From Ancylobacter oerskovii (lineage in GTDB: Bacteria > Pseudomonadota > Alphaproteobacteria > Rhizobiales > Xanthobacteraceae): 64,000 bases of DNA. The notes below the pieces were generated by a model. The model was not told the DNA's origin. It saw nothing but the letters and a program-made list of their open reading frames with translations, and ran no database searches. The position numbers were made by a program, and so were the translations under genes. Shown piece after piece: positions 1 to 64,000 of this stretch (position 1 is its first letter; every line of letters begins with the position of its first letter). The DNA lies in the NCBI RefSeq assembly GCF_018390555.1, contig NZ_JAHBGB010000002.1, positions 62,001-126,000 on the forward strand, given 5' to 3'.

Positions 1-1007
1 TCGACGATGCGGCCGTCGACGCGGGTGTACTTGCCGCGATAGATCGAGGCGATGCCCGCCTCGTCGTAATAATGCGAGTTGTGGGTGTTGTCGGAGAAGC
101 AGTCATGCTCCTCCTCCGGGTCGTGCAGGATGAGGCCCAGCTTCATGCGCTCGCCGGCAAGCTCGCCATAGGAGAGCGAGCCGAGGCCGGTGAGGATGGT
201 GCCGAGCGCCTGCTTGTCCTTCTGCTTCAGCACCACGGCGCGGGCCTTGCCCTTGACGCCCCAGGCCCTGGTCATCTCCTCGAGGTCGCTGACCAGGAGG
301 TCGGTGGCGGCCTTGAGATAGGCGGCGCGGCGGTCGCAATGGCCGTTCGTGCAGTTCTTGGTGTCGTAGTCGGTGGCGGGCCGGGCGCCGGCGCCGGGCC
401 CGGTGCCGTTCAGGTCCTGGCCCCACAGCAGGAACTCGATGGCGTGGTAGCCGATGGCGACGTTGGATTCGACGCCGCCGGCCTCCTGCAGGCTGTTGAG
501 CAGCTTGGCGTTGATCTTGGTGGCTTCGATGGTCTTCTTGCCGACGCGGATCTTGGTGTTGGCGATCACGTTGGCGGTGTAGAGCGGGTTCTCGTCCGAG
601 GTGGTGCCATAGCCCTTGTCGACATAGTCGATCAGCCCCTCGTCGAGCGGCCACGCATTCACCCGGCCCTCCCAGTCGTCCACCAGCGCATTGCCGAAGC
701 GGAAGCCCTCGGTCTGCTGGTAGGGCACGCGCGCGGCCTTCCAGGCGCTCCGGGCCCGGTCGAGATTGGCCTGGGTCGGTTCGGCGATGAAGGCATCCAC
801 CGCCACCTGCAGCGCCTTGGCGGTGATCAGGGCGTCGCCATACATCGCCTCGGCGATGTTGGCATAGGTGACGACCACGTCGCGCACCTTCGGCGCCGTC
901 TCCGCCTGCACCGGGCCGGCGGCGACCAACGCGCCGAAGGCGGCCGCCGCCATGAGCGTCGAGGCGATCTTCTTCGGCGCGGCGAATTTCATGAGACTGG
1001 CTGGCAT
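1..1007 (-). CDS. Imelysin-family (peptidase M75-like) iron-regulated protein, C-terminus cut by window edge
   Basis: 335 codons are visible and the frame is still open at base 1, so the 3' end lies outside the window. The start at 1007 follows a strong GGGAGGAAAG ribosome-binding site. The N-terminus is a signal peptide ending near an AxA site (AAGPVQA), so the product is exported. Family signatures are the GxHxxEF motif (GYHAIEFLLWG) and, further on, HDPEEEHDCFSDNTH. Imelysins are periplasmic or membrane-associated proteins tied to iron uptake; their exact biochemical role is unsettled, and most lack demonstrated peptidase activity. A possible Irr box lies about 90 bp upstream, which agrees with iron control. 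Family confidence is high; specific function is not claimed. Confidence 0.88.
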   Translation of the reverse strand, partial: MPASLMKFAAPKKIASTLMAAAAFGALVAAGPVQAETAPKVRDVVVTYANIAEAMYGDALITAKALQVAVDAFIAEPTQANLDRARSAWKAARVPYQQTEGFRFGNALVDDWEGRVNAWPLDEGLIDYVDKGYGTTSDENPLYTANVIANTKIRVGKKTIEATKINAKLLNSLQEAGGVESNVAIGYHAIEFLLWGQDLNGTGPGAGARPATDYDTKNCTNGHCDRRAAYLKAATDLLVSDLEEMTRAWGVKGKARAVVLKQKDKQALGTILTGLGSLSYGELAGERMKLGLILHDPEEEHDCFSDNTHNSHYYDEAGIASIYRGKYTRVDGRIV

Positions 1008-1096
1008 CGACTTTCCTCCCGCCGCCACGCGGCGGCCTCTCCATGGATGCGAGTCGTACGCCAGCCTGCCAAGCAATCGCAAGATATCAGATCTAC

Positions 1097-1113
1097 TTTA
1101 GAACCATTATACG
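1097..1113 (-). promoter_or_regulatory. Candidate Irr box (iron control element) upstream of the imelysin gene
   Basis: The 17 bp TTTAGAACCATTATACG match 14 of 17 positions of the alphaproteobacterial iron control element TTTRGAA-YNR-TTCYAAA. The left half is perfect and the right half degenerate. The site lies in an AT-rich stretch about 90 bp before the start of an iron-related gene. Assignment rests on motif similarity recalled from the Irr literature, not on a scored search. Confidence 0.4.
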
Positions 1114-1180
1114 AAATGGCTACCTTGCGTAAATGATAAAAATTCTTGGAAAAATCTTGAATACTACGTATTCGACGAGA

Positions 1181-1465
1181 TCATCGTGCGTCCACGAAAG
1201 CGGCCAGCGCCTCCGCGAGATCGTCCTCCACCACCTCGGAAAGCGGCCGCAATATCTTCGCCGCCTCGGTCCGCCGCCCGGGACGCATGATGAGGATCAC
1301 GGTCTCGGCGCCACCGCAGGCGGGGTCGCCGCAGGCGATCTCGCTGATGGAGATGGTGGTGTCCTCGTCGGCGGCCAGCATCTGCCGCGCCTTTGCCGCC
1401 AGCTCCCGTGCCGCGTCCGGCGCCGCCTCGGCGGAGCGCCCGCTCCGGAAAAACAGCCGCGCCAT
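1181..1465 (-). CDS. Small conserved hypothetical protein with a CxxxxCGG motif
   Basis: 94 residues from the start at 1465, which has a GGAGGGA ribosome-binding site; longer forms starting upstream lack one. The N-terminal part is Ala-rich and probably helical. The centre has a conserved-looking block, SEIACGDPACGGAETVI, followed by a charged C-terminus (PLSEVVEDDL). Two cysteines five residues apart could bind a metal or serve redox chemistry, but this is only suggestive. I recall similar small proteins in alphaproteobacteria without an assigned function. It is transcribed in the same direction as the imelysin gene and has its own candidate Irr box upstream, so a link to iron is possible. 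Confidence 0.6.
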   Translation of the reverse strand: MARLFFRSGRSAEAAPDAARELAAKARQMLAADEDTTISISEIACGDPACGGAETVILIMRPGRRTEAAKILRPLSEVVEDDLAEALAAFVDAR

Positions 1466-1597
1466 GCATCCCTCCGCTTCGTCATGCGGCCGACCCGACG
1501 GCCGACGCACCAACCCTACAGCTAGGCCCACCGGAACCGCCCCGCAAGCGGCAGCACGATTACTGGAACCTCTCGAAGTAATAATTAAGGCATCTAG

Positions 1598-1614
1598 TTT
1601 AGAACTATAATAAT
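1598..1614 (-). promoter_or_regulatory. Second candidate Irr box, upstream of the small CxxxxCGG protein
   Basis: TTTAGAACTATAATAAT matches 14 of 17 positions of the iron control element, again with a perfect left half TTTAGAA followed by the expected Y-N-R spacer. It lies about 130 bp before the start at 1465. The 311-bp gene-free stretch 1466-1776 otherwise contains only AT-rich promoter-like sequence (about 1575-1660) and the stem-loop at 1752-1794. Confidence 0.35.
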
Positions 1615-1751
1615 CGTTGAAGATAATCGTTGTATGAAACGGAATCGTCGAGTAATCAAATCAGCAACTCCTCGACGGCATCGTGACCGCCCGGACGAGG
1701 ATCAGGATCGAACCGTTCGCGAGGCCGTTTTCCCGGCTGGTCTCGTGAGCC

Positions 1752-1794
1752 GCGCGGGACGGTGGCACGCGCTCCCTCAGCTGCCGTCCCGCGC
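1752..1794 (-). terminator. Stem-loop at the end of the flavoprotein gene
   Basis: GCGCGGGACGG (1752-1762) is the exact reverse complement of CCGTCCCGCGC (1784-1794), giving an 11-bp stem with a 21-base loop that overlaps the stop codon at 1777-1779. There is no T-run on the minus-strand side, so it may stabilise the mRNA end rather than terminate by itself. Confidence 0.45.
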
Positions 1795-3090
1795 CATTCC
1801 TTCCGCACCCTGCCCGTCCGATGCCGCCCATCCGCCCTGCCACGCCTCCGGCGCCGGCAGGCCGAGCCGATGCGCGATGCCGTTCGCCGCCCGCCAGCCG
1901 GTGGCGAAGGCACCCTGCAGCAGATAGCCGCCGGTCGGCGCTTCCCAGTCCAGCATCTCGCCGGCCGCGAACACCCCCGGCCTCCCCTGCAGCATCAGGT
2001 CGGCCGTCAGGCCTTCCCGCGCGAGGCCGCCGGCCGAGGAGATCGCCCGCTCGATGCCGGCAATGGCCGCGACGCGAAGCGGCACCGCCTTGGCCAGCGC
2101 GGCAAGGCCGGCGGGATCGGCCGGCAGCTGGGGGGCGACCTCACGCATCAGTCCCGCCGCCACCGCCGGCAGCCCCGCCTTGCGCAGCCGGTTGGACAGC
2201 GTCTCGCCCTTGCGCCCCTGCGCGAGGCGCTTCGCCAGCGCCTCGGCGGCGAGATCGGGCCGCAGGTCGAGGGTCAGCACCGCCTCCCCGGCCGCCAAGG
2301 GCTCGCGCAACCGGTCGGTGAGGGCATAGATGCCGCCGCCTTCCAGTCCCTGCGCGGTGATCACCGCCTCGCCGCGCAGCGCCCGCCCGCCGGCGGCGAG
2401 GCCGATGCGCTTCAGCGGCTCGCCGGCGAAGCGCTGGCGGAACGTCTCGCTCCAGTCGACGATCACACCGGCATTGGCGGGGCCCAGCGCTCGCACCTCG
2501 ACCCCCGCCGCGGCGACCGGCGCCGTCCAGCCGCCATCGGTGCCGAGCCGCGGCCAGCTGGCGCCGCCCATGGCCAGCAGCGTGGCATCGGCGGCCTGCA
2601 CGATCTCGCCTTCCGGCGTCGCGAAGCGCAGGCGCCCGCTATCGTCCCAACCGTGCCAGTGGTGGCGCGGCGCGAAGGTCACGCCCAGCCCGTCGAGCCG
2701 CCGCAACCAGGCCCGCAGCAGCGGCGAGGCCTTGAAGCTCTTCGGGAACACCCGGCCGCTGGACCCGATGAAGGTCGGTTCGCCGAGGTCCTCCACCCAG
2801 TTGCGCAGCCGCGCCGGCGGAAAGGCGTCGATCATCGGCGCCAGCCACTCCGCCGCCGCGCCGTAGCGGGCGAGGAAACGCTCGCGCGGCTCGGAATGGG
2901 TGATGTTCAGCCCGCCGCGCCCGGCCATCAGGAACTTGCGCGCCGGCGCCGCCAGCCGGTCATGCACCGTCACCCGCGCGCCGGCCGCCGCCAGGGCCTC
3001 GGCCGCCATGAGCCCGGCCGGACCGGCACCGATGATCGCCACGGCGGGCGCGCCGGAAAAAGACGAGTCGTTCCCGATTGTTGTCGTCAT
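1777..3090 (-). CDS. BaiN/HI0933-type FAD-dependent flavoprotein (TIGR03862-like)
   Basis: 437 residues from the start at 3090 (MTTTIGNDSS); an in-frame ATG 48 bp earlier has no ribosome-binding site. The dinucleotide-binding motif GAGPAGLMAAEAL begins near residue 20. Typical family blocks follow: GRGGLNITHSE, SSGRVFPKSFKASP, LLAMGGASWPRLGTDG, and a C-terminal FAD-contacting block GEMLDWEAPTGGYLLQGA. Length and motifs fit the HI0933-like or BaiN-like reductases, soluble flavoproteins annotated as NAD(P)/FAD-dependent oxidoreductases. The substrate is unknown in most bacteria. It lies between the iron-region genes and recJ without overlap, so probably a separate transcription unit. Confidence 0.85.
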   Translation of the reverse strand: MTTTIGNDSSFSGAPAVAIIGAGPAGLMAAEALAAAGARVTVHDRLAAPARKFLMAGRGGLNITHSEPRERFLARYGAAAEWLAPMIDAFPPARLRNWVEDLGEPTFIGSSGRVFPKSFKASPLLRAWLRRLDGLGVTFAPRHHWHGWDDSGRLRFATPEGEIVQAADATLLAMGGASWPRLGTDGGWTAPVAAAGVEVRALGPANAGVIVDWSETFRQRFAGEPLKRIGLAAGGRALRGEAVITAQGLEGGGIYALTDRLREPLAAGEAVLTLDLRPDLAAEALAKRLAQGRKGETLSNRLRKAGLPAVAAGLMREVAPQLPADPAGLAALAKAVPLRVAAIAGIERAISSAGGLAREGLTADLMLQGRPGVFAAGEMLDWEAPTGGYLLQGAFATGWRAANGIAHRLGLPAPEAWQGGWAASDGQGAEGMARDGS

Positions 3091-3265
3091 CGGCTCAGGA
3101 CCTGATTCAAACCGGGCATGCAGCCCTCCCGAAAGCATTCAGTGAGTCGGCTCAAGAACTTGGCCGCGGGTTCGCATGCGGATTCGACGTTCCGCCCCGG
3201 CGCCCGCCCGGAACGGCGAAAGGCGGGCGAACCGATTCCGGCTTTCACGATACGGCATTGCCGGT

Positions 3266-5086
3266 TCACATCTTTTCCGGGTCGGCGACATCGCAGATCC
3301 GCAGGTTCGGCTGCGCCCTCCCCTGCCAGCTGTCGAGCTCCAGCATGCCCGCGACGTGCCGGGTCTGGCCCCGGCCTGCCAGCAGCGCCTCGCCGAGCGG
3401 CGTCGCCGCCGCGCGGAAGGCGACGCCCGATAGCACCGAGCCGTCGGCGGCGCGCAGCCGCACCCGCACCTGGTCGGCGCTGCCGGCCTCGGCATAGACG
3501 ATCCGGTGGGCGGGAAAGGCGAAGACCGGCTGCGGATTGCCCGCTCCATAGGGACCGGCGCGCTCGACGAGCTCGATCAGTTCGGGTGTCGCCGCGCCGG
3601 CGGAAAGCGCGCCGTCGACGATGGTCTCCTCGACATGCCGGGCCCGTTCGACGGAGGGGGCGAGCTCCTCCTCGAGATAGGCGCGCAGCGCGCCCAATTG
3701 CTCGCGCTCCACCGTCAGCCCGGCCGCCATGGCATGGCCGCCGCCCTTCACCAGCAGGCCGCGCTCCACCGCCCCGCGCACCGCGCGCCCGACATCGACG
3801 CCGGGAATGGAACGCGCCGAGCCGGCGCCATGCGTGCCGGTGAAGGCCACCGCAAAGGCGGGCCGTCCGAACTTTTCCTTCAGCCGCGCCGCCACCAGCC
3901 CGACCACGCCGGGATGCCAGCCCTGCCCGCTCGCCAGGATCACCGGGCTCGCGCCCTCATGCCCCAGCGCGGCATCCGCCTCGGCTTCCGCCTGCGCGAC
4001 GATCGCCTTCTCCACCGCCTGGCGCTCGCTGTTCAGCCGGTCGAGCTCGGCGGCCAGCGCGCGCGCCTCGATCGGATCCTGGGTGAGCAGCAGCCGGGTG
4101 CCCAGCGCGGCGTCGCCGATGCGCCCGCCGGCATTGATGCGCGGGCCGAGCAGGAAGCCGAGATGCCACGCCTTGGGCGGGCCGGACAGCCGCGCGGCGT
4201 CCATCAGCGCGGTGAGCCCCGGCCGCTCGCGCCGGCGCAGCGCGATCAGCCCCTTGGTGACGAAGGCGCGGTTGAGGCCGGTCAGCGGCACGACGTCGGC
4301 CACCGTGCCCAGCGCGACCAGATCGAGCTGGCCGAGCAGGTCCGGCGCCGGCCGCTCGGCCGTCCACCAGCCGCGCCGGCGCAGTTCGCGCAGCAGCCCG
4401 ACGGCGGTGACGAAGACGAGGCCCACCGCGCAGAGATGGCCGAGGCCGGAGAGGTCGTCGATGCGGTTCGGGTTCACCAGCGCCGCCACCTCCGGCAGCG
4501 CTTCCCCGGCCTGGTGGTGGTCGATCACCACCACGTCGAGACCGATCGCGGCGGCACGGGCGAAGGGCTCGAAGCTCATCGTGCCGCAATCGACCGTGAC
4601 CAGCAGGCTCGCCCCGTCGGCCCGCAGTGCCTCGATGGCGGGAATGTTCGGCCCGTAGCCCTCGAAGATGCGGTCGGGGATGTGGAACGCCGGGTCGAGC
4701 CCGCCGGCGCTGAGCACGTCGACCAGCAGCGCGGTGGCGGTGGCGCCGTCGACATCATAGTCGCCGAACACCGCCACCTTCTCGCCGCGCGTCACCGCAT
4801 CGGCGAGCCGCGCCACCGCCGGCGCCATGTCGGTCAGCGTGTCCGGGTCGGGCAGCAGATGCTTGACGGTCGGATCGAGATAGGCCGGCACCTCGTCGAG
4901 GCCGACGCCGCGGCCGGCCAGCACGCGGGCGAGCAGTTCCGGCACGCCGTGGCGCTGGGCGATGGCGAGCGCCGCCGGCGCGCCGCGCGCATCCAGCCGA
5001 TCGCGCCAGAGGCGGCCGGTCGCCGAGCGGGTGACGCCGAGAAAGGCGCGGATGGGCGGCGGGGCGATGGGCAGATCGAGACTCAT
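3266..5086 (-). CDS. recJ: Single-stranded-DNA-specific 5'-3' exonuclease RecJ
   Basis: 606 residues, normal length for RecJ. The DHH phosphoesterase motifs are all present: FGDYDVDGATA near residue 107, VDCGTMS, VVVIDHHQAGE (the DHH core), and LGPRINAGGRIGDA. The DHHA1 domain carries GGGHAMAAG, and a C-terminal OB-fold region follows. RecJ degrades single-stranded DNA 5' to 3' in RecF-pathway recombination, base-excision and mismatch repair in the cytoplasm. The start at 5086 gives the normal N-terminus (FLGVTRSATGRLWRDR). The upstream gene diverges, so recJ begins its own transcript. Confidence 0.96.
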   Translation of the reverse strand: MSLDLPIAPPPIRAFLGVTRSATGRLWRDRLDARGAPAALAIAQRHGVPELLARVLAGRGVGLDEVPAYLDPTVKHLLPDPDTLTDMAPAVARLADAVTRGEKVAVFGDYDVDGATATALLVDVLSAGGLDPAFHIPDRIFEGYGPNIPAIEALRADGASLLVTVDCGTMSFEPFARAAAIGLDVVVIDHHQAGEALPEVAALVNPNRIDDLSGLGHLCAVGLVFVTAVGLLRELRRRGWWTAERPAPDLLGQLDLVALGTVADVVPLTGLNRAFVTKGLIALRRRERPGLTALMDAARLSGPPKAWHLGFLLGPRINAGGRIGDAALGTRLLLTQDPIEARALAAELDRLNSERQAVEKAIVAQAEAEADAALGHEGASPVILASGQGWHPGVVGLVAARLKEKFGRPAFAVAFTGTHGAGSARSIPGVDVGRAVRGAVERGLLVKGGGHAMAAGLTVEREQLGALRAYLEEELAPSVERARHVEETIVDGALSAGAATPELIELVERAGPYGAGNPQPVFAFPAHRIVYAEAGSADQVRVRLRAADGSVLSGVAFRAAATPLGEALLAGRGQTRHVAGMLELDSWQGRAQPNLRICDVADPEKM

Positions 5087-5249
5087 GGCCGCATAGAGCC
5101 CGAACCGCGCCTCCGCGTCGAGTGTCGCGGCGGGCGGGGAGCGAACGACGCGGCGAAGGATGCGTCGAGAACGGCCCGGTTCCCTTCTGACATCCGCGGA
5201 TTGCGGCTATGATCGGCGCATCGTGACACCCGAACGGCGGGAGGCGCAG

Positions 5250-6203
5250 ATGAGCGCCAAATATCGGGCATGCCTGCCGATGCAGACCGACAAGGTCTTC
5301 ATCATGGATGGCGGGTTGGAGACCACGCTGATCTTCGAGCAGAATGTCGATCTGCCACTGTTCGCCTCCTTCACCCTGCTCGACAGCGAGGAAGGCCGCG
5401 CCACCCTCAACGGCTATTATGCGCGCTATGCGGCGCTCGCCCGCGATCATGGCGTCGGCTTCGTGCTGGAGACGCCGACCTGGCGCGCCAATGCCGACTG
5501 GGGCGCGCAGCTCGGCTTCGACGCCACCCGGCTCGATGCCCTCAACCGCCGGGCCATCGAGTTGGTGGCCGACATCCGCGACCGCTTCGAGACCGACGCC
5601 TCGCCCATGGTGCTCAACGGCGTCCTCGGGCCGCGCGGCGACGGCTACGAGGTCGGCCAGATGATGTCGATCGCCGACGCCGTCGACTATCACACCCCGC
5701 AGGTCCGCAGCTTCGCGGCGAGCGCGGCGGATCTGGTCGGCGCCTTTACCCTCACCTATGCCGAGGAGGCGGCCGGCATCGCCCTCGCCGCCAGGGCCGC
5801 CGGCATTCCCTCGGTGATCTCCTTCACGGTGGAGACCGACGGGCGGCTGCCGAGCGGCCAGAGCCTGCGCGAGGCGATCGAGCAGGTCGACGCCGAGACA
5901 GATGCCGCACCGGCCTTCTTCATGGTGAACTGCGCGCATCCCCTGCATGTCGAGTCGGCGCTGGCCGGCGGCGGCGACTGGCTCGCCCGCATACGCGGCT
6001 TCGAGGGCAACGCCTCCACGCTCAGCCATGCCGAGCTCAACGCCTCGCCGACGCTCGATCCCGGCGATCCCGTCGATTTCGGCCGGCGCTACCGCAGCCT
6101 GCGCGAGCGGATGAAGCAGCTCACCGTGCTCGGCGGCTGCTGCGGCACCAGCTACGCCCATATCGAGCAGATCTGCCTCGCCTGCCTGCCGGAACCGGGG
6201 TGA
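5250..6203 (+). CDS. Homocysteine S-methyltransferase family protein
   Basis: 317 residues from the ATG at 5250, preceded by GGGAGGCGCAG. The family's zinc site is visible: the first cysteine in FMVNCAHP and the C-terminal pair in GGCCGTSYAHI, with the N-terminal substrate block MDGGLETTLIF. The protein has only the TIM-barrel domain of the pfam02574 family, without cobalamin or folate modules, so it resembles MmuM or BHMT-type enzymes that transfer a methyl group from S-methylmethionine or betaine to homocysteine. Neighbours give no pathway clue, so the methyl donor is unknown. Confidence 0.85.
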   Translation: MSAKYRACLPMQTDKVFIMDGGLETTLIFEQNVDLPLFASFTLLDSEEGRATLNGYYARYAALARDHGVGFVLETPTWRANADWGAQLGFDATRLDALNRRAIELVADIRDRFETDASPMVLNGVLGPRGDGYEVGQMMSIADAVDYHTPQVRSFAASAADLVGAFTLTYAEEAAGIALAARAAGIPSVISFTVETDGRLPSGQSLREAIEQVDAETDAAPAFFMVNCAHPLHVESALAGGGDWLARIRGFEGNASTLSHAELNASPTLDPGDPVDFGRRYRSLRERMKQLTVLGGCCGTSYAHIEQICLACLPEPG

Positions 6204-6320
6204 GACCTCCCGGCGGGGAGTGTCACCGCACCGTCACCGCGGCGTAACGTCACCGACATGCTCGGGGGTCACAGGAAGGCTATCGCGGCGCCTCGCCGCT
6301 TGTCTTCAGGAGACCCATCC

Positions 6321-7703
6321 ATGAACCGCACCGAGATCCGTGCGAGCCTGCTCGCCGGCGCCGCGCTGGCGCTGGTCGCGCTGGCGCCGGCGGCCCGCGC
6401 CGAGCAAGCCTCTGCCGACCAGGCCTATCCCGCCACGCTCGCCGGCCATGCCGTGCTGCCGGCCGAAAGCTTCATCGAGATGCCCGCCGACGCCCCGGCG
6501 GATCTGAAGACCTCCGGCAAGTACACCACCGGCAAGCGCGTCGAGGCGATCGGCACCGTGGAAGGCAAGTCGGGCGGCCGTCCCACCGGCGTGTCGGCGC
6601 CGTTCAAGGGCCAGCCGCTGCAGGGCCATTCCGGCATCAAGGTGATGGCAGACGGCTCGTTCTGGATCATCACCGACAACGGCATGGGCGCGAAGGCCAA
6701 CAGCCCGGATTCGGCGCTGTACCTCAACCGCTACAAGATCGACTGGCAGACCGGAAAGTTCGAGCGGCTGGAAACCGTCTTTCTCACCGATCCCGACAAG
6801 AAGGTGCCGTTCCGCATCGTCCACGAGGGCACCGAGAAGCGCTATCTCACCGGTTCCGACTTCGATCCCGAGAGCTTCCAGATCATCGGCGACGACTTCT
6901 GGATCGGCGAGGAATTCGGCCCGTACCTGATCCGCGCCGACAAGAGCGGCAAGGTGCTCGGCGTGTTCGAGACGGTGGCCGGCGAGACGCCGGTGCGCTC
7001 GCCGGATCACTACATGGTCACCTCCGCCGGCGCGCCGAACGCCACCGCCGAGTTCAACGCCCGCCGTTCCAAGGGCTATGAGGGCATGGCCTCGTCCAAG
7101 GACGGCAAGTTCCTCTACGCGCTGCTCGAAGGCCCGCTGTGGGACGCCGCCAAGAAGGACTGGCAGAAGACCGCCGAGGGCAAGGAATTCCTGCCGATCC
7201 TCGAATTCGACGTCGCCGGCCAGAAGTGGACCGGCCGCATGTGGCAGTACCCGCTGGAGCAGAACGGTAACGCCATCGGCGACTTCAACATGATCGACGC
7301 CACCACCGGCCTGATCATCGAGCGCGACAATGGCGAAGGCACCGCCGACAAGGCCTGCGTCGCCGGCGCCAAGGGCCCGGACTGCTTCCACGACCTCGCC
7401 AAGTTCAAGCGCATCTACAAGATCGAACTGACCGACGCCAATGCCGGCGGTCTGGTGCGCAAGATCGGCCATATCGACCTGATGGCCATCGCCGACCCGG
7501 ACAAGAAGTCCCGCAAGCCGCTTACCGACGGCAAGCTCGCCTTCCCGTTCTTCACCATCGAGGACGTGGATGTCGTCGACGCCACCCACATCGTGGTCGG
7601 CAACGACAACAACCTGCCCTTCTCCTCCTCGCGCGACCCGAAGAAGGCCGACGACAACGAGCTGATCCTGCTCGAGGTCGGCGACTTCCTGAAGGCCAAG
7701 TGA
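6321..7703 (+). CDS. Exported esterase-like/phytase-like beta-propeller protein
   Basis: 460 residues. The start at 6321 follows AGGAGA and gives a clear Sec signal peptide (hydrophobic stretch LLAGAALALVALAPAARA, cleavage after ARA). The mature part fits the esterase-like activity of phytase family: SGIKVMADGSFWIITDNGMG, DFDPESFQIIGDDFWIGEEFGPYL, GYEGMASSKDGKFLYALLEG, and the C-terminal VVGNDNNLPFSSSRDP. These repeat-rich acidic motifs are those of periplasmic calcium-binding beta-propellers annotated as phytase-like phosphoesterases. The substrate is unproven. It is monocistronic: a hairpin terminator follows at 7753 and the next gene is convergent. Confidence 0.85.
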   Translation: MNRTEIRASLLAGAALALVALAPAARAEQASADQAYPATLAGHAVLPAESFIEMPADAPADLKTSGKYTTGKRVEAIGTVEGKSGGRPTGVSAPFKGQPLQGHSGIKVMADGSFWIITDNGMGAKANSPDSALYLNRYKIDWQTGKFERLETVFLTDPDKKVPFRIVHEGTEKRYLTGSDFDPESFQIIGDDFWIGEEFGPYLIRADKSGKVLGVFETVAGETPVRSPDHYMVTSAGAPNATAEFNARRSKGYEGMASSKDGKFLYALLEGPLWDAAKKDWQKTAEGKEFLPILEFDVAGQKWTGRMWQYPLEQNGNAIGDFNMIDATTGLIIERDNGEGTADKACVAGAKGPDCFHDLAKFKRIYKIELTDANAGGLVRKIGHIDLMAIADPDKKSRKPLTDGKLAFPFFTIEDVDVVDATHIVVGNDNNLPFSSSRDPKKADDNELILLEVGDFLKAK

Positions 7704-7752
7704 GCTGAGGCTGGCGAGCTGAATCTCGAATAAGCCGCGAGGCGTGACGGGT

Positions 7753-7773
7753 CCGGCCGGGTCTCCCGGCCGG
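7753..7773. terminator. Bidirectional hairpin between convergent genes
   Basis: CCGGCCGGG and CCCGGCCGG form a perfect 9-bp stem with a TCT loop in the 77-bp space between the stop codons of the phytase-like gene and the EamA gene. Confidence 0.7.
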
Positions 7774-7780
7774 ATATCTC

Positions 7781-8647
7781 CTATTCGGCGGCGTCCGGCA
7801 GTGTCGGCGCCGGCTTGCGCAGGATGAGCGCGACGCCCACCACCATGATCAGCGCGCCGATCATCTTCACCGGCGAGGGATCGTCGCCGATCAGCACGAT
7901 GCCAAACAGCACGGTGAGCAGCGGGTTGAGCATCGAATAGGGCACCACGGCATTGATCGAGTGGCGCTGCAGCAGCCAGTACCAGATGCCGTAGCCGATG
8001 ATCGAGGAGCCTACCGCGCTATAGGCCACCGAGAACCAGCCGTGCCACCCGGCGGTGGCGACCATGCCCCAATGATCGGCCTCGAAGATCCAGGAGGCCA
8101 GCAGCAACTGGGGGATGGAGAACAGCGACGACCAGCCCATCATCGCCATCGGCCGCACGCCCTCCACCTGCTTGACGATCAGGTTGGTGACGGCCCAGCC
8201 GGTGGCGCTGAGCAGCAGCAGCCCCAGCGCCTGCGGCGGCGGCAGCGTCGGGCCGGCGGCCAGCACCACGATGCCGGCCACGGAAATGGCGAGACCGGCG
8301 GAACGCGCCCAGCCCAGCGGCTCGCGCAGCAGCAGGCAGGCGAGCACCGTGGCGATCGGCGCGCCCAATTGCAGGATGACGGCGCTGGTGCCGGCCTCGG
8401 CATGTTCGAGCGCGGTGAACAGCAGGCCGAAATGCAGCGTGCCGAAGGTGAAGGACACCAGCAGCACACCGGGCAGCTGCCGGCGGGAGATGCGGGTGAA
8501 GGGCACCAGCAGCGCCGCGACCATCACGAAGCGCAGGGCCGTCATCAGCATGGGCGGGATTTCCGCCACCCCGAGCTTGATGACGATCATGTTGAGCGCC
8601 CAGACGCAGACGACGGCAAGGGCGAGCAGCTTGTCCCGGAACGGCAT
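7781..8647 (-). CDS. EamA/DMT-family transporter
   Basis: 288 residues from the ATG at 8647. Ten hydrophobic segments are apparent, in two EamA repeats of about 130 residues each. The first begins MPFRDKLLALAVVCVWALNM and contains ALRFVMVAALLVPF; the second contains QALGLLLLSATGWAVTNLI and VPYSMLNPLLTVLFGIV. It is an inner-membrane exporter of the drug/metabolite superfamily, which commonly moves amino acids or small metabolites; the substrate cannot be read from sequence. Longer starts upstream run into low-complexity, non-membrane sequence and were rejected. The upstream region 8648-8876 separates it from a divergent hydrolase gene. Confidence 0.88.
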   Translation of the reverse strand: MPFRDKLLALAVVCVWALNMIVIKLGVAEIPPMLMTALRFVMVAALLVPFTRISRRQLPGVLLVSFTFGTLHFGLLFTALEHAEAGTSAVILQLGAPIATVLACLLLREPLGWARSAGLAISVAGIVVLAAGPTLPPPQALGLLLLSATGWAVTNLIVKQVEGVRPMAMMGWSSLFSIPQLLLASWIFEADHWGMVATAGWHGWFSVAYSAVGSSIIGYGIWYWLLQRHSINAVVPYSMLNPLLTVLFGIVLIGDDPSPVKMIGALIMVVGVALILRKPAPTLPDAAE

Positions 8648-8876
8648 TGCGGACCAATGGCGAGAGCGCGGACGCGATCCGGCGGCGGAACGCAAACCGC
8701 CGGACGATTCGAGTAGGCACCGCGCCGGCAGGGTGGGAGATACTCCCCGCCCGCGACGCTGCAAAGACCCGGCGGACCATGCCAGCCCTGCGACGTCCGC
8801 ATGGCGATGGCGGCTCTGCCGCCCGGTTCGCCGAGGCGCGGCCCCCTGCCGCCTTGCCTCCGCCGGGCGCCGCATT

Positions 8877-9584
8877 ATGGTGCGCGCCATGCTCGATCTT
8901 TCCCTCCTCGGCCGCCTCCAGTTCCAGCACACCGCCCCGACCAGGCCGCCGCTGCCGCCCGGCCGGCACGATCTCGGCCTGTTCGAGACGCGCGACTATG
9001 TGCTGATCGTCCCCGAGGGCATCGACCCCATGCGGCCGACGCCGCTCATGTCGCTGTTCCATGGCGGCGGCGGCAGCGCCGAGAAGATCCTGCCGATCAT
9101 GCGGCACCATGCCGAGGCGCGCGGCTTCCTGCTCCTGGTGCCGCAATCGCTGTTCCCCACCTGGGACATCGTCATCGCCGGCAACGGGCCGGACCGCGAG
9201 CGGCTGGACATCGGCCTCGCGGAGGTGGCGTCGCGCTTCACGCTTGACCCGGCGCATTTCGCCTTTGCCGGCCATTCCGACGGCGGCAGCTACTCGCTCT
9301 CCACCGGCCTGTCGAACGGGCAGATCGTCACCCACATCCTCGGCATGTCCGCCGGGTTCATGACGGTGCTGGCGCAGGAGGGCGAGCCGAAGGTGTTCAT
9401 CGCCCACGGCCAGAACGACACCCAGACCCCGATCCGCACCGCCGGCCGCTCGCATGCCGCCAAGCTGCGCGCGGCGGGCTACGATCTCACCTATGTCGAG
9501 CATGACGGCCCGCACGCCTCGCAGCCCCCCATGGTGCAGCTCGGCGTCGACTGGTTCCTCGCCGACCTAGCCGGGCCGGCCTGA
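8877..9584 (+). CDS. Alpha/beta hydrolase, phospholipase/carboxylesterase type
   Basis: 235 residues starting at ATG 8877, or four codons later at 8889; neither has a clear ribosome-binding site. The oxyanion block SLFHGGGGSAEK, nucleophile elbow AGHSDGGSYS, acid FIAHGQNDTQTP and histidine VEHDGPHA form a complete Ser-Asp-His triad in the usual order. No signal peptide is seen, so it is probably cytosolic. The family cleaves carboxylic esters of varied acyl chains. The hairpin at 9593 ends the transcript. Confidence 0.82.
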   Translation: MVRAMLDLSLLGRLQFQHTAPTRPPLPPGRHDLGLFETRDYVLIVPEGIDPMRPTPLMSLFHGGGGSAEKILPIMRHHAEARGFLLLVPQSLFPTWDIVIAGNGPDRERLDIGLAEVASRFTLDPAHFAFAGHSDGGSYSLSTGLSNGQIVTHILGMSAGFMTVLAQEGEPKVFIAHGQNDTQTPIRTAGRSHAAKLRAAGYDLTYVEHDGPHASQPPMVQLGVDWFLADLAGPA

Positions 9585-9592
9585 ACGAAAAA

Positions 9593-9618
9593 CGCGCCCG
9601 CTCTACTGAGCGGGCGCG
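9593..9618 (-). terminator. Rho-independent terminator (strong on the minus strand)
   Basis: An 11-bp perfect stem, CGCGCCCGCTC with GAGCGGGCGCG, and loop TACT. On the minus strand the stem is followed by a T-run (complement of the A-run at 9588-9592), so it mainly serves the formate dehydrogenase transcript and may also stop the convergent hydrolase transcript. Confidence 0.75.
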
Positions 9619-9732
9619 CAAGTTCTCCGAGTACGCACGGTCGCGTGGGAAAGGGCCGCCGAGGCGCGGCCCCTCGGGAGCGGCATGCGGCCGTCACGCA
9701 GACGACGCCCGCATGCCGGGGACGAGAAGGCG

Positions 9733-10938
9733 TCAGCTCGCCTTCTTGAACTTCTCGGCCTCTTCCGAGCCGCCGGTCGCATTGCCCTTGGAATAGGAAT
9801 GCGCGCCGACGCCGGCGAGGTTGCCGCCCTGCACGATGAGATATTCGTCGCGGATCGGACGCCCCTCGAAGAAGCACTCCAGGATCTCGCGGGTGCCCGC
9901 CGCATAGCGGGTCTGGGCGGAGAGCGAGGTGCCGGAGATATGCGGCGTCATGCCGTTCCACTTCATGGTGCGCCAGGGGTGGTCCTGCGGCGCCGGCTGC
10001 GGGAACCACACGTCGCCCGCATAGCCGGCGAGCTGGCCGCTCTCCAGCGCCCGGGCCACGGCGTCGCGGTCGGCGAGCTTGCCGCGGGCGGTGTTGACGA
10101 TATAGGCGCCGCGCTTGAACAGCTTCAGCGTCTCGTCATTGATCATGTGCTCGGTTTCGGGGTGCAGCGGGCAGTTCAGCGTCACCACGTCGCAATGCGG
10201 GTACATCTCCTCGCGGGAGGCGTGCCAGGTAAGGTTCAGTTCCTTCTCCACCGCTTCCGGCAGGCGGTGGCGGTCGGTGTAGTGCAGCTTCACGTCGAAG
10301 GGCGCGAGGCGGCGCAGCACCGCGAGGCCGATGCGGCCGGCGGCGACCGTGCCGACGCTCATCGCCTCGAGATCGTAGGAGTGCGCCACGCAGTCGGCGA
10401 TGTTCCAGCCGCCCTTGCGCGCCCAGTCATGCGAGGGAAGATAGTTGCGCACCAGGCCGAGGATCATCATCACCACATGCTCGGCGACGCTGATCGAGTT
10501 GCAGTAGGTGACCTCGGCCACGGTGATGTTGCGGTCGATGGCGGCCTGCAGGTCGACATGGTCCGAACCGATGCCGGCGGTGAGCGCCAGCTTCAGGTTC
10601 TTCGCCTTGGCGATGCGCTCCGGCGTCAGATAGGCCGGCCAGAAGGGTTGGGAGATCACCACGTCGGCGTCGACGAGTTCCTTCTCGAACACCGAGTTGG
10701 GGCCGTCCTTGTCGGAGGTCACGACCAAGGTGTGGCCGTTGGCTTCGAGATATTTGCGCAGGCCGAGCTCGCCGGAGACCGAGCCGAGCATGGTGCCGGG
10801 CACGAAGTCGATCGCCTTGGGCGTCGGCAGGGTCTGGCCGCCCGGATAATGGTCGATCTTCGGCAGGTCGTCGCGCGCATAGGTCTTGGGGTAGCCGTCG
10901 ATCGGATCGTCGTACAGCACGCACAGAACCTTGGCCAT
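9733..10938 (-). CDS. fdh: NAD-dependent formate dehydrogenase
   Basis: 401 residues, the usual length of the bacterial methylotroph enzyme (Pseudomonas sp. 101, Ancylobacter and Starkeya type). It oxidises formate to CO2 with reduction of NAD in the cytoplasm and has no metal or cofactor group. Visible catalytic elements are CNSISVAEH (formate-binding Asn), the Rossmann glycines in VAAGRIGLAVLRRL with the NAD-selective aspartate in YTDRHRLP, NTARGKLADRD (catalytic Arg) and MTPHISGTS (catalytic His). The start at 10938 has GGAGGAGATACCGAC in front. A LysR gene lies directly upstream in the same direction. In this bacterial group the enzyme supplies NADH during growth on C1 compounds or oxalate. 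Confidence 0.96.
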   Translation of the reverse strand: MAKVLCVLYDDPIDGYPKTYARDDLPKIDHYPGGQTLPTPKAIDFVPGTMLGSVSGELGLRKYLEANGHTLVVTSDKDGPNSVFEKELVDADVVISQPFWPAYLTPERIAKAKNLKLALTAGIGSDHVDLQAAIDRNITVAEVTYCNSISVAEHVVMMILGLVRNYLPSHDWARKGGWNIADCVAHSYDLEAMSVGTVAAGRIGLAVLRRLAPFDVKLHYTDRHRLPEAVEKELNLTWHASREEMYPHCDVVTLNCPLHPETEHMINDETLKLFKRGAYIVNTARGKLADRDAVARALESGQLAGYAGDVWFPQPAPQDHPWRTMKWNGMTPHISGTSLSAQTRYAAGTREILECFFEGRPIRDEYLIVQGGNLAGVGAHSYSKGNATGGSEEAEKFKKAS

Positions 10939-11200
10939 GTCGGTATCTCCTCCTTGTGGTCCCCGCGGACCGTATGGGTGAGCGGAGGCGTTCCCGCCGC
11001 ATGCGCAGCCGGCCGAGACGTATCGGTGCCTGTTTCCTGATCCGAACCGCCCGCCCTGTTCCGGTGTCATCGTCCGGTGGGCGGAGCCTTCGGGTTTCCT
11101 CCGCGCCGGCGCCGGGCGGGAATTCGCTGTCCCGCTTCGTCGTCGGCAGGGTCAGATTGCGCGCCGTGCCCCGGCGCTTCAAATCGAAAGGGGTGAACAA

Positions 11201-11221
11201 TTGATAGATCACACAAATCAA
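11201..11221 (-). promoter_or_regulatory. LysR-type box (T-N11-A) between the LysR gene and formate dehydrogenase
   Basis: TTGAT and ATCAA are exact inverted halves separated by 11 bases, the classical LysR binding pattern. The site lies about 265 bp before the fdh start and 25 bp after the LysR stop. The gene-free stretch 10939-11245 holds, besides this site, only the fdh ribosome-binding site and a short GGTCC/GGACC inverted repeat near 10960. Confidence 0.4.
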
Positions 11222-11245
11222 TGTCCACCGGTTACACGAAATTTT

Positions 11246-12142
11246 CTAATCAAAACTCCCCATCGTGCCGGCACGGGCGGCCCGCAGCAGCGCGGCCGCC
11301 ACCGGCGGCAAGGGATCGCGATCCGAGACCACCAGGCCGACCGGCTGCACATGCTCGGGCTCGACCAGCGGCACCGCCACCAGGTCGCTCCCTTCGCCGA
11401 GGCCGGTGAAGCTTGCCGACGGCACGATGCTGCCCCATGGCCCGCGCCGGACGAAGGCCCAGATGCCCATGAAGGAATTGGTCTCGATCTCCGGCTGCGA
11501 GGCGATGCCGAGGCCGGCCAGCACCTGGTCGATGATGCGCCGGTTCTGCATGTCGGGGGTAAGCAGGCACAGCGGCTCCGCCGCCGCCTGCGCCCAGCCG
11601 ATCGAGCGGCGACGCGCGATCTTTTCCGCCGCCCGCGTCACGAAGACGTAGCGCTCGGTATAGAGGTCGAGACGGCGCACACGGCTCAGCGGCTCGTTCT
11701 CCAGATAGGTGATCCCCGCATCGAGCTCGAGTTCGTCGAGGCCGCGCTGGATCAGCGCCGAGCTCAGGGAGAACATCTGCACCTTCACCCCCGGATGCCG
11801 GGTGCGGAAGGGCGCCAGCAGTGCCGGCGCCGCCGCCGTCACGGAAGGAATGGCGCCGACCCGCAGCGTGCCGGAGATCCGGCCGACCGCATCCGCCTTC
11901 TCCTGCCGCAGGCTGTCATAGTCGGCGACGATCTGCCTGGCCCAGCCGAGCACGCGCTCGCCCTGCTCGGTGAAGCCGATGAAGCGATGCCCCCGCACTA
12001 CCAGCGGCAGGCCGAGTTCCTCCTCGAGCTTGCGAAGGCCGGCGGAAAGCGTCGGCTGCGACACGTTGCAGGCGTCGGCGGCGCGGGCGAAATGCTTCTC
12101 GCGCGCCAGCGCCACCAGATAGTTCATCTGCCGGACGAACAT
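11246..12142 (-). CDS. LysR-family regulator, probably of formate dehydrogenase
   Basis: 298 residues with an N-terminal winged helix-turn-helix (residues about 3-62: FVRQMNYLVALAREKHFARAADACNVSQPTLSAGLRKLE) and a periplasmic-binding-protein-like effector domain. It sits immediately upstream of fdh in the same orientation with a LysR box between them, so control of formate oxidation is the natural inference. The effector cannot be read from sequence. Its own promoter region (12143-12251) contains palindromes that may be autoregulatory sites. Confidence 0.85.
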   Translation of the reverse strand: MFVRQMNYLVALAREKHFARAADACNVSQPTLSAGLRKLEEELGLPLVVRGHRFIGFTEQGERVLGWARQIVADYDSLRQEKADAVGRISGTLRVGAIPSVTAAAPALLAPFRTRHPGVKVQMFSLSSALIQRGLDELELDAGITYLENEPLSRVRRLDLYTERYVFVTRAAEKIARRRSIGWAQAAAEPLCLLTPDMQNRRIIDQVLAGLGIASQPEIETNSFMGIWAFVRRGPWGSIVPSASFTGLGEGSDLVAVPLVEPEHVQPVGLVVSDRDPLPPVAAALLRAARAGTMGSFD

Positions 12143-12177
12143 GGCGGCGTCTCCTCTGGCTCCCCGACAGGCGGCCT

Positions 12178-12208
12178 CTATCGATAGAAAAACGCTCTCG
12201 ATTCGAGA
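12178..12208 (-). promoter_or_regulatory. Two palindromes upstream of the LysR gene
   Basis: CTATCGATAG at 12178-12187 and TCTCGA-T-TCGAGA at 12196-12208 are perfect dyads, 36-66 bp before the LysR start, in the position expected of an autoregulatory operator. The function is inferred from position and symmetry only. Confidence 0.35.
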
Positions 12209-12251
12209 AGATCAATAACGTTCTCTCGATCGTCCCATTTCTCGATCCGGC

Positions 12252-13145
12252 TCAACCATCGGCGCCCGAGGCCTTCGCATAGGCACGGATGCGGCGAGCG
12301 AAGGCCTTGGGCCGCTCCGCGAACAGGCGGGCATGCAGGCGCAGGGCCCTGGCCGCGAGCCTTGCCTGTCGGGCCCGCGCCGCCGCCGCCACCTCGGCGC
12401 GCCAGCCCGTCCCGGCCGACCCCTCGGCGGCCACCGCGGCGACGAGCATGGCAAGGTCATGATGATGGCCGAGCCTGTCGCGCAGCTTCTGCAGCTGCTT
12501 CACCCATGGCTTGCCGAGCGCCGGCCAGCAGGGCGTGAGCAGCTCCATCTGGTAGCGATGGGCGATCACCGCCTTGCGCAGCTCGTGCATGTCCGCGTCA
12601 TCGCCGGAAACGACGGAACGCCCGCGCCGGCGCGCCCGCGTATAATCGGCGGCCAGCGCCGCAACCGGCATGTCGCGCCCCGCACTCTCGGCGAGCCGCG
12701 TCGCGACGCGGGTGCATCGCGCCACCAGGCCCCGCAGCTCGGCGACCGGTGCCGGCCTCTCCTCCGGCGCCGGGCCGCCCGTCAGGGCCGCGCGGGCGGA
12801 GCGGCAGGCTCGCAGGCTCAGCCGTCCCTTCGCGGCCAGCCTGTCCAGCGTCTCGCGCCGCACCACCTCGTCGCGCGGGCCGGAGAGGGTGCGGGCCGCG
12901 GCACCGATCTCCGCGCGCAGATGGCGCGCCTCCCGGCGATGGGCGCCGCGAACCAGGCGCAACAGCCCTCGCAACTGCTTGAAGGCCTTGCGCACATCGT
13001 GGACGGCTTCCGCCCTGTCGTCCCGCTCGAATGCCGCGTCCGCCGCCTCTGCCGCGGCCTGCAAGGCAGCCGCAAGTGCGTTGCGCGCCACGACGCGTGA
13101 AAGGGTGCCCGAGGGACGCACATCTTTGTCGAAATGGGCGGACAT
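12252..13145 (-). CDS. CHAD-domain protein
   Basis: 297 residues, rich in Ala, Arg and His, starting at 13145 after GGAG. Two alpha-helical CHAD repeats are apparent. The first has the signature VHDVRKAFKQLRGLLRLVRGA and the second has MHELRKAVIAHRYQMELL with RDRLGHHHDLAMLV. CHAD domains carry conserved histidines and basic residues and bind polyphosphate; the protein is predicted to act at polyphosphate granules in the cytoplasm. No CYTH domain or polyphosphate kinase is adjacent, so its partner is unknown. Confidence 0.88.
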   Translation of the reverse strand: MSAHFDKDVRPSGTLSRVVARNALAAALQAAAEAADAAFERDDRAEAVHDVRKAFKQLRGLLRLVRGAHRREARHLRAEIGAAARTLSGPRDEVVRRETLDRLAAKGRLSLRACRSARAALTGGPAPEERPAPVAELRGLVARCTRVATRLAESAGRDMPVAALAADYTRARRRGRSVVSGDDADMHELRKAVIAHRYQMELLTPCWPALGKPWVKQLQKLRDRLGHHHDLAMLVAAVAAEGSAGTGWRAEVAAAARARQARLAARALRLHARLFAERPKAFARRIRAYAKASGADG

Positions 13146-13298
13146 GGAATTTCTCCATTTCCTTCAACCCATTATGTGAGAAATCCACTGGAAAGGCGAC
13201 AGTTGGACGACAAAAATTCGCCCCTCCCCCTTTCAATTGCGGATCGGGATTGCTAGATACCCGCCGTCGCCGACGGCATCTGCCGCACCGGCCTCTGA

Positions 13299-13375
<77 letters not shown>

Positions 13376-13387
13376 CTGATACCGACA

Positions 13388-13420
13388 AACCCGCAGCCTC
13401 GGCTGCGGGTTTTGTTTTTT
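13388..13420 (+). terminator. Rho-independent terminator after tRNA-fMet
   Basis: ACCCGCAGC and GCTGCGGGT pair around a CTCG loop and are followed by TTTTGTTTTTT. A strong terminator for the tRNA transcript; if the island model is right, it is an island-borne replacement for the tRNA's original terminator. Confidence 0.88.
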
Positions 13421-13624
13421 GCCGCTCTTTCCGATAGCTTGGCGCTCTGTCCATTCGAGGATCGTCCGCAGTTCGCCGTACAGCGTCGCGAACATCTCGC
13501 CTCGTTCATTGCCAGGCGTCAGCACGATCCGCTCGATCAGCATCCGCAAAGCTTCCGCGGCCCGAGGTCTTTCTTCCGGCCTGTTCAGCGCATGGGTCAA
13601 CGTCGCGACCTTGCTCGCATAAAT
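13421..13624 (-). pseudogene. C-terminal remnant of a serine-recombinase-family protein
   Basis: On the minus strand the frame directly beside the first CRISPR repeat reads LTHALNRPEERPRAAEALRM, then LIERIVLTPGNERGEMFATL, then YGELRTILEW. This pattern is typical of the helical C-terminal end of alphaproteobacterial site-specific recombinases of the resolvase/invertase type. The catalytic and zinc-ribbon parts are missing; the frame runs straight into the CRISPR repeat at 13625. It is a decayed mobility gene between tRNA-fMet and the array. The frame stays open through the tRNA antisense strand, which is not real coding sequence. Confidence 0.6.
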
Positions 13625-14979
13625 GTTGCCGCTGGACCGCGATCTCTGAAGCGCTAATCTTTTGACCAGTCTGGCCAGAGCCACGCTGCAGTTGCCGCTG
13701 GACCGCGATCTCTGAAGCGCTAATCTCCGCCATGATGAGGCCATGTGGTGGGAGCCGTTGCCGCTGGACCGCGATCTCTGAAGCGCTAATCTCTTGGCGA
13801 CCTGCCACCTACGCCGCGCGCTGTTGCCGCTGGACCGCGATCTCTGAAGCGCTAATCTGCGTCGCGTGCAGGTGAAGTCGCTCTTCCAGTTGCCGCTGGA
13901 CCGCGATCTCTGAAGCGCTAATCTTCTCGGCAGACGGTCGAGAACTATGAGCGCGTTGCCGCTGGACCGCGATCTCTGAAGCGCTAATCTCTTGAGGGAG
14001 GCGGCGTAGTTGTCGATGAAGTTGCCGCTGGACCGCGATCTCTGAAGCGCTAATCTGCGGGTGGACAGGTCGAGAAGAACATCGTAGTTGCCGCTGGACC
14101 GCGATCTCTGAAGCGCTAATCTGCGCCCATTTCTGGTGCAGCAGCCGATGCGGTTGCCGCTGGACCGCGATCTCTGAAGCGCTAATCTGACGAGGGAGAT
14201 CGTTACTTCCCCGATAAGGTTGCCGCTGGACCGCGATCTCTGAAGCGCTAATCTTTGCCGAAGGTGTTTGCCGTCGCCACCATGGTTGCCGCTGGACCGC
14301 GATCTCTGAAGCGCTAATCTGGAGCCACTCAGCAATGTTTTGCTTGATGTGTTGCCGCTGGACCGCGATCTCTGAAGCGCTAATCTGATGCGCGGCGGCG
14401 AGGCTTTCCGTTCGGAGTTGCCGCTGGACCGCGATCTCTGAAGCGCTAATCTCCTATCCCACCATCCCAGTTATCCCAGTTGTTGCCGCTGGACCGCGAT
14501 CTCTGAAGCGCTAATCTAAGCTCGCCGGCCATGAAGTGGGCCTGATGGTTGCCGCTGGACCGCGATCTCTGAAGCGCTAATCTCCATGAAGGCCGGCGTC
14601 AGTGGCGTCTACAGTTGCCGCTGGACCGCGATCTCTGAAGCGCTAATCTGTCGACCAAAACGGCCAGTGCGCTGGCTCCGTTGCCGCTGGACCGCGATCT
14701 CTGAAGCGCTAATCTTTGGGCGCGGGGGTGGCGCTGGCGGCGAGCGTTGCCGCTGGACCGCGATCTCTGAAGCGCTAATCTAATACGTCGTCCAGGGCGC
14801 CGATCAGCAGCGTTGCCGCTGGACCGCGATCTCTGAAGCGCTAATCTAATACGTCGTCCAGGGCGCCGATCAGCAGCGTTGCCGCTGGACCGCGATCTCT
14901 GAAGCGCTAATCTATATCCAGCATAGCATCCGGCGCCCCCGTCGTTGCCGCTGGACCGCGATCTCTGAAGCGCTAATCT
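13625..14979 (+). CRISPR. Type II-C CRISPR array, 21 repeats and 20 spacers
   Basis: The 36-bp repeat begins GTTGCCGCTGGACCGCG and ends GAAGCGCTAATCT. All 21 copies appear identical. Units are 66 bp (30-bp spacers), except spacer 13 (14453-14481), which is 29 bp. Spacers 18 and 19 (14782-14811 and 14848-14877) are identical. Orientation is inferred as rightward: the anti-repeat in the tracrRNA is complementary to this strand, and the 3' part TCTCT-GA-GCTA-TCT resembles other alphaproteobacterial II-C repeats. That makes crRNA transcription opposite to the cas genes, as in Neisseria. Neither flank is a conventional AT-rich leader: the left end abuts the recombinase remnant and the right end a strong hairpin. 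Confidence 0.98.
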
Positions 14980-14985
14980 AGATCA

Positions 14986-15020
14986 GCCCGGATCCCTTTG
15001 GAAACAAAGGCGATCCGGGC
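14986..15020. other. Long stem-loop between the array and cas2
   Basis: GCCCGGATC pairs with GATCCGGGC and inside that CCTTTG pairs with CAAAGG, giving 15 bp with one bulged C and a GAAA tetraloop. It starts 7 bp after the last repeat and ends 31 bp before the cas2 stop codon. It lacks a T-run, so it is either a two-sided barrier between convergent cas and crRNA transcripts or a structured processing signal. Confidence 0.7.
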
Positions 15021-15051
15021 GTTCGCGCCATCCTCGAAATGGCCATTCCGC

Positions 15052-15390
15052 TCAGAACAAGGCGAGCTGATCTGGATTTTTCCGCTGTCGTCTGCGCCTC
15101 TGGCCGGAGAATCGCACGATGTTCTCATATTGCCGATCCGTGAACGTCAGGATATGGACGTCGCCGCGTTCGGGCAAATTGGCCTCGATCCGGCGCATAT
15201 AGGCCTCGAACTGCTCCTTGCCATTGCAGAAGCGAGCATAGACCGAAAACTGGCTCTTCTCGAAACCTTCGTCGAGCAGGTACTGCCGAAACTTCGTCGC
15301 CGCGCGGTTCTCCTTTTTGCTGGTCACCGGCAGATCGAACATCACGAATATCCACATGAGTCTGTAGCCGCTGAGCTGGGTGATCGTCAT
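15052..15390 (-). CDS. cas2: CRISPR-associated endonuclease Cas2
   Basis: 112 residues, ferredoxin-like fold. The first beta strand MWIFVMFDLPV carries the conserved aspartate, followed by FRQYLLDEGFEKSQFSVYAR and the nucleotide-fold strand GDVHILTFTDRQY. Cas2 dimers bridge two Cas1 dimers in the spacer-integration complex. The start overlaps the cas1 stop by four bases (ATGA), so it is translationally coupled. Normal length and no defects seen. Confidence 0.97.
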   Translation of the reverse strand: MTITQLSGYRLMWIFVMFDLPVTSKKENRAATKFRQYLLDEGFEKSQFSVYARFCNGKEQFEAYMRRIEANLPERGDVHILTFTDRQYENIVRFSGQRRRRQRKNPDQLALF

Positions 15391-16358
15391 GCCAAGGGAT
15401 CGACCGCGGCAAGCGTCTCTTCTGTCTCGGCCGATCCGGAAACCAGCTGGTCAAGCCCCGCGATCTCTATCGGCGTCGGCGGCAGGGGAAGCTGGAGGGC
15501 GGCGGCATCGCCCGTTTCGAAAGCGCGAGCGAGCGACTGCGCCAGCCGCTGCGCCGCGACCGTCACGGTTGTGACGCCGTCACCTCCCGGGAGATCGATC
15601 GCAATCAGCCCGGCGAAAGCTCGCTTGGTCGTCGGCTCCACCTTATCGAACCCCTTCGCCGCGAGACGGACCGCCAGAGCGTCGACCAGCGGTCGAAACG
15701 GCTCGACGAGATCATCGGCCAGAGCGAAAGCATTGCCGCGATTAGCATGGTGAATGCCGATCGAAGGATGCAAACCGGCGGCAACCACGGAACGCGCTAC
15801 CAGCGAACGCAGGATGGTGTAGCCATAGTTCATCGGGCCGTTGATGTCGGCGGCATCGCGATCCCGCCGGAAATCCGGCCCCATTAACAACGGCCAGTAG
15901 CGCCGCGCCGCCTGGGACTCGATATTATCGGGATCACCGGAACGAACCTTGCGGATCAGCATGTCGAGCGCGGCGCGTTCCTTACCGTGGGCTTGCAGCA
16001 CCGCGGACTGCCAACGCAGCTTGGCGATCACCACTCGGCTCCAGAGCTGTTTGGTCAGCGGGCGTCCCGCGTCCCATTGCGCCCGCATCCGGGCATTCTG
16101 ACCGTGATGACCATCGAGCGGCAGGAAGACGCCGACCGGCGCATGGTTCGGGCCGCACAGAACCAGCGGCGCTGCGCGCTCGGCCAGGGCCACCGCAAGA
16201 TTTGTGCTCCAGGTCACGCCATGAGCGTGGACGATCACCGCGGCGACGTCGTCCAGCGGGACGCGCCCGACCTCCCGCCTCTCCTCGCTGACGACCAGGA
16301 AGCCGCGATGGGCGGAAAGGTGCCGGCCGTCGCTGGCGATATCGACGACCCGCTCCAT
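15387..16358 (-). CDS. cas1: CRISPR-associated integrase Cas1 (type II)
   Basis: 323 residues. Metal-binding residues expected for Cas1 are present: Glu147 in DNIESQAARRYWPLL, a histidine in GIHHANRGNAFALADD (203 or 204) and acidic residues at about 216-219 (DLVEPFRP). The N-terminal beta-sandwich dimer domain precedes them. With Cas2 it integrates new spacers. The start lies 3 bp after the cas9 stop, so cas9-cas1-cas2 form one operon, the minimal II-C gene set without csn2 or cas4. Confidence 0.97.
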   Translation of the reverse strand: MERVVDIASDGRHLSAHRGFLVVSEERREVGRVPLDDVAAVIVHAHGVTWSTNLAVALAERAAPLVLCGPNHAPVGVFLPLDGHHGQNARMRAQWDAGRPLTKQLWSRVVIAKLRWQSAVLQAHGKERAALDMLIRKVRSGDPDNIESQAARRYWPLLMGPDFRRDRDAADINGPMNYGYTILRSLVARSVVAAGLHPSIGIHHANRGNAFALADDLVEPFRPLVDALAVRLAAKGFDKVEPTTKRAFAGLIAIDLPGGDGVTTVTVAAQRLAQSLARAFETGDAAALQLPLPPTPIEIAGLDQLVSGSAETEETLAAVDPLA

Positions 16359-16361
16359 GAC

Positions 16362-19300
16362 CTAGACTTTCGTGCGCGGCTTGCGGGCCGGGAAGCCGGG
16401 GTCGAGCACGCGGCCGAGTTCGTCGATGCGCACTTGCCGGGCCTTCCAGCGCTGCAGCGAGCTGGGCGAACCATAGACGTAGCGGAACGGATCTTCCTTG
16501 TCGGCGTCCCGCGCTTTGAGGCTGCCGGCCTCCTGCGGCGGAGCCAGCACCAGCGTACCCGATGAGAATTTGACGACACGCATCAGTTCGCGCTCGCCTT
16601 CGCGCTCCACGGCGACGACATCGTTCTGCTGAAGCGAGAGCACCTTGCGCGCCGTCGGATTGGCGATGCGGACCGGCGAGGTCCAGCCCGGCTGATGGGC
16701 CTCGAACATCGAGACAACCTCATCCTTCCACTTGCCGGTCTTCAGTTCCCAGACGTCGAAACGGTGATTTGAATCGCCCTTATAGGCCTTGTAGGCGCGT
16801 CCGTTCTGGTCTCGGATCGGGATCACCGAGAGCGGTTCGACCACGCGGATGCGGCGGAGACCGGGATAGAAGCGGGGGCCGCGCTCGGGGTGGCCGAAGC
16901 TTCGCATCGCCTGAACGAAGGCGGCACCCTCCTTGCCGGCGGTCCAGTCCTTCAGCTTCTGCTTCAGTTCCTCGTCGCGGATTTCCTCCAGCTTCGCCGG
17001 CTTGTCGAAATAGCCGAGCGGCTTGCGGGTGACGACGATGTCGAGACCGCGTGGGTCCTTCTGGCCGGTGAGGCCGTAAGCGGTCTCGTTGTGCAACTGT
17101 GCGGCGGTGACGTCCCTGGTCTTCGAGCGGCCGGTCTTGGCGGCGCTGCCATGATCGGGGCGATGGCTGACAGTGATGTTGCGCACTACGCGGCCGATCT
17201 CCTCGGAAAAGCCATCCCATGGATCGGGAATCACCGACGTCACGCGGTCGGCGGCGACGAGACCCTCGCGACCGGCCTCGCGGGCGATGCGGTTCAGCAG
17301 GCCGCGATCGGTGACGGCGATGACGATCGCATCTATGGCATGGTGGCGGTGGTCGCGCCGGTTCTTCGGCTGGTTGGCGCCGCCCGAGAGATTGTGGTCG
17401 GGCAGATGGTGGTTGAGACCCCAGCTCCGCCGCAGCATCTCGGTCAGCCGGCCGGGCGAAACCCAGACATGGCTGGAGCCTTCGCCTTTCTCCGGGTAGA
17501 GCGCGGAGAGATATTCCCGCGCGAGGCGCGACAGATGCTGTGTGTCGGTAAGCTGGCGGGCGAGAAAGCCCCCCTGTGCGTCGAAGCGATGCATCGCATC
17601 CGGCTCGAAACGCCAGCGTTTTTCGCGCGGCAGGCGCGCGGCGCGGGCGGCGATGGCGTCCCAGTCGGCATCGGGGCCGAAATGGGCGCGCAGGTCGTCC
17701 TTTGCCTCATAGGGCGAGCGTTGGCGCTTGATGCGGTTCACCTCGCGCAGGCAGAGGATGCGGTTGCCGTTGGAATCGTCCACCGTCTGGCTGAACGGCA
17801 GGATGTGGTCGACCTCGACCGCGCCGGAGAACAGCATGGAAGGCGAAATCTGCCTGCCGCTGTAGACGCAGCGGCGATCCAGCACGTTCTCGTAATTCAG
17901 CTCTTCCCAGAGCTTCAGGACGGCGCGATTGCCGCCCTTGTCGGCCTGATTGAGGTCTTCACGAAGGGTCTTCGAGCGCCGTTCCGCCGCCGCGCGGTTT
18001 TCGCGGTTCTTCTGGTTGACCTCGCGTTTCCGCTCTTCGTCGAGCTTCAGCTCGCGGGCGAGTTCAAGCGCGATCTCCGTCGGTGGGCCGTAGCGGCGGA
18101 TCAGGGTATTCAGCACCCGGCGGAGCTGGTTAAGGCCGATGTGCACGGTCGGATTGGTCAGACGGCCGATGCGCAGCGCGCAGTCTTTCTCTTCCGGATC
18201 GGCGGTACCGGGCAGAATGTGACGTTCAAGGATTTCACCGTAGTACGGCAGGGCGACGTTGCCATTCTCGTCCTGCCAGACCTGCCCGTCCCGGAAATCG
18301 GAGTGATGGCCGAGGCCGGCACGCGCCACCGCCTCGCTATAGACGACGACATCCTTTTCCAGCTCCGCGATCAGCAGGCGCGTGGCGGTCTCGCCGAAGC
18401 GGCCATAGCCCTCGGGCAGACGCGCTCCGGTGACGGCACGCGCGGCTTCCGGCGACAGCTCGAAGCGTTCGCACAGCCACGCCTCGAATGCGGCGACCTC
18501 CTCCTCGCTCTCCAGCTTTTCGAGGCGAGCGATCACTTCCCACTGCACATCCGGCGCCATGCCGAGCCACACTTTGCCGAAACGGGTTTTGTGGGAGAGT
18601 TCGGCGGCGACCTCGTCGCCCTTCATGTCACGGCGGTTTTCAGTCTCCTTGTTGAAGCGCACATCAAGATCGAGCTTCAGCCCTTTGCGCAGGCTTTCGT
18701 AGGAGACGGTCTTCTTCGGACCGAGTTTGGAGAGCAGCGCGTCGCGTTCGGCCTTTTCCAGAAATCGGGCCTCCGCGCCGGGCTCCACAATTTTTAGCGT
18801 GTTGACCTCTTCCAGAAGGCGCCGGCGCTGGAACAGCGGATGAGATTTGGGCAGGCGCGGCTCGGGCGGCAGCAAGGTGCAGAAGCCGATCTTCGGCTCC
18901 TTCAGTGGGCGCTGGTGGAAGATGATCTCGTAGAACTGCGCCTGCCGCTCCAGCGTCAGCACGTCGGGATGGTGGATCGCCTGCGCCTCCCAGATCGCCT
19001 GGAACTCTTCTTCCAGCGTCTGGCGATCAGGGTAGAAATCATAGACCTCGCTCGCTTTTTCTTCCTCCACGTCCGGTGCGACGATGCGGGTGCGGACATG
19101 CGGGATCGTATTCAGATTTGTAGCGCCAGCCCGACGCTTGTGCAGGAACTCACCCAGTGTCCTCGCATCGACTTTCGCCATCTGCTCGTGCAGCCGGGCG
19201 ACACCGATCCGGACCATGCCGGCATCATCGTTCTTGCTGCGGTCGGTCTTGCGATTCGATTTGAAGCCGCGGCGCTGATTCAGATGGAACAGCGCGCGGC

Positions 19301-19661
19301 CGAGATGGGTGAGTGGCAGTTGCTCATCGAGCGCGCGGGCTCGCAGTTCATATGGATCAAGCGCAGCGAGGGCGGCACGCTCCGTCTCGTCGGCAGGGAA
19401 AAGGCCCGCGAGCGTGAGGTATTTGATCAGCGCTGCCTGACGCTGCTTGAAGCGGTCGCGCCGGCGGCGCATGGCGCGCGCATCGCGACGCTGGACGGCA
19501 AGAGAGGCGCCAGATTTCGGCTCGCGCCCGTCGGAGAAGATACGTGAGCCGGCGGCGATGATGCGGATGGGCTTCCAGCCATTATCAGTGCTGGCGAGCT
19601 CGATAGCTGCCCACCCGAGCGAAGAGGTGCCCAAGTCCGCCCCAAAACGCCAACGCATCAT
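16362..19661 (-). CDS. cas9: Type II-C Cas9 RNA-guided endonuclease
   Basis: 1099 residues from the ATG at 19661 (tandem ATG at 19658), preceded by AGGGCGAGC. All nuclease motifs are intact: RuvC-I FGADLGTSSLGWA with Asp9; arginine-rich bridge helix about residues 58-80; RuvC-II EIALELAREL with Glu533; HNH VDHILPFSQTVDDSNGN with His619 and Asn633; RuvC-III DHRHHAIDAIV with His773/774 and Asp777. The size is typical of compact II-C enzymes. The C-terminal PAM-interacting region (about 830-1099) cannot be converted to a PAM by eye. Cas9 cuts DNA matched by crRNA:tracrRNA. Its 5' flank contains a dyad, a promoter candidate and an 11-nt match to the guide part of the long tracrRNA. Confidence 0.98.
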   Translation of the reverse strand: MMRWRFGADLGTSSLGWAAIELASTDNGWKPIRIIAAGSRIFSDGREPKSGASLAVQRRDARAMRRRRDRFKQRQAALIKYLTLAGLFPADETERAALAALDPYELRARALDEQLPLTHLGRALFHLNQRRGFKSNRKTDRSKNDDAGMVRIGVARLHEQMAKVDARTLGEFLHKRRAGATNLNTIPHVRTRIVAPDVEEEKASEVYDFYPDRQTLEEEFQAIWEAQAIHHPDVLTLERQAQFYEIIFHQRPLKEPKIGFCTLLPPEPRLPKSHPLFQRRRLLEEVNTLKIVEPGAEARFLEKAERDALLSKLGPKKTVSYESLRKGLKLDLDVRFNKETENRRDMKGDEVAAELSHKTRFGKVWLGMAPDVQWEVIARLEKLESEEEVAAFEAWLCERFELSPEAARAVTGARLPEGYGRFGETATRLLIAELEKDVVVYSEAVARAGLGHHSDFRDGQVWQDENGNVALPYYGEILERHILPGTADPEEKDCALRIGRLTNPTVHIGLNQLRRVLNTLIRRYGPPTEIALELARELKLDEERKREVNQKNRENRAAAERRSKTLREDLNQADKGGNRAVLKLWEELNYENVLDRRCVYSGRQISPSMLFSGAVEVDHILPFSQTVDDSNGNRILCLREVNRIKRQRSPYEAKDDLRAHFGPDADWDAIAARAARLPREKRWRFEPDAMHRFDAQGGFLARQLTDTQHLSRLAREYLSALYPEKGEGSSHVWVSPGRLTEMLRRSWGLNHHLPDHNLSGGANQPKNRRDHRHHAIDAIVIAVTDRGLLNRIAREAGREGLVAADRVTSVIPDPWDGFSEEIGRVVRNITVSHRPDHGSAAKTGRSKTRDVTAAQLHNETAYGLTGQKDPRGLDIVVTRKPLGYFDKPAKLEEIRDEELKQKLKDWTAGKEGAAFVQAMRSFGHPERGPRFYPGLRRIRVVEPLSVIPIRDQNGRAYKAYKGDSNHRFDVWELKTGKWKDEVVSMFEAHQPGWTSPVRIANPTARKVLSLQQNDVVAVEREGERELMRVVKFSSGTLVLAPPQEAGSLKARDADKEDPFRYVYGSPSSLQRWKARQVRIDELGRVLDPGFPARKPRTKV

Positions 19662-19797
19662 GCTCGCCCTAGATGCCGCCGACCACAATACTATCTGTGC
19701 TTGCTCCCGAGTCCATACGGCCGGCCCTCGCAAAGCGGCCTGCTATCCAACGCTTCACGAACGGACGATCAGCCAGTACAAAGTATCACCCAAATTT

Positions 19798-19808
19798 AAG
19801 ATTGCCTA
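19798..19808 (+). other. Putative Cas9 self-regulatory target in the cas9 promoter
   Basis: AAGATTGCCTA here is identical to the 11 bases immediately 5' of the repeat-like sequence in the tracrRNA locus (19973-19983). It is followed on the same strand by AGGCAATT, which would occupy the PAM position. In the tracrRNA locus the same 11-mer is followed by GTTGCCGC instead, so the locus itself would not be a target. Confidence 0.6.
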
Positions 19809-19815
19809 AGGCAAT
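19801..19815. promoter_or_regulatory. Perfect dyad in the cas9 promoter region
   Basis: ATTGCCTAAGGCAAT is a perfect inverted repeat of two 7-bp arms around one A. It covers seven of the eleven bases of the inferred Cas9 target and could instead, or also, be a repressor operator. Confidence 0.5.
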
Positions 19816-20049
19816 TGACAGACCCTGGTTGCTAGGCCACCATTAAGGTGCTTGAGAGCGCGAGTTGGGTCTCCACAGCCCAAGCACGTGGCGGATTCAA
19901 GCCCGCCCTAGTCCGAGCGCTCGGATGCACTCTTAGGTCTTTCTGGGGGAAGAGCGATCTTCAACCACCCCCAAGATTGCCTAGTTGCCGCTGGCCTGCG
20001 GTCTCTGAAACGGTGCTTGACCAGCGCTTCGGGGGTGTTACTTTGACAC

Positions 20050-20129
20050 CTTCAGAGATCGTGGTCTGGCTGTTAACAAGCAGTCATGTCTGCACCAGAT
20101 AAGGGCGACGCTCCGGCGTCGCCTTTTTT
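20050..20129 (+). ncRNA. tracrRNA (short form)
   Basis: The anti-repeat (about 20050-20077) shares CTTCAGAGATCG and GGTC with the reverse complement of the CRISPR repeat, with wobble changes elsewhere. It is followed by a short nexus-like hairpin GCAG-TCATGT-CTGC (20080-20093) and a terminator hairpin with six T. This is the usual order for a compact type II-C tracrRNA of about 80 nt. A possible promoter is TTGACC (20017-20022) with TACTTT (20039-20044) 16 bp on. The RNA pairs with pre-crRNA for RNase III processing and anchors it in Cas9. It is divergent from cas9. The 5' end is estimated. Confidence 0.85.
20104..20129 (+). terminator. tracrRNA terminator
   Basis: GGCGACGC and GCGTCGCC form a perfect 8-bp stem with loop TCCG, directly followed by TTTTTT (20124-20129). 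Confidence 0.93.
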
Positions 20130-20130
20130 G

Positions 20131-20968
20131 CATCAATCGATCTGACTACTCTGCGAGAATACCGAAAGCGGATGTACCGAGGTTGGCCATTGGGTCAACA
20201 CACGTCATAGGGCTATAGCGAACACATAGTTCTTTTTTTGGTCGCTCGCGGCCCGCCATTCGGAAGAAGAGGCGGGGGCATACGCCGAAGAAGAGCGCTT
20301 GATCGAGAGCTCCTTGCGGCAGACACCACATCTCTGCGCGGCCTCTCCGTAAAGCTCGACGTGCTGATCGTCGTCGGCGCCGATGGCGCCGAGGGGCGGT
20401 ATTTTCCGTGGCCAGAGTTGCGGCGCATCCGCAGGGATGTTGCGCGCTTGATCCAGTTGCAGCGTCACGATGCAGTCGGCTTTTCCGCCACCTTCCGCGG
20501 CTTGTAATAGACAATCCAGTCGTCGACGCAGGCCTGGACGCGGCGGAGATACCGCCGAGGGAACTGGTACCGCGTACGCCGAAGCCAGAGGCCACGCCAC
20601 GCTGCTAATGCTGCGCCGGTATCATGACCATCATCGAGACCTTCGCCCGAGGCTCGGCGCCGAAGACCTGGCCCGCCACCTCCACCATCAGGATCGATAC
20701 TCATGAGAACCGGCTCCGTCCCCCCGTACCTGGATATTGTCAACGCCGTCTCCGGCATCGGCGCTGCATGCGCCCTGCCGTTGGCGGAGCCGCGTCCATC
20801 ACCATCGTGGCTGCCAGACAAGGTCGTTCGTGCGCCGGCCTGCCCCCGACCGTGTACGCCGATCCAGTCTGTCAAACGGCACGCAATGTTGCCCCCGATT
20901 GGAGTGGGCTCCTCGAGGCGGACAGGGAGTTAAGCTTGGGTCGGCCTGCCGTGAGGACGAAGCTGAGG
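20131..20968. other. Gene-free decayed region with possible transposase debris
   Basis: No frame here has a recognisable intact protein or ribosome-binding site. On the minus strand near 20480-20590 a short stretch (VQACVDDWIVYYKPR) is reminiscent of the C-terminal end of IS3-type OrfB transposases, but without the expected RPHxxL block, so this is a weak guess. The rightmost part (about 20880-20968) is the upstream flank of the IS3 OrfA fragment. The region separates the CRISPR locus from the secretion operon. Confidence 0.4.
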
Positions 20969-21010
20969 ATGGGGAAGAGGAAACGGTATTCTGCGGAGTT
21001 CAAGTTGCGG
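20969..21010 (+). pseudogene. IS3-family transposase OrfA, first 14 codons only
   Basis: ATG at 20969 begins MGKRKRYSAEFKLR, the classic N-terminus of an IS3-family OrfA. Homology stops there, where the sequence becomes the 3' end of the convergent ABC transporter gene (stop at 21000-21002). The insertion element has been deleted except for this end. Confidence 0.65.
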
Positions 21011-23870
21011 ACAGGCTGGCGAGCTGCCAGAGGCGCCCCTTTCGCTCCATCAGTTCGGCAAAGCTGCCGTTTTCGACGATGCGCCCATGCTCCAGCACCA
21101 GGATCCGATTGGCACGGCGGATCGTGCTGATCCGATGCGCGATCAGGATCCGAGTAGAAGGCATCGCCTGCACCGATGCCATGACCTGCGCCTGGGTGGC
21201 GTTGTCGAGGGCGCTGGTCGCCTCGTCGAGGACCAGGATGGGTGGTTTGGCGAGCAGAGCGCCAGCCAGCGCCAACCGCTGAATCTGACCGCCCGACAGC
21301 GTGCGGGAGGCGTCCAGCAGCAAGGTGTGCAGGCCGAGCGGCATCGCCGAGACGTCCGCCGCCATGGCGGCAGCGGCCAGCGCCTGCCAGATCTCTTCTA
21401 CGGTGGCATTAGTCTCGCCACGGACAATTTCGAAGATGGTCCCGGGCGGCAGCTGGCCGTCTTGCAGCACCACGCCGATCTGCCGGCGATACGCCTCCGG
21501 ATGCAGTGCGCGCACGTCGTGACCATCGACATACACCGCCCCGTGAGACGGGGTCTCAAGCCCGAGCAGCAACCGCACCAGCGTTGACTTGCCGCTGCCG
21601 GACGGGCCGACGATGGCGACCATCTCGCCCGGAGCCGCGCGGAACGACACGTCGGCGAGGACGGCCGGCCCGCCGCCATAGGCAAAGCCGATGGATGAAA
21701 ACTCGATCTCGCCTTCGAGCCGCCCCGGGTCGGACAGTCCGGCCGTCGGCTCGGGAGCCATCTCCACCAGCGGCCGGGCATAAGCCCAGCTGGAGCGCAG
21801 CAGCCAGACGGCGAGACCACCCCGTAGAAGCTGGGACAGCGCCAAGAGCATCAGCGAGAAGGACGCGAGGATGGCCGCGACCGACGCGACGGGAATGCCG
21901 GGCGTGCCATCCGCTCCCCTGCTGACGGTGTGAATGATGGCGAGCAGGGCGGCGCCGGCAATGCCGGGCCATGCGGCCAGCCAACCTTCATAGATGTTCA
22001 TGATCCGGCGGGCCGCCACCTGTCGGGCGCGAAGCGCAACGAAGCGGTCCACCCAGCGCCGGGTGGCGCGCGTCTCCGCGCCGGCACTGCGCACGGCGGC
22101 GATGCCGTTGACGAACTCAGCCATCTGGCTGTCGGCGGTTCCCTGGAGTTGCTCGCCATCACGGATGGCCCGCGCCTGCAACCAGCCGGCCAGGATGCCG
22201 GCGGCGACCAGGAACGCCACCAGCGCCAAAGCGAAGGCGGCAAGCCGGGGATCGTGCCAGAACAGGAAAGCCATGCTGGAGAGCATGGTGGCGCCGGTCC
22301 CGACGCCCTGGAAAATGAACTGCCGCGCGCCGGAGACTGTCGCCTGGGCCGCCGAAACTCTCGCGCCGAGATCTGCACTGGCATGGCCGCGCAGGGCGGC
22401 GAGCGGCAGGCCGACGATCCTGTCCCACAGGGCTTCGTGGAGCCGGCCATCGCCGCGGGCGGCGATACGCTGGCGCGCGGCTTCGCCTATGAGCTGAACC
22501 AGGAAGCCGGCGAGGCCGACGCCGAGGATCACGAGGCCGACCTGCAGCACGGCGTTCTGCAGCGCCGCAGGCACCAGCACGCCGTAAATGAAGCCGGTCG
22601 CAAGCGGCAAAATCTGGCCGATGGCGCTCCCCGCCACCAGGGCGGCGAGAAAAGGCGCGATATCCCAGAGGCCGGCGGCGACGCCGACACCGAACAGGGT
22701 GGCGAAGCCAGACCGGGCCGGCAGGGGACGGAACACCGCATGAGCGGCGGCGGCGATACCGGCGGCCTCGGCCGCCGCCACCGGCCGCCCGGCGCCGCTG
22801 GGGTCGTATTCCTGCCAGCGGTGGCCGCGCCAGATAAGCGCAATCGGGGTGTCGTCTGTCCGCCTCGCGAGCATGGGAGCCGCTTCGGCCGTCCACCAGC
22901 CCTCCGCAAGCTGCACCGGCTGAAGCCGGATGTCGGACGCGCGCGCAATATCCTCCAGCGTCGGCGCCAGGTCCATCTGGGCGCGGCGGGCCTTGACCGG
23001 ACGACGGACCGACGCCCCGATTTCCCGCCCGATGATCCGCATCACGTCCATCAGGCCGTCGCCGCCGTCCGCCTCGGAGCGCGGCGGCAGCGGGTTCGCC
23101 AGGATGTCGGCTATCCTCAGCGCCCCCTGGAACGCGTCATGTTCCTCTTCCGCCTGCCGGGTGCGGAGGCGGTTCGCCTCGTCGGTCTCGGCGAAGCCCC
23201 GCGCCAGCGGCAGCAGCTCCGCGACGGCGATGTGGAAGGCGTCGAGGGCGGCGGGCCAGTCGTCGCGCGCAAATCCGGCGTCCCACCCGAGAACCCGGAT
23301 TTCGACCGGCTTGGCGAGTGTCAGCCATAGGCCGACGGGCAACGGCAGCAGGCCCTGCACGGGCTCTATCCCGCACAGCCGCGCGCCATCGGCGGGCAGC
23401 TCGACCCAGACGATCTCGCCGCCGCCTCCGATGACGGCGCCGGCGGCGAACGCTACCGGCCCCGCCGTCGCCGGGCGGACGACCAGAGGCCGGATGTCGG
23501 TCTCGACAACGTCCGTCAGTCCGTCGGCCAGGTTCCGAAGCCAGACGGCGACACCTGCGACGAATGCGGCGGTGGGCCCCCGTGTTCGCCAGCCCGCCGG
23601 CGGCAGCTGGTAGAACCGGGCGCCCGGACCGGGCACGGCAATGATCTTCTCGTCACCGAACTGGCCGGCCGGCATGCCGAAGAGCAAGCCGCGGTCGGGG
23701 ATGCGCGCGACCGGATGGCGGGCGGAGCGGCTGGCGTCCCGCACCGCGAACAGCATGGCCTCGCCGCCCAGGACGAAATGGCAGCTGCCCGGTTCGTCGA
23801 GCACGAGCCACGGCCCTTCAACCCTGATCGGCGTTGCGCTTGCAGAGGGAGCTTCTTCGCGCACGGTCAC
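21000..23870 (-). CDS. NHLP-type bacteriocin export ABC transporter, permease/ATPase subunit
   Basis: 956 residues. A non-enzymatic N-terminal part of about 390 residues (cyclic-nucleotide-binding-like at the start, QFGDEKIIAVPGPGARFYQLP) precedes a six-helix membrane domain (about 400-680) and a full nucleotide-binding domain: Walker A VGPSGSGKST, signature LSGGQIQRLALA, Walker B PILVLDEATSALD, H-loop IAHRISTI. This fits the TIGR03797 family, the second ABC subunit of NHLM/NHLP secretion systems, which partners the peptidase-containing subunit in the inner membrane. It follows that gene with 3 bp spacing. The last codons (LASLSAT) are formed at the junction with the IS3 scar, so the natural C-terminus may have been replaced by a few residues. 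Confidence 0.88.
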   Translation of the reverse strand: MTVREEAPSASATPIRVEGPWLVLDEPGSCHFVLGGEAMLFAVRDASRSARHPVARIPDRGLLFGMPAGQFGDEKIIAVPGPGARFYQLPPAGWRTRGPTAAFVAGVAVWLRNLADGLTDVVETDIRPLVVRPATAGPVAFAAGAVIGGGGEIVWVELPADGARLCGIEPVQGLLPLPVGLWLTLAKPVEIRVLGWDAGFARDDWPAALDAFHIAVAELLPLARGFAETDEANRLRTRQAEEEHDAFQGALRIADILANPLPPRSEADGGDGLMDVMRIIGREIGASVRRPVKARRAQMDLAPTLEDIARASDIRLQPVQLAEGWWTAEAAPMLARRTDDTPIALIWRGHRWQEYDPSGAGRPVAAAEAAGIAAAAHAVFRPLPARSGFATLFGVGVAAGLWDIAPFLAALVAGSAIGQILPLATGFIYGVLVPAALQNAVLQVGLVILGVGLAGFLVQLIGEAARQRIAARGDGRLHEALWDRIVGLPLAALRGHASADLGARVSAAQATVSGARQFIFQGVGTGATMLSSMAFLFWHDPRLAAFALALVAFLVAAGILAGWLQARAIRDGEQLQGTADSQMAEFVNGIAAVRSAGAETRATRRWVDRFVALRARQVAARRIMNIYEGWLAAWPGIAGAALLAIIHTVSRGADGTPGIPVASVAAILASFSLMLLALSQLLRGGLAVWLLRSSWAYARPLVEMAPEPTAGLSDPGRLEGEIEFSSIGFAYGGGPAVLADVSFRAAPGEMVAIVGPSGSGKSTLVRLLLGLETPSHGAVYVDGHDVRALHPEAYRRQIGVVLQDGQLPPGTIFEIVRGETNATVEEIWQALAAAAMAADVSAMPLGLHTLLLDASRTLSGGQIQRLALAGALLAKPPILVLDEATSALDNATQAQVMASVQAMPSTRILIAHRISTIRRANRILVLEHGRIVENGSFAELMERKGRLWQLASLSAT

Positions 23871-23873
23871 CGG

Positions 23874-26018
23874 TCAGCCCGCACGCATCAGGTCGTGGAA
23901 ATGGCCGGGCTCGGCCAGCAACTGGCCGGGCGGCCCGTGCTGGATGATCCGGCCTGCGTCGAGCACGAGGATGCGCTCGCACTCGCGCAAGGCGGTGTAG
24001 CGATGGGCGATGACGATCATGGTCGCCCCATTGCGGCGCAGGTTGGCGAAGAGTTGCCGTTCCGTCTCGCTGTCCAGCGCGGCCGTGGCCTCGTCGAGGA
24101 TCAGGACGCGCGGATCCCGTACCAGGGCGCGGGCGATCTCCAGCCGGGCGCGCTGGCCCCCGGACAGGTCGGTGCCGCCTTCCCGCAGGCGCGAGCCGTA
24201 GCCGCCCCGGCGCATCACCGTCTCGTGCAGCAGCGCCAGCCGAGCGGCGGCGACGATCCGCTCGTCCGGCAGGCTGTGGTCCCACAGGCCGATATTGTCA
24301 CGCACCGTGCCCTCGAATATGGCGGCGCGCTGGTCCACATAAGCGAGGGATTGGCGCAGGCGCGACCGCGGAACATCGGGCAGCGGCACGCCGTCGAGGA
24401 GAATTGTGCCGGCGCTGGTCTGGTGAAGGCCGGCGATGAGGGAGGCCAGCGTCGACTTCCCCGATCCCGAAGCCCCGGTGATGCCGAGCCGTTCTCCCGG
24501 CTCCAGGGCGAAGGAGACGCCATCGAGGATCAGGGGGCTGCCAGCCCCATGCCGGAAGCCGACCTCTTTCGCCGCGACGGCACCGAGCAGCCGGCCGCCA
24601 TGCCCACCGGCTGCAGCGTCATCGCCGATGAACTCCGGCGCGACCGGATGGTCGAGCGTATCGTCCAGCAGCCGGAGATTGGCGTGCCCATCCTGGATGC
24701 GGGCGCCGAGCTGGACCAATGTCGCGACGGGTCCGAGGAAACCCATCATCAGCGCCTGGAAGGCGACGAGCATGCCCAGCGACATCTCCCCGGCGATCAC
24801 CTTGATGCCACCGAGCATCAGCACCAGGGCCCCGGCGATCGCCGCGGTGAGGCCGGGCAGCGCGCCGAGGCGCATCTGGGCGACGCCGATGGATTGGCGC
24901 AGGTTGAGCGCACGGGCATTCATCGCCGTCAGGCGCTCCCGCAGGCGGTGTTCGGTGCCGCTCGCCTTGTAGGTGTCGATCATGCGCAGGCCTTGCCGGA
25001 CGAAGCCGGCATGGCCGGTGGTGGCCGCGAGCAGGCGGCGGTTGTCGTCATCCAGCGCGCGCGACGACCAGGCCAGCAGGCCGAGATTGCCGAGGCCGAG
25101 CAGAAGTACGATGAGGCCGAGATCCGGCGCGTAGAACAGCATGGCGGCGAGATAGGCCAGGGCGGTCAGCAGGCTGGAGAGGGCGGCCCCCACCTCGACG
25201 GCCAGCAATTGTGCCAGCCGGTTGTTCAACGCGGTGCGCCCGGCGACCTGCGCGGGCTGGCGCTGGGCGAAATAGCTGATCGGCAGGCGCAGGATGTGGG
25301 TGGCGAAGTCCAGCCCGCCAGCGATCGCCAACCGTGTCTCCAGCCGCAGCAGGACCTCGCGCTGAAGCCAGGTCAGCAGCCCCATCGCCGCCGCGCACCC
25401 CACCATGCCCAGAAGCAGATAGCCCAGCCAGTCGTCGAAACTGTTGATCAGGATCTGATCGATGAAGAACTGCGCAAAAGCGGGCACCAGCAGTCCCGGC
25501 ACCACCATCGCCAGCGAGATCATGACGACGAAGGCGAGGGCGCTTCGGCTGCCCTCCAGTCGCCTCGCGAGGCTCCGCGCCAGCGATGGCGGTCGTTCCG
25601 TGCGCTGAAACCCGGGACCGGGCCGCAGGGAGAGCACGATGCCGGTAAAGCCACGGTCGAATTCTTCGTCGGAGACGCGCCGGGGACCCTGGGCCGGGTC
25701 GTTCAGATAGACGGTGCCGCGACCGAACCCCTCCACCACCAGAAAATGATCCATGCCCCAGTGGATGATCACCGGCATGGCCATGTTGCGCAGGTCCGCG
25801 GGCTCCATGCGGGCGGCGTCGACCTCCAGGCCCTCGCCGCGGGCGGCCCGCACGATGGAGCGGGCGGAGCTGCCGTCCCGCGTCACGTTGCAGGCGACCC
25901 GCAGTTCCTCGAGCGTCACCCAGCGGCCGTAATACGCCAGCACGATGCCGAGCGCCGCCGCCCCGCACTCCGTCGCCTCCATCTGCAGCAGGGTAGGGGT
26001 GCGGCGGCGTGCCGGCAT
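23874..26018 (-). CDS. NHLP-type ABC transporter with C39 leader peptidase
   Basis: 714 residues in three parts. Residues 1-135 are a C39 cysteine protease with oxyanion Gln12, Cys18 (QMEATECGAAALG), His91 (MDHFLVVEG) and Asp107 (NDPAQGP). A six-helix exporter domain follows (about 150-450), then an ATPase domain with GASGSGKST, DLSGGQRARLEIA and RVLILDEATAALD. This is the TIGR03796 pattern: cleave a double-glycine leader and export the rest. All catalytic residues are present, so it should be active. Spacing of 3 bp on both sides shows a tight operon with the membrane-fusion protein and the second ABC subunit; the cognate double-glycine substrate is encoded at the operon head. Confidence 0.93.
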   Translation of the reverse strand: MPARRRTPTLLQMEATECGAAALGIVLAYYGRWVTLEELRVACNVTRDGSSARSIVRAARGEGLEVDAARMEPADLRNMAMPVIIHWGMDHFLVVEGFGRGTVYLNDPAQGPRRVSDEEFDRGFTGIVLSLRPGPGFQRTERPPSLARSLARRLEGSRSALAFVVMISLAMVVPGLLVPAFAQFFIDQILINSFDDWLGYLLLGMVGCAAAMGLLTWLQREVLLRLETRLAIAGGLDFATHILRLPISYFAQRQPAQVAGRTALNNRLAQLLAVEVGAALSSLLTALAYLAAMLFYAPDLGLIVLLLGLGNLGLLAWSSRALDDDNRRLLAATTGHAGFVRQGLRMIDTYKASGTEHRLRERLTAMNARALNLRQSIGVAQMRLGALPGLTAAIAGALVLMLGGIKVIAGEMSLGMLVAFQALMMGFLGPVATLVQLGARIQDGHANLRLLDDTLDHPVAPEFIGDDAAAGGHGGRLLGAVAAKEVGFRHGAGSPLILDGVSFALEPGERLGITGASGSGKSTLASLIAGLHQTSAGTILLDGVPLPDVPRSRLRQSLAYVDQRAAIFEGTVRDNIGLWDHSLPDERIVAAARLALLHETVMRRGGYGSRLREGGTDLSGGQRARLEIARALVRDPRVLILDEATAALDSETERQLFANLRRNGATMIVIAHRYTALRECERILVLDAGRIIQHGPPGQLLAEPGHFHDLMRAG

Positions 26019-26021
26019 GGC

Positions 26022-27329
26022 TTACGAGCCCCAGTCGCGCAGGCGGTTGAGGATCGGGAAGACGAGGGTCAGCAGCGGAGCGGAGCGCACGGTGACGCGA
26101 ACCTCGGCGAGCGTGCCGCTGGCGACCGGAGGCGCGGCCGCGCCACGGCTCGACGACCAGAGATATTGCTGGGGATCCTCAGGGTCCATCTCAGGCTCGA
26201 TCGTGATTTCCAGCGGCACGCCGAGTCTGGCGACGAAGGACTGGACGAGCCGGTCGTTCTGAAGGGTCCGGGTCATGCCGGCGGTGCTTGCCGGGGCTTC
26301 GGCCACATGGGTCACGCGTCCCCGGATGAAACCATATTCCTCCTGCGGAGCCGTCAGCGGCGAGATCTCCGCAACCATGCCTTCCGCGATCTTCTTGCCG
26401 TCGGCCGCCTTCACATAGGCAACCACCAGCGGCACTGGAATGATATGACTCTGGCCCTTGCCGTTCGGAGACAGCCGCGGCACGCGCTCCACGGCAAGGA
26501 TCGCCGTTCCCGGCTGGACCATCTGGCCGACATTCGCCTTCGCCTCCACCACGTGGCCGCCGAACGGAGACCGGATGGCGCCCTGGCGCTCCAGCTGGTC
26601 CTCCAGCGTCGTCACCGCGCGCCTGGCCTCGGTCACCTGGCGCTCTGCCTCCAGGCGGGCGCGCTCGTTGTCGGCGGCCTTGATGACCGCGGCCGCCTCC
26701 ATCTTGGCGATTTCGTCCTTGGCGTCGGCGATCTGGCTGTTGACCTGCAAAACCGCCGCGCTCACCTCGATCAGCCGCTCGCGGGTGACGATCTGGCGTT
26801 CCGCCAGCCGTTCGACGCCCGCCTGCTGTTCGAGCAGCGTCACGTTCTGATCCTGCAAGGCGGCCAGCCGGTCCTTCAGCGAAGCGAGGCGCGCGGCGCG
26901 CATGGCCGCCTGCTCTGCGGCCTCCCGCTCCTGAAAGCGGATCAATGCGTTGCGAAAGTCGACGGCGTCATCCATCTCGCCGCGCGCCACCACCAACCTG
27001 AGCAGCAGCTCGGGCTGCTCCACGCGCGCAACCACCATGCCGGGACCGACAACGTCTCCCGGAGCAACGGTCAATTCGCGGATCTGCCCGGTGGCGTCGG
27101 ACACCACGTCGATGATCCGGCCGGACGACAGGAAGATGCCGTCGCCGTCCACCGAGATGGGAATGGTGAAGACGGCGCTCCACGCCACGGCACCCGCGAC
27201 CAGCGCGACAAGGGCGAAGCCGGCGCCCCACAGGCGGGGACGCATCACCCGCAAGGCATCCCGATAGTCGTTCCCCGTGGCGAGGGACGCCGCGGCCTCT
27301 GGCCGGAAGATCGGATCGGGACCGGACAT
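26022..27329 (-). CDS. HlyD-like membrane-fusion protein of the NHLM secretion system
   Basis: 435 residues: a cytoplasmic N-terminus, one transmembrane helix (LWGAGFALVALVAGAVAW, about residues 33-50), a beta-barrel/lipoyl block (GRIIDVVSDATGQIRELTVAPGDVV), a long coiled coil (about 110-240, rich in Ala, Glu and Gln), the second lipoyl half (GAIRSPFGGHVVEAKANVGQ) and a membrane-proximal domain. It matches the TIGR03794 NHLM secretion protein type. It would link the inner-membrane ABC pair to the outer envelope; no TolC gene is nearby, so a chromosomal TolC would be used. The gene starts 29 bp after the stop of the precursor gene. Confidence 0.9.
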   Translation of the reverse strand: MSGPDPIFRPEAAASLATGNDYRDALRVMRPRLWGAGFALVALVAGAVAWSAVFTIPISVDGDGIFLSSGRIIDVVSDATGQIRELTVAPGDVVGPGMVVARVEQPELLLRLVVARGEMDDAVDFRNALIRFQEREAAEQAAMRAARLASLKDRLAALQDQNVTLLEQQAGVERLAERQIVTRERLIEVSAAVLQVNSQIADAKDEIAKMEAAAVIKAADNERARLEAERQVTEARRAVTTLEDQLERQGAIRSPFGGHVVEAKANVGQMVQPGTAILAVERVPRLSPNGKGQSHIIPVPLVVAYVKAADGKKIAEGMVAEISPLTAPQEEYGFIRGRVTHVAEAPASTAGMTRTLQNDRLVQSFVARLGVPLEITIEPEMDPEDPQQYLWSSSRGAAAPPVASGTLAEVRVTVRSAPLLTLVFPILNRLRDWGS

Positions 27330-27358
27330 CGGTGCTGGAGCGGACTAAGGCGTGTCGG

Positions 27359-27925
27359 TCAGCGGCTCCGATCCGGCCCCTCAACGCGGTTCTTGTCAAC
27401 TGCGCTCTGGGCGGCGGCTTGGTGGGATTGGCTCTCGATCGGCTGCATTTGCTTGTTTATAAAATCCTGGAGCGTCGAAAGCTCCATCGCAGACAAGTCA
27501 CTGATATTGTTTCGCGTTTCTTCCGCTTGCTCAAGCCCGGCCTGCATCTCCGCCGCGTTCAATTGGCCGTCCTGCAAAGCATCGGTGGCGAATCCGAGTT
27601 CTTTTGCCACCTCGCCGAGGGTGGTTTCCTCGTCGTTGAACGTGACCTTCGTATCGAGTGAAACGTCGGCGCCTTGGCTGTCCGCCTCCGCCTTGTTCAG
27701 CAGGTTGATCCCCTCGCTGTAGCTGAGCCCGAGATCGTTGAGCTGCGACGCGCGCGTGTATTCGGCGTCGACCATGTCGTTCAGTGCGGCGTACCGATCC
27801 GCCATCACACCGGCCACCACCTCCGATATGCTCATATCCTGTACGCTCATATCCCGGCCGGTCCCGCCGTGAATATTGGCAAGATCGTCGTCGCTCAACG
27901 ACTTCGGCGTCTCGTTTCCAGCCAT
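27359..27925 (-). CDS. Double-glycine leader precursor, Cys-free 167-residue cargo of the NHLP exporter
   Basis: 188 residues from ATG 27925, with AAGGCGGG in front. The first 21 residues are a textbook C39 leader: LSDDDLANIHGG preceded by a short polar stretch, with predicted cleavage after Gly21. The mature part is acidic, rich in Ala, Glu, Asp and Gln, probably mostly helical, and contains no cysteine. It cannot form lanthionine, sactionine or disulphide crosslinks. No modification enzyme and no immunity gene is adjacent. It is the first gene of the four-gene export operon. I do not recognise the mature domain; it could be a large unmodified bacteriocin, a secreted effector or a surface protein. 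Confidence 0.85.
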   Translation of the reverse strand: MAGNETPKSLSDDDLANIHGGTGRDMSVQDMSISEVVAGVMADRYAALNDMVDAEYTRASQLNDLGLSYSEGINLLNKAEADSQGADVSLDTKVTFNDEETTLGEVAKELGFATDALQDGQLNAAEMQAGLEQAEETRNNISDLSAMELSTLQDFINKQMQPIESQSHQAAAQSAVDKNRVEGPDRSR

Positions 27926-28061
27926 GATCGACCCGCCTTGAGTAGGAACGGAACCTTCTTTCAACTTACGCGACCAACGCAACGCGGTAAAGGACCATGG
28001 TACCGGCCACCTCGCTCGCGGAGCCCCGGGCGACACGGTGGCGATGAACGGCGAGGAAGGG

Positions 28062-28985
28062 TCAGGGCCGCCGGGCCGGAGGGCGGATCGCGCCCCGGGT
28101 GTTGACGTAGATGGCGTAGAGCGACGTGTGCGCGGTGATGAACAGCCGGTTCCGCTTGCGGCCGCCGAAGCACAGATTGGAGACCCGCTCGGGCATGGGC
28201 AGCGTGCCGAGATGCGTGCCGTCGGGCGCGTAGCAACGGGCTGAGCGGAAGGCCGAGGTCCACACATTGCCGAAGACGTCGCAGCGGAGGCCGTCGAAGA
28301 AGCCCTCCTCAAGGACGGCGAAGGTGCGGGGATTGGCGAGGCTGTCATCCGGCAGGACGTCATAGGCGGTGAGCGAGCGGGGGTGATCCGCCACATGGCT
28401 TGCGCCGGTATCGCTCACATAAAGCGTCGTCTCGTCCGGCGAGAAGGCGAGCCCATTGGGCTGAACGCGGTCGGTCGCCACGGCGGCGAGGGCACCTGTC
28501 CGCGGATCGAGGCGGTAGACGCATTGCCGACCCAGTTCGGACGGCGCGGCGTCTCCCTCATAATCGGTGTCGATGCCGTAGGTCGGGTCGCTGAACCACA
28601 GGCTGCCGTCCGACTTCACGACGACGTCGTTGGGCGAGTTCAGTCGCCTGCCCTCATAATGGCTGGCGAGGGAGACGACGGAGCCGTCAGGCTCGGTGCG
28701 GGTGACGCGCCGCGTGCGATGTTCGCAGGTGACGAGCCGACCTTCCTGATCGACGGTGTTGCCGTTGCTGTTGTCGGACGGCCCGCGAAACACGGAAACC
28801 ATGCCATTGGTTTCGTCGTAACGCATCATCCGGTCGTTGGGGATGTCGGAAAACACGAGATAGCGGCCGGCCGCGAGATAGGCGGGGCCTTCGAGCCAGC
28901 GCCCGCCGGTCCACAGATGGTCGAGCTGGGCATAGGCGAGCACAAGGCCGCCCATGCGCGGATCGCGTATCTCAAATTCGCTCAT
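28062..28985 (-). CDS. SMP-30/gluconolactonase/LRE family protein
   Basis: 307 residues forming a six-bladed propeller. Family blocks: LEGPAYLAAGRYLVFSDIPN with the metal-binding Glu, RLNSPNDVVVKSDGSLWFSDP with the Asn, QPNGLAFSPDETTLYVSDT, and DGLRCDVFGNVWTS with the Asp ligand. These calcium or zinc enzymes hydrolyse sugar lactones such as gluconolactone. No signal peptide. It reads in the same direction as the flavin monooxygenase upstream, from which it is separated by 53 bp, so the two may be co-transcribed. Substrate unknown. Confidence 0.9.
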   Translation of the reverse strand: MSEFEIRDPRMGGLVLAYAQLDHLWTGGRWLEGPAYLAAGRYLVFSDIPNDRMMRYDETNGMVSVFRGPSDNSNGNTVDQEGRLVTCEHRTRRVTRTEPDGSVVSLASHYEGRRLNSPNDVVVKSDGSLWFSDPTYGIDTDYEGDAAPSELGRQCVYRLDPRTGALAAVATDRVQPNGLAFSPDETTLYVSDTGASHVADHPRSLTAYDVLPDDSLANPRTFAVLEEGFFDGLRCDVFGNVWTSAFRSARCYAPDGTHLGTLPMPERVSNLCFGGRKRNRLFITAHTSLYAIYVNTRGAIRPPARRP

Positions 28986-29038
28986 GTCACCCCATCCCCG
29001 GTTCGCGCCGCGCGCCGCCTTCGGCCGGCTCGGCGCGA

Positions 29039-30610
29039 TCAGGCCGCGCCGAGCCCTGCGGCATAGGCGGCCAGCGCCTTCATATGGCCCTCGTCGGCAC
29101 GCAGGCCGAGATAGCCGTCGGGCCGGACGACGAACAGGGTCAGCCCGTCGACGCCGAGCCGCTCCGCCACCTCGGGATCGATGCCGGCATGGCCGTCGGC
29201 GGTCGGCCCGTGGGCGGCAAGGACGAGGTTCGCCTCCAGGATCGGGCTCCCCATCTGCGCCGCGAGGGCGAGCTGGAGCCTGCCGAGATCTTCCTGCGAG
29301 GCCGCCGCGCCGGCGATGAGGAGGGCGGTGTGGCCGGTGCGGTTGGCGAGTGCGTTGAGCACGAATGGCGCGCCACCGGCCGGCCGGACCTCGATATGAT
29401 CAGGCCAGAGCTGGCCGGGCGCGAGGGCGTCGCTCCGGGCGCCCATGACGATGGGCGAGGCGCCGTAGTCGATATCGAGTTCCGCCTCGGCCACCGCTTC
29501 CTGATGGCGGGTGACCGGGTCGGCGAAGGCGGCGCGGATCGACGCGTCGCGCATGCGCCGCGGGGCCGCGCCTTCGATCAGCTGGGCGCGGTCGACCTCG
29601 TCGCCGGTCCTCACGATGTTCTCGGCGACCGGGCGCCGCTCGGCCTCATAGCTGTCGAGCAGCGTATCGGCGCACTGGCCGGAGCTGACCAAGGCGAGTT
29701 TCCAGGCCAGGTTGAAGGCATCCTGAATGCCAGTGTTCATGCCGTGGCCCTGAAGCGGGCTGCAGGTGTGAGCCGCGTCGCCGGCGAGCAGCAGGCGCCC
29801 TCTGCGATACTGGCGCGCCACCTTGCTGTGACAATGGAAACGGACGGGATTGGCCACCTCCGCAAAGGAGGCTTCGGGCAGATAGCGCCTGAGGGTGAGG
29901 GTGGCATCGGCCACCAGATCGCTCGCCTCGCCGCTGGGCCGCACATAGGCGCGCCAGCGCTGATCCGGCAAAGCGGTGAGGATGATCGGCGGGATGTCGA
30001 AATAGGCGAAATTGCCCTCATGGGAATAGGGCCAGCCGTCGACTGCGGCATCGAACACCGCCCACGCCTCCTCGATGGGGTGGCCGTCCTGCTCGATGCC
30101 GGCGAGGTCGCGCACGGTGCTGCGATGGCCGTCGCAGCCCACGACCCAGCGGGCCAGAACCTCAATCTCTTCGCCCTTGCAGTCCATGGTGGCCAGAACG
30201 CCGTCGCCGCGCTCCTCCAGGCCGACCAGCTGCGTGGCGCGCGTCACCGCTCCGCCGAAGCTTTCGAGATAGCTGGTGAGGATCGCTTCCGTGACTTCCT
30301 CGGACACGCCCACATTGAAGGGAAAGCGGCTCCCGCACAAAGCGAGGTCGATCTCCGCCAGCGGAACGCCGTTGGAAAAGATGCGGGCGAGGCGCTGCCG
30401 GGCACCGATCTTAAGCAAGGGATCGGCGATACCGAGCGCGTCGAATATCTCGACCGACCGCGGATGCACCACGGTGGCGCGATCCCAGGTCAGGGGATTC
30501 TCATGCGCATCGATGACGAGGCAGTCCACGCCCCGGCGCTTGAGTTCTGCGGCCAGCAGGAGCCCCGTGGGGCCCGCGCCCACCACGAGAACAGCGACAT
30601 CCTTGACCAC
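29039..30610 (-). CDS. FAD-dependent aromatic monooxygenase (PheA/TfdB type)
   Basis: 523 residues starting with GTG at 30610 (GGGGAG in front). Flavin hydroxylase signatures: GxGxxG in VVGAGPTGLLLAAEL, the DG motif WVVGCDGHRSTVRDLAG, and the GD motif RLLLAGDAAHTCSPLQGHGMN. The C-terminal thioredoxin-like domain (about 400-523) is present, as in phenol hydroxylase, MhpA and pentachlorophenol monooxygenase types. It would insert one oxygen into an aromatic ring using NAD(P)H and O2. No ring-cleavage dioxygenase is adjacent, so the pathway is open; with the SMP-30 lactonase it could form a short accessory catabolic unit. Confidence 0.88.
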   Translation of the reverse strand: MVKDVAVLVVGAGPTGLLLAAELKRRGVDCLVIDAHENPLTWDRATVVHPRSVEIFDALGIADPLLKIGARQRLARIFSNGVPLAEIDLALCGSRFPFNVGVSEEVTEAILTSYLESFGGAVTRATQLVGLEERGDGVLATMDCKGEEIEVLARWVVGCDGHRSTVRDLAGIEQDGHPIEEAWAVFDAAVDGWPYSHEGNFAYFDIPPIILTALPDQRWRAYVRPSGEASDLVADATLTLRRYLPEASFAEVANPVRFHCHSKVARQYRRGRLLLAGDAAHTCSPLQGHGMNTGIQDAFNLAWKLALVSSGQCADTLLDSYEAERRPVAENIVRTGDEVDRAQLIEGAAPRRMRDASIRAAFADPVTRHQEAVAEAELDIDYGASPIVMGARSDALAPGQLWPDHIEVRPAGGAPFVLNALANRTGHTALLIAGAAASQEDLGRLQLALAAQMGSPILEANLVLAAHGPTADGHAGIDPEVAERLGVDGLTLFVVRPDGYLGLRADEGHMKALAAYAAGLGAA

Positions 30611-30754
30611 AGAGCAACTCCCCGAGAAGGCCTCATCGCCCCAACATCACCAACAACAAGGCAAACCTCAAGCGCCTGCGACCTGAGACCCTGCCCCTCC
30701 CCCGGCTTCAGGTAGAGACCGTCAATGATCCCTCGATGGAAGAAGAAGGGTTCC

Positions 30755-30829
30755 ATGAAGGCATCGAAGTTCTCGGAGGCGCAGATCACCTTTGTCCTGA
30801 AGCAGGCTGAAGACGGAATGGCCACCGTC
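30755..30829 (+). pseudogene. IS3-family (IS407-like) OrfA N-terminal fragment
   Basis: The frame from ATG 30755 starts MKASKFSEAQITFVLKQAED and runs on for about five further residues (GMATV), a near-exact IS3-group OrfA N-terminus; homology then ends. The gene-free stretch 30611-31272 contains this scar, the right copy of the tRNA-end repeat (30987-30998) and a terminator (31026-31056); I see no other gene in it. Confidence 0.75.
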
Positions 30830-30986
30830 ACGCACCGCCGAGCCGCCGCGGCATCGCCCCTTGGCCAGCGGCGCCGGGTCGTCACAAATCCGGGAATTGC
30901 TAGCGTGGTGAGGGTTGGGCAACGTGAATTCATGCCGGCGCTCTATAGCGCCGCCTCCAGTGAATGTCGGCATCGGCGACTGCGCA

Positions 30987-30998
30987 CCCCCGCAACCA
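30987..30998 (+). repeat. Right copy of the 12-bp tRNA-fMet end (inferred attachment site)
   Basis: CCCCCGCAACCA is identical to the last 12 bases of tRNA-fMet (13364-13375) and in the same orientation. It is followed 27 bp on by a rho-independent terminator but preceded by no tRNA, as expected if the original downstream flank of the tRNA has been pushed 17.6 kb away by an insertion. Confidence 0.5.
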
Positions 30999-31025
30999 AA
31001 AAGCCTTGAGAACTCAATAGCTTCG

Positions 31026-31056
31026 AAGAGCCGCCGCAAGGCAGCTCTTTCGTTTT
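31026..31056 (+). terminator. Orphan rho-independent terminator
   Basis: AAGAGCCGCC and GGCAGCTCTT pair at 9 of 10 positions around a GCAA loop, followed by TCGTTTTC. No intact rightward gene precedes it; it is best explained as the former terminator of tRNA-fMet. Confidence 0.6.
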
Positions 31057-31272
31057 CAGCGCTTCTGTCGCCACCGAGGCGCCACGACAGGCGGCAAGAC
31101 GGGATATTGCGAGGAAGCAGCCTCATCCCTTCCGCGCCAGCTTCCTCCACACGCCCGATTCGGCGAATTCCCTGATCAGATCGCCGAGCCCCGGCTCGTC
31201 CGCGAGCAACGCAGCACCACTTGCGTCTGGCCTCCCCGATCACCCCCGCCCCTGCCGGGCCTCGACCTTCCG

Positions 31273-32172
31273 TCACCCCTCCGGCAGTCCCGGATCGATC
31301 GTCGCCGTGCGCATGGCCCATTCGGCGAAGGAGGCGGCGAGAGCGGCGTGCGCGCCGGCGGGGGCGTAGCCCAGCCGGTATTCCGGCCCCGCAATACGTA
31401 TGGCCCGGAACGGCTCGACCAGCTCGCCCCGGGCGAGAAGGTCCGAAACGACCTCGATCGGTGCCGCGATGGCGCCTTGGCCGGCGAGGCAAGCCTCGAG
31501 CGCGATGTAGAAGTGACCGAAGCGCAGAGCCTCGGTGGCGTGGTCGACCGACAGGTCCGCCGCTATCAGCCAGCGGGCCAGTTCCCCCGGACGGGTGACG
31601 GCCTCCAGCAGCGGCACGCCGGCGAGATTCGGGCGCCCGCCAAGCGAGGCGGCCACTTCCGGCCGCACCAGCAGTCCGATTTCCTCGCGCAGCAGGCCGA
31701 CGCTGCGCAGGTCGCTCTGCAGCGCCTCTCCGCGCCGTATCACCACGTCGAACGGAATGTCGCGCCACTCCTCGCCGGTATGGAGCGGACGCACGCGGAC
31801 ATCGACATGCGGGAACTCCACCTCGAACGCCGGCAGGTGCGGGATCAGCCAGCGCATGGCGAAAGTGGCCGGCGCTATGACCTCCAGCACGCGCGGCTCC
31901 CTGACCGGCATGAAGGCTTCGACCGAGGAGGCGAGAAGGTCCAGCGCCGCGCCGGCGGCGCCGGCCATCCGCAGGCCCGACGGCGTCGCCGTCATGTGGC
32001 GCCGATTGCTTTCGAAGAGCGGCGCGCCGAGCCAGGCCTCCAGCGCGGCCAGTTGCTTGCTGACCGCGCTGTGGGTGACGCCGAGCTCGTCGGCGGCCGC
32101 AGTGACGCTGCCGACGCGCGCCACGGCCTCGAACGCCACGATCGCCTTTAGCGGCGGAAGACTGCGTCGCAT
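31273..32172 (-). CDS. LysR-family regulator, PhnR-like
   Basis: 299 residues from the ATG at 32172 (MRRSLPPLKAIVAFEAVARV). The N-terminal helix-turn-helix reads VTAAADELGVTHSAVSKQLAALE, typical of the GcvA-like LysR branch, and a substrate-binding domain follows. The gene diverges from phnA across a 154-bp AT-rich region with a good palindrome. In Pseudomonas fluorescens 23F a LysR protein, PhnR, activates phnA in response to phosphonoacetate, so the same role is inferred here. Confidence 0.82.
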   Translation of the reverse strand: MRRSLPPLKAIVAFEAVARVGSVTAAADELGVTHSAVSKQLAALEAWLGAPLFESNRRHMTATPSGLRMAGAAGAALDLLASSVEAFMPVREPRVLEVIAPATFAMRWLIPHLPAFEVEFPHVDVRVRPLHTGEEWRDIPFDVVIRRGEALQSDLRSVGLLREEIGLLVRPEVAASLGGRPNLAGVPLLEAVTRPGELARWLIAADLSVDHATEALRFGHFYIALEACLAGQGAIAAPIEVVSDLLARGELVEPFRAIRIAGPEYRLGYAPAGAHAALAASFAEWAMRTATIDPGLPEG

Positions 32173-32270
32173 GGTTCTGTTCCAAAACCTCACACAACGA
32201 CAGAACTAATATCGCTTTACTGGCGACGATGATAGTCAATAATAATATAGAAAGAGCGATGAAGCGAAAT

Positions 32271-32296
32271 CGTAAATCTATCTAGTATAGATTACG
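32271..32296. promoter_or_regulatory. Operator-like palindrome between the LysR gene and phnA
   Basis: ATCTAT-CTAGT-ATAGAT, extended on both sides by CGTA(A) and TACG, is a nearly perfect inverted repeat with LysR-type spacing. It ends 30 bp before the phnA start, in an AT-rich divergent promoter region (32173-32326). Confidence 0.55.
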
Positions 32297-32326
32297 TTTG
32301 CGACGGTTTTATAACGGAAAATTAAA

Positions 32327-33586
32327 ATGGAAATGACGACGTCCGGCGCCGGTGCGCTGCGCGACTACATTGTCGTGAACGGAAAATCTTATCGCAAACC
32401 GCAGCGCACGACGGTGGTGATCTGCTTCGACGGCTGTGACCCCGCCTATATCGAGTCCGCCTCGCAGGCCGGTGTGACCCCGACGCTCGATGCCATGCGG
32501 AGTGGCGGCCATTTCGCTCTCGCCGACGCGGCCATGCCGACCTTTACCAATCCGAACAATGTGTCGATCGTCTGCGGCGCGCCGCCGTCGGTACATGGCG
32601 TCGCCGGCAATTTCTATCTCGACCGCGCCACCGGCGAGACGGTGATGATGCTCGACGCCGCCCTCATGCGCGCGCCGACCATCCTCGCCGGCCTTGCCGA
32701 GCTCGGCAGCGCGGTCGCGGTCGTCACCGCCAAGGACAAGCTGCGCAAGGCGCTGGCCTTCGGGCTCGACGGCATCGCCTTCTCGGCCGAATGCGCGGAA
32801 GGCACGACCGAGGACGAGCATGGCATTGCCGACGCCGCCGGCTTCGTCGGTCTTGCGAGGCCGGATCAATATTCGGCCGAACTGTCACTGTTCGTGCTCG
32901 ACGCGGGCATCCGGCTGATCGAGGCCGGGCGGGCGCAGGTGCTCTATCTCTCGCTGTCCGACTATGTGCAGCACAAGCACGCCCCGACGGCGCCGGAGGC
33001 TCTGGCCTTCATGGCGGCGGTGGATGCACGTGTGGCGCGGCTGGTCGCGCTCGGCGCCGTCGTCGGCATCACCGCCGATCACGGCATGTCCGATATGGCC
33101 AACCCCAACGGCACGCCGCGCGTCACCTATCTCGGCGATACGCTCGACGCCGCCTTCGGCGAAGGGGCGACGCGGGTGATCTGCCCGATCACCGATCCCT
33201 TCGTGCGCCATCACGGCGCCCTCGGCGGCTTCGTGCGTGTCCATCTCCTGAAGGAAGGCGTCTCGGCGGACGCGGTGCGCGATCTCCTTCTCGCCCAGCC
33301 GGGCGTGGCGCTGGCGCTGACGGGGGACGAGGCCGCCGCCCGCTTCGAGATGCCGGCGGACCGCGAAGCCGATTTCGTGGTGGTCGGCGCGACGGGCGTG
33401 GCGCTCGGCGCCCGGTCGGCGGATCACGACGTCACCCAGCTTGCCGGCGAGCGGCTGCGCTCGCATGGCGGCCTGTCGGAACAGCGCGTGCCGTTCCTGC
33501 TGTCCCACCCAGTGGAGAACGCGCACGAGGGCGGCCGGCTGCGCAACTTCGACATTTTCGACTATGCGCTCAACAGGGTGGGCTGA
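32327..33586 (+). CDS. phnA: Phosphonoacetate hydrolase
   Basis: 419 residues, alkaline-phosphatase superfamily. Diagnostic blocks: CFDGCDPAYIE (metal ligand Asp), PTFTNPNNVSIV (nucleophilic Thr), LYLSLSDYVQHKHAP (Asp and His ligands), VGITADHGMSDM (Asp-His) and a C-terminal SHGG histidine. The set of two zinc sites and the Thr nucleophile is that of PhnA (EC 3.11.1.2), which splits phosphonoacetate into acetate and phosphate. The start at 32327 lies 30 bp after the operator. It heads a six-gene operon and is followed 3 bp later by the next gene. Cytoplasmic; no signal peptide. Confidence 0.93.
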   Translation: MEMTTSGAGALRDYIVVNGKSYRKPQRTTVVICFDGCDPAYIESASQAGVTPTLDAMRSGGHFALADAAMPTFTNPNNVSIVCGAPPSVHGVAGNFYLDRATGETVMMLDAALMRAPTILAGLAELGSAVAVVTAKDKLRKALAFGLDGIAFSAECAEGTTEDEHGIADAAGFVGLARPDQYSAELSLFVLDAGIRLIEAGRAQVLYLSLSDYVQHKHAPTAPEALAFMAAVDARVARLVALGAVVGITADHGMSDMANPNGTPRVTYLGDTLDAAFGEGATRVICPITDPFVRHHGALGGFVRVHLLKEGVSADAVRDLLLAQPGVALALTGDEAAARFEMPADREADFVVVGATGVALGARSADHDVTQLAGERLRSHGGLSEQRVPFLLSHPVENAHEGGRLRNFDIFDYALNRVG

Positions 33587-33589
33587 GCG

Positions 33590-34909
33590 ATGCGCCGCTG
33601 TGTCCTCGTCATTCTCGATGGCCTGCGTCGCGATTTCGTCGATGCGGAGCGCACGCCGCATCTGGCGGCGCTCAGGGAGCGCGGCACCTCTTTTCCCGCC
33701 TATCGCTCGGCCTTTCCCTCCGCCACCCGGGTGGTGTCCTCGACGCTGGCGACCGGCTGCTGGCCGGCGCGACACGGGTTGCAGGGCAATTCCATGGTGC
33801 TGGTCGAGGAGGGGCGGCTGGTGCGCCACGACGTCGGCCATCCCGATTTCCTGCAGCACAAGCGCCGCGTCACCGGCCGCTCCCTCGCCATGCCGACCCT
33901 CGCCGAACGGGTGGCCGGCCATGGCGGGGCGATGATCTTCAACAATGTCTCGCCCGGCGCCGCCTATGCCCATGACCCGGACGGACATGGCCGGGTGTTC
34001 CATCGCGCCGGCTCCTTCGGTCCCGGCCGGGTGCCGCTGGAGAACGGGCTCGACGTCACGCTGGACGCGGCCGGCGATGCGGCCATGACGACGCGCTTCA
34101 TCTCCGAGGCGCTCATGCCCGGCGGCCCGGCCCTCGCCGTGCTCTGGATGGGAGAACCGGACCATATCCAGCACGAGGCGCCGCTCGGCTCGCCGCAGAA
34201 TCTCGCGGTGCTCAAGGCCGCCGACGCCAATCTCGGCCGCGTCATCGGCGCAGTGGAGGCGCTGCGCGCGGCGGGCGAGGAGGTACTGCTGGTCGCCGGC
34301 TCCGATCACGGCCACGAGACCGTCACCGGCATCGTCGACATCGAGGAGGAACTCGTCGCCGCCGGTCTCAAGGCCGGTCTCCATTCCGACGACGTGGTCG
34401 TCGCCGCCAACGGGACGGCCGCGCTCATCTATCTGCATCCCGATCAGGACGGCCGGCGCGGGCGGATCGACGACTTCCTGCGCAGCCGGCCCTGGGCCGG
34501 TGCGGTGTTCGGTCAGGATGAGCTTGGCGCCGTGGGCCAGGCGCCGATGGGCGCCCTCGCTTTCGCGGTGTCGATGAGGGGCGGCGACACGCCCAACGCA
34601 TTCGGCATCGTCGGCTCCGGCCTCGCGGTCCGGCCGCAGGGCGGCAAGGCCGACCGTCTCGGCTTCGGCCAGCATGGCGGGCTGAATGCCCGCGAGCAGT
34701 CCCCGGTCCTCGTCATCGACGGCGCCGGCTTCGCCGCCAGCATCTGCGACACCCCGGTGGCGGTGGTCGACATCGCCCCCACCCTCCTCGCCCATCTCGG
34801 TCTGCCGGCGGACGACATGGACGGCACTGCCCTGCAGAACGCGGCGGCGTCGCGTCACGCCTCCGCCGCATCCCCTTCCCCCCAGCTTTCCGCTTCGGAG
34901 ATCCGCTGA
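33590..34909 (+). CDS. Alkaline-phosphatase-superfamily phosphodiesterase/nucleotide pyrophosphatase-like hydrolase
   Basis: 439 residues. Metal and nucleophile blocks: VLVILDGLRRDFVD, PSATRVVSSTLATG (Thr or Ser nucleophile), LWMGEPDHIQHEAP (Asp/His), VAGSDHGHETV (Asp-His) and QHGGLNAREQSP (His). It belongs to the type I phosphodiesterase branch of the superfamily and is related to, but distinct from, PhnA next door. No signal peptide. Within this operon a role on phosphonate monoesters or another organophosphonate that yields phosphonoacetate is plausible; the substrate is not known. The stop overlaps the next start (TGATGA), so they are translationally coupled. Confidence 0.85.
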   Translation: MRRCVLVILDGLRRDFVDAERTPHLAALRERGTSFPAYRSAFPSATRVVSSTLATGCWPARHGLQGNSMVLVEEGRLVRHDVGHPDFLQHKRRVTGRSLAMPTLAERVAGHGGAMIFNNVSPGAAYAHDPDGHGRVFHRAGSFGPGRVPLENGLDVTLDAAGDAAMTTRFISEALMPGGPALAVLWMGEPDHIQHEAPLGSPQNLAVLKAADANLGRVIGAVEALRAAGEEVLLVAGSDHGHETVTGIVDIEEELVAAGLKAGLHSDDVVVAANGTAALIYLHPDQDGRRGRIDDFLRSRPWAGAVFGQDELGAVGQAPMGALAFAVSMRGGDTPNAFGIVGSGLAVRPQGGKADRLGFGQHGGLNAREQSPVLVIDGAGFAASICDTPVAVVDIAPTLLAHLGLPADDMDGTALQNAAASRHASAASPSPQLSASEIR

Positions 34910-36468
34910 TGACAACGCCAGGCCTCAACCGCCGCACCTTCCTCGCCGGTACCGCCGTCGCGGGCCTTGCCGGAAGCCTCACCGGCCTTGCCCCCCACGC
35001 CGCGCGCGCAGCTGCCGATCCCCAGCGCGGCGGCGTGCTGCGCTATGCGACGCTCGGTCTCGACACCGCCGACCCCCACCGGCACACCGGCTCGATCGCC
35101 GTGCAGCAAATCTATGCGGAGGCACTGACCTCGATCGGCGATGACGGCTCGGTCAAGCCTTTCCTGGCGGAGAGCTTCAGCGTCTCGCCGGACGGCAAGA
35201 CCTACACCTTCACGCTGCGCGACGGCGTGACGTTCCACAATGGCGACGTGATGGGCGCCGAGGACGTCGTCGCCAACATCACCCGCGTCAGGGACAAGGT
35301 GAAGGGCGGGTGGCTCGCCGCGGCGATGAAGCTGGTCGACAATGTGACGTCCCCCGATCCGAAGACCGTCGTCGTCACCATGCGCGAGCCCTATGCGCCG
35401 CTGGTGAACCTGATGTCCGAACTGTGGATCCTCTCGCCCAAGTCGCCGGGCTGGGACGATACCATCACCACCCCGATCGGCACCGGCCCCTTCACCTTCG
35501 GCGAGTGGCAGCCCAAGGTGAAGCTGACCGCACCGGCGCATGCCGCCTATTGGCGGTCAGGCATGCCCTATCTTTCCGCGATCGAGGCCGACCTGCGCGA
35601 TGGCGCGGACCGCCAGCTGGCGCTGCGCGCCGGCGAAATCGACATCGCCAATGTGCCGGCCGATGTCGCCAAGCAGCTGGCGAAGGACCCCAATTTGCGT
35701 GTTTCCCAGCTCAAGGACGCCGGCTGGTACTTCGTCGCCTTCAACAACCGCAAGCCGCGCCCGCCGTTCAACGACGTCCGGGTGCGCCAGGCGCTCGCCT
35801 ACGCCATCGACAAGGCGGCGTTCGTCAACTTCGCCTCGGCCGGCACCGGCGTCGTGTCCAACCAGATGGTCGGCCCCGGCAATGTCTATTTCGACGAGGC
35901 TCTGTTCAAGGCCGACCCGCATGCCAGGGCGGACCTCGCCAAGGCGAAAGCCTTGCTGAAGGAAGCCGGCGTCGACCCTGCCAAGGAAACCATCGAGTTC
36001 GTCTCCTGGCAGGAGAGCTACCCGCAGGTGGTGGTGCAGATGGTGCGCAAGCTCGGCTTCAACGTGAACCATGTCGCGCTCGACGACATCGGCGCGCAGA
36101 AGCGGCTCGGCCAGTACGACTGGGACATGAACTGCATGAGCTCGGGTCCGCGCGCCGATATCTTCCTGCGCTATGTGCGCCTGATGAGCGACGGCCCGAA
36201 CCCCGTTCTGTGGGGCGGCATCCAGGATCCCGCCTTCGACGCGCTGGTGCAGAAGGCGGTGGCCGAGACCGACCTCGCCGCGCGTCGCCAGCACTATCTC
36301 GACGCCTGGAAGCTGGTGATGGACAGATATTACGTCGTCGCCCTCGGCCTCGACGCCGACCAGATCGTCATCCGCAAGGGCGTCGAGAGCTACGAACCCG
36401 GGTTCACCTGGTCGCCCAATCGGGTCGATGGCGGCGTCGCCCAGACCTGGCTCGCGGGCCGGTCGTGA
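34909..36468 (+). CDS. Peptide/nickel-type ABC transporter substrate-binding protein, Tat-exported
   Basis: 519 residues, SBP family 5 (Opp/Dpp type). The N-terminus has a twin-arginine signal, NRRTFLAGTAVAGLAG, with likely cleavage after ARA. Family blocks: LRYATLGLDTADPHRHTG, PFLAESFSVSPDGKTYTFTL, LRDGVTFHNGDVMGAEDV, RVRQALAYAIDKAAF. Such proteins usually bind peptides, but many carry other ligands; the operon suggests a phosphonate or an organophosphonate conjugate. Tat export implies folding before secretion to the periplasm. Confidence 0.9.
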   Translation: MTTPGLNRRTFLAGTAVAGLAGSLTGLAPHAARAAADPQRGGVLRYATLGLDTADPHRHTGSIAVQQIYAEALTSIGDDGSVKPFLAESFSVSPDGKTYTFTLRDGVTFHNGDVMGAEDVVANITRVRDKVKGGWLAAAMKLVDNVTSPDPKTVVVTMREPYAPLVNLMSELWILSPKSPGWDDTITTPIGTGPFTFGEWQPKVKLTAPAHAAYWRSGMPYLSAIEADLRDGADRQLALRAGEIDIANVPADVAKQLAKDPNLRVSQLKDAGWYFVAFNNRKPRPPFNDVRVRQALAYAIDKAAFVNFASAGTGVVSNQMVGPGNVYFDEALFKADPHARADLAKAKALLKEAGVDPAKETIEFVSWQESYPQVVVQMVRKLGFNVNHVALDDIGAQKRLGQYDWDMNCMSSGPRADIFLRYVRLMSDGPNPVLWGGIQDPAFDALVQKAVAETDLAARRQHYLDAWKLVMDRYYVVALGLDADQIVIRKGVESYEPGFTWSPNRVDGGVAQTWLAGRS

Positions 36469-37331
36469 GCGTCGCCCTCCCCTCGGCGGCGATCGGAACG
36501 GTGCGGCGGGGGCCTTCCCCCCGCACCGCGATCGCCGGGCTGGTGCTGACGGCGATCATTGCGCTGGCGCTCGCCGCGCCGTGGATCGCGCCGTTCGACC
36601 CGCTCGACCAGGACCTGCTGGCGCTGAACCGGCCTCCCGGCCCGGAGCACTGGCTGGGCACCGATCATATGGGGCGCGACGTGTTCTCCCGCCTCGTGAC
36701 GGGTGCGCGTACCACGCTCATGGTCGGCTTCGGCGGGGCGCTGGTCGCCTTTGTCCTCGGCGCCGGCTTCGGCCTCGTCGCGCTGTCTCTCGGGCGGGTC
36801 GCGGAGACGGCGATGTTCGCCCTCATCGACCTCATACGTGCGATGCCCGACGTGTTGCTGGCGCTCCTGCTCATCGTCGCGCTCGGCGCCGGGGCGCAGC
36901 CGGTGGTGATCGCCCTCGGCATCGCCTTCGCGCCCTTCTTCGCCTATGTCGCCCGCGCCACCTTTCATCGCGAGGCGGTGAAGGAATATGTCGCGGCGGC
37001 ACGGCTGTTCGGCGGGAGCAGGCTGCATGTGCTGCGCCTGCATCTCGCGCCGAACCTCGTCGGCGGGCTGGTTACCCAGGCGGCGATCCTGCTGCCGCGC
37101 TGCGTGGTAACGGAATCGGTGCTCAGCTTCCTCGGCCTCGGCTCCTCGCCGGACCAGCCGACCTGGGGCCGCATGGTGGCGGATGCCAGCCGCTACATCG
37201 AGACGTCGCCGCACGCCATTATGGCGCCGGTGATCGCCATCGTCGCGCTGACATTGTCGCTGTCGATCGTCGGCGAAGCGGTGCGCCGGCATCTCGATCC
37301 GCTACGCGCCGCCGGCGAGGCAAGGTTATGA
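36465..37331 (+). CDS. ABC transporter permease, DppC/OppC type
   Basis: 288 residues with a GTG start overlapping the preceding stop (GTGA). Begins with the DppC-type N-terminal helix, then PPGPEHWLGTDHMGRDVFSRLVTGARTTL, characteristic of OppC-like permeases, and about six membrane segments with the EAA loop EYVAAARLFGGSRLHVLRLHL. It pairs with the DppB-type permease that overlaps it by four bases. Confidence 0.92.
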   Translation: MSVALPSAAIGTVRRGPSPRTAIAGLVLTAIIALALAAPWIAPFDPLDQDLLALNRPPGPEHWLGTDHMGRDVFSRLVTGARTTLMVGFGGALVAFVLGAGFGLVALSLGRVAETAMFALIDLIRAMPDVLLALLLIVALGAGAQPVVIALGIAFAPFFAYVARATFHREAVKEYVAAARLFGGSRLHVLRLHLAPNLVGGLVTQAAILLPRCVVTESVLSFLGLGSSPDQPTWGRMVADASRYIETSPHAIMAPVIAIVALTLSLSIVGEAVRRHLDPLRAAGEARL

Positions 37332-38247
37332 AGACCCTTCTTCACCGCCTCGCGCCGTTCGCCTTTGCGCTGGCGCGGATGCTGGCGCAGGCCGCCGGCA
37401 TCGTGGTCATCGTGTTCCTGCTGGCCCGGCTGGTTCCCGGCGACGCCGTCGACGTGAAGGGTCTCGATGGCGATCTCACCGCCGCCCAGCAGGTCGCGTT
37501 GCGTCATGAGCTCGGACTGGATCGGAGCATTGAGGAGCAGTTCGTCGCCTGGAGCTGGCGGGCGCTCAACGGGGATTTCGGCGATTCGATCCGCTTCGGC
37601 CGACCGGTGTCGGGCATGCTGGCGACCGCCCTGCCGACGACCCTGCTCTTCACCGCACTCAGCTTCTCGTTCGCTCTCGCCCTCGCCCTCTCCGTCGCGG
37701 TCGGCGGAGTGACCATGGGCAGTCGCGGGCTTCGCGGACTGGCCGATCTGCTCAATCTCTGGTCGATCGCGCTGCCGACCTTTTGCGTCGGCGTGGTCGG
37801 CATCCTGGTCTTCTCGGTCTGGCTCGGCTGGCTGCCCGTGCTCGGCTCCATGGTTCTGCCGGTCATCATCATCGGCATCGACAGCGCCGGGGTGATCGTG
37901 AAACCGCTGCACGAGGAACTGCGCGAGGCCGCGACCTCCGCCCATATACGCACCGCGCGCGCCAAGGGCCTGGCGCCCTGGCGCATCGCCCTGCGTCATC
38001 TGCTGCCGACCGCTGCGCCGGTGATGCTCGCGCTGTCCGGCCTCGTGCTGACCAGCCTTGTCGCAGGCACGCTGACCATGGAGGTGCTGTTCGGCTTGCC
38101 GGGTGTCGGCAGCCTGCTGCTCAACGCGATCCACGGCCGCGACTACCCGGTCATCCAGGCGACGATCCTCGTCATCGCCGTCGCGCTGGTGGCGATCAAC
38201 GCCGTCACCGACCTCCTCCATCGACTGATCGACCCGAGGATGACGTC

Positions 38248-38251
<4 letters not shown>
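37328..38251 (+). CDS. ABC transporter permease, DppB/OppB type
   Basis: 307 residues; the ATG overlaps the preceding TGA. OppB-type features: N-terminal helix with VIVFLLARLVPGDAV, GLDRSIEEQFVAWSW-type motif, about six helices, and the EAA loop REAATSAHIRTARAKGLAPW. Forms the inner-membrane channel with the DppC-type subunit. Confidence 0.92.
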
Positions 38252-39903
<1,652 letters not shown>

Positions 39904-40005
39904 TCCGGGCCGTGACGCGGGTGCTTCGACAGGCATCGACAGCAGTCGGAACTCGGATCCCGGAACAATCGGCTCGGTCATCCCGGGCGGGTGCGTGCCC
40001 AAGGG

Positions 40006-40965
40006 CTATTTCAGGCGGCGGGCCTTCCACTCGTCCGTCGCGGCGAGCGACAGCAATGTCTCCACGGCCACCTCGGCGACGGCCATCGTGGCCCGCGAGG
40101 ATGGCCTGTTGAGCGGCGTCGCCAGATGGACCGTGCGGCGGAAGCTGGGATCGACGATGCGGAACGTATGGATCGGCGCCTTGCCCGCCAGGCTTGAGAT
40201 CGATCCGGGATGGCGGGCCGCCAGGGAGCAGATCGTCGCCCCATGCCCGCGCCGTACCAGTTCGAATATTTGCGGCGAGGCGTCGATCTCCATGCCGATG
40301 TTCAATGGAACGGCGTGACGCCGCGCCGTCGCCTCCACAAGCACCCTGAGGCCATGTTCGGGCCCCGGCATCACCAGCTTCAGGTGCTGAACGTCGCGCA
40401 TGCGGATCTCTTCCCTCTCGTTCAGGAAGGGGGCGACGACCGCGCGATCATAGGTGGCGATATAAAGCTCCTCCTCGGCGATGGGACGTAGCGAGGCGCT
40501 GCGGTCGGTCGCGGCGCCGCCGCCGAACACCACCGCGGCGTCGAGCGTGCCCTCACGCAGCCAGCTCGCGATGTAACCCGACATGCTCTCCACCACGCGC
40601 AGGCGCACCTGCGGGAAGCGCTCGAGACAGGTCTCGATAAGCTGCGCCGTCAGCAGCCCGACCAGGGAACCGGGCACGCCGAAGCGCACGGCCCCGACAG
40701 GGGGCTTCTCGCGGCTGAGCATGCTCGCCTTGGCGTCTTCTGCCTGCTTGAGGATGGCATAGGCATGGGAGAGGAACTCCCGCCCCTGCTCGGTGAGTTT
40801 GAGCCCCCGCGCCCAGCGTTCGAACAGCGTCGTGCCGAATTCGTCCTCGAGATCCTTCAGCCGCACGCTCAGCGACGGCGGGCTGCTGTGCAGCACCTTC
40901 GCGGCGGCGGCGAGCGAGCCGGTCTCGGCGATCGCTACGAAGGCTCGCAGATCACGAAGGTCCAT
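40006..40965 (-). CDS. LysR-family regulator
   Basis: 319 residues. Helix-turn-helix: GSLAAAAKVLHSSPPSLSVRLKDLEDEFG, followed by the NAC/CynR-like effector domain (VRFGVPGSLVGLLTAQLIETC). It is the last leftward gene after the CitE-like lyase, 15 bp from it, and so is probably part of, or the regulator for, the leftward catabolic cluster 40981-48616. It is convergent with the phosphonate operon. Effector unknown. Confidence 0.85.
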   Translation of the reverse strand: MDLRDLRAFVAIAETGSLAAAAKVLHSSPPSLSVRLKDLEDEFGTTLFERWARGLKLTEQGREFLSHAYAILKQAEDAKASMLSREKPPVGAVRFGVPGSLVGLLTAQLIETCLERFPQVRLRVVESMSGYIASWLREGTLDAAVVFGGGAATDRSASLRPIAEEELYIATYDRAVVAPFLNEREEIRMRDVQHLKLVMPGPEHGLRVLVEATARRHAVPLNIGMEIDASPQIFELVRRGHGATICSLAARHPGSISSLAGKAPIHTFRIVDPSFRRTVHLATPLNRPSSRATMAVAEVAVETLLSLAATDEWKARRLK

Positions 40966-40980
40966 CCCGCTCCACGCCCG

Positions 40981-41886
40981 TTACGCCACCCGCGCTCTCT
41001 GTGCCCTCATATCGGCCAGGCCGGCAGCGCGGGCAAGGATCGACCGCGCGCGATCGGCCACCGGCAGGTCGACCATCGCGCCGCGAAAGGTGACGGCGCC
41101 ACGGCCCTCGGCCAGGGCCTGCTCGAAAACGGCCAGCGCGCCCTGCGCCCATTCTATCTCTCCCCGGGAAGGCGCGAAGACTTCGTTGAGAATCGGCACC
41201 TGCCGGGGATGGATGCAGAATCCACCCGTGAAGCCCATTTCCCGTGCCTGCTCGATGGTGCGGCGGAACTTCGCCTCGTCGGCATAGTCGGCGACCGTGC
41301 CGACGAAACCGATCGGCTGGATCCCGGCGTTGCGGGCGGCGACGACCGCCTGGGCGTTGTGAATATACAGCGTGTCGTAGGTCGGCGAAGCGCCGAGCGA
41401 GACGGCGAGGTCCTCGGCGCCGACGATCATGCCGGCCACGCGCGGATGGGCGGCGGCGATGGCCGCCATGTTGAGCAGGCCCTCGGCGGTCTCGATCATG
41501 ACCACCAGCCGGGTGTGACCCGGCGTCATCCCCCGCTCGCGCTCCAACTCGTCGATGATCTCGGCAATGGCCCTTACGTGCGACGCGTCGGGAACCTTCG
41601 GCAGGGTGAGACAGCAGACATGCGGGCAGATCGAGGCTTCGATGTCGGCTGTCGCCTGCCGCCAGGGCCGGTTGATCCGCACCACGACGTCGAGCCCCTG
41701 TTCCGCAAGGCGCGCGGCGGCCGGCACGACGGCACGGCGGGCCTCCTCCTTCTGGCCGGGCGGGATGGCATCCTCCAGATCGAGCTGGATGCAGTCCGCG
41801 TCCCGCTCGGCGGCACGGGCCAGAAAGCGTTCGTTCAGCACGGGGACGAAGAGCATGGAGCGCCATGCCGATGGAGAACGGGTCAT
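40981..41886 (-). CDS. CitE-like CoA-ester lyase (HpcH/HpaI family)
   Basis: 301 residues, TIM barrel. Family residues: the acidic LDLEDAIPPGQK, RINRPW arginine, MIETAEGLLNM glutamate and VGAEDLAVSLG aspartate. It resembles citrate lyase beta-like, malyl-CoA or citramalyl-CoA lyases that split a beta-hydroxyacyl-CoA in an Mg-dependent retro-Claisen reaction. With a CoA-transferase 1 bp upstream, the pair would activate a hydroxy-acid to its CoA ester and cleave it, giving acetyl-CoA or a related fragment. The exact substrate is unknown. Confidence 0.87.
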   Translation of the reverse strand: MTRSPSAWRSMLFVPVLNERFLARAAERDADCIQLDLEDAIPPGQKEEARRAVVPAAARLAEQGLDVVVRINRPWRQATADIEASICPHVCCLTLPKVPDASHVRAIAEIIDELERERGMTPGHTRLVVMIETAEGLLNMAAIAAAHPRVAGMIVGAEDLAVSLGASPTYDTLYIHNAQAVVAARNAGIQPIGFVGTVADYADEAKFRRTIEQAREMGFTGGFCIHPRQVPILNEVFAPSRGEIEWAQGALAVFEQALAEGRGAVTFRGAMVDLPVADRARSILARAAGLADMRAQRARVA

Positions 41887-41887
41887 C

Positions 41888-43090
41888 TCAGGAAACCTCT
41901 GCCGGCTGCTTGGGGGTCGCCATGCCGAGTTCGCGGCGGAGCTCCTCGGTGTGCTCGCCGATGTCGGGCGCGGGACGGCGGAACGGGGCTGGCGTGGCGG
42001 AAAAGCGTGGAATGATGTTGTGCATCGGCACCGAGCCGAGGTCGCGGTCCGGGATCTCGACGATCGCCTCGCGGCCCTCGACGAAGGGATGCTCCAGGAG
42101 GTCCAGCACCGAGCACACCGGCCCGACGGTCACGCCGGCGGCTTCGAACAGGGCGAGATTCTCAGCCTGGCTGCGGCCGGCGATGAACGTGGCGATGATG
42201 GTATCGAGCTCGTCGCGATGGGCGACACGCGCGGCGTTGTCGACGAAGCGCGGATCGGTCTTGAGCTCGGGCCGGCCGATCGTGTCGAAGAGCCGCTCGG
42301 CCATGGACTGCATCGAGCCCGACAGCGCCACATAGGCGCCATCCGCGCATTCGTACACGTTGCGCGGCGCGGTATGCGACGACTGGTTTCCGGCCCGCGG
42401 CGTCGGCGCGCCCGTGAGGCGGATCTGCGCCGCCTCGGCGCCGATCAGGGAATGGATCGGCTCGAACAGCGACAGGTCGAGCACCTGCCCGGGCGCGCCG
42501 CCCTGCTCGACCGCCCGCAGCGCCGCGAGGATCGCCGCCGTGCCATACAGGCCGGCCACCATGTCCGCCATGGCGAGCGGCGGCAGCGTCGGCGGCTTGT
42601 CGGCATGCCCGTTCATGAAGGCCCAGCCCGACATCGCCTCGACCAGCGTGCCGAAGCCCGGACGCAGCCGCCAGGGGCCCGTCTGCCCCCAGCCCGAGAC
42701 GCGCAGGATCACCAGCCTGGGGTTGCGGGCGAGCAGGTCGTCCGGGCCGAGCCCCCAGCGCTCCAGCGTGCCCGGCACGAAGTTCTCGACGAGCACCTGC
42801 GCCGTATCGACGAGACGCAGCAGCATCTCGCGCCCGTCGGGATCGTGGATGTCGAGCGCGACGCTCCGCTTGTTGCGGGCATAGACCTTCCAGAACACCT
42901 CGACGCCCTCGACGCGCCAGCTCCTGAGGTCGTCCCCCTTGCCGGGACGCTCGATCTTGATGACATCGGCGCCGTAGTCGGCCAGCACATGCGTCGTCAT
43001 GTTCCCCGCGACGAGGCGGGACAGATCGACCACGCGCACGCCGTCGAGCGGGCCGCGCCCGTCGGGCGTGAAGGGAATGGTGCGGGGCAT
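41888..43090 (-). CDS. Class III (CaiB/Frc-type) CoA-transferase
   Basis: 400 residues from the ATG at 43090 with GAGGAGG in front; longer upstream frames are not supported. Family features: PLDGVRVVDLSRLVAGNMTTHVLADYGADVIKIE at the N-terminus, and the catalytic aspartate in LPPLAMADMVAGLYG (about residue 170). It moves CoA from a donor acyl-CoA to a carboxylic acid. It lies between the alcohol dehydrogenase and the lyase in the same operon. Confidence 0.92.
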   Translation of the reverse strand: MPRTIPFTPDGRGPLDGVRVVDLSRLVAGNMTTHVLADYGADVIKIERPGKGDDLRSWRVEGVEVFWKVYARNKRSVALDIHDPDGREMLLRLVDTAQVLVENFVPGTLERWGLGPDDLLARNPRLVILRVSGWGQTGPWRLRPGFGTLVEAMSGWAFMNGHADKPPTLPPLAMADMVAGLYGTAAILAALRAVEQGGAPGQVLDLSLFEPIHSLIGAEAAQIRLTGAPTPRAGNQSSHTAPRNVYECADGAYVALSGSMQSMAERLFDTIGRPELKTDPRFVDNAARVAHRDELDTIIATFIAGRSQAENLALFEAAGVTVGPVCSVLDLLEHPFVEGREAIVEIPDRDLGSVPMHNIIPRFSATPAPFRRPAPDIGEHTEELRRELGMATPKQPAEVS

Positions 43091-43101
43091 GGGCAACCTC
43101 C

Positions 43102-44229
43102 TCAATCCATCACGATGAGCGGCTTGATCTCCTGCAGCGCATGCATGCGCTCCAGGGCCGTGTTGACCTCGTCGAGGCTGTAGCGACCGGTGATCATCTT
43201 GCCGAAGGGGATGCGATCGATATGGGCGGAGGCGAATTGAAGCGCCTTCCAATAGGACTTCACGTCGCCGGAGAAGGACCCGATGACGCGGATGTTCTTC
43301 TTGACGATCAGCGAGGGACAGAACGTCGCCGTCCCGCTGCCGAGCTGTCCGACGGTGAGATAGCGCCCGCCCTTGCGCACCAGTTCCAGCCCCTCGGCGA
43401 AGGCGCCGGGATGACCGGTGAACTCCATCACGATGTCCGGGCCGCGCCCGTCGGTGATCTCGCGCACTGCCGCGAGGCGCTCTTCGTGGGTCGTGCCCTC
43501 GATGGTGAAGGTGTGCGTGGCCCCGAAGTCGCGGGCGAGCGCAAGCCGGGCCTCCGGCGCACCGATGACGCTGACCGTGCGCGCGCCGTTGACGCGGGCG
43601 ACCGCCGCCGCCAGCACGCCGAGCGGTCCGGCTCCCTGGATCGCCACATGCTCGGACGGCTCGATGCCGCCGAGATTGTCGAAGGCGTTCATCACCGACC
43701 GGAAGGCGCAGCTGCACAGGCTGGCGACGCCGTCGTCGAGATTGTCCGGCACGCGCACGCGGCCCGATTCCGGCAGCACATAGCCATATTCGGAGAACCC
43801 GCCGAGCAGATAGGGCGGCTTTTCGATGTTCTCGTACATATAGGCGCGGCGGTTCTCGCACAGCGTCGGCTGGCGGGCGATGGTGCAGTAGAAGCAGTGG
43901 CCGCAGGCGGTGTGCGTCCACAGGATGCGGTCGCCGATGGCGAGCGGCTGGCCGACGCTATCGCGCTCCGCCCCCTCGCCGATGGCGACCACGCGCCCCA
44001 CCATCTCGTGGCCGAGGATCACCGGCAGATCGACCGCCAGGGACAGGTTGCCGCGCGACAGATGCACGTCGGTGCCGCAGATCGAACAGGCGGTCGTCTT
44101 CACGATCAGCGCGCCAGGTTCGGGACCGGAAGGCACCGGCACGCATTCGATCTTCACCGGTTGGCCGAACTGGCGGACCACCGCCGCGCGCGAGACGTCG
44201 GGAAGCTTGGTTTCACCCTTCATGAGCAT
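43102..44229 (-). CDS. Zinc-dependent alcohol dehydrogenase (MDR family)
   Basis: 375 residues from ATG 44229 (an internal ATG at 44223 is equally possible; no strong ribosome-binding site). Catalytic zinc ligands in CSICGTDVH and GHEMVGRVV; structural zinc cysteines in CGHCFYCTIARQPTLC; Rossmann motif AIQGAGPLGVLAAAV. It oxidises an alcohol or hydroxy-acid with NAD(P). Within the operon, together with the aldehyde dehydrogenase, it would convert an alcohol-containing substrate to the acid for CoA activation. Confidence 0.9.
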   Translation of the reverse strand: MLMKGETKLPDVSRAAVVRQFGQPVKIECVPVPSGPEPGALIVKTTACSICGTDVHLSRGNLSLAVDLPVILGHEMVGRVVAIGEGAERDSVGQPLAIGDRILWTHTACGHCFYCTIARQPTLCENRRAYMYENIEKPPYLLGGFSEYGYVLPESGRVRVPDNLDDGVASLCSCAFRSVMNAFDNLGGIEPSEHVAIQGAGPLGVLAAAVARVNGARTVSVIGAPEARLALARDFGATHTFTIEGTTHEERLAAVREITDGRGPDIVMEFTGHPGAFAEGLELVRKGGRYLTVGQLGSGTATFCPSLIVKKNIRVIGSFSGDVKSYWKALQFASAHIDRIPFGKMITGRYSLDEVNTALERMHALQEIKPLIVMD

Positions 44230-44243
44230 TGGATCACACACGT

Positions 44244-45527
44244 CTAGAGGTAACGGAACCAGAGGGTCACGAACGGCACGAAGGTGATGATCGCCTGACC
44301 GAGCAGCGCCGCGCCGAAGAACCATCCGAGATAGGGGAGCATGTCGGCGAGCCGGGCATTGGCCGCCCGCGCCGCCACGTAGAGATTGGCCGCCATGGGC
44401 GGCGTCAGCAGACCGATTTCCAGATTGGTGGCGGTGATGATGCCGAAATGCACGGGATCGATGCCGAACTTCTCCGCCGCCGGGGCCAGCAGCGGCCCCA
44501 TCAGCAGGATCGAGGCATTGGTCTCCATGAAGGTGCCGACCAGCAGGAGGACGACGTTGACCATCAGCAGGAAGGCCACCGGGCTCTCGATATAGGTCGC
44601 CACCCACATGGCGATGTCCTGCGGCACCTGGTTCAGCACCATGGCGCGGTTGAACACGCCGGTCATGGCGATGACGATCAGGATGCCCGAGCCGGTGATG
44701 GCCGCCGACCGGAACGAGCGCGCGAAGTCCCCGCTGGTGAGCAGGCGGCGCAGCAGCGAGACTCCGACCGCATACAGGCAGCCGATCGCCGCCGCCTCGG
44801 TGGGCGTCATCAGCCCCCCATAGATGCCGCCGAGGATGACGACCGGCAGCAGCAGCGCCGAGGCGGCCTCCAGCCAGATGGTCCGCTTCGATTTTCCGGT
44901 GGTGAGCGTGTCGCTGCCTTCCGGCCGGTTCTCGACGCCGCCCTTGAGCAGGCGGCGCGACAACGCGTTGTGCACGATGAGGAACAGCAGGCTCATCAGC
45001 GCCGCCGGCATCAGCGTGGCGAGGAACAGCTGCGAAATCGACACGCCGACCGTCGCGCCATAGAGGATCAGCGGGATCGAGGGCGGCACCAGCACCCCGA
45101 GCAGCCCGGCCGAAGACGTGAGCGAGGCGATGTATCCCTTGGGATAGCCGCGCTCGGCCATGGCCGGGCTGACGATGCCGCCGATGGCGGCCACCGTGGC
45201 GACCGAGGAACCGGTGATGGCGCCCATCATCGCCGAGGCGGCCACGGTGATGTAGCCGAAGGCGGCCCGGATGCGGCGCAGCAGCAGCTCGGCCAGCGCG
45301 ATCAGTTCCCCCGCCATGCCGCTGCGGTTCATCAGTTCGCCGGTCAGCATGAAGAGGGGAATGGCTACCAGCGGATAGCTGGAAATCTCCTCATAGGGGA
45401 TGTTGCTCAGGCCGGAGATGGAGAGCCCGAAGGCCCCCATCTGCAGGAAGATGACGAGGCCGAAGGTGACGGCGAGCGGCGCGCCGAGGACCAGGAAGAG
45501 GGCCATGAGGCCGAAGGTCAGCGCCAT
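44244..45527 (-). CDS. dctM: TRAP transporter large permease
   Basis: 427 residues, about 12 membrane segments, from ATG 45527 with GGAGG ahead. DctM blocks: ISSYPLVAIPLFMLTGELMNRSG, ASAMMGAITGSSVATVAAIGG, VPPSIPLILYGATVGVSI, and GLLTPPMAANLYVA near the C-terminus. With DctQ it forms the sodium-driven membrane part of a TRAP importer. The start overlaps the end of dctQ by 10 bp. Confidence 0.95.
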   Translation of the reverse strand: MALTFGLMALFLVLGAPLAVTFGLVIFLQMGAFGLSISGLSNIPYEEISSYPLVAIPLFMLTGELMNRSGMAGELIALAELLLRRIRAAFGYITVAASAMMGAITGSSVATVAAIGGIVSPAMAERGYPKGYIASLTSSAGLLGVLVPPSIPLILYGATVGVSISQLFLATLMPAALMSLLFLIVHNALSRRLLKGGVENRPEGSDTLTTGKSKRTIWLEAASALLLPVVILGGIYGGLMTPTEAAAIGCLYAVGVSLLRRLLTSGDFARSFRSAAITGSGILIVIAMTGVFNRAMVLNQVPQDIAMWVATYIESPVAFLLMVNVVLLLVGTFMETNASILLMGPLLAPAAEKFGIDPVHFGIITATNLEIGLLTPPMAANLYVAARAANARLADMLPYLGWFFGAALLGQAIITFVPFVTLWFRYL

Positions 45528-46093
45528 GGATCGAATCCTCCGGGTTCGCGCCCTTCGAGCGCACGCCAGATGTCGAGCATCGAATGGAAGGTCATGAGGA
45601 CCGCCCCGGCCAGCACGAAGCCGGCCGGAATGGCGACCGGCGTATCGCGGTCGATGAGACGCTCGCCCGAGGACCAGGCATAGTCGAACAGGTCCCAGGC
45701 CAGCACGATGAAGAACAGGCCGAAGACGAGGCACAGTATCGCCGCGACCGCATCGAGGCTGCGCCGCAGGAGGCCGGGCGGCAGCATCTCGACGATATCC
45801 GCCGTCAGGTGACGGTGAAGATGGCTGCACAGCGCCCCGCCGATGAAGGTCAGCGGCGACATGGCGACCATCGCCCATTCCCCGGTGTCGGCGATCGGCA
45901 GGTTGAAGGTGCGGATCGCGACCGACATCGCGACCGCGGCGATGGCCACGACCATGGCCGTGATCACCACCATGTTTTCCACGCGGGCGAGCACGAGCTC
46001 GCCCCGCATGAGCGCGCCGAGCACGGGGCTGCCGCCACAGGTCGCCGCGCCGGCTTTGCCGCCGCTCATCGCTGTCGTTTCGTCAAAGGCCAT
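45518..46093 (-). CDS. dctQ: TRAP transporter small permease
   Basis: 191 residues with four predicted membrane helices (VVITAMVVAIAAVAMSVAIR, WAMVAMSPLTFIGGALCSH, AVAAILCLVFGLFFIVLAW, AGFVLAGAVLMTFHSML). Size and gene order dctP-dctQ-dctM identify it. Overlaps dctM and starts 7 bp after the dctP stop. Confidence 0.92.
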   Translation of the reverse strand: MAFDETTAMSGGKAGAATCGGSPVLGALMRGELVLARVENMVVITAMVVAIAAVAMSVAIRTFNLPIADTGEWAMVAMSPLTFIGGALCSHLHRHLTADIVEMLPPGLLRRSLDAVAAILCLVFGLFFIVLAWDLFDYAWSSGERLIDRDTPVAIPAGFVLAGAVLMTFHSMLDIWRALEGREPGGFDPWR

Positions 46094-46100
46094 CGCCGCC

Positions 46101-47105
46101 TCACTCGCCGCGCGCCGCGGCGATTTCCTTCTTGAGCTCGGCGATGCGCTCCGCGCCGTAGACCGCTTCCAGCTTCTGCCAGCCGACCTGGCCGATACGG
46201 GCGAACTCGGCCATGGCTTCCGGCGTCGGGGTGACGACCTCCACGCCGCCGGCCTTGATCTTCTCGAGGAAGGCGGCGTTGGCGGCGCGATTGCGCGCGA
46301 TGCCTTCCTGCGCGGCTTCCTGGGCCGCCCGGGCGACGATCTTGCGCTGCTCCTCGCTCAACCGGTCCCAGAAGCGCTTGCTGACGGTGATGGCGCCCAT
46401 CGCATAGACGTGGTTGGTCAGCGTCATGTATTTCTGGGCTTCGAACAGGCGCGAATTATAGGTGATGCTGGCGCCGTTATCCTGGCCGTCCACGGTGCCC
46501 TGCTGCAACGCCACGAACAGGTTGGGCATCGGCATGGTGACCGCCTGCGAGCCCGCCGCCTCGAAGAAGCTGCGGATGGAGGCCGAGCCGGGCACGCGGA
46601 CCTTGAGGTCCTTCAGATCCTCGACGGTACGCACCGGATGCTTGGAATTGGTCACGGCGCGGAAGTCGAGCTCGAAATACGCCAGCGCCACCATGTTGTG
46701 CTTGGCGAGCGTCTCCCCCAGCGTCCGCTGCAAGATCCCCTTCGGATTGTAGAAGATCTTGTCGACCTCCTGGGTATTGGCCGCGATGTAGGGGAGGTAG
46801 TGGATGTCGAGCAGCGGATCGAGACCGGTCAGCGAGCCGATATTCAGGAAAGCGAACTCGACCGACCCCCGGCTGAGGTCGCGCCCGAGCGCCTCGTCGC
46901 CGCCGATCTGGCTGTTCGGAAACACGGTGATGTCGATCTCGCCATTGGTCCGTTCCTTGACGAGCCGCGCGAAGATCTGGCTCGCCTCGTCGGCGGCATT
47001 GCCCTGCGCGAAGACGTGGCCGAGGCGGGCCTTCTGAGCCAGCACCGGCTGGGACAGAGTCATGACGGATACCGCCGCGAGCGCGGCGAGAAGCAGCTTC
47101 TTCAT
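46101..47105 (-). CDS. dctP: TRAP transporter substrate-binding protein, DctP family
   Basis: 334 residues with a Sec signal peptide (LLLAALAAVSVMTLSQPVLA) and GGGAGGAAACC before the ATG. DctP blocks: RLVKERTNGEIDITVFPNSQ, LGRDLSRGSVEFAFL, LKDLKVRVPGSASIRSFFEA (the conserved carboxylate-binding Arg), VALQQGTVDGQDNGA. Ligands of this family are mostly carboxylates; operon context points to a hydroxy-acid or related C4-C6 acid. Confidence 0.94.
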   Translation of the reverse strand: MKKLLLAALAAVSVMTLSQPVLAQKARLGHVFAQGNAADEASQIFARLVKERTNGEIDITVFPNSQIGGDEALGRDLSRGSVEFAFLNIGSLTGLDPLLDIHYLPYIAANTQEVDKIFYNPKGILQRTLGETLAKHNMVALAYFELDFRAVTNSKHPVRTVEDLKDLKVRVPGSASIRSFFEAAGSQAVTMPMPNLFVALQQGTVDGQDNGASITYNSRLFEAQKYMTLTNHVYAMGAITVSKRFWDRLSEEQRKIVARAAQEAAQEGIARNRAANAAFLEKIKAGGVEVVTPTPEAMAEFARIGQVGWQKLEAVYGAERIAELKKEIAAARGE

Positions 47106-47123
47106 GGTTTCCTCCCGGGGAAA

Positions 47124-47161
47124 CGGCCGTCTTCTTCTTGTTTTTGTTCAGAAGACGGCCG
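47124..47161 (-). terminator. Hairpin between aldehyde dehydrogenase and dctP
   Basis: CGGCCGTCTTCT and AGAAGACGGCCG form a perfect 12-bp stem. On the minus strand it follows the aldehyde dehydrogenase stop and precedes the dctP ribosome-binding site, so it could attenuate read-through into the transporter genes; on the plus strand it is followed by GATTTTTC. Confidence 0.6.
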
Positions 47162-47167
47162 GATTTT

Positions 47168-48616
47168 TCACGTGTTGTGGTCGATCACCACCGTTTTGGC
47201 GACGGTGTATTCCTTCAGGGCCTCGAAACCCTTCTCGCGACCGTGGCCGCTCTTGCGGAAACCGCCGAACGGCAATTCGATGCCGCCGCCGGCCCCATAG
47301 CCGTTGATATAGATCTGGCCGGCGCGGATGCCCTTGGCCATCCGCATCTGGCGACCGCCGTCGCGGGTCCACACACCCGCGATGAGGCCGTAGTCGGTTC
47401 CGTTGGCGAGGCGGAGCACGTCGTCCTCGTCGTCGAAAGGCAGCGCGGCGAGCACCGGGCCGAACACCTCCTCGCGCGCCAGTTCATGCGTGCGCGGCAC
47501 GAGGCCGAACAGGGTCGGCGGCACGAAATAGCCGGCCTTGCCGGCCTCGGGGTGGATCTGCCCCTGCGCGGCCACCTCGATCCCGTCGCGCGCGGCGCGG
47601 TCGAGGAAACTCATCACGCGGTCGCGCTGGACCGCATTGATGACCGGGCCGCAATCGAGGTCCTGGCCGGGATAGCCCACCTTCATCGACGCCATGCGGT
47701 CGGCAAGCTTGCGCATGAAGGGCTCGTAGATCGATCGCTCGATGAGCACGCGCGAGCCGGCCGAGCAGGTCTGCCCGGCATTCTGCACGATGGCGCCGAT
47801 GATGACCTCGCACGCCCTGTCCTGATCGGCGTCGGCAAACACGATCTGCGGCGACTTGCCTCCAAGCTCCAGAACGCAGGGAACATGGTTCCTCGCCGCC
47901 GCCGTCTGCACCAGCGTGCCGACCTCCGGCGAACCGGTGAAGGAGAGGAAATCGATTCCGGCATGGCTTGAAAGCGCGGCGCCCGCCTCCTCGCCGAGGC
48001 CGGTCACGACGTTGATGACGCCGGCCGGGAAGCCGATCTCCTCGGCAAGCTCGGTGAAGCGCAGGCAGGAGAGCGAGGCTTCCTCCGCGGGCTTGAGGAT
48101 GGCGGCATTGCCGGCGGCCAGCGAGGCGCCGAGCGTGCGGCCGAACATCGAGGCCGGGTAGTTCCACGGGATGATGTGCCCGGTGACGCCGCGCGGCTCG
48201 CGCAGCACCATCACCTGGTAGCCCGGCAGGAAGGGAATGGTGTCGCCATGGATCTTGTCGGCGGCGCCGCCGTAATACTCGAAGTAGCGGGCGGTGACGC
48301 GGATGTCGTTCCGGGCGAGCTTCATCGGCTTGCCGGTGTCCGCCGCCTCGATCTCGGCGAGCTCGTCCAGCCGGTCGAGGATCAGCAGGCCGAGCCGGCT
48401 GAGCAAGCGCCCGCGTTCCAGGGCCGGCATGGAGCCCCAGGCCGTCTCGAAGGCGATGCGGGCGGCGGTCACGGCGCGATCGATGTCGGCGGCGCCCCCG
48501 CGCGCGATGCGGCCGATGGTTTCGCCGGTGCTCGGATCGATCACGTCGAGCATCGCGCCCGAAGCCGGCTTCACCCAGTGACCATCAATGAAAATCTCGT
48601 CGCGCCCCATCGGCAT
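47168..48616 (-). CDS. NAD(P)-dependent aldehyde dehydrogenase
   Basis: 482 residues from ATG 48616 (AAGGAG eight bases before; the ATG two codons later is also possible). Full ALDH pattern: IIPWNYPASMFGRTLG, FTGSPEVGTLVQ, catalytic Glu in VLELGGKSPQIVFADAD, catalytic Cys in NAGQTCSAGSRVL, and EVFGPVLAALPFDDED. Soluble. It is the first gene of the leftward catabolic cluster and probably oxidises the aldehyde made by the zinc alcohol dehydrogenase. Confidence 0.92.
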   Translation of the reverse strand: MPMGRDEIFIDGHWVKPASGAMLDVIDPSTGETIGRIARGGAADIDRAVTAARIAFETAWGSMPALERGRLLSRLGLLILDRLDELAEIEAADTGKPMKLARNDIRVTARYFEYYGGAADKIHGDTIPFLPGYQVMVLREPRGVTGHIIPWNYPASMFGRTLGASLAAGNAAILKPAEEASLSCLRFTELAEEIGFPAGVINVVTGLGEEAGAALSSHAGIDFLSFTGSPEVGTLVQTAAARNHVPCVLELGGKSPQIVFADADQDRACEVIIGAIVQNAGQTCSAGSRVLIERSIYEPFMRKLADRMASMKVGYPGQDLDCGPVINAVQRDRVMSFLDRAARDGIEVAAQGQIHPEAGKAGYFVPPTLFGLVPRTHELAREEVFGPVLAALPFDDEDDVLRLANGTDYGLIAGVWTRDGGRQMRMAKGIRAGQIYINGYGAGGGIELPFGGFRKSGHGREKGFEALKEYTVAKTVVIDHNT

Positions 48617-48867
48617 CCTCCACACTCCTTTTTTGCGTTTGTGGGGATGCTCTACGGCCGACCGGCCTTCCGCAATGCCGAAAAATGATAAGCGGCGTTC
48701 GGATTTTCCGAAGGGTTGACGGCGCGCCAGCCTCGTATGCGATGGCGATCGAGAGAAGAGCGGCGGGCAAGGCGAGCCTTTGCTCGGAGGTCAGGAGACC
48801 GGTTTGCTGCGGCGTGAAAACCAGGCGACGCCCCCTGCGGGGACGCGTCGATACCGGAGAATGGACC

Positions 48868-49014
48868 ATGAAATGGGAATATCTGGTGGTTGAAACAGCC
48901 TTGGATTCCGTCGCCCTCAGGGAACTGGGCGCGGAAGGATGGGAGCTCGTCACGGTTGTCTCGCCGGCGCACTTCGTGCTGCACTACTTCTTCAAGCGTG
49001 AGGCACGCGCGTAG
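48868..49014 (+). CDS. DUF4177-type small protein
   Basis: 48 residues: MKWEYLVVETALDSVALREL then GAEGWELVTVVSPAHFVLHY and FFKREARA. The WEYxVV start, LGxEGWELV centre and YFFKR end are the DUF4177 signature. GGAGA precedes the ATG. No function is known for the family. It is read rightward, away from the aldehyde dehydrogenase; the 251-bp leader 48617-48867 has two small hairpins (see findings). Confidence 0.8.
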   Translation: MKWEYLVVETALDSVALRELGAEGWELVTVVSPAHFVLHYFFKREARA

Positions 49015-49069
49015 CCGACATCGATCCTCGGGCACCGCTTCCGGGCGAAGCATCCATGGAGTGTTTTCA

Positions 49070-49423
49070 ATGGCCAAGCGTGACGCCGTCTTCCCCGCCG
49101 GCCGGCATGATCTCTACAAGGCGCAGACCTATTCCGCGGCGATCCGGTCGGGCGATCTCCTGTTCGTATCCGGCCAGGTCGGCAGTCGCAGCGACGGCTC
49201 GCCCGAGCCGGACTTCGAGACCCAGGTCCGCCTGGCCTTCGCCAATCTCGAGGCGACGCTGAAAGCGGGCGGATGCGGGCTCGACGACATCGTGGACGTG
49301 ACGACCTTCCATACCGATCCGCAGAACCAGTTCGCCACGCTCATGAAGGTCAAGGGCGACGTCTTCCCGGAGGAGCCTTATCCGAACTGGACGGCGATCG
49401 GCGTCAACTGGCTCGCGGGGTTC
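49070..49423 (+). pseudogene. RidA-family protein truncated at its C-terminus
   Basis: 118 codons of a good RidA (YjgF/YER057c/UK114) sequence: YSAAIRSGDLLFVSGQVG, LAFANLEATLKAGGCGLDDI, VDVTTFHTD and [15 protein letters not shown]. Homology stops exactly where the last strand, with its usual phenylalanine- and isoleucine-rich end, should follow. The frame then runs into the SnoaL-like gene in the wrong register and stays open by chance. RidA normally deaminates reactive enamine/imine intermediates; this copy lost its last dozen or so residues and is probably inactive. Confidence 0.75.
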
Positions 49424-49430
49424 GGCAAAT

Positions 49431-49784
49431 GTGGTCGCCTTCTACGAGCTGATGTTCAACGCCTGTCGGCCCGCCGAGGCCGTCGAGCGCTTCGTCGGGG
49501 ACGAGTACATCCAGCACAACCCGCATGTCGCCACCGGCAAGGAGGGCTTCATCGCCTATTTCGAGCGCATGGCGCGGGAATGGCCGGGCAAGCGGGTCGA
49601 GATCAAGCGGGTCGTGGCGGAGGGCGCGTATGTCGTTCTGCATTGCTTCCAGCACTGGCCCGGAAATCACGACTACGCCGGCATCGACATTTTCCGGCTC
49701 GACGATCAGGGAAGGATCATCGAGCACTGGGACGTGTTGCAGATCCTGCCCGAGCAGGCAGCCAACGCGAACGGCATGTTCTGA
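49431..49784 (+). pseudogene. SnoaL-like (NTF2 fold) protein, N-terminus lost
   Basis: 117 residues from a possible GTG at 49431: [60 protein letters not shown], ending NANGMF. This is a common SnoaL-like family, but about ten residues of the first helix are missing and no ribosome-binding site precedes the GTG. The missing part coincides with the break in ridA, so a deletion has joined two genes. A residual protein could still be made by coupling. Confidence 0.7.
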
Positions 49785-49942
49785 TCCTCCGTCCGGCCCG
49801 GCCGCCAGCGGCTTCTGACGACATGCCATCCGAGGCCATCGCGTCCCGTCTCAGATCGGCTTCTGATCGTGAAATGGCGCGGAGGGCCCCGCAACCAACG
49901 ACAAGAACCTCGGCAACGCCCCGAGCTGTCGAGGTTCTATGG

Positions 49943-50623
49943 TCATCGCGGCTCGGGAACGCGGCCCTGTTGCCGGGCGATCCGCAACGCCGCCTGTGCG
50001 GCGCCGAAACCGTTGTCGATGTTGACGGCGACGAGGCCCGGCGCGCAGCTGGCCAGGGCGGAATGCAGCGCCACATGCCCCCCCGTGGCGACGCCCCGCC
50101 CCACCGAGGTCGGCACCGCGATGATCGGCGCGGCGACGAGGCCGGCCAGCACGCTGAACAGCGCTCCCTCCATGCCGGCGACGGCGATGACGACGCGCGC
50201 GGCGCGAATCTCCTCCAGCCGCGCCATCAGGCGCCACAGGCCGGCCACGCCGACATCGGCGATCACCTGCGCCGGCACGCCGCAAAAGGCGAGCGTGCGC
50301 ACCGCCTCCCCGACCACCGGCATGTCGGCGAGGCCGGCGGCCACCACCGCGATCTCCGCCTTTTCCGCCAGGACTGGCGGCGTGCCGAAGATCGCCGTGC
50401 AGGAGAGCGGGTCATGATCGAGGAGCGCCTGCAGCGGCGCAGGCAGTTGCGCCAGCCTTTCGGCGGAAAGCCGGGTCAGCAGCAGCGGCCGCTCGCGCAA
50501 CCGCGCCTGCTCCAATATGGCGACGAGCTGCGCCGCCGTCTTGCCCTCGGCATAGACCGCCTCAGGCAGGCCCATGCGCGCCTCCCGCTCCCAGTCCATG
50601 AGCGGTGAACCCTCGGCGGTCAT
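49943..50623 (-). CDS. larB: LarB, pyridinium-3,5-biscarboxylic acid mononucleotide synthase
   Basis: 226 residues. The PurE-like fold appears in VVAAGLADMPVVGEAVRTL, VIAVAGMEGALFSVLAGL and VPTSVGRGVATGGHVALHSAL, the usual LarB pattern. The N-terminal part (GLPEAVYAEGKTAAQLVAIL) is also typical. LarB carboxylates and hydrolyses nicotinic acid adenine dinucleotide, the first step of nickel-pincer nucleotide (NPN) synthesis. The start overlaps larE by four bases; it ends the leftward operon. Confidence 0.94.
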   Translation of the reverse strand: MTAEGSPLMDWEREARMGLPEAVYAEGKTAAQLVAILEQARLRERPLLLTRLSAERLAQLPAPLQALLDHDPLSCTAIFGTPPVLAEKAEIAVVAAGLADMPVVGEAVRTLAFCGVPAQVIADVGVAGLWRLMARLEEIRAARVVIAVAGMEGALFSVLAGLVAAPIIAVPTSVGRGVATGGHVALHSALASCAPGLVAVNIDNGFGAAQAALRIARQQGRVPEPR

Positions 50624-51435
50624 TGCGCGGCCTCGCTGACGAAGGCGCTGCCGGTCCGATAGGGCGCGATGCCGGCGAACAGGCGGTTCTCCTCGGCGCA
50701 GCGCTCCACCAGCAGGGCGGTGAGCGCGGCCCGTTGCGCCGGGTCCAGCCCGCGGGCGATCTCCAGATGCACCCCGTCGCGCCGCACCCGCACGCGCACC
50801 GTCTCGCCGGTGCCGAGCCGCGCCCGCACCGCCCGCTCCGTGCGGTCGATGAAGGCGAGATCGCGCGGATCGATGGCGATGCCGGTTTCCACCCGGCTGG
50901 CGAGGCAGGGCTGGGCCGGCAACTCGGCGAAGCGGGTGAAGCCGAGATGGCGGGTGATGGCGCGGATCGCCGCCTTGTCGATCCTCGCCGTCACGAAGGG
51001 ATGCACGACGTCATGCTCGCGCGCGGCGATCAGGCCGGGCCGGTGATCGGAGAGATCGTCGAGATTGGTGCCGGAGGCGAGCAGGCGGTCGGTGGCCCCG
51101 CGCATGGCGGCATAGAGGTTCGACTTGCAGAAATAGCAGCGGTTGAACGGATTGGCGCGATAGGCGGCGTCGTTCTGCTCGCCGGCGTCGAGGAAGCGCA
51201 GATGCCACCCCTCCGCCCGGCCATGTTCCTCGATCAATGCGCGGGCGGCGGCGGGAACCGCCGGGGAGACCGCGTGGATCATCATCGGCGCGAGCGCCGT
51301 CGCCCGAGGCGCCACCCGATGCGCCACCGAAGCGAGCGTCATGCTGTCGACGCCCCCGCTCACCGCCACCGCGAGCGGGCCGAGGCCGGCGATGACGCTC
51401 TCCAGCCTCGCCAGCTGGTCAGCCACCTCCGGCAT
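50620..51435 (-). CDS. larE: LarE, sulfur transferase of NPN cofactor synthesis
   Basis: 271 residues, PP-loop ATP pyrophosphatase: AVAVSGGVDSMTLASVA. Cysteines Cys100 and Cys103 (NRCYFCKSNLY) and Cys177 (AQPCLASR) give the three-cysteine pattern of LarE proteins that carry a [4Fe-4S] cluster, rather than the single sacrificial cysteine of Lactobacillus plantarum. It adenylates and thiolates the carboxylates of the pyridinium precursor. The start shares one base with the larC stop. Confidence 0.94.
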   Translation of the reverse strand: MPEVADQLARLESVIAGLGPLAVAVSGGVDSMTLASVAHRVAPRATALAPMMIHAVSPAVPAAARALIEEHGRAEGWHLRFLDAGEQNDAAYRANPFNRCYFCKSNLYAAMRGATDRLLASGTNLDDLSDHRPGLIAAREHDVVHPFVTARIDKAAIRAITRHLGFTRFAELPAQPCLASRVETGIAIDPRDLAFIDRTERAVRARLGTGETVRVRVRRDGVHLEIARGLDPAQRAALTALLVERCAEENRLFAGIAPYRTGSAFVSEAAQ

Positions 51436-52685
51436 CAGTCCGTCGCCTTCGCCAGGCGGCGGCGGGCCGCCAGAGTGGGGATATCGGCGAGGACGTCGCT
51501 CTCGACCTTGGCGCTGCGCGTTCCGTCCGGCCGATGCGCGCGCTTCACCGGCTGCCCCCCGGCGGTCACGTCGTGATCGCGCGCCAGCACCCGCCGTTCC
51601 ACCGCGTGCCAGCGCAGGCCGAGCGTCGAGGTTTCCAGGAAAATGGCGTCGCCGACGGCATCGAAGGCCGCGGGCTCCGCCAGCAGGGAGAAGGTGGTCA
51701 CAGGACGTCCCTTCTTGCCGATGGCGCCGGTGAGGCGCAGGTCACGGACCCCGTCGAGCCCCCGCAGCCGGTCGGCCGCCTGCGCCATTTCCTCGCCGGT
51801 CATGTCGTCTATGTCGAAGGCGATGTCGAGAAGCCGGGTCTCGTCCGTGGCGGCGTCGGCGGTGAAGAGGCTGGCCCGCAGCACATTGGGCAGCCCGTGG
51901 AGATGGCGCGTTCCCGCGCCGTAGCCGGCCGAGTCGAGACGCGCGACGTCGGGGCGCGCGATGCCGGGGCGCGACGCCGGCTCGTCGCCGATGACGAAGC
52001 GCAGGATCGCCGCCCCGGTCGGGGTGACGCGCTCGCCGCCGATCCCATCGTCCCGCCAGTCGAATCCCTTGAGGATCTCCACGGTGGCGGGCGCGGGCAC
52101 CGGCAGCAGCCCGTGGGCGGTCTTCACCAGCCCCCCGCCCAGCGGCAGCGGCGCCACGCTCCAGCGCGCGGGAGCGAGAGCGGCGATGAGGCAGCCGGCG
52201 GCGACCACGTCCATCAGCGAATCCCAGTCGCCGATTTCGTGGAAATGCACCTCCTCCACGGGCATGCGATGCATGCGCGCTTCCGCCGCGGCGAGGATGG
52301 CGAGGATGCCGATGGCGGCCTCCGCCGTGCCCGGAGCCAGCGTCGCCGCACGGATGCGCCCGCGCATGGCGGCGAAGGTCGCGTGGGAGGAATGGCGGGC
52401 GCCGTCATGATGGGGCATCGCGTGAGGATGCCCCTCCTCATGGGAATGGCCGGCAGCGGCGCCAGCCGGCGGAGATGGCGCGTCGCCGGGCACCGCCAGC
52501 GAGAAATGCCGCGCGGCGATGCCGCCGGAGACGACATCGGCGAGGCGCGGCTTGCCGGCTTCCGGCGGCAGCACCGCCGCCACGTCGGCGAGCACCCGCG
52601 GCTCGAGCTCCGGTCGCGCGGCGAGAAGGGCGGCGACGAACATGTCGCCGGCGATGCCGCCGACCGGATCGAGATGGATGTGCAT
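51435..52685 (-). CDS. larC: LarC, nickel-inserting pyridinium-3,5-bisthiocarboxylate nickel chelatase
   Basis: 416 residues from ATG 52685 (MHIHLDPVGGIAGDMFVAAL), encoded in one frame; in L. plantarum the equivalent needs a ribosomal frameshift. A His-rich segment (GHSHEEGHPHAMPHHDGARH, about 95-115) may bind nickel. Later blocks EEVHFHEIGDWDSLMDVVA, ERVTPTGAAILRFV, and the C-terminal LDIAFDIDDMTGEEMAQAADRL are typical. LarC inserts nickel using CTP to complete the NPN cofactor. Confidence 0.93.
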   Translation of the reverse strand: MHIHLDPVGGIAGDMFVAALLAARPELEPRVLADVAAVLPPEAGKPRLADVVSGGIAARHFSLAVPGDAPSPPAGAAAGHSHEEGHPHAMPHHDGARHSSHATFAAMRGRIRAATLAPGTAEAAIGILAILAAAEARMHRMPVEEVHFHEIGDWDSLMDVVAAGCLIAALAPARWSVAPLPLGGGLVKTAHGLLPVPAPATVEILKGFDWRDDGIGGERVTPTGAAILRFVIGDEPASRPGIARPDVARLDSAGYGAGTRHLHGLPNVLRASLFTADAATDETRLLDIAFDIDDMTGEEMAQAADRLRGLDGVRDLRLTGAIGKKGRPVTTFSLLAEPAAFDAVGDAIFLETSTLGLRWHAVERRVLARDHDVTAGGQPVKRAHRPDGTRSAKVESDVLADIPTLAARRRLAKATD

Positions 52686-52708
52686 GGTCCCGCCCCTCAC
52701 CTGCTCCC

Positions 52709-54034
52709 TCAGTGGCCGGACGGCGGCCACGGATCGAGGAGCTTGCCGCCGGCATCGAACTGCATCGGCACCGGCTCGCTCAGGATCTCCACCCCCGGAC
52801 GTCCGGCGAGTTGCGGCAGCAGCGCCTCGGAGGCGTAGAGATATTCGAGGTGCAGCGTGTTGGGAATGCGGATCAGGGTGATCGCATCCGGCGTATGGGA
52901 TTCGCAGGTCTTCACCGCCGCCTGGATCGCCGTCTTCTCATCCGGCATCGCCATGGGCAGCGAGGCGGCGATCAGGACGCCGGAGGTCAGCGAGTTGGTG
53001 TAGACCGATTCACGGTCGAAGCGGTCGAACAGCCGCTCGGTGATGACGTCGGCCCGCGCCACGCCGTTGGCGTTGCCCTGGCTCTTGTCGGTGACGTCCA
53101 GCACCACGATGCGCGACACCGACGGCCCGCCCTTGATCGCGGTGGTGGAGGGCCGGCCGGTGATGTTGGGGTCCATGCCGCTGCCGGAGAATTCCTTGCC
53201 GACATAATCGACCAGCAGCACGTCGAGCGGCCCGGAGGCCAGCGGCTGGTCGAGCGGGCCGAGCGGCAGGCGCGGCATGTTGCGCATCGCCTCGGCGAGG
53301 AAGACCCGCTCCTTCTCGATCATGCCCTCGGTGGGCAGCACCACCACCTTGGAGAGGCGGTCATAGGCGTTCTCCACCGTGCCGATGCCGAACAGCACCT
53401 TGCAGGTGGCGAGCTTCACCCGCGCCATCTCCACCACGAAGCGCCCGACATAGTTGAAGCCCCAGGCGTGGCAATTGTCGGCGCCGGATTGCTTGCCGAG
53501 ACCGATGGCCAGCATCTTGGCGAGCCCGCTCTCGTTCTCCCAGCGAAAGGCACTGTGCGGCTTGATGCGGTTGAACAGCACGATGCCATCAGCCTCATAG
53601 GCGAGCCGGTCGATGCGCACCGACATGCCGTTGTCGAGCACGCCGACCTCCACCGTCTCCATGCTGGAGCGGATCGGGCAGCCGGCGCTGGCCTCGGTCA
53701 CGCCGAGCTGCGCCAGCACCTTCACCTGCCCCTCGGCGGTGGCGCCGCCATGGCTGCCCATGGAGGGCACGATGAAGGGCTCGGCGCCGAGCGCGCGCAG
53801 CTCGGTCACGATGGCGCGCACCAGTTCCGGCAGGCTGGCGAGGCCGCGCGAGCCGACGGTGAGCGCCACCGACATGCCCGGGCGGATCGTGTCGCGCGCA
53901 AAGGCGGCGCCGGCGAGCACGTCATGCACGGCGCGGGCGGGATCCTCGACGTCCTGCGCCGCGAAATGCTGGCGCACCAGCGCCATGCGCGGCAGCTTCA
54001 CATTCTCGACGAGCTTCACATAACCCGGCCGCAT
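52709..54034 (-). CDS. LarA-like nickel-pincer-dependent racemase/epimerase
   Basis: 441 residues from ATG 54034 with GGGAGGGGATGCG ahead. It fits the LarA (lactate racemase) superfamily: PSMGSHGGATAEGQ, FNRIKPHSAFRWENESGLAKM with histidine and lysine in the expected cofactor-binding region, and VLLVDYVGKEFSGSGMDPNI. Family members use the NPN cofactor for hydride-transfer racemisation of 2-hydroxyacids. Genes for the whole cofactor pathway follow in the operon. Sequence and context (TTT transporter, four-carbon acid genes) suggest a substrate other than lactate, perhaps a tetronate. Confidence 0.87.
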   Translation of the reverse strand: MRPGYVKLVENVKLPRMALVRQHFAAQDVEDPARAVHDVLAGAAFARDTIRPGMSVALTVGSRGLASLPELVRAIVTELRALGAEPFIVPSMGSHGGATAEGQVKVLAQLGVTEASAGCPIRSSMETVEVGVLDNGMSVRIDRLAYEADGIVLFNRIKPHSAFRWENESGLAKMLAIGLGKQSGADNCHAWGFNYVGRFVVEMARVKLATCKVLFGIGTVENAYDRLSKVVVLPTEGMIEKERVFLAEAMRNMPRLPLGPLDQPLASGPLDVLLVDYVGKEFSGSGMDPNITGRPSTTAIKGGPSVSRIVVLDVTDKSQGNANGVARADVITERLFDRFDRESVYTNSLTSGVLIAASLPMAMPDEKTAIQAAVKTCESHTPDAITLIRIPNTLHLEYLYASEALLPQLAGRPGVEILSEPVPMQFDAGGKLLDPWPPSGH

Positions 54035-54078
54035 CGCATCCCCTCCCGCATTCTCGTCATTGGCCGGCAGGCGCCGCC

Positions 54079-55578
54079 CTATTCCTTGAACACCACCTCG
54101 CGCTTGCGCGAGATGGTCGGCAGCAGCACCACGACCAGGCTCACCAGGGCGATGCCGAGCAGGGTGGCGGTGAGCGGGCGGGTGAAGAACTGCCCGGCAT
54201 CGCCGCGGAACAGCAGCATGGAGCGGCGCAGGTTCTCCTCCAGCATCGGGCCAAGGATGAAGCCCAGCAATAGCGGCGCCGGCTCGCAGTCCAGCTTGTA
54301 GAGGATGTAGCCGAACACGCCCATGCCGGCCATCACCAGCACGTCGGCGGTCGAATTGTTCACGCTGTAGACGCCGATCGCCGAGAACACGATGATCGCC
54401 GGGAACAGGTAGTTGTACGGCACGGTGAGCAGCCGCACCCAGATGCCGATCAGCGGCAGGTTGAGCACCACCAGCATCAGGTTGCCCACCCACATGGAGG
54501 CGATCAGCCCCCAGAACAGCTCCGGCTTCTCGGCGACGAAGGCCGGGCCGGGGGTGATGCCGTGGATGATGAGCGCGCCGACCATCAGCGCCATCACCGG
54601 GTTGGACGGGATGCCGAGGGTGAGCATCGGGATGAAGGAGGACTGCGCGCCGGCGTTGTTGGCGCTTTCCGGCCCCGCGACCCCTTCGATGGCGCCCTTG
54701 CCGAATTCCTGCGGATGCCGCGAGAGCTTCTTCTCGAGCGCGTAGGACGCGAAGGAGGACAGCAGCGCCCCTCCCCCCGGCAGGATGCCGAGCACGGCGC
54801 CGAGCCCGGTGCCGCGCAGCACCGGCGCGGCGATGCGACGGATGTCCGCCCAGCTCAGCATGAGGCCGCCCACCTTGGTGACGGCGACCGAGCGCGTCTC
54901 CGGCGCCTCCAGGTTCCGCACGATCTCGCCGATGCCGTAAATGCCCATGGCGAGGGCGACGAACTGCAGGCCGTCGCTGAGATTCTGCAGGTCGAAGGTG
55001 AAGCGCGCCTCGGTGGTGTAGATGTCGCGGCCCACGAGCCCCAGCAGCAGGCCCAGCAGGATCATCGCCAGCGCCTTGAGCAGCGAGCCGGAGGCCAGCG
55101 TGATCGAGGCGATGAGGCCGAGCACCATCAGCGCGAAATATTCCGGCGGCCCGAATTCCAGCGCCAGCTCGGCGAGCGGCGGGGCGAACAGCGCGATGAA
55201 CACCGTCGCCACCGTGCCGGCGAAGAAGGAACCGAGCGCGGCGGTGGCCAGCGCGGTGCCGGCCCGACCCTGCCGCGCCATCTGGTAGCCGTCGATGGCG
55301 GTGACCACCGAGGTGCTTTCGCCCGGCAGGTTGATCAGGATCGCCGTGGTCGAGCCGCCATATTGCGCGCCGTAATAGATGCCGGCGAGCATGATCAGCG
55401 CCGAGACCGGCTCCAGCCCGAAGGTGATCGGCAGCAGCATGGCGATGGTCGCCACCGGCCCGAGGCCCGGCAGCACGCCGATCAGCGTGCCGAACAGCGC
55501 GCCCATGAAGCAATAGAGCAGGTTGTGGAGGCTCAGGCTGGTGGCAAAGCCCAGCGCCAGATTGCCGAGGAGATCCAC
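54079..55578 (-). CDS. tctA: Tripartite tricarboxylate transporter large permease (TctA)
   Basis: 499 residues with GTG start at 55578 (AAGGATC ahead). TctA blocks: GTLIGVLPGLGPVATIAMLLP, YGAQYGGSTTAILINLPGES, GILPGGGALLSSFASYALEK, FGKGAIEGVAGPESANNAGA, PMLTLGIPSNPVMALMVGAL. Ten or more membrane segments. Imports carboxylates with TctB and TctC. Confidence 0.95.
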   Translation of the reverse strand: MDLLGNLALGFATSLSLHNLLYCFMGALFGTLIGVLPGLGPVATIAMLLPITFGLEPVSALIMLAGIYYGAQYGGSTTAILINLPGESTSVVTAIDGYQMARQGRAGTALATAALGSFFAGTVATVFIALFAPPLAELALEFGPPEYFALMVLGLIASITLASGSLLKALAMILLGLLLGLVGRDIYTTEARFTFDLQNLSDGLQFVALAMGIYGIGEIVRNLEAPETRSVAVTKVGGLMLSWADIRRIAAPVLRGTGLGAVLGILPGGGALLSSFASYALEKKLSRHPQEFGKGAIEGVAGPESANNAGAQSSFIPMLTLGIPSNPVMALMVGALIIHGITPGPAFVAEKPELFWGLIASMWVGNLMLVVLNLPLIGIWVRLLTVPYNYLFPAIIVFSAIGVYSVNNSTADVLVMAGMGVFGYILYKLDCEPAPLLLGFILGPMLEENLRRSMLLFRGDAGQFFTRPLTATLLGIALVSLVVVLLPTISRKREVVFKE

Positions 55579-55593
55579 GCGGTGATCCTTAGG

Positions 55594-56094
55594 TCAGGAC
55601 AGCCAGGTTCCGATCGTCGGGATGGCGAGGCCAAGCCCGAGAATGAAGACGGCCCAGGTGAAGACGACCAGCAGCGCCGACAAGGCGAGCGCGCCGCGCC
55701 AGCCCACCTGCCCGCTCGCCAGCGTCGCGAGGAAGGCGGCGATGGCGACGCTGGGCGCCAGGCCGAGGCCGGAGAGGCCGAAGCCGAAGACGAGCACCGC
55801 CGCCACCACCAGCACCAGCGCGCGCCACGCGAAGGGCGCGACCCGCCCGCCCTCGCCGATCAGCGCGCGGACGAAGATGACGAGCCCGATGAGGCCGAGC
55901 AGGCCCGACAGCAGCAGCGGAAAATAGGCGGCCCCCATGCGCACGGCGGTGCCGAGCGACAGGTCTCTCGCCAGAAAGGCGAAGCCGCCGGCGAAGGCCA
56001 TGAACATCAGGCCGGAAAGGGCATCCTGGCTGCACAGGGCCTGAAGCGGAGACTTGCCGTGCGGAAACTTGCCGTGCGGAGATTTGCCGTTCAT
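55594..56094 (-). CDS. tctB: Tripartite tricarboxylate transporter small permease (TctB)
   Basis: 166 residues, four membrane helices. The start contains a short imperfect tandem repeat (KSPHGKFPHGKSP) encoded by three copies of a CTTGCCGTGCGGA-like unit at 56054-56090, unusual for this family and possibly a replication-slippage product. Gene order TctC-TctB-TctA fixes the assignment. Confidence 0.88.
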   Translation of the reverse strand: MNGKSPHGKFPHGKSPLQALCSQDALSGLMFMAFAGGFAFLARDLSLGTAVRMGAAYFPLLLSGLLGLIGLVIFVRALIGEGGRVAPFAWRALVLVVAAVLVFGFGLSGLGLAPSVAIAAFLATLASGQVGWRGALALSALLVVFTWAVFILGLGLAIPTIGTWLS

Positions 56095-56161
56095 CGCAGC
56101 GATCCGTTGGGCGGAAGGGAAAGGACGGGGAAGGGCTCGGCCGTTCCCCGGCGCAGCGGCC

Positions 56162-57160
56162 TCACTGGGGCTTGATGTTCCCCTTCTCGATGACCTCCTT
56201 CCACTGGGCGGTCATCGTCTTGATGAGGTCGGCGAACTGCTCGGGGGTGGAGGACACCGGCGTCATGCCGAGCTCCTGCATCTTCTTCACCGTCTCCGGC
56301 TGCTTCATGAAGGTCTGGAGTTCGGCCGAGAGCTTGTCGGTCACCGCGTCCGGCGTGCCGGCGGGCGCGAGGAAGCCGTGCCAGGCGGTCGCCTCGAAGC
56401 CGGGAATGGTCTCGGCGACGGTGGGCAGGTTCTTGTCGAAATCCTGCCGCTCCGGGGTCGCCACCGCCAGCGCCACCAGCTTGCCGGACTTCACATGCGG
56501 CAGCAGCAGCGGGACATTGTCGAAGGCGAGCTCGACATTGCCGGCCAGCAGGTCCGGCAGCATGGCGCTGGAGCCCTTGTAGGGGATGTGCACCATCTGG
56601 GTGCCGGTCCGCTGCATCAGCAGCTCGCCGGCGAGGTTCTGCGTGGTGCCGGTGCCGGCGGAACCGAAGCTCACCTTGTCGGGATTGGCCTTGAGATAGG
56701 CGATGAGCTCGGGCACCGAGCGCGCCGCGATCTTGTCGGGGTTGATGACGAGCACGTTCGGCACCACGCTCACCTGGCCGATCGGCTTCAGGTCGCGCAG
56801 CGTCTGGTAGGGGAACTTGGCGCCATAGAGCGTGGGATGGACCGCGAGATTGGAGGTCGAGGCCAGCACCAGCGTGTAGCCGTCCGGCGCCGCCCGCGTC
56901 ACCTTCTCCACGCCCGAGACGCCGCCGCCGCCGCCGATGTTCTCGACGACGAAGGGCTGGCCGAACTTCTTCTGGAAGTGCTCGGCGGCCATGCGGGCGA
57001 TGATGTCGGCCGTGCCGCCGGCGGAGAACGGCACGACGATGGTGACGGCCTTGTCGGGATAGGCCGTCTCGGCCAGGGCGGCATTCGCCAGCGGCCCGGC
57101 GAGCGGCGCGCCGGCGAGGGCGAACGACAGGCATGCGGCAGCGAGTGATGTCAGCTTCAC
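56162..57160 (-). CDS. tctC: TTT substrate-binding protein (TctC/Bug family)
   Basis: 332 residues from a GTG at 57160, which has the perfect GGAGGAAACT site; the longer frame upstream lacks one. Sec signal peptide (LTSLAAACLSFALAGAPLAG to ANAALA). Bug blocks: YPDKAVTIVVPFSAGGTADI, FVVENIGGGGGVSGVEKV, GYTLVLASTSNLAVHPTLYG, TGTTQNLAGELL. Binds the imported carboxylate in the periplasm. First gene of the leftward operon ending with larB. Confidence 0.94.
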   Translation of the reverse strand: MKLTSLAAACLSFALAGAPLAGPLANAALAETAYPDKAVTIVVPFSAGGTADIIARMAAEHFQKKFGQPFVVENIGGGGGVSGVEKVTRAAPDGYTLVLASTSNLAVHPTLYGAKFPYQTLRDLKPIGQVSVVPNVLVINPDKIAARSVPELIAYLKANPDKVSFGSAGTGTTQNLAGELLMQRTGTQMVHIPYKGSSAMLPDLLAGNVELAFDNVPLLLPHVKSGKLVALAVATPERQDFDKNLPTVAETIPGFEATAWHGFLAPAGTPDAVTDKLSAELQTFMKQPETVKKMQELGMTPVSSTPEQFADLIKTMTAQWKEVIEKGNIKPQ

Positions 57161-57274
57161 AGTTTCCTCCGTTGTCGTCTGCACCCTTGTCGGCGGGCGC
57201 TTGGATGCGCGGGCGGACGGCCCTGCCGGCAACATGTCGGCGTGCGGGGGCAAGCTGCCGACCTGTCCACTATT

Positions 57275-57285
57275 TGTCAAGATGT
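57275..57285 (-). promoter_or_regulatory. ACATCTTGACA element upstream of tctC
   Basis: On the minus strand ACATCTTGACA, containing a perfect -35 TTGACA, lies 115 bp before the tctC start. A near-identical ACATGTTGACA stands before the divergent kinase gene. TTTGTC (57273) and GACAAA (57298) also form an inverted repeat here. The rest of 57161-57399 shows nothing else I can name. Confidence 0.45.
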
Positions 57286-57399
57286 AATGATCAGCACGAC
57301 AAACGAAGCCGGTGGGGGCCATCGATGGCGCGGGCAGCCGGAAGCGCCGGCGGCCAGGCCGGCCACAGTCGTGTCACGCAGGCTGGAAATTATTTCATC

Positions 57400-58188
57400 T
57401 CAAAGGGATAGATCGAGGGTACGCCCCTCGAATATCCGGCCGCGCGAGCCTTCGAGATGCTGGCGCATCCTGTCGCGCGCCGCACCGGCATCGCGCTCGC
57501 GAATGGCGTCATAAATGCCCTGGTGCTCCTTGAACACGCCGACAAGTCCGGCATTCGGCCCCATTAGCGAGACGCCATGGAATTTCATGCCGACGGCGAT
57601 GTGATCCTTCAGCGCCTGCATCGAGGAGATGTAATAATGGTTGTTCGTCGCCGCGGCGATGGCGCAATGGAAGGCGTAGTCGGCATCCTCGCGGTGGCGA
57701 TGCACCTGGGTGGCGTCGCGCATCAGGTCGAGCGCAGCGGCGATGGCCTCCAGCGCCGCCCCGTTCCAGCGTAGCGCGGCGTAATAGGCATGGTCGGGCT
57801 CGATGGTCAGCCGAAACTCGTAGCAGCGCTGGATGTCGGCGATGGTCTCCACCGGCGAGAAGCCGATGGCACGCGCCTCTTCCACCCGCACCTTCACGAA
57901 GCTGCCGGCGCCTTGGCGGGAATAGATCAACCCTTCGTCGCGCAAGCGCTTGAGCGCCTCGCGGATGATCGGGCGCGAGACGAGGAAGGCCGCGGCAAGC
58001 TCGTGCTCGCCGGGCAGCTTCTCGTCGGGCTGATACTCGCCATTGCTAATTCTGGCGTGCAGCATCTGGTAGGCGCGCTGCACCAGCGGCGTGCGGTGCG
58101 CCCGGTCGGCACCGGGCTCCGCGCCCTCGGGGGTGATCGCGGTGGAAGCCTCTCCGGTCGTCTCGCCCAGGGCGTCGTGCTCAGCCAT
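57400..58188 (-). CDS. GntR-family (FadR subfamily) regulator
   Basis: 262 residues from ATG 58188; longer frames lack support. After a poorly conserved 30-residue tail, the winged helix-turn-helix reads ISNGEYQPDEKLPGEHELAAAFLVSRPIIREALKRLRDEGLI. The all-helical FCD effector domain follows, with metal-binding-type residues in CYEFRLTIEPDHAYYA and HCAIAAATNNHYY. Placed between the two transcription units, it most likely represses both until the imported acid or an intermediate binds. Confidence 0.9.
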   Translation of the reverse strand: MAEHDALGETTGEASTAITPEGAEPGADRAHRTPLVQRAYQMLHARISNGEYQPDEKLPGEHELAAAFLVSRPIIREALKRLRDEGLIYSRQGAGSFVKVRVEEARAIGFSPVETIADIQRCYEFRLTIEPDHAYYAALRWNGAALEAIAAALDLMRDATQVHRHREDADYAFHCAIAAATNNHYYISSMQALKDHIAVGMKFHGVSLMGPNAGLVGVFKEHQGIYDAIRERDAGAARDRMRQHLEGSRGRIFEGRTLDLSL

Positions 58189-58346
58189 TGCCTGTGTCCA
58201 GAAGTCGGTTCCCGGCCGCGCGCGTCGCGGCCGATCCCGCAAAGCCGCTTCGACGGGGCGGTTCGCAACAATTTGCGCGATCGATCTCATTTTACAAGTC
58301 CAAGATGGCTCCATGTCGTACGCGCTCTTGCATGAGATTTCAACAT

Positions 58347-58359
58347 TACAACATGTTGA
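58347..58359 (+). promoter_or_regulatory. CAACATGTTG palindrome overlapping a TTGACA box
   Basis: CAACATGTTG (58347-58356) is a perfect 10-bp palindrome that runs into TTGACA (58354-58359), so a repressor bound here would block the -35. It lies 65 bp before the kinase start and shares ACAT(G/C)TTGACA with the tctC upstream region. Confidence 0.5.
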
Positions 58360-58423
58360 CATTTTAAGTATCGCCCCCTATGCCATTCCGCAAATAAGCG
58401 GCGAGCCTCGTCGCAACGGGAGG

Positions 58424-59607
58424 ATGGCGGCTTTGGAACGGGCTCGGGCTCCTTGCGGGCAGGCGCGCCAGGTTGCGGCAGCGGAACGCGCGGAATCGGC
58501 GCACCCGCCGGTGCGCCTGATCGCCGACGACCTGACCGGCGCGCTCGATGCCGCGATCGCCTTCGTCCGCCCCTCCATCCGCGTGCCCGTATACTGGGAT
58601 ATTCCGCCCGCCGGCCTGCCGTCGGGCGGCGTCGCGTTCGACAGCGGCACCCGCGAGGCCGGGGCGGCCGCCAGCCGCCGCAAGGTGGCGGCGCTGGCCG
58701 GCCTCCTCCCTCGCGACGGCGCTTCCCTCTTCTATGCCAAGCTCGACAGCCTGCTGCGCGGGCAGGCGGCGGCCGACATCGCCGGCTGGATGGAGGCGAT
58801 GGCGTTCGACCGCTGCATCGTCGCCCCGGCCTTTCCCCATCACGGCCGCATCACCCGCGGCGGCCTCCAGTTCGTCCGCCGCGGCGCCGGGGAGCAGCCG
58901 GTCGCCACCGATCTCGCCGGCGACCTCCGCAAGGAAGGGCTGGAAGTGCGCCTGTGCCGCCCCGGCGACGCGGTGCCGGACGGGGTCAGCCTGTGGGACG
59001 CCGAGAGCGACGCGGATCTCGCCCGCCTCGTCGCGGCCGGCCGGCCGCTCGGCGGCACCACCCTGTGGTGCGGCAGCGGCGGGCTCGCGCTCGCCCTCGC
59101 CGGCACGCAGGCGGAGGAGCGCCTATCGCCCGCCGCCCTGCCACGCCCGATCCTCGGCCTGTTCGGCACCGATCACCCGGTGACGCGCGAGCAGATCGCC
59201 GCCTGCGGGACGGCGGTCCTCGCCCTGCCCGACGGCGGCGACGACGCCGCGCGGGCCGTTGCCGACAGGCTCGCCCGTAAAGGGGCGGCCTTGGCTTTCA
59301 TCGACATGCCGGATGCGCCGTCCCGCGCGGCGGCGGCGGCGCGCATCGCCCACGCATTCGACCGGCTCGTGCAGGCGCTCGATCCGCCGGGCACCCTCGT
59401 CGTCGCCGGCGGCGAGACGCTGCGCGGCCTGTGCGGCGCGCTCGGCGCCGAACGCCTCGAACTCTACGGGCAGATCGAGACCGGAATTCCGTGCTCGATC
59501 CTGCGCGGCGGCCGCTTCGACGGCGTGCATGTCGTGTCCAAATCGGGCGCCTTCGGCGACCCGCAGCTGCTCCGGCGGCTGATCGTTCCATTCGAGGGAG
59601 ACCACGC

Positions 59608-59611
<4 letters not shown>
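58424..59611 (+). CDS. Four-carbon acid sugar kinase family protein (DUF1537/OtnK type)
   Basis: 395 residues. Start ATG 58424 sits directly after GGGAGG, tighter than usual, so a slightly later start is possible. Blocks: VRLIADDLTGALDAAIAF, LFYAKLDSLLRGQAAADIAG, CIVAPAFPHHGRITRGG, VVAGGETLRGLCGALG and VVSKSGAFGDPQLL. Family members phosphorylate D-erythronate, L-threonate or similar tetronates. The stop overlaps the pdxA2 start (ATGA), the established DUF1537-PdxA2 pairing. Confidence 0.9.
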
Positions 59612-60630
<1,019 letters not shown>

Positions 60631-60645
60631 AGGAGCACGCAACTC

Positions 60646-61779
60646 ATGACCCTCGGGCTTTCCACCCCGATCGACCTGGTGCGCCCCGCGCGCATCGCCT
60701 TCGGCTCCGGCACGCTGCCTTCCGTGCAGCGCTGGCTGGACGAGAAGGGGCTGACGCGCATCCTCGTGGTCGCCGACGCCTTCAATGCCGGCCGGGTCGA
60801 TCTGCTCGGCCTCACCGGCGAGGTGACGGTGTTCGGCGCGGTGAAGCCCGAGCCGGACCTGCCGAACCTGGAGGCGCTCCTCGCGCTGGCGGAGCAGGCG
60901 CGCGCGCAGGCGGTGATCGGCTTCGGCGGCGGCAGCGCCATGGACCTCGCCAAGCTCGCCGCCGTGCTGCCCGGCTCCGGCCAGAGCCTGCACGATGTGG
61001 TGGGCCCGGAGAAGGTGGCGGCCAAGCGCGCCGCCCTCGTCCAGGTGCCGACCACCGCCGGTACGGGAAGCGAGGCCGGCACCCGCGCGCTGGTCACCGA
61101 TCCGGCGACGCAGAACAAGCTCGCCGTGCAGAGCCTGCACATGCTCGCCGACCTCGCGGTGATCGATCCCGATCTCACCCTCACCGTGCCGCCGGCCGTC
61201 ACCGCCGCGACCGGGGTCGATGCGCTCGCCCATTGCGTCGAGGCCTTCACCAGCCGCAAGGCGCACCCGGCCATCGACCTCTACGCGCTGGAAGGCGCGC
61301 GGCTCGCCGGGCGCTACCTCGCCCGCGCCATCGCCGATGGTTCCGACCGCGAGGCCCGCGCCGGCATGGCGCTCGCCTCGCTCTATGGCGGCTTCTGCCT
61401 CGGCCCGGTGAACACCACCGCCGGCCATGCGGTGGCCTATCCGCTCGGCACCCGCCACCACATCGCCCATGGCGCCGCCAATGCGCTGGTCTTCCCGCAT
61501 GTGCTGGCCTTCAACGCCCCGGCCGTGCCGGAGAAGACCGCGCTGGTGCTGGAGGCGCTCGGCCTGCCGGCGTCGAGCGACCCGCAGGCAGTGCTCGCCA
61601 GCACCCATGGCTGGTGCCGCACGCTCGGCTGCGAGATGACGCTTTCCGCCTATAAGGTGCCGCAGGACGACCTGCCGGCAATGGCCGCCGAGGCCCACGC
61701 CATCCGCCGCCTGCTCGACAACAACCCGCGCGACATGAGCCGCGAGGACATCCTCGCGATCTACCGCGCCGCCTACTGA
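60646..61779 (+). CDS. Iron-type alcohol dehydrogenase family protein
   Basis: 377 residues. Blocks: IGFGGGSAMDLAKLAA (NAD), VPTTAGTGSEAGTRALVTD, metal ligands in VIDPDLTLTVPPAVTAATGVDALAHCVEAFTS and HAVAYPLGTRHHIAHG. Group III ADH, soluble. It starts 15 bp after pdxA2. In the operon it may oxidise or reduce the sugar acid or its cleavage product; related enzymes include maleylacetate reductases. Confidence 0.9.
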   Translation: MTLGLSTPIDLVRPARIAFGSGTLPSVQRWLDEKGLTRILVVADAFNAGRVDLLGLTGEVTVFGAVKPEPDLPNLEALLALAEQARAQAVIGFGGGSAMDLAKLAAVLPGSGQSLHDVVGPEKVAAKRAALVQVPTTAGTGSEAGTRALVTDPATQNKLAVQSLHMLADLAVIDPDLTLTVPPAVTAATGVDALAHCVEAFTSRKAHPAIDLYALEGARLAGRYLARAIADGSDREARAGMALASLYGGFCLGPVNTTAGHAVAYPLGTRHHIAHGAANALVFPHVLAFNAPAVPEKTALVLEALGLPASSDPQAVLASTHGWCRTLGCEMTLSAYKVPQDDLPAMAAEAHAIRRLLDNNPRDMSREDILAIYRAAY

Positions 61780-61812
61780 GCCCACCCCTTCCACTCGCCA
61801 AGGCCCGCAGAA

Positions 61813-62703
61813 ATGACCCGCATCAAAGGTACTTTCGTCGCCATCGTCACCCCCTTCGACAAGAACGAGGCGCTCGACGCCGGCGCGCTGCGCCGCCAGG
61901 TGGAACGCCAGATCGGCGCCGGCAACGGCATCTTCTGCGCCGGCACCAATGGCGAGTTCTATGCGCTCTCCTTCGCGGAGAAGGTCGAGGTGGCGCGGAT
62001 CTGCGTCGAGGCCGCGGCGGGGCGCCAGCCGGTGCTCGCCCATATCGGCGAGATCTCGACCCACCAGACCATCGCGCTCGGCAGGGAAGTCCAGAAGCTG
62101 GGCGTGAAGGCGGTCTCGGCGATCACCCCGTCCTTCATCGCCTGCTCGCAGGACGAGCTCATCGACCACTACCGCAAGGTGGCGGATGCGCTCTCGGTGC
62201 CGGTCTATCTCTACAACATCCCCGCCCGCACCGGGAACACCATCGCGCCCGAGACCGCCCGCATCCTCGCCGACCATCCGAACATCATCGGCATCAAGGA
62301 CAGCGCCGGCTCGCAGGAGAGCCTCGACGGCTTCCTGGAGATCGCCCGCGCGCGCGACGACTTCGACGTGCTGGTCGGCCCGGACTCGCTCATCCTGCAC
62401 GGGCTGAAGAACGGCGCGGCCGGCAATATTTCCGGGCTCGGCAATGTCTCGCCGGTCACGCTCAACGCGATCAGCACCGCCTTCGAGGCCGGCGACCTCG
62501 CCGCGGCCGAGGCGGCGCAGACCCGCTTCAGCGCGCTGCGCAAGGATCTCTATGCCTTCGGCTTCCCGCCGGCCCTGGTCAAGCGCGCGCTGCGCCACGC
62601 CATGCCGGAGGTCGGCGCCAGCCGCGCGCCGGTGCTGATCAGCGCCGAGGTCGATGCCCAGGTGGCGGCGATCTCGGCCGCCAATGCCGAAGCGACGGCG
62701 TGA
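61813..62703 (+). CDS. DapA-family aldolase/dehydratase
   Basis: 296 residues, TIM barrel. Schiff-base lysine in IIGIKDSAGSQESLD, catalytic Tyr in YLYNIPARTGN, and the family GTNGEFYALSFAEK block. The substrate-specific residues of true dihydrodipicolinate synthase are not obvious, and context points to a 2-keto acid aldolase or a sugar-acid dehydratase yielding pyruvate or a semialdehyde. Confidence 0.9.
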   Translation: MTRIKGTFVAIVTPFDKNEALDAGALRRQVERQIGAGNGIFCAGTNGEFYALSFAEKVEVARICVEAAAGRQPVLAHIGEISTHQTIALGREVQKLGVKAVSAITPSFIACSQDELIDHYRKVADALSVPVYLYNIPARTGNTIAPETARILADHPNIIGIKDSAGSQESLDGFLEIARARDDFDVLVGPDSLILHGLKNGAAGNISGLGNVSPVTLNAISTAFEAGDLAAAEAAQTRFSALRKDLYAFGFPPALVKRALRHAMPEVGASRAPVLISAEVDAQVAAISAANAEATA

Positions 62704-62713
62704 GGAGCGGGCG

Positions 62714-63679
62714 ATGAGCTTCACCGTCGTCAGCCTCGGCGGGCCGGTCGCCCCCGAAGGCGAGGAGATGCTGAAGGCGGCGGGGATCACCTCGCTCGCC
62801 ACCAAGCCCTACCCGTCCAAGCCGGAGGCGATCGATCTCCTCGCCGCGCATCAGGCGGACGCGATCATCGTGCGCCTCGTCGAGCGCGTCGATGCGGACA
62901 TCCTCGCCGCCTCGCCCAGGCTCAAGGTGGTGCACAAGCACGGCGCCGGCACCAACGACATCGACGTCGCGGCGGCGAAGGCGGCGGGCATTCCCGTGCT
63001 GGCGGCGGTGGGCGCCAACGCGCATTCGGTGGCCGAGCACGCGCTGGCGCTGATGTTCGCGCTGATCAAGGACATGCGCCGGCAGGACGCCTTCGTGCGC
63101 GGCGGCGGCTGGGCGAGCAAGGCCTATCAGGGCCATGAGCTGCGCGGGCGCACGCTCGGCCTCGTCGGCATGGGCCTGATCGGCCGCAACCTCGCCCGCA
63201 TGGCGAGCGCGATCGGCATGCGCGTCGAGGCCTACGATCCCTATGCGCCGGACGATGCCTTCGGCCCCGACTGCGCCCGCGCCGGCGCTCTCGACGCGCT
63301 GTTGGCGGCCTCGGACGTGATCAGCCTGCACTGCCCGCTTACCGAGCAGACGCGCGGACTGATCAACGCCCGCACGCTCGGGCTGATGAAGCCGAGCGCG
63401 CTGCTGATCAACACCGCGCGCGGCGAGGTCGTCGACGAGCCGGCGCTGGTCGTGGCGCTGAAGGCCGGCATCATCGCCGGGGCAGGGCTCGACACCTTCT
63501 CCCCCGAGCCGCCGGCACCGGACAACCCGCTGTGGCAGCTCGACAATGTGGTGCTGTCGCCGCATATCGGCGGCGTGACCGAGGAGGCCCGCCGCGAGAT
63601 CTCGCTGATCGCCTGCGGCAACGTCATCGCGCTGCTGAAGGGCGAGACGGTCGAGCCGCGCTTCTTCGTGCGCGGTTGA
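62714..63679 (+). CDS. D-isomer-specific 2-hydroxyacid dehydrogenase
   Basis: 321 residues, GAGGAGCGG before the ATG. Family blocks: HKHGAGTNDIDVAAAK, GLVGMGLIGRNLARMA (NAD), catalytic Arg in NTARGEVVDE, Glu in DTFSPEPPAPD, His in LSPHIGG. Interconverts a 2-hydroxyacid and its 2-keto acid. It ends the rightward operon; with the LarA-like enzyme, it suggests that the catabolised compound passes through 2-hydroxyacid stereoisomers. Confidence 0.93.
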   Translation: MSFTVVSLGGPVAPEGEEMLKAAGITSLATKPYPSKPEAIDLLAAHQADAIIVRLVERVDADILAASPRLKVVHKHGAGTNDIDVAAAKAAGIPVLAAVGANAHSVAEHALALMFALIKDMRRQDAFVRGGGWASKAYQGHELRGRTLGLVGMGLIGRNLARMASAIGMRVEAYDPYAPDDAFGPDCARAGALDALLAASDVISLHCPLTEQTRGLINARTLGLMKPSALLINTARGEVVDEPALVVALKAGIIAGAGLDTFSPEPPAPDNPLWQLDNVVLSPHIGGVTEEARREISLIACGNVIALLKGETVEPRFFVRG

Positions 63680-63690
63680 GCAGGCCGGCG

Positions 63691-63709
63691 GGCCGGGCCA
63701 GCCCCGGCC
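63691..63709 (+). terminator. Hairpin after the 2-hydroxyacid dehydrogenase
   Basis: GGCCGGG and CCCGGCC pair around CCAGC in the 41-bp gap between convergent stop codons. No T-run follows, so termination strength is uncertain. Confidence 0.45.
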
Positions 63710-63720
63710 CCCGCGTCCGG

Positions 63721-64000
63721 CTAGGCGACGGCCGCGCTTCCGCCCTGCGGGAGCGTGCCGGCCGGCGTTTCGCGGCCATGGGCGGCGATCCCCGCCGCCA
63801 GTTCCCGGAGGATGGCGGGCAGCTTCGCGCTCAGGAAATCCTCCGCGACCAGCAGCGAGACGATCTCCGCATCCTCGGGCGAGGCCGGGCGCAGCCCCTC
63901 GGCGAGGGGCAGCCCGTCCAGCCATCGGCCCGGAAAGTCGCCGCGCCCGAAGGGCGGCAACCCGCCTCCCCGTGCGTCCGCGATCGCCTCCACCTCCTCG
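63721..64000 (-). CDS. C-terminal part of an unrecognised protein, 5' end outside the window
   Basis: The frame is open to the right edge. The visible 90 or so residues contain LPPFGRGDFPGRWLDGLPLA, then VSLLVAEDFLSAKLPAILRE, and an Ala/Gly-rich end. No family is recognised and no catalytic motif is visible. It converges on the 2-hydroxyacid dehydrogenase gene. Confidence 0.5.
   Translation of the reverse strand, partial: EEVEAIADARGGGLPPFGRGDFPGRWLDGLPLAEGLRPASPEDAEIVSLLVAEDFLSAKLPAILRELAAGIAAHGRETPAGTLPQGGSAAVA

Follow-up and report, generated by a model that had tools for sequence, protein, structure and literature searches.

The type II-C CRISPR-Cas locus of Ancylobacter oerskovii appears to encode a natural single-guide RNA, a long form of its tracrRNA that is predicted to keep Cas9 bound at the cas9 promoter with no cleavage, which would make it the II-C counterpart of tracr-L, a natural single guide of the Streptococcus pyogenes type II-A system reportedly presented by Workman and colleagues in Cell in 2021. 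The probability of this reading is placed at about 0.85, and under it Cas9 is likely used by the cell as a brake on its own production. The locus lies within the 64,000 nucleotides analyzed here (the window). The same reading was put forward in a preliminary description of this DNA, and it is supported by the anatomy of the locus, the computed fold of the RNA, the uniqueness of the guide sequence in the assembly, a PAM-like motif beside the target and, above all, the covariation of guide and target among relatives.

Organization of the Locus

The locus is compact. The genes cas2, cas1, and cas9 share the minus strand, the tracrRNA lies divergently on the plus strand, and a CRISPR array completes the set. 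Its features, with both predicted promoters read by eye, are as follows.

13625–14979, plus strand: CRISPR array of 21 repeats of 36 nt and 20 spacers, one spacer occurring twice
15052–15390, minus strand: cas2 (TIGR01573)
15387–16358, minus strand: cas1 (TIGR03639, type II Cas1)
16362–19658, minus strand: cas9 of type II-C (TIGR01865), with the ATG at 19656–19658 taken from relatives; the open frame extends to 19733
19794–19821, minus strand: predicted cas9 promoter, CTGTCA (19816–19821) and TTAAAT (19794–19799) separated by 16 nt
19798–19808, plus strand: target of the natural guide, AAGATTGCCTA, an exact copy upstream of cas9
19809–19813, plus strand: PAM-like AGGCA, which fits NGGNR
19973–19983, plus strand: guide of the predicted long-form tracrRNA, AAGATTGCCTA, 11 nt, abutting the repeat-like segment exactly
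19984–20012, plus strand: degenerate CRISPR repeat, 25 of 29 positions identical to the array repeat, which pairs with the anti-repeat
20017–20043, plus strand: predicted promoter of the short tracrRNA, TTGACC and TTACTT
20050–20077, plus strand: tracrRNA anti-repeat with GTTAAC at its end (from fold, duplex, and sequence)
20078–20129, plus strand: tracrRNA 3′ hairpins and terminator (from the fold), T6 at 20124–20129

In the window, cas9 is accompanied by cas1 and cas2 and by neither csn2 nor cas4, the gene content of type II-C; unlike the II-A loci in which tracr-L resides, this locus consists of cas9, cas1, and cas2 only. An ATG stands at the codon equivalent to the assigned cas9 start in five relatives (L031, L032, L005, L067, and L080). 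The array repeat, GTTGCCGCTGGACCGCGATCTCTGAAGCGCTAATCT, starts with GTTGC, and the two identical spacers are adjacent (14782–14877). NCBIfam returned no family for four overlapping frames within 15052–16358, a span filled by cas1 and cas2, or for two frames adjoining the tracrRNA, and Rfam called a tracrRNA neither in the window nor in the loci of five relatives. For cas9, the long form, and the short tracrRNA of the window, a consensus promoter scanner called no promoter. A CTTGAC −35-like box occurs at a place comparable to that of the short-form promoter in L002, L004, L005, L006, and L032, and CTGTCA at a place comparable to that in the cas9 promoter in two of the ten same-strand relatives compared (G534 and G584).

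Guide, Target, and Computed Fold

The coordinates of the preliminary description all proved correct, and its central observation was confirmed on re-reading the sequence: the 11-mer shared by the tracrRNA locus and the cas9 upstream region is exact, with both copies in place. With the cas9 start assigned from relatives, the target copy is 139 nt upstream of the gene and is followed by AGGCAATT; the tracr-side copy, described earlier as lacking the PAM-side motif, is followed by GTTGCC. A search of both strands of the 5,480,425-base assembly returned these two exact copies of AAGATTGCCTA and no third. The identity of the repeat-like segment to the CRISPR repeat (25/29), the anti-repeat, and the T6 terminator likewise stood.

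As in tracr-L, sequence and computed fold place a guide of about 11 nt immediately 5′ of a repeat-like segment and the anti-repeat, all in what is predicted to be a single RNA. Folding, one of the checks proposed earlier, returned −73 kcal/mol for 19974–20128 (z −5.05 relative to shuffles); in this structure the degenerate repeat pairs with the anti-repeat, and the terminator hairpin is formed. Six guide bases pair within the tracrRNA in the unconstrained fold, and keeping the guide free costs about 5 kcal/mol. The duplex of repeat-like segment and anti-repeat alone has a computed energy of −29.5 kcal/mol (z −4.5 against shuffles), matched by none of 99 upstream 30-mers. The corresponding duplexes of G573, G376, G584, G635, and G240 are scarcely better than shuffles (z −0.7 to −1.8).

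Recurrence of the Pair Among Relatives

Relatives were collected by searching for Cas9 in overlapping samples of the family (296 genomes), the order (397), and the class (385), together with a tracrRNA pattern search of the 397 order genomes, stretches from these genomes, and one collection scan that contributed two loci. The resulting set comprises 81 distinct Cas9 loci with readable upstream DNA, the window included. In 69 of them a tracrRNA motif lies no more than 700 nt away; the other 12 were excluded from the counts. Also excluded were Cas9 matches without a locus (six in the order search and six in the class search), three second gene pieces from the family search, the loci L018, L020, L024, and L091, in which the Cas9 match starts past residue 120, L222 from a phylum-wide search, and redundant copies of a single upstream sequence. 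Matches resembling a tracrRNA in G663 and G187 appeared unrelated on reading and were rejected. A repeat-like segment, defined by at most two mismatches to GTTGCNGYYKGMC at most 220 nt before the tracrRNA, is present in 25 of the 69 loci. This pattern was composed after the repeats and some degenerate copies had been viewed; a direct-repeat test that needs no pattern stands beside it.

The pair is conserved in relatives, as would be expected of a guide of the tracr-L kind: the 11-mer before the repeat-like segment is copied between cas9 and the tracrRNA exactly in 10 of the 25 loci and with at most one mismatch in 15. Other offsets in the same loci give 0.85% and 2.4%, respectively, for binomial probabilities of 6e-15 and 2e-18, adjacent offsets not being independent. 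In the pattern-free test, direct repeats of at least 11 nt, at least 40 nt apart in the interval between cas9 and tracrRNA, were found in 11/69 loci against 0.64 expected per shuffled set, which bears out the earlier estimate that the match exceeds chance, and inverted repeats were found in 3/69 loci against 0.43 expected. Nine of the 11 direct and all three inverted repeats are guide/target pairs; those of L096 and L012 are other repeats.

These counts bear on a reading in which a decayed repeat or repeat-derived promoter lies beside the tracrRNA and the 11-mer is a chance match, with no long transcript and no function. The short-form promoter of a Phreatobacter metagenome-assembled genome (MAG) does lie within repeat-like sequence, G515 has an orphan repeat and tracrRNA, and 10 of the 25 repeat-like segments have no matching target within one mismatch. 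Such decay would not account for exact recurrence in 10/25 loci, for covariation, or for the agreement with NGG presented below, and is given a very slim chance.

Covariation of Guide and Target

Conservation and covariation in relatives, one of the tests by which the preliminary description proposed that it could fail, came out in favor of the natural single guide, in that guides differ between loci and targets change in step. The same-strand pairs, each with the bases that follow the target, are listed below.

Window, exact: AAGATTGCCTA, then AGGCA
Phreatobacter MAG NZ_JAEULY010000014.1, exact: AAGCTTGCTGA, then AGGCA
G095, exact: AAGAGCGGTTG, then AGGAA
G534, exact: AAGATGGCTTA, then GGGAG
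G329, exact: AAGCGAGACTA, then GGGAA
G338, exact: AAATTACTGGTA, then AGGGA
G376, exact: AAATTGTGTTA, then GGAGT
G584, exact: ATGGATATGTT, then GGGGG
G573, one mismatch: ATTGTGAGTT (10 nt), then GGGTG
G970, one mismatch: then AGTTT
G635, one mismatch: then TGATA

Four further loci, G210 (13 nt), G183 (12 nt), G240 (10 nt), and G1013 (10/11), have opposite-strand pairs and appear to aim at the opposite DNA strand. The Cas9 proteins of G210 and G240 are 94.7% identical, and their guides and targets are unrelated. The match stops at 11 nt in seven of the eight exact same-strand pairs, and in all eight the base just past it is T in the target and not T in the guide, which suggests that the RNA begins there or that longer pairing is avoided. 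The first three guide bases, AAG, are common to the five closest guides and read CTT in the cas9 sense; their constancy may arise because CTT would overlap the predicted −10 element of cas9. The device is recurrent yet patchy among related alphaproteobacterial II-C loci, some lineages apparently target the opposite strand, and pairs turn over between near-identical Cas9 proteins, three points that go beyond the preliminary description.

Rewriting in step with the guide would not be expected of a transcription-factor site, which disfavors the view of the two 11-mers as operators through which an ordinary transcription factor co-regulates the divergent cas9 and tracrRNA promoters. Both copies do lie near predicted promoters, and target and PAM of the window together form a near-perfect palindrome, ATTGCCTTAGGCAAT, as an operator might; the palindrome is, however, absent from the other listed target sites. 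The sequence varies by species while the two copies agree, and this holds even for the sisters with 94.7% identity. One copy stops precisely where the repeat-like segment starts, the other has NGG in 8 of 11 same-strand cases, and the copies lie on opposite strands in four loci. Operators are accordingly regarded as extremely improbable.

PAM-Like Motifs Beside the Targets

Of the 8 exact same-strand targets, 7 are followed by NGG; with up to one mismatch allowed, the count is 8 of 11 (background 5.7%; p about 1e-8 and 2e-8, respectively). The three same-strand targets without it are followed by GGAG in G376 and, in the two one-mismatch pairs, by AGTT (G970) and TGAT (G635). In the window the match is exact and has NGG beside it, in line with the significance given earlier to this motif; the cas9 promoter there is a predicted one, and NGG as a putative PAM derives from the spacers of G370, with a Cas9 that shares about 64% identity with that of the window, and not from the window's own Cas9. 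The G370 locus is without a repeat-like segment. Its PAM set comprises 18 protospacers of 17 spacers with at most three mismatches, 14 in its own genome and four in genus mates. NGG occurs at 12 of the 18 (background 8.8%, p 2.5e-9), with G at position 5 in 12/18 and A in 1/18. These spacers point to NGG independently of the cas9-upstream targets, and AGGCA fits the PAM derived from G370.

A cas9 transcript with its start upstream of the target would be complementary to the same-strand guides, as would be required if the guide were an antisense RNA acting on the cas9 mRNA leader without binding of Cas9 to DNA. Pairing between RNAs needs no NGG, yet NGG stands beside most same-strand targets; in G210, G240, G1013, and G183, moreover, the guide would have mRNA sense, and the match sits right against the repeat, the position of a guide in Cas9 systems. 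Antisense action is for these reasons very improbable, and a Cas9-bound natural single guide is the reading retained. Three of the opposite-strand targets are followed by TAGAACC (G210), AAAAACT (G240), and GGAAACT (G1013), and their common NNRAAC would be another, putative PAM.

Spacers of the window yielded no usable protospacer in the phage collection or in 30 genomes of the genus, and one weak match, with six mismatches, in the loci of relatives. Searched against phages, the G534 array gave two weak matches and the G095 array none; against 69 genomes of its family, the G534 array gave nothing usable. Matches of the G370 array to phages (25 records) were weak and were excluded from the PAM count. 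Many G370 spacers (L104, L172–L185) match the genome that carries them, mostly at 721–777 kb of contig C16, and several of the matches are perfect and have NGG. Adjoining these protospacers are two proteins with matches to phage tail-fibre families, which makes at least some of the self-targeted region prophage. That such self-targets survive points to an anti-CRISPR or to silencing of the system. In L005 the match is of 7 nt only, yet the following bases, AGCCTTGA, are those of its sister L004; three protospacers of the L004/L005 species (GTC, GGC, and GCC) all have C at position 3, a sample too small for a count.

Distribution of the Pair

A quick Cas9 tree with 78 rows shows nine of the same-strand pairs (G573 and the eight exact pairs) scattered among loci without pairs, at least three changes being forced against 5.0 in shuffles; the three may represent one gain and two losses. 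A pair is present in 15 of the 28 loci with at least 200 nt between cas9 and the anti-repeat region and in none of the 41 with less, longer regions also offering more room for chance. The device is missing from the nearest relatives: neither L031 (81% identical) nor L002 (77%, one in-frame stop) carries a repeat-like segment. Nine plasmid loci taken from 45 records (two of 37 Pseudosulfitobacter, two Novosphingobium, and one each of Sphingobium, Azospirillum, Nitrobacter, Bosea, and Limnohabitans, with Marinibacterium left out) showed no exact 10-nt guide/target pair at the repeat-like boundary, the tracrRNA motif being present in seven of the nine. Seven further loci from the phylum-wide search of 378 genomes showed no pair, and two of the seven have the tracrRNA motif.

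In G227, of the same genus, locus L113 carries a broken cas9, 79% identical C-terminally and with an internal stop, and has no tracrRNA motif within 700 nt. G515 is not among the cas9 matches of the order search; at about 4750–4960 of L117 it has a tracrRNA that looks intact and is immediately preceded by a repeat-like segment, which may be a relic or a natural single guide left as an orphan.

Proposed Mechanism and Relation to Known Systems

Under the single-guide reading, the long-form tracrRNA would be transcribed and would load Cas9, and its 11 paired bases, by analogy with S. pyogenes, would permit Cas9 to bind and not to cut. Positioned between the predicted −35 and −10 elements, across the predicted spacer and the −10, Cas9 would block cas9 transcription, and the outcome would be negative feedback on cas9, and on cas1 and cas2 if these are co-transcribed.

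CreR-type RNAs, which belong to other CRISPR types and are not known to have a tracrRNA fusion, are crRNA-like and autorepress other Cas effectors through a short match to a cas promoter. The Francisella novicida system is of subtype II-B. A non-array RNA of F. novicida, scaRNA, guides Cas9 together with tracrRNA and represses chromosomal genes in a PAM-dependent manner (PMC13431127, PMC8730458). There a separate scaRNA acts with tracrRNA on other genes, whereas here guide and tracrRNA form one predicted molecule and the target is cas9.

According to one review, tracr-L occurs in some II-A systems and is not found in other subtypes, and its 11-nt match allows binding while apparently preventing cleavage (PMC8616872); a second source places it across many Streptococcus species (PMC8730458). 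Set beside tracr-L as described in four papers (PMC8616872, PMC8730458, PMC11417352, PMC12216829), the device described here resembles it in its predicted long-form tracrRNA, its 11-nt match in a predicted cas promoter beside a PAM-like motif, the predicted joining of repeat and anti-repeat in one RNA, and short and long forms from two promoters, which are predicted here. It differs in belonging to an alphaproteobacterial II-C system with a different Cas9, repeat, and tracrRNA, in being known from sequence, and in that the guides of some relatives seem directed to the opposite strand, where the PAM-like motifs are different. The term II-C is absent from the main text of PMC11417352 and PMC12216829. 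Within II-C, two papers describe extraneous crRNAs in arrays (PMC12080349) and a different small RNA in Neisseria (PMC13431127). No II-C tracr-L was found by title or abstract start among the papers listed in the literature searched, most subscription papers and all preprints lying outside its scope. Among searchable papers, an autorepressing long-form tracrRNA is described for II-A only.

If the reading is true, type II-C has a built-in feedback loop that can be read from sequence alone, and Cas9 autorepression reaches beyond II-A, which suggests an old origin or repeated invention. Natural single guides would then have lengths apparently tuned to binding and not to cutting, and the PAMs of uncharacterised Cas9 proteins could be guessed from their own promoters. 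A broader proposal, to which somewhat better than even odds are given, is that self-limiting natural single guides are general to Cas9 systems and not a II-A invention, that alphaproteobacterial II-C pairs are repeatedly rewritten, even between 95%-identical sister Cas9 proteins, and may flip strand, and that the PAM tracks the local Cas9, the brake being selected and its letters free.

Additional Observations

L048, L056, and L080 share a box, TTTKCAAGWCA, that immediately precedes the guide and is a candidate site for a promoter or activator of the long form. Between target and guide of the same loci (L056, L048, and L080, of G338, G573, and G584), a hairpin is followed on the tracrRNA strand by GCGGGAGGTGG..CATGAGA, which reads as a strong ribosome site and a frame of four to six codons (MRRL or MRLYAV). 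Rfam gave no match at this hairpin and short frame, which together are perhaps a leader-peptide switch for the long form.

Near the CRISPR locus of the window, six more frames (20465–28396) match ABC transporter, peptidase C39, or HlyD families, or no Pfam family. At 21000–27329 lie the genes of an HlyD protein and of two ABC transporter proteins, one of which has a peptidase C39 domain, and these genes probably form a peptide export cluster.
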